Shown: positions 1-35,682 of the stretch, in pieces
How positions within the stretch are numbered: the stretch's first letter is position 1
Layout: every line of letters starts with the position of its first letter
DNA from: Chloroflexota bacterium
GTDB taxonomy: Bacteria > Chloroflexota > Dehalococcoidia > UBA2247 > RBG-13-53-26
DNA length: 35,682 nucleotides
Assembly (NCBI GenBank): GCA_003551705.1
Contig: PUNJ01000098.1
Location: 1-35,682 of the forward strand
Reading direction: 5' to 3'
Translations under genes and position numbers: made by a program
The notes under the pieces: model-generated
Database searches by the model: none
Seen by the model: the letters and a program-made list of their open reading frames with translations, nothing else
Told to the model about the DNA's origin: nothing

Positions 1-119
1 CAGTCCCTGAGTACTTGCATCGCTGCCGCTAGTTCCTCAGGGGTGGGCTGGTAGGTGGCAGGTTGCTCCGGCTCCGAACCGGCCAGCAGTTCTTCGATTT
101 GCTTCAGGATGTCGTCCAT
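1..119 (-). CDS. Hypothetical protein, N-terminal part, runs off left edge
   Basis: The minus strand reads without a stop from an ATG at 119 to the window edge, giving 39 residues that begin MDDILKQIEELLAG. A clear ribosome binding site (GGGGAGG, about six bases upstream) sits at 125-131, which is the main support for the start. The visible part is acidic and looks helical (DILKQIEELL), followed by a Pro/Thr-rich linker and another helix (PEELAAAMQVL). I do not recognise the family. It is divergent from the YjbQ remnant that follows, and only about 60 bases separate the two. Confidence 0.55.
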   Translation of the reverse strand, partial: MDDILKQIEELLAGSEPEQPATYQPTPEELAAAMQVLRD

Positions 120-157
120 TCATAACCTCCCCTCAATGGTCATGTAATTGCAATTAG

Positions 158-469
158 TCATTTTGTCTGGTAAACGCCATGCACATTACGGCTTCAGTAT
201 TCATCAATGACGATGAAACCGGCCTCCATCAAGACTACGACGTCTGGCTGGAGTCTCTGGCCCCGCACGAGCCTATAAGGCGTTACAGGCACAATCTCAC
301 AGGCGAGGACAATGCTGACGCACATCTCAAACGGCAGGTTATGGGGCGTGAAGTGGTGGTCGCTATAACAGGCGGCAAGCTGGACCTCGGTCCCTGGGAA
401 CAAATTTTCTATGGTGAGTTCGATGGTCGCCGCCGGAAGCGCATACTGGTTAAAATGATTGGGGATTAG
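158..469 (+). pseudogene. YjbQ/UPF0047 family protein, N-terminally truncated
   Basis: The readable part, from an ATG at 179, is 96 residues. It matches the C-terminal two thirds of the YjbQ (UPF0047) family: an [10 protein letters not shown] segment like the family's HTTAxxxINE, then [12 protein letters not shown], then [19 protein letters not shown]. Family members are about 130-140 residues and some show thiamine-phosphate synthase activity in vitro. Recognisable family sequence (FCLVNA) continues upstream of the ATG to about 160 and then hits an in-frame TAG at 155-157. Beyond that no frame resembles the missing N-terminal strands. No good ribosome binding site precedes the ATG. I read this as a 5'-truncated remnant, though a shortened functional protein cannot be excluded. 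Confidence 0.7.
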
Positions 470-517
470 CCCCGGTCCAAGGCAAACGCCGTTTGCACAA
501 CTGCGCCCAAAAGCGGA

Positions 518-694
518 TCAGACCGTAACCTTGGACCGCTTGAAGTAGGCAAAAGCCTTGTCAGCTTGAACAGCAACAGCAACCAGTTCCCATCCATCTG
601 CGCCAAACATATTCATAACGTTCTCTTGTTTCTCCTCGAAACCCTCTTCTCCAGGCGCTGAAAAGACCGCGATTTCGTATTCCCAAGCTGTCAT
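518..694 (-). CDS. DUF4177-like small protein
   Basis: This encodes a 58-residue protein starting MTAWEYEIAVFSAP. The start at 694 is chosen because an AGGAGG ribosome binding site lies six bases upstream; the open frame extends further 5' but without such support. The pattern WEYEIAVF, then a stretch of charged helix, then GADGWELVAVAV and a terminal YFKRSK resembles the small DUF4177 fold, whose hallmark is a central GWELV motif and a final FKR strand. The function of that family is unknown. It is a single gene on the minus strand between plus-strand neighbours. Confidence 0.65.
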   Translation of the reverse strand: MTAWEYEIAVFSAPGEEGFEEKQENVMNMFGADGWELVAVAVQADKAFAYFKRSKVTV

Positions 695-1038
695 CTTCTT
701 CCTCCTGAGGGCCGCTGGCCCTGGCTCGGACAAAGCACCTCTTCTACAATTATGCCCGCTGGGGTGAAAGATGGTCCGGCCTGCTGCCGGAATCAGGAAA
801 TCACTTCTCAAGACTGCGATGAAGCAGGGACTGCCCACGGCATTCGCTCTGCTGTTCCCTGGAATATAGGAGTTTTCGGCAACTTAACGAGCAAAATAGC
901 GGAAGGTCGGCGCGCGATTTGGATGGTATCTTCTTGCCAGAGGTAAAGTATTGTCGATCCAACAGGACCAGAGCATATTCTTTCCAGCGTCTTGTCCCCG
1001 TTTTGCCACCCTTGGAAACAAGCGAAGGAAGAGGCCGG
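695..1038. other. Intergenic stretch, no supported gene
   Basis: The open frames here on both strands are short, lack ribosome binding sites and have no recognisable protein character. I see no strong terminator or repeat. The stretch separates the minus-strand DUF4177-like gene from the plus-strand microprotein, so promoters for both directions presumably lie here, but none stands out. Confidence 0.5.
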
Positions 1039-1212
1039 ATGAATTGGGAGTTTATCTTGGCACTAGCCTTGGCCATACCGATAATTCTCTTTCCCGCTGC
1101 CTTCGTGTGGTACCTCGATGGAGGACGGATCTATGTAGCCATCCGCCGGGCCTTACGGAGAAGGGTATCACGCAGAAGAGCAGAGGAAGAGGACAAGGAA
1201 GAAACGTGTTAG
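1039..1212 (+). CDS. Single-pass membrane microprotein (57 aa), paralogue of 12076-12195
   Basis: The ATG at 1039 follows a GGAAGAGG ribosome binding site and opens a 57-residue frame. Residues about 4-25 form one hydrophobic transmembrane helix with two prolines (P14, P19) and a Trp at each boundary (W3, W24). The rest is a strongly basic then acidic cytosolic-type tail (RRALRRRVSRRRAEEEDKEE). The first 24 residues align without gaps to a second microprotein in this window, with 12 identities (MxWxxILAxxxAxPxxLxPxxxVW). Positive charges after the helix suggest an N-out topology. No enzyme motif is present. It lies about 380 bases upstream of the formate dehydrogenase operon on the same strand. 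The function is unknown; an accessory subunit of a membrane complex is one guess. Confidence 0.6.
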   Translation: MNWEFILALALAIPIILFPAAFVWYLDGGRIYVAIRRALRRRVSRRRAEEEDKEETC

Positions 1213-1592
1213 CTCGCTCGTCATGTCAACTTGACGCCCGCCGGAGCCAGGCCGCTGGCCCTCATTTCGAAGCCTGGCCTCTTCAAAACGATGATTCCGC
1301 TTGTCTTCCAGGCATGGGTCCCACCGGGAAGCCGGATAGTATGCACACTAGTTTGCTTTACTCTGCTGTATTTTGCTATTATGAACACCGATCATAAAGC
1401 TCTCGGCCAACGTATGAAGCAAAGGAATAACTACAGGTTGGAGGTGCACTTGCAGGAAGCATGGTCTACAAATACAACAAGGGCAGGCCATAGTAGCCGG
1501 CCGCCCGGCGCGAGCATCGCGAGTCATGGCAGCCACGGCTGCCACATTTTGGTTGTAAACAGGTTATTGCCCCACGGAAAGGAGGAATGCCC
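1213..1592. other. Intergenic leader upstream of the formate dehydrogenase operon
   Basis: I see no supported gene here. The stretch carries a candidate promoter (1353-1382) and ends with the strong ribosome binding site AAGGAGG at 1579-1585. That would leave an untranslated leader of roughly 200 bases for fdhA. The long plus-strand frame across it is low-complexity, lacks its own ribosome binding site and overlaps fdhA. Confidence 0.45.
1353..1382 (+). promoter_or_regulatory. Candidate sigma-70-type promoter for fdh operon
   Basis: TTGCTT (1353-1358) and TATTAT (1377-1382) are spaced by 18 bases, a reasonable but imperfect match to the housekeeping consensus. It is the best candidate between the microprotein and fdhA. 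Sequence inspection only. Confidence 0.3.
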
Positions 1593-4500
1593 GTGGAACT
1601 GAGTAGGAGAAGTTTTCTCAAGCTCACAGGTGCGGGCGCCGGAACGGCTCTGCTTGTTTCCCTCAGCAAGGGCACCCCGGCGTTTGCCGCCAAGAGCTAC
1701 CCTCTCAAGAAAGTAGCTCAGGAAAAGACCACCATCTGCTGCTACTGCTCCCTTGGCTGCGGCGCCATCGTCAGAATCTACGAAGACGGCAGTCTGCAGG
1801 TACACGGAGACCCTGACCATCCCATCAATGAGGGCACTTTGTGTCCCAAGGGCCTGGCCCTGGCACAGATCAGCCAGGTCGATGGCGAACCCAACGTGCC
1901 CTACAGGTTGAGCAAACCGTTGTACAGGGCTCCGGGAGCCACGCAATGGGAAGAGAAATCATGGGACTGGATGCTAACGGAGATTGCCAAGAGGGCAAAG
2001 AAGACCAGGGATGAGTCTTTCGAGACCGTAGTCGGCGGTAAGACCGTCAACCGTACCGAGGCCATTGCCCACATGGGCGGCGGCGAACTCGATAACGAGG
2101 AATGCTACGCCCTGGCCAAGTTCAATCGTGCCTTCGGCGTGGTGTACCTGGAACACTGCGCCCGGTTGTGACACTCCTCGACGGTAGCGGCTCTGGGAGA
2201 GTCGTTCGGTAGGGGAGCCATGACCAACCACTATATCGATATCCGAAATGCAGACCAGATACTGATAATCGGATCCAACGCAGCGGAAAATCATCCCGTA
2301 TCCTTTAGATACGTGACCCAGGCGCAGGAACAGGGTGCCACGCTGATACACGTGGACCCGCGTTTCAACCGCACCTCCGCCAAGGCCGACATCTTCGTAC
2401 AGATGAGATCGGGGACAGACATAGCCTTCATGGGCGGCATGATTTTGCACATCCTGGAGGATATGAGGAAGAACCCTCAGAACTACAACATCGAATACCT
2501 GGTGCAGTACACAAATGCCGCCTACATCGTTAACGGTGCCGATGTGCCCGGCGAAGATGGCCTGTTCAGTGGCTGGGACCCGAACGCGGGCAGCTACGAC
2601 AGGACGAGTTGGAGATATTCAGACATGGGCACCCCCGGGACGGAGCCCAGGCTCTTGTCTCCCTTCTGGTCCGGCTGGGCCAAACGGAACAGCCCCTTCG
2701 CCGAGGAGGCCTGGGAAGAACTGGATGACCATTGTGTTCTGCGCCTCATGTGGGAGCACTACAAGCGCTACGACAAGGAGACGGTGTCCCGGATCACCGG
2801 CGTCTCCGTTGCCCAGTTGGAGCGGGTTTACGCCGAGTACGCCAAGTCCGGCGCCGTAGGCAAGGCCGGGACCATCATGTACTCCATGGGCACCACCCAA
2901 CATACCTACGGTAGCCAGAACGTCCGCATATATGCCATCGTGCAGTTGCTGCTGGCCAATATCGGCGTGGCAGGCGGCGGGGTAAACGCCCTGCGGGGAA
3001 CATCGAACGTCCAGGGAGCCTGCGACAACGGGCTGCTGTTCCACATCATGCCTGGGTACATTGGAGTCCCCAGAGACGTTGATGACGATCTGGATGCCTA
3101 CCTGACCCGGATATCGCCGGCGACCATCAACCCTGCTGCAGGTCTCCCGACGGACCACTCCTTCAACTGGTGGAGCTTCAATGACAATATGCGCAGGTAT
3201 GTGGTAAGCCAGCTCAAGGCCTGGTGGCCCGAACAAGACCCCAACGTCAGCTTCCAGTACCTGCCCAAGGCCAAAGCCGGCGTGGATTACTCGCATATAC
3301 CTATTATCGAGGAAATCAATGCGGGCAAAATCAAGGGACTCTGGCTATTTGGGCAGAACCCCGTGGTCGGAGGGCCCAGTGTCAACTTTGCCCGCCAGGC
3401 CATGGCCAAGCTGGACTGGATGCTGTTCGTGGACATCTGGATGAACGAGACCGGCGAATTCTGGAAGAGGCCGGGCGTCGATCCCACCACAATCAATACC
3501 GAGGTCTTCCTCCTGCCGGCTGCAGCCTCCTATGAGAAGGAAGGCAGCATCACCAACAGCGGCCGCTGGGCTCAGTGGCGCTACAAGTCCGTCGAACCGC
3601 CCGGGGAACCCGACAAGCGCGGCAGATCGGACCTGCGCATTGTTACCGAGTTGCTGGCCAAGCTGAAGGAACTCTATGAGGCAGATGCGGATGCCCCCAA
3701 CAGGGATGCCATCCTGAACCTGGACTGGGATTTCACGCCTCCCGGCGAGGAGGTACCGAATTGGACCTACCCGTCTGCGGATGCCGTTGCCCGAGAGATC
3801 GCCGGATGGGCCCTGGAGGACTACACGGCTGTCTTTGCCGGCACAACGCGCGACTACAAGAAGGGCGAAAGCATCGACACCTTCTTCCATCTGGACGACC
3901 AGGGCAGGACCGCCAGCGGAGAGTGGCTCTTCTGCGGTTCCTACACGACGGCAGAGGGTAACAAGCTGAAGAAGCGCATTAACGTCGACGAATCAGGAGT
4001 GGGCCTGTACTCAGACTGGTCCTGGTGCTGGCCGGTAAACCGCAGGATAATCTACAATCGTGCGGCTGTTGATCTTGACGGCGTGCCCTGGGACAAGAGA
4101 CATCCGGTTGTCGCCTGGAAGGACGGCGCCTGGGTTGGCGACGTTATCGACGGTGGAGGCGCTCCCATCAATCTGGCTCCGGCCGGCGCAAAGAGAGTGC
4201 CCTTCATCATGCTGCCGGAGGGCGTGGGCAGGCTCTGGGGCTACGGACTGGCGGACGGCCCGGTACCCGAAATGTACGAGCCCTGGGAGAGTCCCATCGA
4301 CAACATAATGTCCAAACAGCAATTCAACCCAGTAGCATATATAACTCCCGAGGAAAACAATCCGCGCGGCACCGTCGACAAGTATCCCTACGTTGCCACA
4401 ACATACCGCTGCACGGAACACTGGCAGACCGGGACCATGACACGCAGCCTGCCCTGGCTGAATGAACTCATGCCCGAGATGTACGTGGAAATCGGAGACG

Positions 4501-4772
4501 ACCTAGCTGGTGAGCTGGGCATCGCCCCTGGTGACAAGGTGAAAGTAGAGTCGGCCCGAGGCGAGATCGCGGCGGTGGCCGTGGTCACCAAACGCCTGCG
4601 CAGGCTGGTCATCGACCGAAAACCGGTCCATACCGTGGGCATCCTCTGGCAATGGGGATACACCGGACGGAACAAGGGAGACAGTGGTAACCTGCTGACC
4701 CCGCATGTCGGCGACGCCAACACCACCATACCGGAATCCAAGACGTTCCTGTGCAACGTGAGGAGGGCATAA
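1593..4772 (+). CDS. fdhA: Formate dehydrogenase catalytic subunit, selenocysteine-containing, Tat-exported
   Basis: This is a molybdenum/tungsten bis-pterin enzyme that oxidises formate to CO2. The GTG at 1593 is preferred over the ATG at 1587 because AAGGAGG (1579-1585) leaves seven bases to the GTG but only one to the ATG. The N-terminus carries a twin-arginine signal (SRRSFLKLTGAG), so the subunit probably acts outside the membrane. A [4Fe-4S] motif follows at C49, C52, C56 and C84 (LCPKG). At codon 193 the frame meets TGA (2169-2171) inside ARL-TGA-HSSTVAAL, where FdnG-type enzymes have selenocysteine followed by His. After it the same frame continues with GRGAMTNHYID and the rest of the molybdopterin and C-terminal pterin-binding domains. 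The total is 1059 residues, normal for FdnG-like subunits. It overlaps nothing and is one base from fdhB. Automatic callers will split it into two genes. Confidence 0.9.
2169..2205 (+). promoter_or_regulatory. UGA selenocysteine codon with candidate bacterial SECIS hairpin
   Basis: The TGA at 2169-2171 is immediately followed by a possible stem. ACTC (2173-2176) pairs with GAGT (2199-2202). Across a one-base bulge, CTC (2177-2179) pairs with GGG (2195-2197), including one wobble pair. A G-rich apical loop lies between. Bacterial SECIS elements sit directly 3' of the UGA, so position and size fit. The fold was done by eye. The stronger evidence is the protein homology that continues on both sides of the codon. 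Confidence 0.6.
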
Positions 4773-4773
4773 G

Positions 4774-5568
4774 ATGGGTAAAGGAGTGCTTGTTGATCTC
4801 ACCAAGTGCATTGGATGCCGGGCATGTCAGGTCGCTTGCAAGCAGTGGAACGAGTTGCCCGTAGAGGACACAAAGGTCCAAGGGGACACCATTGCCAATC
4901 CGCCTGGACTGTCAGGTAAGACCTACACCACCCTGGCATTCAAGGAAGTAGAGCATGACGGCCAGTTTCACTGGGTCTTCGCCAAGAACCAGTGCATGCA
5001 CTGCCAGTATGCCGGCTGCAAGACGGCATGCCTGGTAGGCGCCTTTGACAAGACCGAGTTCGGCGCCATTGTCTATGAAAAGAACAAGTGCATAGGCTGC
5101 CGTTACTGCCAGATGGCCTGCCCCTTCGGCGTACCCGCCTATGAATGGTGGAGCCGCACACCCTGGATCCAGAAGTGCACGTTCTGTGCGGACCTGCAGA
5201 GCAATGGTCTCACACCGGCCTGCATAAGCACCTGTCCCACGGATGCCCTCCTCTTCGGTGAAAGAGATGACATGATAAAGGAGGGCAAGCAGAGAATAGC
5301 TGCAAACCCCGATAAGTACGTGAACCATATCTATGGCGAAAAAGAGGTGGGTGGTACAGCATGGATGTACCTTTCAGCCGTACCCTTTGAAGAGGTAGGC
5401 TTCTACCCGATGCGGGAAGAGCCCGTTACACATAATGTGGACAATGCCATGTTCGCGGTACCCTTCGGACTCGCTGTTGTCGCCACCGCAATGACCGGCT
5501 GCTACTTCATATTCAAGAGGCGCCGGAAGCTGGCCCAAGCCAAGTCACGCAGTGGGGAGGGTAAATAA
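4774..5568 (+). CDS. fdhB: Formate dehydrogenase iron-sulfur subunit with C-terminal membrane anchor
   Basis: This 264-residue electron-transfer subunit carries four [4Fe-4S] cysteine clusters in order: CIGCRACQVAC, CMHCQYAGCKTAC, CIGCRYCQMAC and CTFC...CISTC. They would pass electrons from FdhA to the membrane subunit. Near the C-terminus (about residues 229-250) there is one hydrophobic helix followed by KRRRK, as in FdnH/FdoH-type subunits that are anchored in the membrane. There is no Tat signal of its own, so it likely travels with FdhA. The gene begins one base after the fdhA stop and its TAA overlaps the ATG of the next gene, indicating translational coupling. Confidence 0.92.
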   Translation: MGKGVLVDLTKCIGCRACQVACKQWNELPVEDTKVQGDTIANPPGLSGKTYTTLAFKEVEHDGQFHWVFAKNQCMHCQYAGCKTACLVGAFDKTEFGAIVYEKNKCIGCRYCQMACPFGVPAYEWWSRTPWIQKCTFCADLQSNGLTPACISTCPTDALLFGERDDMIKEGKQRIAANPDKYVNHIYGEKEVGGTAWMYLSAVPFEEVGFYPMREEPVTHNVDNAMFAVPFGLAVVATAMTGCYFIFKRRRKLAQAKSRSGEGK

Positions 5569-6764
5569 TGCAGAATCAAGAAGCTCAAAAGCGTTTCCCC
5601 TGGGGTAGCCTGGTCCTGACTGCTGTGGCGGTGCTTGGCCTTGTTGCCATTGTATACCGCTTCCTTTACGGCCTTGGGGCCAGCACCAATCTGAGTGATG
5701 GGCGGGCCTGGGGCATCTGGATCAGCTTCGACCTCTACATTGGAGTTGCGCTGGCTGCCGGCGGTTTCACGCTGGCCGCAGCCGTCTACATCTTCGCCAG
5801 GGAGAAATACCATGCGGTAATCAGACCCGCCATTCTGACCGCCTTCATCGGCTATACGCTGGTGATCCTGGCGTTGCTGGTCGACCTCGGACAACCGTGG
5901 TTCATCTGGAAATTCATCTTGCACCCGAATATCCATTCACCTCTGGCTGAAGTCGGCCTGTGCGTCATGCTCTATACCATCGTGCTGGCCTTGGAATTCA
6001 GCCCGGTAGTTTTCGAGCGGCTTAACTGGCGAGTGCCCATGAAGTGGATCCGGACCATCCAGATCCCCCTGATCGTGGCCGGTATCACACTTTCCACCCT
6101 GCACCAGTCATCTCTCGGTGGAATGGCTCTGATTTTCTCCGAGACACTGGATATGCTGTGGTACTCCCCGATACTACCACTCCTGTTCCTGATCTCGGCG
6201 ATCGCTGTCGGTCCGGCCATGGTGATAGTCGAGGGATCGCTCACCAGCAGGGCCTTTGGCCACCAACTGGGCAGAGATGTCCTGTCCGGCTTGGGCAAAG
6301 TTATTCCCGTAATCCTGGGCATTTACCTTGCCTTTAAGATCGGCGACCTGGTTGTTACGAGGCAGTTGGGCCTTATCTTCTCAACGTCGTCGTACACAAT
6401 ACTGTGGTGGGTGGAGGTCCTCTTCGGAGTCGTACTACCCATGATACTGCTGTCGCGGCCCAGCGTCAGAGAGCATGCCTGGAAACTGTTCGGCGCAGCC
6501 GGTCTGGTGGTACTCGGCGTGATGCTCAACCGCTTCACCATAAGCTGGTTCGCCCTTGAAGCGCGGCCGGCAGTGGGCTATTTCCCCCATTGGATGGAAT
6601 TCGCTGTATCGGCTGGCCTGGTAGCATGGGCTGTTGCCATAGTCATGGTCTGCAACAAGGTGCTTGTAATGCATGAACATGCAGAACCTGAACATGCAGA
6701 AGAACCAGAGTTGGAGGGCAAGCCTGGGATCATGGTCGAACCCGGTGCCGCCCCCGGCAACTGA
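5568..6764 (+). CDS. NrfD/PsrC-family integral membrane subunit of formate dehydrogenase
   Basis: This is a 398-residue, very hydrophobic protein with roughly ten predicted membrane helices across residues 15-375 and a charged, Glu/His-rich tail. The early WGIWISFDLYIGVALAAGGF segment is typical of NrfD/PsrC proteins, the quinone-interacting anchors of many iron-sulfur molybdoenzymes. It replaces the di-haem cytochrome b anchor (FdnI) of enterobacterial enzymes; no haem-ligand pattern was evident. The ATG overlaps the fdhB stop by one base (TAATG). By family knowledge the complex would couple formate oxidation to a quinone-type carrier or another membrane partner. The partner is not encoded nearby. 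Confidence 0.88.
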   Translation: MQNQEAQKRFPWGSLVLTAVAVLGLVAIVYRFLYGLGASTNLSDGRAWGIWISFDLYIGVALAAGGFTLAAAVYIFAREKYHAVIRPAILTAFIGYTLVILALLVDLGQPWFIWKFILHPNIHSPLAEVGLCVMLYTIVLALEFSPVVFERLNWRVPMKWIRTIQIPLIVAGITLSTLHQSSLGGMALIFSETLDMLWYSPILPLLFLISAIAVGPAMVIVEGSLTSRAFGHQLGRDVLSGLGKVIPVILGIYLAFKIGDLVVTRQLGLIFSTSSYTILWWVEVLFGVVLPMILLSRPSVREHAWKLFGAAGLVVLGVMLNRFTISWFALEARPAVGYFPHWMEFAVSAGLVAWAVAIVMVCNKVLVMHEHAEPEHAEEPELEGKPGIMVEPGAAPGN

Positions 6765-6775
6765 TTTGTACCAGT

Positions 6776-6824
6776 AGAAATAGAGAGCGGACCGGTTGAT
6801 CGCCGGTCCGCTCTTCTTATTTCT
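6776..6824. terminator. Bidirectional intrinsic terminator
   Basis: A perfect 11-bp GC-rich stem (6785-6795 with 6803-6813, 7-base loop) is followed by TTCTTATTTCT. The flanks AGAAATA (6776-6782) and TATTTCT (6818-6824) also pair, so it has T-rich tracts in both directions. It sits between the convergent fdh operon and acs and can serve both. Confidence 0.85.
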
Positions 6825-6859
6825 ATCGAAATCGCGGTGCTTCTAACTCAATAGACCTG

Positions 6860-8809
6860 CTACAAGATTACCTCTCTCATTTGCTGCAAAGCTCGGCGTA
6901 TTTCGTCAACCGACCCTTCTTCCTCGATGGTAGATATGTCACCCAGGCTACTGTTAGTCAACATCGCCTTGATCACCCTACGCATGATCTTGCCACTACG
7001 CGTCTTGGGCATCATGTTCACAAAGACAATGTCTTTAACTACGACTATGGGTCCCATATCCTTCCTCACATGTCGCACCAACTCCTCTTTCAGAGACTCG
7101 CTTGCTTGATATCCTTGTGAGAGCACGACCAGAGCACTGGCCACCTCGCCTCTCAATTGATCAGGGACCCCGGTTACGGCAGCTTCTATCACCGCCGGAT
7201 GGGCCACCAGGGAATTCTCGATTTCGATGGTGCCTATCCGGTGTGAAGCTATCTTGATCACCTCATCAGCTCTGCCCGCAAACCACACATAGCCGTCCTC
7301 ATCCATATGCGCAGCATCGCCGGCATAGTACTTGCCCATAGTTCCAGGCTTCGCTTCCCAGTACTCACGCGTGTACCTGTCAGGTTCCCCCCACAGCGCC
7401 GGGGTCAGACCGGGAAAGGGTTCCGTCAACACCAGAACTCCCTTCGTGTTTGCCGGGAGCTTCTCACCATCTTTCTCGTTCACTATTTCGGCGCCTATGC
7501 CCGGAACCGGGAACCCTGCCGAACCCGGCTTTATCGGTGCAAGGCCCAGCCCGTACGGATTGGCTATGATAGGGCCTGATGTTTCTGTCTGCCACATATT
7601 ATCGATTACCGGTATTCTTCCCTTGAGTACCTGGTTCTGCAACCAGTCCCAGGCTTCAGGATTGAGGACTTCACCTGCCACTACGACCCGTTCCAGGCTG
7701 CTCAGGTCACGTCTTTCGGGTTGCTCCACACCGTACCTCATGAGTGAACGCACACCGGTTGGAGATGTGAACATTCCTGTAACATGATTGCGCTCTATTG
7801 CAGCCCACCACATATCCTTCTGAGGATAGTCGGGAGTGCCCTCGTAGAGTAACGAGGTGCAACCGGTCAATAGAGGACCATATATGCAATAGCTATGACC
7901 AACTATCCAGCCAATGTCCGAAGTGGCAAACCATATGTCATTCGGCTTCAGACCGTACACCCACTTGCCCATGCTATAACAATAGACCTGGTATCCACCA
8001 TGGTTTTGAACGGTGATCTTCGGCTTGGCGGTAGTCCCTGAAGTAGGCAGCAGGAACAGGGGCTGATTCGCTTCCAATTCCACAAAATTATCGTCGCAGC
8101 CCCTCCCCTTCTCCAGGAATTCATCCCAGTCAATGTCCCGCCCCTTCCTCATTGGAGATTGAACTCCCGCCCCCCGGTCCAATACGATGACGTTCCTTAC
8201 TTGCTCAGAAGAATCCAGTCTCTCAATAGCCTCGTCCATCATTTCTTTGAGCAGGACGGGCCTGTTTCGCCGCATGTTCCTGGCCTGAGTGATCACAAAC
8301 CTGGAACCGCTCAGAGCAAGCCTGTCTGCGATGGCGCCCGGCGAAAACCCGGCAAAGATAACCATGTGGATTGCCCCTATGCGAGCGCAGGCCAGCATAC
8401 ATGCAGCGGCTTCGATACTCATGGGCATGTATATGGCGACCCTGTCACCTTGGCGAACTCCCGTGCCCCTCAATGCAGCCGCGTACTTCTTGACCAGTTC
8501 CAGTAATTCCAAGTAGGTTATCGTGCTTCTTTCACCGGTGTCCCCAGCCTCAAAGATGAAGGCAGCCTTATTGCCATGCCCGGCTTGTATCTTCTGCTCC
8601 AGGCAGTTATAACTCACGTTTGTCAGGCCGTTGACATACCATTTGAAGCTGGGGTAGTCCCGGACAAAGACGTCTTTCCATTTCCTGAACCAGTGTATAT
8701 CAGGACTGGCATCAAGTGCCGCCTTTTCCCAGAAACCCCTTTGGTCATCCTGGGCTTCCCTATAGAACGCCATTAGCTCAGGTGACAGACTATTGGTTTT
8801 GTTATTCAT
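6860..8809 (-). CDS. acs: Acetyl-CoA synthetase (AMP-forming)
   Basis: This 649-residue member of the ANL adenylating superfamily activates acetate (or another short acyl acid) with ATP and CoA to acyl-CoA. The ATP-binding loop PTSGTTAKPK, the WQTETSGP motif and the C-terminal GKIMRR are all visible. K607 of the last is the lysine that acetylation regulates in the family. The Trp before QTET, which keeps the acyl pocket small, is retained, favouring acetate or propionate. The start is the ATG at 8809. The frame stays open upstream to 9067, but that part has no homologous look. The nearest good Shine-Dalgarno (AGGAGGAAGG) is about 15 bases upstream, unusually far, so the start is somewhat uncertain. 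It is convergent with the fdh operon. Confidence 0.9.
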   Translation of the reverse strand: MNNKTNSLSPELMAFYREAQDDQRGFWEKAALDASPDIHWFRKWKDVFVRDYPSFKWYVNGLTNVSYNCLEQKIQAGHGNKAAFIFEAGDTGERSTITYLELLELVKKYAAALRGTGVRQGDRVAIYMPMSIEAAACMLACARIGAIHMVIFAGFSPGAIADRLALSGSRFVITQARNMRRNRPVLLKEMMDEAIERLDSSEQVRNVIVLDRGAGVQSPMRKGRDIDWDEFLEKGRGCDDNFVELEANQPLFLLPTSGTTAKPKITVQNHGGYQVYCYSMGKWVYGLKPNDIWFATSDIGWIVGHSYCIYGPLLTGCTSLLYEGTPDYPQKDMWWAAIERNHVTGMFTSPTGVRSLMRYGVEQPERRDLSSLERVVVAGEVLNPEAWDWLQNQVLKGRIPVIDNMWQTETSGPIIANPYGLGLAPIKPGSAGFPVPGIGAEIVNEKDGEKLPANTKGVLVLTEPFPGLTPALWGEPDRYTREYWEAKPGTMGKYYAGDAAHMDEDGYVWFAGRADEVIKIASHRIGTIEIENSLVAHPAVIEAAVTGVPDQLRGEVASALVVLSQGYQASESLKEELVRHVRKDMGPIVVVKDIVFVNMMPKTRSGKIMRRVIKAMLTNSSLGDISTIEEEGSVDEIRRALQQMREVIL

Positions 8810-9118
8810 CTTCGTTCTAACCTTCCTCCTGGCGGCAGGGGTGATCAGGTCAAGCCAAGGGGCATACCTATAAGTATAGGCCCCTCTGTACGGCAGCAGA
8901 CTACATGCAAACCTGACTATCAGGTACACGTGCTCCGGAAGTCCAGCTGCCACTCCCTTATAAAAAATTATCAACAGCCTCTGTAGCGGCCAGCTTCCGT
9001 CTAAATGCTTATGCAGGTAGGCAAATCTACCAACCTGGCCCGTCTGTTTCCGTAGCATTTCTGGCATGTGCCAGCTTGAATTTCACGGCCTCGCCTGACT
9101 TTCCTGCGCCGGGAACCA
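8810..9118. other. Intergenic region between kinase and acs, with a leader hairpin
   Basis: No independent gene is supported. A stem-loop at 8859-8884 (GGGGC pairing GCCCC, then ATAC pairing GTAT across a two-base bulge) would lie in the acs mRNA leader, about 50 bases before the start. It has no T-tract, so it may be a leader structure rather than a terminator. The open acs frame across this region appears fortuitous. Confidence 0.4.
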
Positions 9119-11125
9119 TCACAATGAGCAGCGTAGCGGTAATTCAACACTTATCGTCGTGCCCTTTCCGGGGGCGGCACTGATACTTGTTGTGGCACCC
9201 ATGAGCCGGGCACGTTCCTGCATGCCGACCAGTCCCAGTTTCCCCAACCTCGTCAGGTCCCCAACAGAAGACGGCAATTCAAAACCCCTGCCATTGTCGC
9301 TGATCGTGATTCTTACACTAGCCGGTTCAAACTGCACCAAGACCTCAGCCCTGGTGGCTCCGGAATGTCGACAAACATTATGCAGGGCTTCCTGCGCGAT
9401 GCGAAATAGCATGAGTTCCGCATCCTTAGGCAAACGGTGTTCTATCCCCTCCATCAGGGTCTCTATTGGTATCGTTGAATACCCGGACAGGTCTGAGGCC
9501 AGCCACTGAATGGCAGGCAACAGGCCGAGACGATCGAGAGTAGGCGGGCGCAGCCCCTGGCTTAACCTCCTGACGCCCTGCATGATGGCGTTTGTATCCT
9601 GCCAGAGGTCCTCCAGCGCCTCTTTCCTCTCAGCCCTCAAGTCCTCACAAGATGCCAGGTTATCCAGTTGGCGCGAAAGTACGACGAGGGCCTGAATGGT
9701 GTCGTCATGGAGTTCATGAGCAATCCGGTTTCGTTCCTCTTCCTGGGCCTTGGTCACTTCTCCCAGATAGAAATTAAGGTTTTCCCGCATGCGGATCTCT
9801 TCGGTCACATCCCTGGATATATTCTGGAAGCCAATGACCGTACCATCCTGGTACACTGGACTGGTGGTCAGTTTGAGTGTAGCTTCGGAGGCATCCTTTC
9901 TGATAATCTTCTGTTCGTAGGGCTGATCTATCGGCTCATTAATTAGCAGTTTCTGCCGCATCTGCATGGCCAGCGCCAAACCTTCTCTAGGCAGGAACTG
10001 CTTTACGTTGATCCCTATTAATTCGGACATGCCATAGCCCGTTTGTGTCTCGCAGGCTTTGTTGGCAACGGTGATATTGCCCTGAAGATCGTGGACCCAG
10101 ATGGCATCGTTGGCATTTTCAAACAGACCCCTGTAATTCCTTTCCGATACGGCCAGGCGTTCGAGAGCCTGTCTTTCGTTCTCATACAGCCGGGCATTCT
10201 CTATGGCAATGCCCACCTGATTGGCAATGCCTGTGAGCAATTCCACCTCTTCATTGGTGAAGTGGCGGCAGTGGTTCATCATGATGCAAAGTATGCCCAT
10301 AACATTACCCTTTGACTTCATGGGTACACTTAGCAGAGAACCCACATCAAAGTCCTCCGCAGTATGTAACGCATTCGATGTGCTGGTGGAAGCGTTTTCA
10401 ACGTATAAAGGCTCTCCGGTTTGGGCTACCCGGCCGTTGAATCTGGTCCCCATCTGGATGACCTTGGCCCTTTCAGCAAAAGTGTTCGGGACGCCCCGAT
10501 GAGCCGCCAAGACCAGGTTTGTTCCCGCCTGGGGGACCAGATAAACCAGGGCAGCCTTGACCTCCATGACTTCCATAACGTTCTCGGTGGCCTTGTCAAG
10601 TACCTCTTCCAGTTGCAAGGATTGCGAGAGTATCGTCGAAGTCCTATTCAACGCGGCCAATCGCTTCTCGTTTTCCTTGATAAGGTCTATCTGAGAGCGA
10701 AGCGTGCTCTCGGCCGTTTCCAGTCTTGCGCGCCGCTCACGTTCTTTCTTCAGAGAATCGAAGGAAATAGCCACAATATTGCCCATAATAAATACGGCAA
10801 CCGCCTCGAAAAAGGCTTCCATGGGGGCGTGGGACATGAATAGTGCCCGCGGCAGCATGCAGGCAAGAGCCAGCAGGGATACGGCAAAAGCCGCGTGGCG
10901 GCCGAAAAGGAATACCGACCATATGATAGGCACGAGATAACCGATTCGCTCGAAGGTATGGCGGCTTACACCAAACTCCGAAAGCCAGTCGGAGAGAAAG
11001 GCGGGATGTGCAAATTGCTCTCGATAATGGGGAAAGGTTATGAGAACCACCAGAACAAACAAGAGCCAGAAACCGGGGTGTCTTAGGGTCCTCGTGAGCC
11101 AGCCACGACTAGTTATTGCCAACAT
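9119..11125 (-). CDS. Membrane sensor histidine kinase, GAF-PAS-HisKA_3-HATPase
   Basis: This 668-residue kinase is of the NarX/DegS type. The N-terminus has several hydrophobic segments (about residues 15-120), then a coiled linker, a GAF domain (about 165-315), a PAS domain (about 333-445) with NANDAIWVHD, and a HisKA_3 dimerisation helix with ELHDDTIQ. The predicted phosphorylated residue is H473. The ATPase domain follows, with DNGRGFEL and GLVGMQERARLMGA. The ligand of the GAF and PAS domains cannot be read from sequence. It lies 26 bases downstream of its response regulator on the same strand, a classical pair. The ATG at 11125 lacks a strong ribosome binding site, consistent with coupling to the upstream gene. 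Confidence 0.9.
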   Translation of the reverse strand: MLAITSRGWLTRTLRHPGFWLLFVLVVLITFPHYREQFAHPAFLSDWLSEFGVSRHTFERIGYLVPIIWSVFLFGRHAAFAVSLLALACMLPRALFMSHAPMEAFFEAVAVFIMGNIVAISFDSLKKERERRARLETAESTLRSQIDLIKENEKRLAALNRTSTILSQSLQLEEVLDKATENVMEVMEVKAALVYLVPQAGTNLVLAAHRGVPNTFAERAKVIQMGTRFNGRVAQTGEPLYVENASTSTSNALHTAEDFDVGSLLSVPMKSKGNVMGILCIMMNHCRHFTNEEVELLTGIANQVGIAIENARLYENERQALERLAVSERNYRGLFENANDAIWVHDLQGNITVANKACETQTGYGMSELIGINVKQFLPREGLALAMQMRQKLLINEPIDQPYEQKIIRKDASEATLKLTTSPVYQDGTVIGFQNISRDVTEEIRMRENLNFYLGEVTKAQEEERNRIAHELHDDTIQALVVLSRQLDNLASCEDLRAERKEALEDLWQDTNAIMQGVRRLSQGLRPPTLDRLGLLPAIQWLASDLSGYSTIPIETLMEGIEHRLPKDAELMLFRIAQEALHNVCRHSGATRAEVLVQFEPASVRITISDNGRGFELPSSVGDLTRLGKLGLVGMQERARLMGATTSISAAPGKGTTISVELPLRCSL

Positions 11126-11151
11126 TGCAGTTACTTTGCTTCGCAGGCCAT

Positions 11152-11817
11152 CTAGGGAATGTCATCCAGAGTGATCCATCCCTCCTTGAGCCCGCGTACA
11201 ACAGCCTCGGTCCTTGAGACCACCTGTAGCTTATTGAAGATGTGCGTAAGATGTCCTTGCACGGTCCTTATGCTCAGGCAAAGCTCCTCGGCTATATCAC
11301 GGTTGCTCAACCCGCGGGTGGCCAGCTTCAGAATCTCCCGCTCCCGCTGGCTCAACGTCTCCAAGCTTCCCTGTTTCTTCGGCTTCTGTGACGTCGATAC
11401 GAAGCGGTCCAGGACCTTTCGAGCAATGGACGGATGCAATACCGATTCCCCGGCGTAAACGGCTTTCACAGCTTCCACCAATTCACGTCCCCGCACGTCT
11501 TTCAGCAAATAACCAGCGGCTCCAGCCTCCAGCAGGTTGAAAACAAATTCGTCGTCGTCGTAGGCGCTCAGGATCAGGACAGTGATCTCAGGACAGTTGT
11601 TCTTGATCTGTTTTGTAGTCTCCACGCCGTCGAGCAGAGGCATTGAGATGTCTATTATGGCTACGTCCGGCTTGAGCCGGCTCGCCATCTCTATGGCTTC
11701 GAGCCCGTTTGTAGCATCGGCGATCACGACCAGACCGGGTTCTTGCTCAAGGATACGACGCGTACCCTCACGAACAACGGCGTGGTCATCCGCAATCATA
11801 ACCTTGATGTAGCTCAT
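11152..11817 (-). CDS. NarL/FixJ-family response regulator
   Basis: This is a 221-residue protein. The receiver domain has the acidic pair DD at 10-11, phospho-acceptor D56 (IIDISMP), and the conserved Thr/Ser and Lys (LLKD) further on. The C-terminal LuxR-type helix-turn-helix is clear (LSQREREILKLATRGLSNRD, then SIRTVQGHLTHIF). It should bind DNA as a dimer when phosphorylated by the adjacent kinase. The start at 11817 is preferred: MSYIKVMIADDH is a standard N-terminus and AAGGGA lies eight bases upstream. The frame is open to 11874 without further support. Targets are unknown. Confidence 0.93.
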   Translation of the reverse strand: MSYIKVMIADDHAVVREGTRRILEQEPGLVVIADATNGLEAIEMASRLKPDVAIIDISMPLLDGVETTKQIKNNCPEITVLILSAYDDDEFVFNLLEAGAAGYLLKDVRGRELVEAVKAVYAGESVLHPSIARKVLDRFVSTSQKPKKQGSLETLSQREREILKLATRGLSNRDIAEELCLSIRTVQGHLTHIFNKLQVVSRTEAVVRGLKEGWITLDDIP

Positions 11818-12075
11818 TCCTGAGTTCCCTTGGAGAATCCTATGGTAACACAGGTTGAGCCCAAACACAAACAAGTCCTATGTTGACCCTAGTCTTGTTG
11901 GATATCCGGGAACGTCAGGCGGATGCCGGTTATGCTATCAAGCCCCTTTGTTCCAGCAATCACCTTGTACACGGAGATTCTCGCAACAAGAGCGTATTCA
12001 ACTACCTTGGTCTGCTACTTGCCGTATGGGTTCGGCCGTTACGCAGCCAAGGTTGCCAGCCAAGTCCTCTTATTC

Positions 12076-12195
12076 CTAGTGTTGTCCGGTTTTTGGCCGG
12101 CCAGCGTCACTGATGTTGGTAAACCACACAGCAAGCACCGGTATGAGGAACAACGGTACCGCAATTACTACAGCAAGAATAACGTACCATTCCAT
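12076..12195 (-). CDS. Single-pass membrane microprotein (39 aa), paralogue of 1039-1212
   Basis: This frame is short but well supported: a strong GAGGAGGAAGG ribosome binding site ends about four bases before the ATG at 12195. The 39 residues start MEWYVILAVV and form one hydrophobic helix (about 4-25) containing P14 and P19, with W3 and W24 at its ends, and a short polar tail. Ungapped alignment to the microprotein at 1039 gives 12 identities in 24 positions, including both prolines and both tryptophans. The tail is much shorter and lacks the Arg-rich segment. It lies about 260 bases upstream of the response regulator on the same strand. The function is unknown. Confidence 0.65.
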   Translation of the reverse strand: MEWYVILAVVIAVPLFLIPVLAVWFTNISDAGRPKTGQH

Positions 12196-12584
12196 AGGCC
12201 TTCCTCCTCTGACCCTCGGGTCTACGCTTTATCGAGACTAATCTATCAGACTCGCCCGGATATGACGCCCGTCTTTATACTCGGCGCAGACTCCACGAGA
12301 CAAGCATTATGGCTTATCGTGCCTGCGAAACAGATGGCCGTCCTTATCATATTCCATGATACAAAAGATGGTCATTGATGGCAACCGGGCAGGCATTATC
12401 TTGCTCTGGACCAGACTTGGAATAGGAAGAGGCAGGTGCACCGACCAGTGACACCTGCCTCGTTGCTGGAGGGAACCCTTGCCTGGAACCCCTTAGGATA
12501 GATGGTCTGGTATCTTACCCTCAGGAAGCCCCAGGCAAAGCTATACCCTCAGGCCTTCATGGACACCAACGCCTGGATAATCGT
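12196..12584. other. Intergenic stretch with one hairpin
   Basis: I see no supported gene. A 10-bp perfect stem (12429-12438 with 12452-12461) lacks a good T-tract on the plus strand but has a pyrimidine-rich run on the minus-strand side. It could therefore terminate the minus-strand gene at 12585-12857. Short direct repeats (GGAACCC, ACCCTCAGG) occur near 12474-12570. Confidence 0.4.
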
Positions 12585-12857
12585 CTAGTTAGTGAAGGTC
12601 CGGAAGAGGTCTTCGATCTGTGCCAGTATGTCTCTCTCCGGCCTGGTCTCTCTGCCGCCACTCCTCAACCAATCGAGATACTGGTCCTTGTCCGGCCTTA
12701 TGCAGCTTTTCAGATCATTGTGAAAGACTTTCGTTGCTCCGCACTGTTCGCAGACACCCCGGCTGGTGCTGGCGTTTGCTCCTTCGATTAACCAGTAATG
12801 CTTGCAAGTGTGTTTTCCTAACCGCATCTCTCTGAAGGTTGCCACTTTCTCGACCAT
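12585..12857 (-). CDS. Small Cys/His-containing hypothetical protein, probable zinc binding
   Basis: This is a 90-residue protein starting MVEKVATFREMRLG, with a clear AGGAGG ribosome binding site six bases before the ATG. A CKHYWLIE segment, then GVCEQCGATKVFHN, places a Cys-His pair and a CxxC about 17 residues apart, consistent with one zinc site. The same CxHxWxIE...GxCxxCG pattern is familiar to me from small uncharacterised proteins in Chloroflexota and Actinobacteriota. The remaining C-terminal half is charged and helical. It is monocistronic and the function is unknown. Confidence 0.75.
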   Translation of the reverse strand: MVEKVATFREMRLGKHTCKHYWLIEGANASTSRGVCEQCGATKVFHNDLKSCIRPDKDQYLDWLRSGGRETRPERDILAQIEDLFRTFTN

Positions 12858-13096
12858 TCTGTACCTCCTCTAGTCTACCTTCACCCGACGCACCAGTTTC
12901 CTCAGCCACCAGACTTCGTTTTGATAGATTGTAATTAGAAAAGCATCCATCTTGCATCAGCCAAACCGCGCCGATACCTTGGCGAAAAAGTCCATCTATG
13001 ACGTTAGATTTCTGGATTCGACTAAGCAATCCATGCAAGACCCCGATCCACCTATGAGAGTATCATGGAGCCTTGTCCATAAGTACCCTTTAACAC

Positions 13097-13141
13097 CGAG
13101 ATGGGCAAGTGTCCTTCCTGACAAGGGACCATACCATCTCG
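13097..13141. ncRNA. Candidate structured RNA element (hairpin with internal stem)
   Basis: CGAGATGG (13097-13104) pairs perfectly with CCATCTCG (13134-13141). Inside, GTCC (13111-13114) pairs with GGAC (13126-13129), giving a two-stage stem. There is no T-tract on either side, which argues against a simple terminator. The strand is unknown. No family is recognised. Confidence 0.3.
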
Positions 13142-13348
13142 CCAAACCTGCTTTCAATGGGGAAGGCGGCAACCGGACTTACCCGACCAACATCGTGTAC
13201 CGGTCTCCGGCATATGTTCTAGGCTATTTGTGCACCTTGCTGCCGAGATTTTTACACGGCAATAAGTATAAAAGCGGTAGAAGCAGAGTGGACTCTGCTG
13301 GTAATATGGGGCCAGAAGACGCAATCTCCACAACAGTTGATAACCCGC

Positions 13349-13415
13349 AGTGGAGGGCAGGAAGAAGTACCATACACCGACATTTGTCGGTCTAAGCCTC
13401 CCCCTGCCCTCCACT
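13349..13415 (+). terminator. Long perfect hairpin: terminator, small RNA or MITE-like palindrome
   Basis: A perfect 13-bp stem (13349-13361 with 13403-13415) encloses 41 bases that contain a second perfect stem, CCGACA (13378-13383) with TGTCGG (13386-13391). CTCTTTG follows on the plus strand, a weak T-tract. No gene upstream on the plus strand explains it as a terminator, so a small RNA ending here or a tiny palindromic repeat are alternatives. Confidence 0.4.
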
Positions 13416-13597
13416 CTCTTTGTACCGCCATTTACCACGAACCATGTAACGGCTAGTGCCGGCTAACACCACGAACTTTGGATCGCTTTCACCAGGCCTT
13501 TGACAACCCTGGCAACGATTCGTGTCATCATCGCAGTTCATATAAAAAGCTTGTATACTATACCCCAAGTTCGCACCTTGGCATTGCAGGAGGCAAA

Positions 13598-16051
13598 ATG
13601 GACTTGGCCAAGTACACTATCCCAGCCAATCAATTGAGATGGACATGCGACCCCTGCCATTTCGACTTCAATTGCACAAAGAACCTGGCACCCCTCCAGG
13701 AGTTCATCGGCCAAGACAGGGCCATAGGCGCCATACAATTCGGTCTGTCAATGGACCATGACGGCTACAACATTTACGTGGCCGGCCTTACGGGCACCGG
13801 CAAGAACTCGGTGGTCAAGAGCTACATCGAAAAGCTGGTTGCCGAGAGGCAGGCTGGCCAAAACGCCTACTATCCTAAAGATTGGTGTTATCTTCACAAT
13901 TTCGTTGATCATGACCGGCCAAAGGCACTAAGCCTGCCCCAGGGCCAGGGAAGGCTGCTGCGCCAGGCTGTGCAAGACCTCCTGCGCAACCTGAAGGAAG
14001 AATTCGCCAGAGCCTTCTCCAGCCAGGAGTATCAGGCGCAGAAACGCGCCATAGCCGAGGAGGGTCAATCGGAACAACAACGACTGTTCAAGGAGATTGA
14101 GAACGAAGCACACCAGAAGGGCTTCTCCATACAGATCACCTCTGTCGGTCCCAGTGTTATTCCCCTCAAGGACGGCAAACCTTATTCGCAACCTGATATA
14201 GCCGGCCTGGAGGAGAGCGAGCGTGAGGAAATACAGGCCAAGCTGTCAGAGTTGATGAAGAAGCTCCAGGCCACGGTCGAACAGGCGCAGGAGATCGACA
14301 GGCTCACGGCTGGGAGGTTGGAGCACGTTGAAGACACGATGGCAGACCATATCATCTCCAGGCTCTTCGAATCCGTGGGGAAGAAATTTGCGTTCTCAGA
14401 AGATACCCTGGGCTACCTTGCTGATCTGCGGTCCTACACTTTCCAGAATATGGACGTTTTCAAGGTGATCGAGACCGCTCAACCCAACCAGCCTGGCCCA
14501 GGCATCACACTAGATAGAGACCGGGACCCGTTTCTTCCCTTCCAGGTCAACGTGTTTGTGGACAACAGCCTGACTCAGGGCCCCCCGGTGGTAGTGGAGT
14601 CAAACCCCAGCTACACAAATCTCTTCGGCATGATAGAGCGTCGTTTTCTCATGGGAGGATACCTGACAGACCATACCATGTGCAAGACGGGGGCGCTCCA
14701 GCTTGCCAATGGCGGATATCTTCTTCTCAGTGCCCGGGACGTCATGATACATCCAGGGGTCTGGATGGCTCTAAAGAGAGCTCTTAAGACCAAAGAGATA
14801 AGAATCGAGGATCCGATGGAGGCCTTCGGACTCATGGCCCCCCAGGGTCTGAGGCCGCAACCCATACCCCTCGATGTCAAGGTAATGCTTATCGGTGACA
14901 GCCTGTTGTATCAAATGCTTTCAATTCATGACGAGGATTTCTGGGAGATATTCAAGGTCAAAGCCGATTTCAATTTCGAAGTCGACAAGACACCGGAAAA
15001 TATTATGGCCTATGCCTCATTCATTGCGGGGTTCTGCGAGGAAGGAGGACAACCCCACTTCGATCGTACCGGTGTAGCCAGGGTAGTTGAGTATGCCGCC
15101 CGGATCGTTGCCGACCAGGACAAGCTATCGACCAGATTTGCCTGGATAAAGGAACTAATCCGCGAGTCGGAGTATTGGGCAAGAAAAGACGGCGCCGACC
15201 TCGTAGCAGCGCGGCACGTCAATCGGGCACTGGCAGAACGCAGGTTCCGCCATGACCTTCCCAACGCCCGCCTCATCGATATGGTCAGGAACGGCACTGT
15301 CATGATCGACGTCCACGGCACCGCCGTGGGCCAGGTCAACGGTCTCAACGTTTACTTACTGGGTGATATGACCTTTGGCAGGCCCTCGCGCATAAGCTGC
15401 AGCACCTTCCTTGGCAGAGGTGGCATCATAAATATCGAAAGAGAGTCTCACCTGAGCGGCAACTTACATGACAAGGGAGTTCTAATACTAAGCGGCTACC
15501 TGGGAAGAACCTATGCCCAGAAGCAGGCGCTTTCAGTTTCTGCCAGCATATGCTTTGAACAGTCATATGAAGGGATCGATGGGGATAGCGCTTCGGCAGC
15601 CGAGCTGTGTACCATCCTTTCCAGCCTGTCTGGGATACCCATTAAACAGGGTATCGCCCTTACGGGCTCCATCAACCAGTCCGGTGAACTCCAACCCATT
15701 GGCGGAGTCAATTACAAGATCGAGGGCTTCTTCATGACCTGCCGAGAACTGGGATTGACAGGCAACCAAGGGGTCATAATTCCGCGCCGCAATATACGCA
15801 ACCTGATGCTAAGAGAGGAGGTTGTGGACGCAGTCAATCAGGGCCGGTTCCACATTTATGCCGTGGATCATATTGATGAGGCCATGCAAGTCCTGACCGG
15901 CAAGAAAGCTGGGCAGAGAAGAAAAGACGGCAGCTTCCCCAAGGGCAGCATAAATTTCATGGTGGAGACTCGTCTGAGAGAACTGTCAAAAAGGGAACAG
16001 AGGTCAGGTCCTGCAACCTCCGGCAAGCAAACAAGTCCAGACCAAGGATAG
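13598..16051 (+). CDS. LonB-like ATP-dependent protease (AAA_32 / Lon_C)
   Basis: This 817-residue protein belongs to the Lon-related family with a fused AAA+ module and a C-terminal Lon protease domain. Walker A is at 63-71 (GLTGTGKNS). A coiled-coil insertion follows at about 150-300. The serine-lysine dyad is S664 (GDSAS) and K707 (GGVNYKIEG), 43 residues apart, the same spacing as S679/K722 of E. coli Lon. The large N-terminal substrate domain of classical LonA is absent, as in this family. The start at 13598 is chosen from GGAGG five bases upstream; the frame is open to 13478 without support. A DPCHFDFNC segment near the N-terminus is typical of these proteins. It stands alone between non-coding DNA and the convergent dodecin gene. 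Confidence 0.9.
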   Translation: MDLAKYTIPANQLRWTCDPCHFDFNCTKNLAPLQEFIGQDRAIGAIQFGLSMDHDGYNIYVAGLTGTGKNSVVKSYIEKLVAERQAGQNAYYPKDWCYLHNFVDHDRPKALSLPQGQGRLLRQAVQDLLRNLKEEFARAFSSQEYQAQKRAIAEEGQSEQQRLFKEIENEAHQKGFSIQITSVGPSVIPLKDGKPYSQPDIAGLEESEREEIQAKLSELMKKLQATVEQAQEIDRLTAGRLEHVEDTMADHIISRLFESVGKKFAFSEDTLGYLADLRSYTFQNMDVFKVIETAQPNQPGPGITLDRDRDPFLPFQVNVFVDNSLTQGPPVVVESNPSYTNLFGMIERRFLMGGYLTDHTMCKTGALQLANGGYLLLSARDVMIHPGVWMALKRALKTKEIRIEDPMEAFGLMAPQGLRPQPIPLDVKVMLIGDSLLYQMLSIHDEDFWEIFKVKADFNFEVDKTPENIMAYASFIAGFCEEGGQPHFDRTGVARVVEYAARIVADQDKLSTRFAWIKELIRESEYWARKDGADLVAARHVNRALAERRFRHDLPNARLIDMVRNGTVMIDVHGTAVGQVNGLNVYLLGDMTFGRPSRISCSTFLGRGGIINIERESHLSGNLHDKGVLILSGYLGRTYAQKQALSVSASICFEQSYEGIDGDSASAAELCTILSSLSGIPIKQGIALTGSINQSGELQPIGGVNYKIEGFFMTCRELGLTGNQGVIIPRRNIRNLMLREEVVDAVNQGRFHIYAVDHIDEAMQVLTGKKAGQRRKDGSFPKGSINFMVETRLRELSKREQRSGPATSGKQTSPDQG

Positions 16052-16082
16052 GGACAGGGCCGTCCCCAAGACGACCCTGTCC
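16052..16082. terminator. Hairpin between convergent lonB-like and dodecin genes
   Basis: A 12-position stem (16052-16063 with 16071-16082) has one mismatch and a 7-base loop right after the protease stop. It is GC-rich, but an A/T-alternating rather than T-only tract follows. It is probably a terminator for the protease gene and possibly for the convergent gene too. Confidence 0.55.
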
Positions 16083-16134
16083 AAATATATATGAAATGGC
16101 GGGCCTGGCCTACCTTAGCCCGCCCATGATGAAA

Positions 16135-16350
16135 CTATTCTACGCCCTCATACTTGAAGGACAGCCTCAGTTTTGTTCGATAATTGATGACTTTCCCATT
16201 ATCGATCTGCATGTCCATTTCCACGATTTCCGCAATGCGAAGGTCCCTCAACGTCTTTGCCGCTTGTTCTACTGCCGAGGCGGCTGCTTTCTCCCACGAG
16301 TCAGGACTGGTCCCCACAAGTTCGATTATTTTGTAAACGCTATCAGGCAT
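16135..16350 (-). CDS. Dodecin family flavin-binding protein
   Basis: This 71-residue protein starting MPDSVYKIIELVGTS matches dodecins throughout: YKIIELVGTSPDSWEKA, then AAKTLRDLRIAEI, then YRTKLRLSFKYE. Dodecins form hollow dodecamers that bind and store flavins such as riboflavin, FMN or FAD. The conserved Trp of the flavin-stacking site (SWEKA) is present. The start at 16350 is supported by AAAGGAG four bases upstream; the longer frame to 16449 is not. It is monocistronic and convergent with the protease gene. Confidence 0.92.
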   Translation of the reverse strand: MPDSVYKIIELVGTSPDSWEKAAASAVEQAAKTLRDLRIAEIVEMDMQIDNGKVINYRTKLRLSFKYEGVE

Positions 16351-16634
16351 GGTTCTCCTTTCAGCAAACTCTATCCAGGCCAGACTTCTGCTTGCAAACT
16401 CATTAGCCAGGTTCATTGCAGCCTTGCGTATGCAGGCACGACTGGACAAGGAACGGAAGTCTCATCAGGTCCATCATAACGCGGACTGCTTAACAAAGCA
16501 GTTAATACTGGTGTCAAATTCGTCGCAGTTGCGTTACGCTTTGGAATTCAGGCACCACGCACAGCCAAGACTTCATCTTAGACGGTTACAACTGCAGAGC
16601 TGGGTATGGAACCAGGCGATTCAGAAGCCCTTTA

Positions 16635-18755
16635 TCAACGACTATCAGAGAGAGGCTCAAAATCAACGGCTGGGATCCAAAAGCTGAAGATGGTCCCTGC
16701 TGCGTCCTCAGTCCTCATCCCAATCTGGCCCCCATGCAAGTCGATAATCATTTTGCTTAAAGGCAGCCCCATTCCCAAGCCGCCGGTGCGCTTGCCACCC
16801 ACCTCACGCGGCCTGTAAGGTTCGAATAACCCGCCCCGTTCTTCCGGAAGTATGCCCCTCCCTGTGTCCCGGACCTCAACAGAGAATCGGTCATATTCCA
16901 GCCTGGCACTGAGCGTAATCTTACTGCCCTTTCCGGAGTACTGGCTGGCATTATCCAACAAGCTGAGTATTACCTGCTTCAGCCTGTCCTCGTCCGCCCA
17001 TATGGGTGGCAAGTGGTCCGGGATATCCAGGACCATGGACTGTCCCAGGTTGGAAACTGTGTCCGATAGTTCTTCGGCAACCTGTGTCAGTATTCTAGTT
17101 GGCTCTACAGACCTCTTGTTCAAAGTAAGTATGCCCAACTCTCCACAAGCCAGGTCGAGAAACTCGTTAATTCTGCTGCTCAGTCGGTATGCGCCGCGGA
17201 CAAGGCTTCTTGCGAGGTCCAGAGGAAGCCCCTCCCTCAAATTGGCAGCAAGGGCCGTACTTGAAGCCAGGACTGCGGTCAAAGGAGTCTTGAGTTCGTG
17301 GGCCAGCGCCCTCGTGAACTCAAGCCTCTTGTTCATTTCCACTTCAATGGTCTGTCTGAGCTGGACTTCATGCTCATACATCCCCTGTAACTGTTGATAG
17401 GCTATTTTCCGGCCGGTCACGTCCTGCATCTGCGCCAGGTAACCGCAGGGAAAGCCCCCCTCGTTTGCCATAAGAGGCGTAATAACCAAATCGATTTCCA
17501 CCGGCTCAGTCTTGGTAGTATCGCAAAGACCCAGAACTATGGCCCGTTCAGAATCCAGGCTACTGTGAAATCTGGTCTCATTTCCAGCCCGCAACTCCGC
17601 TTTTGCTGTTTCAGGCAGCCATGGGGCATCGAACAAAGAAGGTTGCGTCCCTGCCACATCGCCCTCCATGGGCACGCCAGGCACGTTACCAAAGACCCGA
17701 TTTGTGGATACCTGGTAGCCTTCGGCGTCATACAGAACCATGGCAACGGGCAATTCGTGATAAATGGAGCGAATAGGCCCGCCCATCCCCCGCTCGGCCT
17801 CTTCCTCCCTGAGCCGGTCCCTCTTCTCCATGGCTATGCAAACGAAACCCTGCAATTTCCCCCTCATACGGGAACCCTCCGGCTCAAGACTGCACAAGGC
17901 TCGAGCTTTGAACTCAGTCCATATAGTCGAACCATCTTTATGCAGCATCTCCACCTCCACCGAACTCGACCCGGAAAGGTCTCTGTCGCTCCCCAATTCC
18001 TCCTCCATCACGCTATATACTCGTTTCGCCGATTCCGTAACGAAAAGACCCCCAACACCCAGAGCAATAGCCTCTGCTTGGGTGTAACCCAGCAGCGTTG
18101 TGACTGAGGGACTAACGAAGGTGAGATTGAGAAAACTATCAGCGGTGAAGATGATCTCCGACACATTCTCGGCCAGCAAGCGAAATTGTTCTCGCTCAAT
18201 TACGGCGTTTTCGTTCTGATATCGTTCGGACACCCTGCTAATGAACAAGGCTAGCCGTGGTTCAATCTTTGGTTCATAGACAATTCGAACACCGACTCGC
18301 ACCGTGTCCCCGTCCTGGCCTTGCATTGAAACTTCTGTTTCTGCCAGTGTACGGCCCCCATCAATCACTTCTTGCAGACATCCAAGAAAGCTTTCACGGT
18401 CTTCTTCAACCAGATAGGCATCAAGTAGTTCTCCAAGCAACTCGGATGCGGACTCAACTTTCAAGATGGCAGCGGCAGCAGCATTGGCCTCCAATATCAA
18501 ACGGCTGGAATCAGCGACTATAAGCCCGTTGGGAGCCTGGCTGATTATGTTTTGATAGTAACTGCTCTGTTTCTCCAGGCCCCTGCGGACCCCTATCAGG
18601 TCGCTGATCTGAGAATCAAGCCCCTGTTCCAGCACGCGCAATTGCGATATAAGGGTGGCAATCAGGGCTTCATTTTCTCGCGTTGTACCCATCCGCACAC
18701 GGAGAGCCTCTAAAGAGGAACAAATCAAGTCGAAGCGATTACCGTAAGTGGTCAC
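16635..18755 (-). CDS. Soluble multi-PAS histidine kinase, orphan
   Basis: This is a kinase of 706 residues if the GTG at 18755 is the start. No membrane helix is evident. Order: an N-terminal helical segment (1-60), PAS (about 65-180, APNGLIVADSSRLILEAN), PAS (about 190-310, ENVSEIIFTADSFLNLTFVS), a third PAS-like region (about 335-460), HisKA with phospho-acceptor H486 (ALAHELKTPL), then a HATPase domain with LLDNASQYS, VRDTGRGILP and GGLGMGLPLSK. No response regulator is adjacent. The start is the weakest point, since no clear ribosome binding site precedes 18755. An internal ATG at 18692 would remove 21 residues and leave the domains intact. Confidence 0.88.
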   Translation of the reverse strand: MTTYGNRFDLICSSLEALRVRMGTTRENEALIATLISQLRVLEQGLDSQISDLIGVRRGLEKQSSYYQNIISQAPNGLIVADSSRLILEANAAAAAILKVESASELLGELLDAYLVEEDRESFLGCLQEVIDGGRTLAETEVSMQGQDGDTVRVGVRIVYEPKIEPRLALFISRVSERYQNENAVIEREQFRLLAENVSEIIFTADSFLNLTFVSPSVTTLLGYTQAEAIALGVGGLFVTESAKRVYSVMEEELGSDRDLSGSSSVEVEMLHKDGSTIWTEFKARALCSLEPEGSRMRGKLQGFVCIAMEKRDRLREEEAERGMGGPIRSIYHELPVAMVLYDAEGYQVSTNRVFGNVPGVPMEGDVAGTQPSLFDAPWLPETAKAELRAGNETRFHSSLDSERAIVLGLCDTTKTEPVEIDLVITPLMANEGGFPCGYLAQMQDVTGRKIAYQQLQGMYEHEVQLRQTIEVEMNKRLEFTRALAHELKTPLTAVLASSTALAANLREGLPLDLARSLVRGAYRLSSRINEFLDLACGELGILTLNKRSVEPTRILTQVAEELSDTVSNLGQSMVLDIPDHLPPIWADEDRLKQVILSLLDNASQYSGKGSKITLSARLEYDRFSVEVRDTGRGILPEERGGLFEPYRPREVGGKRTGGLGMGLPLSKMIIDLHGGQIGMRTEDAAGTIFSFWIPAVDFEPLSDSR

Positions 18756-19178
18756 AATCTATGGTTGACACATTAGTTTGCAGGAAAAGAGTTGAAGCTT
18801 TCACGCCGCCACCGTCCTGAGGTGCTTGGATAGGGCATCCAGAACATCATTCCACTCCTAGAGACTGAAGGAGGACCCAGGACTTGCAAAGATTGGTTCG
18901 CTGGTAGATCACCCCCTCGCTCCCCGCAACTCTTTATCATGCTATCATGAAGCGGTTACAAAATCAACAGTTTTCCGACCCCGAGCCTATGTCAAGCCGT
19001 CATCAACTTCGTAGACGATGCACGTTATATCTTTATATTAAAGGTCCTACTTGACAACGAAAAAACAGCTGCGTTAGTATCAGGCAAACGCTACAGACCT
19101 GTCCGCTAACAGACCGTTAGGTAATGAGCAGCAAGCGGCATCAAGGCATGGTAGCGAAACTTAATCAGGAGGCCATCG
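18756..19178. other. Divergent intergenic region with promoter for the zinc-ribbon gene
   Basis: This region separates the minus-strand kinase from the plus-strand zinc-ribbon gene and contains no supported gene. A good promoter (19051-19080) and a small inverted repeat (19106-19120) point rightwards. A/T-rich sequence near 18930-18965 could hold the kinase promoter, but I cannot choose a pair of boxes with confidence. Confidence 0.5.
19051..19080 (+). promoter_or_regulatory. Sigma-70-type promoter for zinc-ribbon gene
   Basis: A perfect -35 TTGACA (19051-19056) and a -10-like TAGTAT (19075-19080) are spaced by 18 bases, about 100 bases before the start of the zinc-ribbon gene. The 5-bp inverted repeat CTAAC / GTTAG (19106-19110, 19116-19120) lies just downstream of the expected transcription start and could be an operator. 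Confidence 0.5.
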
Positions 19179-19469
19179 ATGGCGTTTGCCGACAAGACTC
19201 TGACCTGCCGGGAATGCGGCGCTGACTTCACGTTTACAGCAGGCGAACAAGACTTCTACCAGTCCCGTGGACTGATGAACGAGCCTGCCAGATGCCCTGC
19301 TTGCCGGGCAGCCAAGCGTAGAAATCAAGCATCGAAGCCGGAACGGGAGATGTTCGACATCACCTGCGACAATTGCGGTAGTGCGGCACAGGTCCCTTTT
19401 CAACCAATGACCGATCGACCTGTATACTGCAACGACTGTTTTGCCAAGACCAGACGAGAAGGAAGATAG
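19179..19469 (+). CDS. Small double zinc-ribbon protein
   Basis: This 96-residue protein has a strong GGAGG ribosome binding site six bases before the ATG. It contains two treble-clef-like zinc sites. The first is CRECGADFTFTAGEQDFY with ARCPACRAAKR, the pattern of the probable zinc-binding domain zf-trcl. The second is CDNCGSAAQVPF with YCNDCF, a CxxC...CxxC ribbon common in small proteins of Chloroflexota. The linker between them is basic. It may bind nucleic acid or a protein partner, but this is not shown by the sequence. It is monocistronic with its own promoter. Confidence 0.85.
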   Translation: MAFADKTLTCRECGADFTFTAGEQDFYQSRGLMNEPARCPACRAAKRRNQASKPEREMFDITCDNCGSAAQVPFQPMTDRPVYCNDCFAKTRREGR

Positions 19470-19787
19470 CAGCACCGTAACCAGATTCGCACATTCAGGG
19501 ACGGGTACCGCATTGCTCCTCCCCTGGACGGAGTCCCATAGCTATGTCCGGTGTTTATTCGAAACTTCTGGCTGGACGCTAATAGACGCTTGCAACAACA
19601 AATACACCTGCCCCGGCCGGCAATTCGATACCCGTCCCTCCACGTCGATGACAGAGATGCCGCCCTGCCATTCGCTCCGCCTCATTCCACCTCATGAGCC
19701 GTGAAGAACACCAGTGAAGCGATTTCGTGCGCACGCTCCGCTTGATGGGTCTACCAAGAAGCAACACACAACCGTGATAATCAAATG
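19470..19787. other. Intergenic stretch before rnpB, nothing recognised
   Basis: This lies between the convergent zinc-ribbon gene and the 3' end of RNase P RNA. I find no gene with a start signal, no clear intrinsic terminator and no repeat. Short frames are random-looking. Confidence 0.45.
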
Positions 19788-20165
19788 GACAACCGAGCAG
19801 GCCTGTAAGCCGGGTTTTGTTGTCTACCTTGCGGCAGACCGGTGGCCATCTATCTAGCCCCGACGTTACCGGCGGGGTCGAGCAACCAACCCAGGGACAT
19901 CGGTCGGGCGTCCTTACGTCCCCCTATTTGGTCTTGCTCCGGATGGGGTTTACCCAGCCGGCTGGTCACCCAGCCGCTGGTGAGCTCTTACCTCACCTTT
20001 TCACCCTTAGTCCGCCGTGGCGGACCGGTTTGGTTTCTGTGGCACTTTCCGTAGGGTCACCCCTCCTGGGAGTTACCCAGCATCCTGCCCGAAGGAGCCC
20101 GGACTTTCCTCCCTCTTGGAGAACAGGTCTCCAAGACGGCGACCACCCGGCCTACTCGGCTGACC
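19788..20165 (-). ncRNA. rnpB: RNase P RNA (bacterial type A)
   Basis: Read on the minus strand, this is the catalytic RNA that matures tRNA 5' ends. The hallmark GAGGGAGGAAAGTCCGGGC near the 5' end, the central ACAGAAACCAAACCGG region and the final AAACCCGGCTTACAGGCC are all present. The two ends pair as helix P1 (CCGAGTAGGCC at 20159-20149 with GGCCTGCTCGG at 19803-19793). The 5' end is set by the promoter at 20172-20199, whose expected start point falls at about 20164-20165. It lies about 150 bases downstream of the ribonuclease HI gene on the same strand. Exact ends are approximate. Confidence 0.93.
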
Positions 20166-20171
20166 AGTTTC

Positions 20172-20199
20172 AGTTTACTACTTTCTCAAATAGATTCAA
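20172..20199 (-). promoter_or_regulatory. Promoter of rnpB
   Basis: On the minus strand, TTGAAT (20199-20194) and TAAACT (20177-20172) are spaced by 16 bases. The predicted start, about seven bases on, coincides with the first base of the P1 helix of RNase P RNA. Confidence 0.6.
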
Positions 20200-20318
20200 G
20201 AAGAAAAGTTACTAATCATGACCACGGACAAATGCAAGACGGACATGACCAGCCCGCTTGATTCGAGCGCCGGAGACACCCACTCCTGCCCCTTTCGAGA
20301 CCTTTGAAGCTTGCCCGT

Positions 20319-20750
20319 TCACGAAAGAGGCCGGTTTGAGTCTTGCGCATGCTCATCCAAAGCTTTGTTGGCTAAGCCATCGGCACGCGTATTGAGCTTG
20401 CGAGGGACGTGGCGGATATGGAACGAACTGAAACGGCTCAACAGCTGGGTCACCTCGCGGTGAAGAGGCTTGAGTCCGGTATTCCTGACCATGTAGCTGC
20501 CCTGTATCTGTCGTACCATCAATTCCGAATCCGTACGGATCTCGACACTTCGTGCGCCCAGAGCGGCTGCTTCCAGCAGCCCTGCAATCAATGCCCTATA
20601 TTCAGCCTGGTTGTTGGTTGTGGTCCCAATATACTTAGAAATGCGAGCCCGCTCCTGGCCTGCATCATCCTCTATCAATACGCCGATAGCAGCCGGACCA
20701 GGATTCCCTCGCGAAGCACCATCAACATATATTCGCACATGCTCACTCAT
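20319..20750 (-). CDS. Ribonuclease HI family protein
   Basis: This 143-residue enzyme would cleave the RNA strand of RNA-DNA hybrids, removing R-loops and primers. All four carboxylates of the two-metal site are visible: D10 (YVDGAS), E50 (NNQAEY), D74 (RTDSEL) and D124 (NTRADGLAN). The basic protrusion of E. coli RnhA is absent, so it belongs to the shorter archaeal/YpdQ-like branch. It lies downstream of the coiled-coil zinc-ribbon gene on the same strand with a 69-base gap. Confidence 0.92.
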   Translation of the reverse strand: MSEHVRIYVDGASRGNPGPAAIGVLIEDDAGQERARISKYIGTTTNNQAEYRALIAGLLEAAALGARSVEIRTDSELMVRQIQGSYMVRNTGLKPLHREVTQLLSRFSSFHIRHVPRKLNTRADGLANKALDEHAQDSNRPLS

Positions 20751-20819
20751 AAGTTAGAAATTTTACTGAATAACAATTGCAACGGGGACCCTTTACACGC
20801 AGTCCCCTGCTGAGTCCTG

Positions 20820-21518
20820 CTAGCCGAGGTACAGAATGCGACCGCAACTGTCACACTGGACCAGTTCAGCAGCTCGAGCCCGGGAGATGTCGCTCATGGA
20901 CAGCGTTATGCGACAACCCTGGCATCTACCCAACTCTATCTTGGCTACGGCATATCCCTGTTTCCTGTTTCGCACAGCCTCATATATATCCAGGTTTTCC
21001 GGGGCTATGGTAGCTGCCATCTGACCACGCCTTTTGGCGGCATCTTCCAAGGCTGCTTCCAGTCTAGCCTTTTCCGTCAGCATTTCCGCCCGCTTCTTCG
21101 CCCACTCTTCTTCCAACTCTCTGACCTTCGATGCCTGGCTGACAACCACATCTTCCATGCTCTGAATGCGGTCCATCAGTTCAAGGGACTTGTCTTCCTC
21201 GGCCCTGACCTGCTCCTCCAACTGGTCCACTTGCTGCTTAAGGCTGGCCAGTTCTTTCGGGTTCTTGACGGAACCATCGTAGAGTTTCTTTTGCTGGGGT
21301 TTCAGTTTGGCTACGATGTCTTCAGTACTATATTCGGTTTCGCGTAGCTGTCGCTGAATATCGGCCAGTTGTTCTTTCTTATTTGCAAGATCGACCTGGG
21401 CCTGGGACAACTCATGGTTAAAGGCCAGTTGCTCCTCCACGTGGGACAATGTTTCGCCGGTTTTAGCCAGCTCATAATCAATCTCTTGCAAGTCACGCAA
21501 CTGTTTGCCTGGGTTCAC
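20820..21518 (-). CDS. Coiled-coil protein with C-terminal C4 zinc ribbon (zf-RING_7/DUF164)
   Basis: This is a protein of about 232 residues. Residues 1-165 are a long, heptad-rich antiparallel-type coiled coil (many Glu, Lys, Leu and Gln). The last 40 residues form a zinc ribbon, CQGCRITLS then CDSCGRILYLG. This is the CT398/DUF164 family, suggested to act with RNA polymerase or secretion factors in some bacteria; its role here is unknown. The start is most likely the GTG at 21518 preceded by GAGGAG; a TTG three bases earlier abuts the ribosome binding site. A partnership with a downstream RNase HI gene is also seen in Actinobacteria to my knowledge. It is divergent from aspS. Confidence 0.88.
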   Translation of the reverse strand: MNPGKQLRDLQEIDYELAKTGETLSHVEEQLAFNHELSQAQVDLANKKEQLADIQRQLRETEYSTEDIVAKLKPQQKKLYDGSVKNPKELASLKQQVDQLEEQVRAEEDKSLELMDRIQSMEDVVVSQASKVRELEEEWAKKRAEMLTEKARLEAALEDAAKRRGQMAATIAPENLDIYEAVRNRKQGYAVAKIELGRCQGCRITLSMSDISRARAAELVQCDSCGRILYLG

Positions 21519-21588
21519 CAACCCTCCTCAGCTTTGCTCCAATTAGCCATGCTTCATCCTTCTTCTGCGAGCGATCGAATAATCTTAA

Positions 21589-21617
21589 TTGAAATGCCCA
21601 CGGTGTTTTATTATAAT
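21589..21617 (+). promoter_or_regulatory. Strong sigma-70-type promoter for aspS operon
   Basis: TTGAAA (21589-21594) and a perfect TATAAT (21612-21617) are spaced by 17 bases. The expected transcription start near 21624 leaves a leader of about 20 bases before the TTG start of aspS. This rules out translation from the in-frame TTG at 21589, which is part of the promoter itself. Confidence 0.8.
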
Positions 21618-21642
21618 CTTTTTGGTACCTAAGAGGAAAGAT

Positions 21643-23445
21643 TTGATCCAGACCCATAAATGTGGAGAACTTAGATCGGCACATATTGGGAAAAGGGTGG
21701 TCCTCGCTGGTTGGGTAAACCGGCGGAGAGATCACGGGGGTTTGGTATTCATCGACCTCAGGGACCGTGAAGGACTGGTCCAGGTTGTTTTCAACCCGGA
21801 GATATCCCCGGAAGCCCATACTATAGCGGATAGTTTACGGAATGAATATGTATTACAGGTCTGGGGAGAGGTCGCCAGACGACCGTCAGGGACCGAAAAC
21901 CTCAAATTGCCAACCGGCGAGATCGAGATTATTGCCGGCAACGCAGTGGTCCTCAATTCATCCAAGAACCCTCCCTTCTATATCAATGAAGAGACGGAGG
22001 TAGATGAGAACCTGCGTCTCAAGTACCGTTATCTTGACTTGCGCCGGCCCCGCATGAAAGAGAACGTGATACTCCGGCATCAGGTTATCAAATTCATGCG
22101 TGATTTTCTTACCGAGCGCGAATTCATTGAGATAGAGACACCCATACTCATCAAGAGCACTCCGGAGGGAGCCAGGGACTACCTGGTGCCCAGCCGGGTC
22201 CATGCCGGGAAGTTTTATGCCCTGCCGCAATCACCTCAGCAATTGAAGCAGCTGCTCATGGTAGCCGGATTTGAGAAGTACTTTCAGATTGCTCGTTGCT
22301 TCCGAGACGAGGACCCGCGTGCCGACCGGCAACCCGAGTTTACTCAGCTAGATATGGAGATGAGTTTCGTTGACGAGGAGGACATTCTCGGTCTGCTTGA
22401 AGAGATGTTCACCAACCTGATAAGCGCCGTCAAGCCTTCACTTAAGCTGATCAGGCCATTCCCCCGCCTGTCCTTCCGGGAGGCTATGGACCGCTTCGGT
22501 TGCGATAAACCCGATATCCGCTTCGCCCTTGAATTTAAAGACCTCAGTGACATTGCTGTCAGGACCGATTTCGCCGTCTTCCGAGAAGCTGTCCAGAAGG
22601 GTGGAAGGGTGAAGGGAATATGCGCACCGGGCTGTGCTAAATACAGTCGCCGGCAGATAGATGATCTTACTCAACTGTGTAAGGAATACGGAGCCAAAGG
22701 GCTTGCTACAATTGCATTAACGGACGATAGCGGCCGGTTGGGTGTGGACAAGGCAATATCCTTCGTTGCCAAGTTTCTAACGTCCGAAGACTTAGAAGAA
22801 ATCGCTCAAAGGTTTGAAGCCGGTCCCGGAGACATGATATTGATATTGGCCGACCAACAAGATACTGTAAATAGAGCCCTGGGACAGCTACGACTGGAAA
22901 TGGGTAGGAGATTGGGCCTGATTGACCCCGAACTGCTGGCCTTTGCCTTCATACTTGATTTTCCCCTTTTTCAGTGGGTGGAAGAGGAACAGAGATGGGA
23001 TTCTATGCATCATCCTTTTACCGCACCCTTTGAGGAGGACATTCCTCTGTTGGACGTGGATCCAGGAAAGGTGAGGTCCCGGCATTACGACGTGATCTGT
23101 AATGGTGCTGAACTGTCCAGTGGCAGTATCCGTATTCATCAACGAGAACTCCAGGAGAAGGTCCTGGCTACTTTGGGCTACAAGAATGAGGAAATGCATG
23201 CCCAGTTCGGCCAGTTGCTCGAGGCACTCGATTACGGAGCACCACCTCACGGCGGCATTGCCCCAGGAATCGACCGGTTACTTATGCTTATGGCTGGAGA
23301 ACAGAATATTCGAGAGGTGATACCTTTTCCGAAAACGCAAAGCGCTTACGATCCGCTTTTCGACGCCCCCTCGGAGGTATCGGAGCAGCAGCTCAAAGAG
23401 TTGCGCCTGGCGGTTCTCAAGGAATCTAGTAAGGTGGAGATGTAG
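21643..23445 (+). CDS. aspS: Aspartyl-tRNA synthetase
   Basis: This is a class II synthetase of 600 residues that charges tRNA-Asp. Order: an N-terminal OB-fold anticodon-binding domain (THKCGELRSAHIGKRVVLAG), class II motif 1 and the GARDYLVPSR segment, motif 2 (FRDEDPRADRQPEFTQLD), the bacterial GAD insertion in the middle, and motif 3 (GIAPGIDRLLMLMAGE). The start is a TTG at 21643 with GAGG six bases upstream. Starting there gives LIQTHKCGEL, the normal N-terminus, and fits the promoter. Whether it also mischarges tRNA-Asn cannot be decided here. It is the first gene of the operon with tig and two clpP genes; tig starts five bases after its stop. Confidence 0.95.
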   Translation: MIQTHKCGELRSAHIGKRVVLAGWVNRRRDHGGLVFIDLRDREGLVQVVFNPEISPEAHTIADSLRNEYVLQVWGEVARRPSGTENLKLPTGEIEIIAGNAVVLNSSKNPPFYINEETEVDENLRLKYRYLDLRRPRMKENVILRHQVIKFMRDFLTEREFIEIETPILIKSTPEGARDYLVPSRVHAGKFYALPQSPQQLKQLLMVAGFEKYFQIARCFRDEDPRADRQPEFTQLDMEMSFVDEEDILGLLEEMFTNLISAVKPSLKLIRPFPRLSFREAMDRFGCDKPDIRFALEFKDLSDIAVRTDFAVFREAVQKGGRVKGICAPGCAKYSRRQIDDLTQLCKEYGAKGLATIALTDDSGRLGVDKAISFVAKFLTSEDLEEIAQRFEAGPGDMILILADQQDTVNRALGQLRLEMGRRLGLIDPELLAFAFILDFPLFQWVEEEQRWDSMHHPFTAPFEEDIPLLDVDPGKVRSRHYDVICNGAELSSGSIRIHQRELQEKVLATLGYKNEEMHAQFGQLLEALDYGAPPHGGIAPGIDRLLMLMAGEQNIREVIPFPKTQSAYDPLFDAPSEVSEQQLKELRLAVLKESSKVEM

Positions 23446-23450
23446 AAGTT

Positions 23451-24836
23451 ATGAAGGTTACGACACAAGAGTTTGAAGACGGTCAGGCTATCCTGAACAT
23501 AGAGGTGGAATCAGAGGAGTTGGAAAAGTCCCAAGAACAGGCTTACCGGCAGGTTTCCAAGAAGATCAATGTTCCGGGTTTCCGAAAGGGGAAAGTGCCC
23601 AGACATGTTCTTGAAAACTTCGTCGGCGCCGATGCCCTCAAGCAGGAAGCCCTTGAGCACCTGTTGCCTGATCTTTGCCAGCAGGCCGCCAAGGAAAAGG
23701 AACTCGATGTTATAGCCCAGCCACAAATCGAGGTCATTGAAGAGGACCCGGTGGTGTTCAAGGCTACATATCCCTTGAGGCCGAAGGTTGAGCTTGGTGA
23801 TTATCATAGCCTCAAACTGGAACTCGAGAGAGTCGAAGTCAAGGAAACAGCCATAGACGATGTAATACAAAACCTGCGCGAGCAAGCAGCCATATGGGAG
23901 CCGGTGGACAGAGCCATTGCCTTCGGCGACATGGCAACCATAGACATAGAGCAGAGATTGGAGGACCAGGAGTCGCTGCAATACGAAGGGCAGCAATTAC
24001 CTGTTGTCCAAGGGTCTCCTCTACCGCTGCCCGGTTTCTGTGAACAATTGGAAGGCATGCAAAAGGGCGAGGAAAAGGAATTCGTACTTGAATTCCCCGA
24101 GGACCACGAGAACAACCGTCTGGCTGGCATGAAGTACGATTTCAAGGTCAAGGTCACCGAGGTCAAGGAAAAGAGCCTGCCTGACGTCGACGATGAGTTT
24201 GTGAAGAGCCTTGGCAGGGAACTGGATAGCCTCGAAGACCTGCGCAAGTCCATCGCTGAAGGACTCCAGAAATCAACCGAGGAGAAAGTAAGGAGAGAGT
24301 TCGAACAGAAGGCAGTGAACGCCTTGAAGGAGATTTCGAAAATCGAGTACCCGCCCATTCTCCTCGATCAGGAAGTAGACCTGATGTTGCGAGAGCGGGA
24401 TGTGATGATGCGTTCGCAGGGCGGAATTGAAGCCTACATGCAGAGTTTTGACAAGACTGAGGAGGATATCCGAGAGGAACTGCGCCCCCACGCTGCTGAG
24501 CGATTGGCGCAGCGACTGATCATGAGCAAGCTGGCTGAAGAGGAGAAGATCGAGGTCACCTCGGCAGACATCGATGGCGAGATTGAAAGGGAAACCCAGA
24601 CTGCTGATCCAAGCATGACCGGGTATCTAGACCTTCTGAAATCACCTCAAGGACGTCGCAGCATCCATGATGACTTGAGGATCCGCCGGGCTCTGGACCG
24701 GCTGGTCACGTTGACCGCAGTCCCAGCAGAAGAGTCCGCGAAAGCAGAGGAAGATACCGGGGAAATCAAAGCGGAAGGGGGAGAGGAAGAGGAGAAGGAG
24801 AACGAGACGAGAGGGACAGGGGAGACGGAAGCTTAG
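23451..24836 (+). CDS. tig: Trigger factor, ribosome-associated chaperone
   Basis: This is a 461-residue chaperone and peptidyl-prolyl isomerase that binds nascent chains at the ribosome exit. The N-terminal ribosome-binding signature GFRKGKVP is at about residues 44-51. A FKBP-type domain follows (about 150-245, ending in VKVTEVKEKSLPDVDDEF), then the helical C-terminal chaperone domain. The last 30 residues are an extra, highly acidic tail (GEEEEKENE) beyond the usual domain. It is encoded directly between aspS and the clpP pair, the common tig-clp arrangement for protein quality control. Confidence 0.95.
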   Translation: MKVTTQEFEDGQAILNIEVESEELEKSQEQAYRQVSKKINVPGFRKGKVPRHVLENFVGADALKQEALEHLLPDLCQQAAKEKELDVIAQPQIEVIEEDPVVFKATYPLRPKVELGDYHSLKLELERVEVKETAIDDVIQNLREQAAIWEPVDRAIAFGDMATIDIEQRLEDQESLQYEGQQLPVVQGSPLPLPGFCEQLEGMQKGEEKEFVLEFPEDHENNRLAGMKYDFKVKVTEVKEKSLPDVDDEFVKSLGRELDSLEDLRKSIAEGLQKSTEEKVRREFEQKAVNALKEISKIEYPPILLDQEVDLMLRERDVMMRSQGGIEAYMQSFDKTEEDIREELRPHAAERLAQRLIMSKLAEEEKIEVTSADIDGEIERETQTADPSMTGYLDLLKSPQGRRSIHDDLRIRRALDRLVTLTAVPAEESAKAEEDTGEIKAEGGEEEEKENETRGTGETEA

Positions 24837-24861
24837 CACACCACTGCCGGGTTCCCATTGA

Positions 24862-24883
24862 GTGAGCACTCTGCATCGCTCAC
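24862..24883 (+). terminator. Weak hairpin between tig and clpP1
   Basis: GTGAGC (24862-24867) pairs with GCTCAC (24878-24883) and is followed by ATTTTCC. The stem is only six pairs, so it may attenuate or stabilise the message rather than end it fully. Confidence 0.35.
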
Positions 24884-24910
24884 ATTTTCCACATAGAAAG
24901 AGGAGGCAAA

Positions 24911-25519
24911 ATGCTTCATTTACCCAGCAATATCATACCCATGGTAATAGAGACAAGCGCGAGAGGTGAACGGGCTTATGACATCTATTCTCTACTCTTG
25001 AGGGAGCGCATTATATTCCTGGGCACACCCATTAATGACCAGGTAGCCAATATAATCATCGCCCAGCTACTGTACCTGGAGAGGGAGGACGCCGACAGGG
25101 ATATCAGCCTATACATCAACAGCCCCGGCGGTGTAGTTAGCTCAGGGCTGGCCATCTATGATACCATCCAGCTGATCAGGCCTGATGTATCCACCATCTG
25201 CCTGGGTCTCGCGGCCAGTATGGGAACACTGCTACTGACTGCCGGGAGCAAGAACAAGCGGTATTCTTTACCCAACGCAACCATACACATGCACCAGGCT
25301 GTGGGCGGAGCTCAGGGTCAGGCCACCGATATTGAGATCGCCGCACGAGAGATCATGCGCCTACAAGACATCATAAGGAACATTCTGGCCAAGCACACCG
25401 GCCAATCGGTAGAGAAGATAGCCCATGACAGCGACCGGGACTTCTATCTTAATCCGGAACAGGCCATTGAATATGGGCTTATCGACGAGATACTGGCCAA
25501 ACCGGAACAGGAGATTTAG
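24911..25519 (+). CDS. clpP: ClpP serine protease subunit, copy 1
   Basis: This is the 202-residue proteolytic subunit of Clp proteases; fourteen copies form a barrel fed by a ClpX or ClpC unfoldase. The catalytic triad is intact: S103 (AASMGTLL), H128 (IHMHQAVGG) and D177 ([11 protein letters not shown]). The start at 24911 follows AAGAGGAGG. There is no obvious long propeptide. It is followed by a second copy with about 85% identity. No clpX lies next to them, unlike the frequent tig-clpP-clpX order. Confidence 0.95.
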
Positions 25520-25575
25520 TACGACAACTGTGGTGCCCAGGAAACGGGTGCGTTGCCGTGAGAAAGGAGGCTGAC

Positions 25576-26175
25576 ATGCTACATGGCCCCAGCAACATAA
25601 TACCCATGGTCATAGAGACCAGCGCCAGGGGTGAGCGTGCCTATGATATCTACTCCTTATTGCTCCGCGAGCGTATCATTTTCCTGGGCACACCAATCAA
25701 TGATCAGGTAGCCAACCTGATCATTGCCCAACTCCTTTACCTGGACAGAGAGGACCCAGACAAAGACATCAACCTCTATATCAACTGCCCCGGTGGGGTA
25801 GTCAGTGCGGGACTGGCACTGTACGATACTATCCAGATCATCAAGCCAGAAGTGGCCACCATCTGCGTAGGCATGGCGGCCAGCATGGGTACCGTGCTTC
25901 TTGCCTCAGGAGCCAATGGTAAACGGTCCTCCCTCCCCAATGCCACCATACACATGCATCAGGCTGTGGGCGGAGCCCAGGGACAGGCCGCGGATATAGA
26001 GATCGCTGCCAGGGAAATCATGCGTCTGCAGGATATCCTCAGAAATGTCCTGGCCAAACATACCGGCCAGTCCGTTGAAAAGATCGCCCACGACACCGAC
26101 CGTGATTTCTACTTGAATCCTGAGCAGGCAGTTGATTACGGTATTATTGACGAAATTCTTACAAAACCAGAGTAG
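25576..26175 (+). CDS. clpP: ClpP serine protease subunit, copy 2
   Basis: This is a 199-residue paralogue of the preceding gene, aligned without gaps over 199 residues with about 30 differences by my count. The triad S103, H128 and D177 is kept. Changes cluster around 61-118, including the handle region and SPGG to CPGG at residue 71. The start at 25576 is preferred because AAAGGAGG lies five bases upstream; the frame opens earlier at a GTG (25558) that precedes this ribosome binding site. Two ClpP types could form mixed tetradecamers, as known for ClpP1/ClpP2 in mycobacteria; whether these do is inference. Confidence 0.95.
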
Positions 26176-26245
26176 TGACCAGGTCTATGGGTATGACAGC
26201 TTGGCTTATGGAGCGCATAACGCAGGACATATCGACAGGGGGCGG

Positions 26246-27052
26246 TCATTCACTGACCAGGGCGTTTATCTCCGAAGTCAGGTCATAACCATCTACAAAG
26301 CTTCCTGAGTCATCCAGCACTCTCTGGCCTTCAATTCTGATCAGTCCCTGGCTAAAGGCTTTGATGGTGGCTGTGATCAATGGCAATTCCCGGACCACGC
26401 CTCGCTGCCTTATGAGTTTGAACAAGGCGTTGTTCTCACCCTGCTGTTCTCTGATTAAAGCGAGCGACCGCTCTTCAACTTCGCGCCAGTGCCTATCAAA
26501 AGGACCTCCAGTTATGGGAAACTTGCAATAGGTAACCACAGGCCCTCTATCAAGCTCAGGCGTCACCAGATGCATCATGGCTCCCGTCCGGGATGCTCTG
26601 GTCTCAATCAAACTCCATATGACTTCCTGCCATGTACCCGATGGCCCATCCGGAGCCGCCGGATGAAGGTTTATGATCTTGTACTGTTGACACATATCTT
26701 GACTCATCACCAGCTTGTAGCCGGCCAGCACGCACAGGTCGGGCCTGTATTCGCCAATCCGGTCCATGACAGCACGATCATAACTACTTCGCCACTCTTC
26801 AATTGAACGCCGCCGCAGATCGGGCTCAAAGTCTCGCGAACCGAGATAGACCAGAGGGATACCATACTGCTTCACAAACTCCATGAAGAGGTCGCTGCTT
26901 TCAGCCTGACCAGGCTCTCGATTCACAAAGACAAACTCTATACGGGCATCAATATCGCCCTTTAGTACCTTATCCTGCATTGCTCTAAGCAGGTCTCTGG
27001 AGGTCTCGCCTCTTCCTGTGGAGAACCATCCCAGTCTATACATGGTGCTCAT
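26246..27052 (-). CDS. PurN-like formyltransferase-family protein
   Basis: This 268-residue protein has the formyltransferase N-terminal fold of PurN/Fmt, enzymes that move a formyl group from 10-formyltetrahydrofolate. Catalytic residues are recognisable: Asn and His in IINLHPAAP, and Asp in TPELDRGPVV. The loop after NLHP is PDGPSGTWQEV rather than the PurN LLPAFKG, so the substrate may differ from glycinamide ribonucleotide. The start at 27052 (MSTMYRLGWFSTG) has GGGG five bases upstream and overlaps the end of the PHP gene by 17 bases, indicating coupling. The C-terminal 60 residues resemble no PurN tail I know. Confidence 0.75.
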   Translation of the reverse strand: MSTMYRLGWFSTGRGETSRDLLRAMQDKVLKGDIDARIEFVFVNREPGQAESSDLFMEFVKQYGIPLVYLGSRDFEPDLRRRSIEEWRSSYDRAVMDRIGEYRPDLCVLAGYKLVMSQDMCQQYKIINLHPAAPDGPSGTWQEVIWSLIETRASRTGAMMHLVTPELDRGPVVTYCKFPITGGPFDRHWREVEERSLALIREQQGENNALFKLIRQRGVVRELPLITATIKAFSQGLIRIEGQRVLDDSGSFVDGYDLTSEINALVSE

Positions 27053-27707
27053 TTTTGCCCCTGAAATTATCGAGAAACGTATGCCAGGTACTGAACAGGT
27101 GGACCAGTGGCGAGCTTCTTCTTCCATGGATACTGCCCCGGGACAGAGCTTGCCGGAATTCGGACGCACTATCAAAGTCGGGCAACTCAACATATGTGGG
27201 TCCGATCTCCAGCAGGGTATGCGCATCGCTGCCGGCACTGCAAAGCAGGCCATGCTTGCCCGCAAAGGCACGAGCCTTCTTGTCTGCAAAAGGCAGAGGC
27301 AGCGCCCTGGCATTATAGACCTCAACCACATCGATGTCAGCAGCTATGGAGTCCAGGGTGAAGAAGCGCTGGTTCAGGCCTCTCATCCAGTCGAAAGGGT
27401 GGGGAATGCATACCAGCCCACCCTGTGCCTTGATCCTGGCAATAGCTTCCTCCGGGGCAATGCCGCTAGGCACCTCCTCAGTCAGAAACATGCCCATGAT
27501 CTCTCCAATTGGTGTCAACACCTCCTCGGCGACAATCACCTTGAAGGGCGCTATTTCCTTCAGTTTAAGACCACCCTGAATGGTACCGTGGTCGGCCACC
27601 ACTACACAGTTGATGCCCACTTTGATACAACGCTTGACTATACCCTCGAGGGAGTTGCGGCAATCAAAAGAGTACTCAGTGTGCAGGTGCAAGTCAGCTT
27701 TGAGCAA
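27036..27707 (-). CDS. PHP-domain metal-dependent phosphoesterase
   Basis: This 223-residue protein of the PHP superfamily would hydrolyse phosphoesters or phosphodiesters with a metal cluster. Metal ligands are visible in DLHLHTEYSFD near the N-terminus, VVADHGTI, EEVLT, CIPHPFD and the late AGSDAHTLLEIG. The start is a TTG at 27707, four bases beyond the efp stop; no ATG fits and no strong ribosome binding site is seen, which suggests coupling to efp. Its 3' end overlaps the formyltransferase gene, so the pair probably works together. The substrate is unknown. Confidence 0.8.
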   Translation of the reverse strand: MLKADLHLHTEYSFDCRNSLEGIVKRCIKVGINCVVVADHGTIQGGLKLKEIAPFKVIVAEEVLTPIGEIMGMFLTEEVPSGIAPEEAIARIKAQGGLVCIPHPFDWMRGLNQRFFTLDSIAADIDVVEVYNARALPLPFADKKARAFAGKHGLLCSAGSDAHTLLEIGPTYVELPDFDSASEFRQALSRGSIHGRRSSPLVHLFSTWHTFLDNFRGKNEHHV

Positions 27708-27711
27708 GGAA

Positions 27712-28269
27712 TCAGCCGGCCCTTTCCAGATATTCAGCAGTCCTGGTATCGACCTTCAGCACATCACCATTGTTTATGAACATGGGCACCTGAATGACCA
27801 GGCCCGTTTCGAGGGTGGCAGGCTTGGTGCCCGCCGTAGCAGTATCGCCCTTGAAAGCGGGACCGGTATCGACGACCTCAAGCTCAACAGCAACAGGCAT
27901 CTCCACACCTACGGGTTCGTCTTTGTACGTGAGCATATCCAGGCTCATGCCCTCTTTCACATAGTTGAGAGCGTCTCCGAGCAAATCAGCGCCAAGCGGC
28001 GTCTGTTCAAATGTCTCATTGTCCATGAAATAGTAAAGGTCTCCATCATTATATAGGTACTGTACGTTCCTGTGCTCCAACCGTGCCCTGGTGAACTTCT
28101 CGCTCGCCTGGAAGGTGCGCTCTATTGTATGGCCCGCCCTTACATCCCTTAGTTTCAACCGTATCTGGGCGCTTCCCCGCCCGATCTTGATATGGTTGAA
28201 ATCGAGTATCTTGTACAATTGGCCATCGAGTTCAATGGTACTTCCCTTCCTCAGTTCACCAGCGCTCAT
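27712..28269 (-). CDS. efp: Translation elongation factor P
   Basis: This is a 185-residue protein with three beta-barrel domains: KOW-like (1-65), OB (66-128) and the C-terminal OB. It relieves ribosome stalling at consecutive prolines. The tip loop reads KIGRGSAQ with Arg31 where E. coli has the modified Lys34 (GKG). The ATG at 28269 is preferred, with GGAGGAG seven bases upstream; a TTG just before it is in frame. The gene sits in the order aroQ, M24 peptidase, efp seen in many bacteria. Confidence 0.95.
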   Translation of the reverse strand: MSAGELRKGSTIELDGQLYKILDFNHIKIGRGSAQIRLKLRDVRAGHTIERTFQASEKFTRARLEHRNVQYLYNDGDLYYFMDNETFEQTPLGADLLGDALNYVKEGMSLDMLTYKDEPVGVEMPVAVELEVVDTGPAFKGDTATAGTKPATLETGLVIQVPMFINNGDVLKVDTRTAEYLERAG

Positions 28270-28293
28270 CAATTTACTCCTCCATTACCATGC

Positions 28294-29361
28294 CTATTTG
28301 GTTGTATTAGTCAAAACTTGCAGACCGGAAGCCCGCACTATCACCGTGTCCTCAATTCTCACGCCACCCCAGCCAGGCACGTATATACCCGGTTCGATGG
28401 TGACCACCATGTTCTCAACCAGGATATCATCGGATTTCACACCCAGCCGGGGCTGCTCGTGCACCGCCAGGCCAACACCATGCCCCAAGCCATGACCGAA
28501 AAACTCAGCAAGCCCTGCCTCCTGGATGATCTTCCGCGCCACACCATCCGCTTGGTCACCCTTCATGCCCGGGCTCACTTCCTCTAGCGCAGCTGTTTGG
28601 GCCTTCAGCACCACCTCATAAATGAACGCCAGGCGCTCAGGCCGTGGACCGACGCAAAGCGTGCGGCTCAAGTCGCTGCAGTAGCCTCCGACCCTGGCAC
28701 CCAGATCGATCACAACCGGCTCTCCTTCCGAAATAGCCCGGCTTGTAGGCCTGGCATGCGGCAGAGCCGCGTTGCGACCCGATGCCACGATGATATCGAA
28801 AGCCATGTCCTCACTGCCGCATTCGTGAAGGAATGCATTCAGTTCCCAGGCAGCTTGCTTCTCGCTCATACCGGCATGGATCCTGGCAGCTATGAAGTCC
28901 ATGGCTTTATCCGCAATCTCACAAGCAGTCTCGATACACGCTATCTCCTCGCTATCCTTCTGTGCCCTGAGCGATTCAACCATCCCTTCCGCCGGGACCA
29001 ATTGCAGACCCCGGTCCCCCACAAGGGATTCCAACCTCCGATATTGCGCAAAAGTGACATGTTCAGGATCAAAACCCACGACACCGTTTGATATGCCGTC
29101 CAAAAGGCCCGGGAGTCCCTCTGTCATGCTCTTCACTCGAACAGTCTCTACAGGAGCGGACACTTCCATCCTGGCTTGCTCAATATGGATGAAGTCCGTT
29201 GCCAGCGTTGTTGCATCCGCCGTTATCAACAAGAAGCCGGCAGTTCCTGTGAACCCGGTAAGGTAGCGATAATTGTTGGCTTCCGTTACCAGAAGGGCAT
29301 CCAGCCGTCTTCCGGTCATTGCCGAGCGCAAGTTAGCGATGCGTTGATAATGCGTGGTCAA
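28294..29361 (-). CDS. Xaa-Pro aminopeptidase (M24 family)
   Basis: This is a 355-residue metallopeptidase that removes an N-terminal residue preceding proline. The creatinase-type N-terminal domain (DALLVTEANNYRYLTGFTG) is followed by the pita-bread domain. Its five metal ligands are recognisable: two Asp (VVIDLGARVGGYCSDLSRT), His (GHGLGHGVGL), Glu (TIEPGIYVPG) and Glu (RIEDTV). The best start is a TTG at 29361 with AAGGAAG five bases upstream; the frame is open further to 29415. It lies between aroQ and efp. Confidence 0.92.
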   Translation of the reverse strand: MTTHYQRIANLRSAMTGRRLDALLVTEANNYRYLTGFTGTAGFLLITADATTLATDFIHIEQARMEVSAPVETVRVKSMTEGLPGLLDGISNGVVGFDPEHVTFAQYRRLESLVGDRGLQLVPAEGMVESLRAQKDSEEIACIETACEIADKAMDFIAARIHAGMSEKQAAWELNAFLHECGSEDMAFDIIVASGRNAALPHARPTSRAISEGEPVVIDLGARVGGYCSDLSRTLCVGPRPERLAFIYEVVLKAQTAALEEVSPGMKGDQADGVARKIIQEAGLAEFFGHGLGHGVGLAVHEQPRLGVKSDDILVENMVVTIEPGIYVPGWGGVRIEDTVIVRASGLQVLTNTTK

Positions 29362-29439
29362 GACTACTTCCTTGATGGGACAAGAAGCTGCGTGTGGAGG
29401 TCTGTACCGGGGCATATACCGAAGGCTGCTGGAACGGAG

Positions 29440-29883
29440 CTAGTATACATCCTGCTTCTCACTTGATACCAAGAACCTCACGGCGGCTGCATAGCTCCTC
29501 CAGCCCAGTCCGCATATTTGTCCAATGGCTACCGGTGCAACGACCGACTCACGCCGGAAGCCTTCACGGGCATGAATGTTCGATATATGTACTTCCACTA
29601 CCGGAAGCCCCGTATCTACCAGGGCGTCCCTGAGCGAGTAACCATAATGCGTAAGAGCTCCGGGGTTTATGACAATACCATTAGCCGATCCGGACTCCTT
29701 TTGTAAGAAATCAATTATGTCGCCCTCACTGTTAGACTGAAACGGCGTCAAGTTGGCCCCCAATTCGCCGGCGTGTTGCTGAAGCAGGCCGTTTATCTCT
29801 TCCAGCGATTTATTGCCGTATATTTCTCTGGACCGTTTACCCAATGCATTGAGGTTTGGTCCATGGATAAGGAGTATCTTCAC
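29440..29883 (-). CDS. aroQ: 3-dehydroquinate dehydratase, type II
   Basis: This 147-residue enzyme of the shikimate pathway converts 3-dehydroquinate to 3-dehydroshikimate. Motifs are complete: IHGPNLNALGKRSREIYG with the catalytic Tyr, the SNSEGDIIDF segment, INPGALTHYGYSLRDAL, and EVHISNIHAREGFR with the catalytic His. The GTG at 29883 is preferred (MKILLIHGPN-type start, AAGGA nine bases upstream). The ATG at 29892 touches that ribosome binding site. It is followed by the aminopeptidase and efp genes. Confidence 0.94.
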   Translation of the reverse strand: MKILLIHGPNLNALGKRSREIYGNKSLEEINGLLQQHAGELGANLTPFQSNSEGDIIDFLQKESGSANGIVINPGALTHYGYSLRDALVDTGLPVVEVHISNIHAREGFRRESVVAPVAIGQICGLGWRSYAAAVRFLVSSEKQDVY

Positions 29884-29949
29884 TGTTCCCATTCCTTCAA
29901 GATTTGGCTCCGGGCATCGTCCCTAATATAAGAACAATACATCAAGTTT

Positions 29950-31863
29950 TCAAGCTTCAACTGTGACTTCGGACTTTTCTTTGAGAGACTTGGTGTTCTT
30001 GCATTTCGGAAAGCCTGTGCAAGCTATAAAGTCGCCATACCTGCCCGTTCGAATCACCATGGGTTTTCCGCATTCCGGGCATGTCTCATCGGTAGGCCTG
30101 TCCGGCTGCTTCACTTTGACCATTTTCTCGCCAGCCTCTTCCAAAGCGTGCTCGAATGGCCCGTAAAATTCTCTTATCGTACCCACCCAGTCCTGGTCTC
30201 CCCTGGCAATTTCATCCAATTCCTTCTCCAAGTGGGCCGTAAACTGTATGTCCACTATGGTGGGAAAATGCTCCACAAGCAGATCATTCACAATCATTCC
30301 CAACTCTAGAGGCTGGAACCTGCCAGACTTCCTCTCAACGTAGTTCCTCCTGCGTAGCGTGGAAATAATCGGTGCATACGTACTTGGCCGGCCAATGCCC
30401 CGCTCTTCAAGGGCCTTCACCAGGGTCGCCTCGTTATATCGAGGTGGAGGCTGGGTGAAATGCTGATCTGGAAACAGGCCGAGTAGTCGTAACGGATCAT
30501 CCTGGTTCAGCACCGGCAGTGGTTTCTTACCGTTTTCGTCCGCCTCTACATCATCCTTTCCTTCACTATAGAGGACCAGAAAACCCAGAAAATGCGGCAC
30601 CGAACCAGATGCCTTCAGCAAATAGGTCTTTACATGATCGGGCTCGAGCGCCTCTATATCCAGAGCCGTGGTGTCGAATTGGGCCGCAGCCATCTGGCTG
30701 GCAATCATCCGTTCCCATATCAGCTTGTACAGCTTAGCCTGATCGTTGGAGAGGAATGGCTTTATAGATGCAGGGTCACGTTCCACCCCGGTAGGGCGAA
30801 CAGCCTCGTGAGCTTCCTGGGCACCGGCGGCCTTCTTGGCAAATATCCGAGGCTTTGCAGGCACATATTCCTGGCCATATTTCTTCGCAATATAGTCCCG
30901 AGTCTCCTGCAGGGCTGATTCAGAGACTCTTGTAGAGTCCGTGCGCATATAGGTTATGAGACCGACCTCGCCCTCATCACCAATAGAAAGCCCTTCATAC
31001 AGCTGCTGGGCAATGAGCATGGTTTTGTCACCGGTAAAATGCAGCTTGCGCCAGGCTTCCTGCTGAAGTGTGCTGGTAATAAAGGGTGGAGAGGGCTGGC
31101 GTGATACTCGCTTCTTTTTCACAGAAGTTACTTTATAAGAAGCCTTCTCCAGTTCCTGAATAACGGGCTTTATATCGTCTTCGGACTCAAGCCTCAGCTT
31201 ACCGTCACCCTTTTTGAGACCGGCCAGCTTTGCCCTGAAGGTGCTCAACTTCTTCTCCTTGGTATCCTTACGAAGTTCAGCCTCAATAGTCCAGTATTCC
31301 TGCGGTACAAAGCTGAGTATTTCCCTTTCCCTCTCAACTATCAGGCGGAGGGCTACCGACTGCACCCGGCCTGCGGAAAGTCTTCCCCTGACCTTGCGCC
31401 ACAGTAAGGGGCTCAGCTTATAACCCACCAAGCGGTCCAGAGTACGCCTGGCCTGCTGAGCGTCGACCAGGTTCATATCAATCTCTCGCGGATGTCCAAA
31501 TGCTTCCTTGATTGCCTGCTCGGTGAGCTCGTGAAAAACGACCCGTCTTGTAGCATGCTGGTCGAGCTTAGCCGCTTGCATCAAGTGCCAGGAAATCGCT
31601 TCACCCTCACGATCGGGGTCTGTAGCCAGATAAACCTCCGACGCCTTAGATGCCGCTTCTTTCAAATCCTTGACCACGTTCTTCTTGGCTCGGGGCACAA
31701 CATAACGGGGAGAGAAGTCATTCTTAACATCCACTCCCAGTGCCTTCTGCGGCAGATCCCGGATGTGGCCGACCGAAGCCTTTATCGTATACCCTTTTCC
31801 CAGGATCTTGCCCAGAGTGCGCGCTTTGGCAGGTGACTCAACTATGACTAGTTTTCTTTGCAT
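29950..31863 (-). CDS. topA: DNA topoisomerase I
   Basis: This 637-residue type IA enzyme relaxes negative supercoils. The Toprim domain has Glu9 (VESPAKA) and the DxDxE-type TDPDREGE at 81-88. The active-site tyrosine is Y305 (GLITYMRTDSTR). The C-terminus carries a single zinc ribbon (CPECGKP...CTGFPKC) and a short basic tail; many bacterial TopA proteins have three to five such repeats, so this is a short form. The gene is 34 bases downstream of dprA, a common order. No strong ribosome binding site is visible before the ATG. Confidence 0.95.
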   Translation of the reverse strand: MQRKLVIVESPAKARTLGKILGKGYTIKASVGHIRDLPQKALGVDVKNDFSPRYVVPRAKKNVVKDLKEAASKASEVYLATDPDREGEAISWHLMQAAKLDQHATRRVVFHELTEQAIKEAFGHPREIDMNLVDAQQARRTLDRLVGYKLSPLLWRKVRGRLSAGRVQSVALRLIVEREREILSFVPQEYWTIEAELRKDTKEKKLSTFRAKLAGLKKGDGKLRLESEDDIKPVIQELEKASYKVTSVKKKRVSRQPSPPFITSTLQQEAWRKLHFTGDKTMLIAQQLYEGLSIGDEGEVGLITYMRTDSTRVSESALQETRDYIAKKYGQEYVPAKPRIFAKKAAGAQEAHEAVRPTGVERDPASIKPFLSNDQAKLYKLIWERMIASQMAAAQFDTTALDIEALEPDHVKTYLLKASGSVPHFLGFLVLYSEGKDDVEADENGKKPLPVLNQDDPLRLLGLFPDQHFTQPPPRYNEATLVKALEERGIGRPSTYAPIISTLRRRNYVERKSGRFQPLELGMIVNDLLVEHFPTIVDIQFTAHLEKELDEIARGDQDWVGTIREFYGPFEHALEEAGEKMVKVKQPDRPTDETCPECGKPMVIRTGRYGDFIACTGFPKCKNTKSLKEKSEVTVEA

Positions 31864-31897
31864 TGTCTTGAACTACCCATCTCCCATTGCCTGACCT

Positions 31898-32989
31898 TCA
31901 GTTTACAATATATGACATGGTACCAACTTGTCTAATTATGCCCCGCAATTCCAGCATTGCCAGAGCACCAGCAACCGCAGCAATGGGCAGACCCGTGCTT
32001 CTACATATGTCATCAATATGTACAGCCTCCTTCGAGAGACACGCCAGCAAACCAGCCTCCACTTCGTTTGCCGGTCCCAGGATCTCCTTCATCTCGATCT
32101 GGCGGTCCACAGCCATGTGCAGGTTCAACTCCTCCATCACGTCCTCCGCATTACGCACCAGCTTGGCCCCATCCTGGATTAGGCGATTAGTCCCTCTGCT
32201 TGCCGGAGAGAAGATGCTGCCCGGAACGGCAAAGACCTCCCGGTTCTGCTCCAAGGCCAGTTGAGCGGTATTCAGAGCCCCGCTGCTATCTCCTGCTTCC
32301 ACCACAATGACTCCCAGGCTCAGCCCGCTGATGATCCTGTTCCGTTGCGGGAAGTGCTCTGCTTTGGGTCGAGTACCCAGGGGAAACTCAGTCACCAAGG
32401 CCCCCTGCTCCATTATCTTCCTGGCCAGGTCCACATGGTCGCTCGGATACACCATATCCAGCCCGCATCCGGTTATGGCTACCGTCCTGCCACCAGCCGC
32501 CAGCGCGGTACGATGGGCGACCGCATCTATTCCTCTGGCCAGTCCGCTCACGATTGTAATCCGGTTCTGCGCCAGGCCTGTTACAATCTCCTCTGTTGCC
32601 TGTTTTCCATATGCGGATGCCCGGCGGGTACCCACGACGCCCACGGACAAGTCATCTTCCGGTAGCAAGGTGCCTCGGATGTACAGCAAGGGGGGATAAT
32701 CGTATATCTCCTTCAGACGCTGAGGGTAGCCGGCGTCATTGCCAGTTGTAACCCTTACCCTGTGGTTTTTGAGTTTCTGCAGTTCAGCATCGAGGGAGAT
32801 TTGTCCTCGTTGGGCAACTATGTTATGCGCCGACCTGGCATCAAGGTTGGCCGCTCGGAGTTCCGCAGCACCAGCATGCCAAGCGCTTTCCAGATCACCA
32901 AAGTAAGCCTCAAGCAGTGAGAGTTTGATACGGCCGATACCTGGGATCAGGCTGAATCCAATCCAATACCTCGCTTCGTCTAAGTCCAT
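31898..32989 (-). CDS. dprA: DNA processing protein DprA/Smf
   Basis: This 363-residue protein protects incoming single-stranded DNA and loads RecA during natural transformation. Order: an N-terminal SAM-like helical domain (GIGRIKLSLLE), an extended Rossmann fold with VGTRRASAYG, SGLARGIDAVAH and EFPLGTRP, and a C-terminal winged-helix DprA domain (from about residue 300). The ATG at 32989 follows GGAGG at about ten or more bases. It leads the dprA-topA pair. Confidence 0.94.
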   Translation of the reverse strand: MDLDEARYWIGFSLIPGIGRIKLSLLEAYFGDLESAWHAGAAELRAANLDARSAHNIVAQRGQISLDAELQKLKNHRVRVTTGNDAGYPQRLKEIYDYPPLLYIRGTLLPEDDLSVGVVGTRRASAYGKQATEEIVTGLAQNRITIVSGLARGIDAVAHRTALAAGGRTVAITGCGLDMVYPSDHVDLARKIMEQGALVTEFPLGTRPKAEHFPQRNRIISGLSLGVIVVEAGDSSGALNTAQLALEQNREVFAVPGSIFSPASRGTNRLIQDGAKLVRNAEDVMEELNLHMAVDRQIEMKEILGPANEVEAGLLACLSKEAVHIDDICRSTGLPIAAVAGALAMLELRGIIRQVGTMSYIVN

Positions 32990-33074
32990 GCCGGGCCAGC
33001 TCCACCTCCATTGTTTGAGAGGCCTGTCCTACTTATCGACGAGGATGCGAGGGTTTTCCACCGGCAAGGAGAGC

Positions 33075-34394
33075 TCAACCCGATGGCTCCTCAGCCAGCG
33101 ACAGGCTCCGCTTGAGCCAGAGCAGGTATTCCTTGTTTTGCCATTGCCATCTCCTTAGCGCCAGACGACCATCCCCCCTTATGAGAAAATCATAGATCTT
33201 GCCCCTTGAGAGCATGCGCAACATGTTGACAGGCGAATAAAATTTCTCCAGTGCCTTCATGGTCTGTTTTTGCATATCAAGAGGCGACATGTTTTCGGGC
33301 CAATGGACCACGTGCATACCGTCGAACAGTTTCCAATCAGTGGGGTACTTCTCCGTGACAAAGCTTCCCGCATCCTTCACCGCTTTGTATAATTTGCTGC
33401 CGATGATGGGTGTAAGCACTGTCAACTGCAGAGTATCGACCCCCAACTTGTGGTATATATCCGAGTAACCTTCGGAAATAAACATGCCATGGACCCTGAT
33501 TCCATAGCGGTGCAGCACCTTTATACATTTCCGGACATCCTCAGGTGTCTGATTCTTACCATAGCTTTTCAGAGTTCGCGGGTTCATCGATTCAAAACCG
33601 ATGGCGATCATGCTACACCCAGCCTGCCTCATCATTTCCAGCATCTCCTCATCTTGAGCAATCCTGACACTCGACTGGGCGGTCCATTTCGTTTTTCTGC
33701 TCCAATAACGGATCATCAGGTCCAGAAGCTCCTTGGTAGTCTTCCTGTTTACACCAAAATTGTCATCTGTAAAAAAGATGTGCTTGTGGTTGGACCTCTG
33801 GATTTCCTTGAAGACGCTTTGCGGACTCCGCGCCCGGTACTTGCGGCCGAACATCGGGGTAACAGAACAGAAGATGCAGTCATTTGGGCAACCTCGGGAG
33901 GTAGTGACCGGGGTGACGGCAGGCCACTTCTTGCCATGCATGACTGAGAAATCGGGGAATGGCAGGTCATCGAGGTTTTCGATAATGCTTCCCCGAACCA
34001 GAGCCTCCCCTCCGTAATTGACGAGATCGGATATCACCGCTTCGCCTTCCCCCGTTACCACATGATCGGCAAACTCCATTGCCTCCTCTGGTGCAAAGGT
34101 GGCATGGCAGCCACCGATGATAACCCGCCCTTTTTCATTCAGCTTCTTGTATGTCTCGGCGATTTCGTAACCGCGGGGAGCAGTTGCGGTCATAATGGAG
34201 ATACAGACGACGTCTGAGTCGGCAAGCCAGCGGAGATCGACCCTTTCCATGTTCTCATTGTAGACGGTGACCTCATGGACAGCTCTTTTCAGTATGGTAG
34301 CCAAGTATATGGGACCGATCATGGGCAACCGTCTGATAACTCGGGTATAGAAGTTATCAAAAGGCGCTTTCGGTTCAATGAATGACACCTTCAT
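33075..34394 (-). CDS. B12-binding-domain radical SAM protein
   Basis: This 439-residue protein has an N-terminal cobalamin-binding-like Rossmann domain (about 1-140) without the classical DxHxxG ligand, so any cobalamin may bind base-off without a His ligand. A radical SAM core follows, with cysteines in GCPNDCIFC at about residue 165. Later motifs FFTDDNFGVN and AIGFESMNP are typical of this class, which includes methylases and ring-forming enzymes. The C-terminus (about 375-439) is basic and lacks an extra iron-sulfur motif. The start at 34394 is preferred (GGGAGG six bases upstream); the frame opens at 34433. It is immediately downstream of two tRNA-Ser genes. The substrate is unknown. 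Confidence 0.85.
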   Translation of the reverse strand: MKVSFIEPKAPFDNFYTRVIRRLPMIGPIYLATILKRAVHEVTVYNENMERVDLRWLADSDVVCISIMTATAPRGYEIAETYKKLNEKGRVIIGGCHATFAPEEAMEFADHVVTGEGEAVISDLVNYGGEALVRGSIIENLDDLPFPDFSVMHGKKWPAVTPVTTSRGCPNDCIFCSVTPMFGRKYRARSPQSVFKEIQRSNHKHIFFTDDNFGVNRKTTKELLDLMIRYWSRKTKWTAQSSVRIAQDEEMLEMMRQAGCSMIAIGFESMNPRTLKSYGKNQTPEDVRKCIKVLHRYGIRVHGMFISEGYSDIYHKLGVDTLQLTVLTPIIGSKLYKAVKDAGSFVTEKYPTDWKLFDGMHVVHWPENMSPLDMQKQTMKALEKFYSPVNMLRMLSRGKIYDFLIRGDGRLALRRWQWQNKEYLLWLKRSLSLAEEPSG

Positions 34395-34496
34395 CCGCCA
34401 CCTCCCAAATGGATTCTTTATCAGCCTGAGCAAGTAGGTCGTATTGGAATCATATCATAAGATGGCAGAAACTGAAAGACAGAGGGATGTTAAAAA

Positions 34497-34584
<88 letters not shown>

Positions 34585-34591
34585 GGCCGGC

Positions 34592-34675
34592 GGAGAGGGT
34601 GGGATTCGAACCCACGCTCGCAGAAGCGAGACCGCTTTTCGAGAGCGGCACCATAAACCACTCGGACACCTCTCC
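34592..34675 (-). tRNA. tRNA-Ser (anticodon CGA)
   Basis: This is a class II tRNA on the minus strand with the same acceptor as its neighbour. The anticodon stem CCGCT/AGCGG encloses loop CTCGAAA, giving anticodon CGA. The variable arm is long and the T-arm reads GGGTTCGAATCCC. CCA is not encoded. It lies seven bases upstream of the GGA gene and is probably co-transcribed with it. Confidence 0.95.
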
Positions 34676-34923
34676 GCTGTCAATATCAAATTGAAACGGG
34701 CCGCCTCAGCGGACCATAAGCGGGCGGGAACCGGATTTCAGACGGTCCATCACCCAACAAGTCACAGTGTACCGTGTCGCAAGAGCTTCGTCAAAACAGT
34801 CCAAATGAGGTCTTTTGAGACCGCAACGAGCACGGATATCAACATAAACGGGAGAACCAGCCACCTCTCAGTGAACCCAAAACACTGCCCCGTTACGTTT
34901 CACATACCCAAGCGGGAGGTCCG
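34676..34923. other. Intergenic stretch between tRNA pair and IS remnant
   Basis: I find no supported gene. A frame across it on the plus strand is mostly tRNA antisense. It presumably holds the tRNA promoter, but no clear box pair was found. Confidence 0.4.
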
Positions 34924-34986
34924 TGTCAACTCATATAAAAATGTTACCGGAGCAAGTTGGTTCACTCATTTAAGAATGTTACCGGG
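34924..34986. repeat. IS terminal region with two imperfect direct repeats
   Basis: Two copies of a 22-base motif (ACTCATwTAArAATGTTACC core) start at 34929 and 34964, 35 bases apart and differing at about three positions. A TGTCAAC at 34924-34930 looks like an outer insertion-sequence tip. Repeated internal motifs at element ends are typical of several integrase-type IS families. The stop of the neighbouring transposase frame lies inside the second copy. Confidence 0.55.
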
Positions 34987-35445
34987 AGGCCGTTGCCGCC
35001 TCTCTCCTATACGATTGTTTGAGTTTCCTGGGAGTCTCTGTGACTTCGACCATCTTGGGTAAGCCCGACTCCCCGCTTGGTTGATCGTTGCTGTCTTGGT
35101 TGGGAGGGGTGGGGGACTGGGGAGCTTGCCAGAGATCCTCCAGAGCATCATAGATTGCTTGCCTCAACTGTCTCGGGTTGGTCTGGGCGTACAGGGTCGC
35201 CAACCTCGCTTCCTGTGCCCTCGAAAGTGCACCGGTGGCCAGCAGTCTCTGGTAGGGCGTTCGTGCCTTGTCCCACCTGCGCCGCAGCCTCCCCTCGACT
35301 ACCTCCTTGCCCACAAGATGCATAACCGGCTGGAACAGGTTGTAGTACACCCACATCTGCTCATACAGGGCGTTGAGGACTGCTGCCTGTCTCCGGGTGG
35401 CCAGCCGTTCGTAACCCACGTAGGCTCGCACCAGATAACGGGGAC
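34979..35445 (-). pseudogene. C-terminal fragment of an integrase-type (rve/DDE) transposase
   Basis: On the minus strand the last 150 or so residues of the frame match the C-terminal end of integrase-catalytic-region transposases: a VGYERL...LNALYEQMWVYYNLFQP block, then RWDKARTPYQRLLATG and a helical tail. The catalytic D-D-E part, which should lie before VGYERL, is missing. The frame stays open upstream to 35677, but that part is antisense to a different plus-strand gene, so the transposase homology ends near 35440. It is therefore a 5'-truncated remnant next to its own terminal repeats (34924-34986). The exact IS family is not assigned. Confidence 0.7.
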
Positions 35446-35682
35446 CATAACCGATACGGGCTCGGCGATCGCGCGCATAGAGTACCGTATCAATGGCGGC
35501 GATTGGTACAAAACGAGTTTCTACGTTGATCCGGAGGACCCGACCAAGTACAGATTTGCTGTCGAGACCTTCTTGCTGCCCGGCTCGCACAATATCGACA
35601 TCAGGGCCAGCGATGCAGCGGGAAACGTGGTCCAGACCGGCTTCAGCGACATAAACGTGAGCAAGGGCGGTCTCCACCCGGC
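35432..35682 (+). CDS. Ig-like surface/secreted protein fragment, truncated at both ends
   Basis: The plus strand (codon phase of GAT at 35453) is open to the right edge. It reads like an extracellular Ig-like domain: ITGTITDTGSAIARIEYRI, then NGGDWYKTSF, FYVDPEDPTKYRF, LPGSHNIDIRASDAAGN and VVQTGFSDI. The ASDAAGN turn is typical of Big/fibronectin-like repeats in cell-surface and secreted proteins, and D/T/G-rich composition fits. Domain-like sequence begins near 35430, where the transposase fragment on the other strand stops. The N-terminal part is therefore missing, and the rest lies outside the window. Confidence 0.6.

Follow-up and report, generated by a model that had tools for sequence, protein, structure and literature searches.

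Formate dehydrogenases that carry selenocysteine (Sec) have been described from several relatives of the bacterium studied here. For D. alkenigignens, a 2016 report described Sec genes together with a TGA in both a formate dehydrogenase gene and selD (PMC4918011), and all Dehalogenimonas analysed since encode a Sec-FdnG together with selCDAB, with a dual role proposed for their FDH-N (PMC13390414). A Sec-containing FdnG-type subunit has also been predicted for the deep-sea Chloroflexi single cell Dsc4 (PMC5736913). The first-pass annotation had regarded a Sec version in this lineage as informative; with these three reports already published and such genes widespread in the class, that novelty is weakened. 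The OHR complex of Dehalococcoides belongs to type II CISM, an assembly of an alpha subunit, an NrfC-type ferredoxin and an NrfD-type membrane protein (PMC10772276). In D. vulgaris FdhA, Sec192, His193 and Arg441 have been shown around the metal as active-site residues (PMC11323313).

The operon and its catalytic subunit

Our window, the whole stretch of DNA analysed, comprises 35,682 nucleotides of contig PUNJ01000098.1. Near its start lie three adjacent genes, which we read as an operon for a Tat-exported, membrane-attached Sec formate dehydrogenase that would oxidise formate, its UGA being decoded by the genome's own Sec machinery; from the sequence we put the probability of this reading at about 0.93. 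The features are:

1593–4772, + strand: catalytic (alpha) subunit of an FdnG-type formate dehydrogenase; 1059 residues, Sec at residue 193
2157–2159, + strand: TGC, encoding Cys189, which precedes Sec by four residues; by alignment and tree a trait of the clade
2169–2171, + strand: TGA within the frame, taken from translation and alignments to encode selenocysteine at residue 193
4774–5568, + strand: beta subunit, a HybA/HmcB/FdnH-like ferredoxin of 264 aa with 16 Cys
5568–6764, + strand: gamma subunit, an NrfD/HybB/HmcC-type integral membrane protein with at least 9 hydrophobic helices

The alpha frame is interrupted solely by the TGA and ends at a TAA codon. It opens with GTG at 1593, with AGGAGG 7 bases upstream, and an alternative ATG lies in the same frame at 1587. 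The subunit scores 1108.8 bits against TIGR01553 (formate dehydrogenase-N alpha; cut-off 814.2) over residues 3–1057, and profile matches cover molybdopterin, [4Fe-4S] and Tat-like regions. Cysteines 49–84 form an N-terminal [4Fe-4S] motif, preceded at the very N-terminus by the Tat signal SRRSFLK, which scores 22.3 against the Tat Pfam model, just under the cut-off of 22.7. Binding of Mo/W-bis-MGD and of a [4Fe-4S] cluster is assigned from similarity to the family and to solved structures of homologues, which span the full length of the subunit. The residues flanking the TGA read EHCARL-U-HSSTVAAL...GRGAMTNHYID, with HCARL-U-HSSTVAALGESFGR spanning Sec193. In the alignment, the TGA falls on Sec192 of D. 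vulgaris FdhA, known from solved structures, and on the Sec encoded by E. coli fdnG and fdhF, while His194 and Arg468 correspond to D. vulgaris His193 and Arg441. The metal-ligand Sec, the next His, the active-site Arg, the [4Fe-4S] motif and the Tat signal of an FDH-N alpha subunit are thus all present. The first-pass annotation, which had called the gene an FdnG-type catalytic subunit, placed Sec at the FdnG/FdhA position and proposed the alignment with FdnG/FdhH, is borne out on each point.

The 16 Cys of the beta subunit would suffice for four [4Fe-4S] clusters; the protein has one C-terminal hydrophobic helix and is nearest to HmcB, HybA and FdnH. The gamma subunit matches NrfD (PF03916, 92 bits) and is nearest to HybB/HmcC. 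This alpha-beta-gamma order is kept in L118, L119, L023, L024, L140 and L142. An FdnGHI complex was considered and rejected, the third gene being NrfD/HybB-like rather than a cytochrome b FdnI. With the three subunits adjacent and this gamma subunit in place of a cytochrome b, the predicted complex is a type II CISM, built like the OmeA/OmeB module but with its active site intact.

In such a complex, SelB with Sec-tRNA(Sec) would read the UGA, helped by a hairpin that follows it, and FdhD would sulfurate the bis-MGD cofactor. Formate would then be oxidised outside the cytoplasmic membrane, with electrons passing to the ferredoxin subunit, on to the NrfD-type subunit and from there to quinone or a partner complex. 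The strongest competing account accepts Sec insertion and instead makes the complex an electron relay within a larger respiratory complex, or a CO2 reductase, rather than a plain formate:quinone oxidoreductase. Its appeal lies in the NrfD-type subunit, which marks a type II CISM like the OHR complex, in the relay role proposed for Dehalogenimonas FDH-N (PMC13390414) and Dehalococcoides OmeA, and in the acetyl-CoA synthetase gene that adjoins the operon. We consider it unlikely, as our search of the window identified neither a hydrogenase nor a reductive dehalogenase gene and, unlike in OmeA, Sec and the active-site residues are intact.

Other genes of the window were also noted. The acetate-CoA ligase-like (acetyl-CoA synthetase) gene at 6860–9067 is convergent with the formate dehydrogenase operon, and a GAF/PAS sensor histidine kinase with a NarL-type response regulator (9119–11874) lies near it as a possible regulator. 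Further along are a class A RNase P RNA (19790–20158), two tandem clpP genes after trigger factor (24911–26175) and two tandem tRNA-Ser genes (GGA, CGA; 34497–34675).

Decoding of the TGA

The genome to which the window belongs (G000) measures 2.81 Mb in 212 contigs and is 94.8% complete with 3.5% contamination; the assembly being so divided, the window and the sel genes lie on different contigs. Absence of selA, selB or tRNA-Sec had been named beforehand as the result that would count against Sec, and a search of the genome found all three, and selD as well, here listed by contig with other relevant genes:

C30, 10316–10413: tRNA-Sec (TCA), from the tRNA model and ARAGORN
C30, 2171–4018: selB, from a profile search of the genome
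C30, 4201–5550: selA, 556 bits
C189: selD, 384 bits, with one in-frame TGA in the motif GAGUACK
C207: fdhD, from a family search of the genome
C134, 8385–9074 (L161/L162 pair): FdhH-like formate dehydrogenase with one TGA, DHCARL-U-HAPSVAGL
C148, 33859–34563 (L161/L162 pair): FdhH-like formate dehydrogenase with one TGA, DHCARL-U-HAPSVAGL

The tRNA-Sec gene (L104) adjoins apparent Tat translocase genes (region 10316–11778, TatC-like 10442–11203), and C30 also carries two Cys-type formate dehydrogenase-like genes beside selA and selB.

Were the TGA a true stop, created by a nonsense mutation or by an error of assembly, we would be dealing with a pseudogene or with two pieces, translation restarting at ATG 2220, which does open an 850-aa downstream frame. 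Several observations make this very improbable. The coding signal downstream of the TGA is undiminished (log-odds per codon 0.19 before and 0.18 after, the other two frames being negative), and a stop-free run of 866 random codons at this composition has a chance of ~6e-16. The same codon is TGA in independent relatives, down to ~45% identity. A protein begun at 2220 would, moreover, have no Tat signal, [4Fe-4S] site or metal ligand, and the GGTAGGGGAGCC that precedes this ATG resembles a ribosome-binding site only weakly. A variant genetic code that assigns every UGA to an amino acid (Trp or Gly) and leaves SECIS unneeded would account for the open frame and nothing more, and is hardly credible when TGA stops end 7 of 18 family-assigned window genes, in-frame TGAs were met only where formate dehydrogenases and SelD have their Sec, and tRNA-Sec (TCA anticodon), SelA and SelB are present.

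Directly 3' of the TGA, where the first-pass annotation had pointed to a hairpin within 2169–2210, we found one that extends slightly further:

2174–2217, + strand: SECIS-like hairpin, with outer helix 2174–2179/2212–2217, inner helix 2186–2194/2198–2206 and loop GGG at 2195–2197

The loop opens with G, and a G near the loop start is a trait of bacterial SECIS elements. Its energy was reached by 1.5% of 1000 synonymous recodings (p = 0.015) and its stability by 3 of 203 stretches in a gene-wide scan; the recoding test gave p ≤ 0.10 in 15 of 19 clade members. Across 30 related sequences, 91.7% of cells were paired, versus 40–57% with the partner slid, and the covariation score exceeded all 500 shuffles, with changes on both sides in only three of the 15 hairpin pairs. 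Over the whole set of homologues, minimum free energy gave no separation of Sec from Cys/Ser forms (Mann-Whitney p = 0.14). E. coli fdhF, a proven Sec case, is also weak in hairpin energy, which makes energy alone a poor test. Since energy does not separate the homologues and two-sided changes are few, we take the putative SECIS as supporting, not decisive, for the Sec reading. Taken together, the TGA site, the active-site residues, the Sec machinery, the TGA of relatives and the stability of the hairpin make selenocysteine at residue 193 secure at the level of sequence.

Contig C189 (L103) holds, at 342–436, a 95-base tRNA with a tRNA-Sec-like shape, anticodon GCA and discriminator T (T73), whose 8-bp acceptor stem is the same as that of the genome's tRNA-Sec. 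Its match to the tRNA-Sec model was considered as a duplicate tRNA-Sec and rejected, as ARAGORN reads a tRNA-Cys(GCA); a canonical tRNA-Cys(GCA) is also present in the genome (L007). Its neighbours are a yedF-like gene, selD and a truncated selB (484–744), which is ~87 codons long and shares 85% identity with the intact SelB. The same tRNA occurs in three other Dehalococcoidia genomes (L169, L170 and L171; 89%, 83% and 82% identical), and a yedF-like gene, so named from its translation, lies near it in both homologue loci whose surroundings were read. The predicted tRNA resembles selC* tRNA-Cys, for which a 2020 review names Firmicutes, Thermodesulfobacteria, Nitrospirae and Proteobacteria as sources and does not name Chloroflexota (PMC7609411). 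The described selC* tRNA-Cys has an 8/4 form with a bulged A, whereas the C189 tRNA reads as 8/5 in the ARAGORN drawing.

Relatives across Dehalococcoidia and the preceding cysteine

Relatives were compared in two sets, 80 loci from genome contigs and 294 genomes of the class Dehalococcoidia, and in both the codon at the Sec site is mostly TGA. They were found in 52 of the 294 genomes, most full-length ones with exactly one TGA. The relationship to Dehalococcoidia suggested by the first-pass annotation is upheld. Within the class, selA was detected in 197 of 294 genomes and tRNA-Sec in 203. Genomes with a TGA homologue carried selA in 37 of 40 cases versus 3 of 11 with a non-TGA homologue (p = 3.5e-5, ignoring relatedness among genomes; non-TGA means a covered Sec site, and lists were read by hand). 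Either selA or tRNA-Sec was present in 39 of the 40 TGA genomes, the exception being a genome that is 72% complete. This tracking of selA by TGA genes suggests that the codon and the machinery share one fate, whether retention or loss. The search of class genomes did not find selA in the three Dehalococcoides-like genomes.

In the tree, Sec enzymes occupy most branches, Ser and Gly forms make up one derived cluster and Cys forms are scattered, a distribution that supports descent of OmeA from what was probably a working selenoenzyme. A complex such as ours appears to have given rise to the OmeA/OmeB module through loss of catalytic activity. The Ser that the first-pass annotation cited for the Dehalococcoides homologue was indeed seen, as RLSTASS in L147–L149, loci that we assign to Dehalococcoides, like genus g70 to Dehalogenimonas, from the residue and the literature. 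Two Dehalogenimonas-like loci (L158 and L159) hold second FdnG paralogues in which Ser or Gly takes the place of Sec or Cys and the His that follows is missing; these group with the Dehalococcoides Ser type.

A Cys four residues before Sec (position −4) occurs in 19 of 122 homologues, all in one 20-member Dehalococcoidia-related branch (support 100) whose remaining member has Gln. On a nearby branch, three members of the class combine the −4 Cys with a catalytic-site Cys. Other FdnG-type sequences have Gln (as in E. coli FdnG), His, Glu or Ala there, and Cys recurs in E. coli FdhF and in this genome's two FdhH-like enzymes. The first-pass description of this extra Cys as unusual therefore stands against FdnG but not as a peculiarity of the gene: uniqueness was rejected, the residue being clade-wide and shared with FdhH-type enzymes, which makes it a lineage trait and not one new to formate dehydrogenases overall.

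Comparison with known systems

The closest solved structures are those of D. vulgaris FdhAB (PDB 6SDR, 8CM4 and others), a Sec enzyme that aligns over the full-length alpha subunit at ~954 bits. FdhAB is an alpha-beta enzyme without an NrfD-type subunit, and its −4 residue is Gln where Cys is found here. Its allosteric disulfide, C845–C872, is replaced by Ser900 and Val928, and most relatives compared also lack equivalents of these cysteines. One could speculate that the −4 Cys forms a reversible redox pair with Sec (a selenenylsulfide), or otherwise protects displaced Sec, in place of a C845–C872-like regulatory or protective role; we regard this as a long shot.

E. coli FdnGHI has an alpha subunit of the same family (TIGR01553), likewise with Sec at this site, and differs in its cytochrome b FdnI, where the window encodes an NrfD/HybB-like gamma subunit, and in the −4 Gln of FdnG. 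Dehalogenimonas FdnG is like the window gene in belonging to the same class and in having Sec, a SECIS region and an alpha-beta-gamma arrangement with an NrfD-type gamma; it is ~50% identical, has Gln at −4 and sits on a separate tree branch. The gene described here is thus real but largely ordinary, similar Sec genes being known in relatives.

D. mccartyi OmeA/OmeB pairs a related catalytic subunit with an NrfD-type membrane protein in a type II CISM. OmeA is recognised by its Ser (RLSTASS) and by its Hup hydrogenase and RdhA partners, and lacks the next-position His; the window enzyme has Sec and His194, and no Hup or RdhA genes were identified in the window. The class is best known for a relative that has Ser and is inactive on formate; to it our analysis contributes a secure Sec formate dehydrogenase, along with its machinery and its position in the tree.
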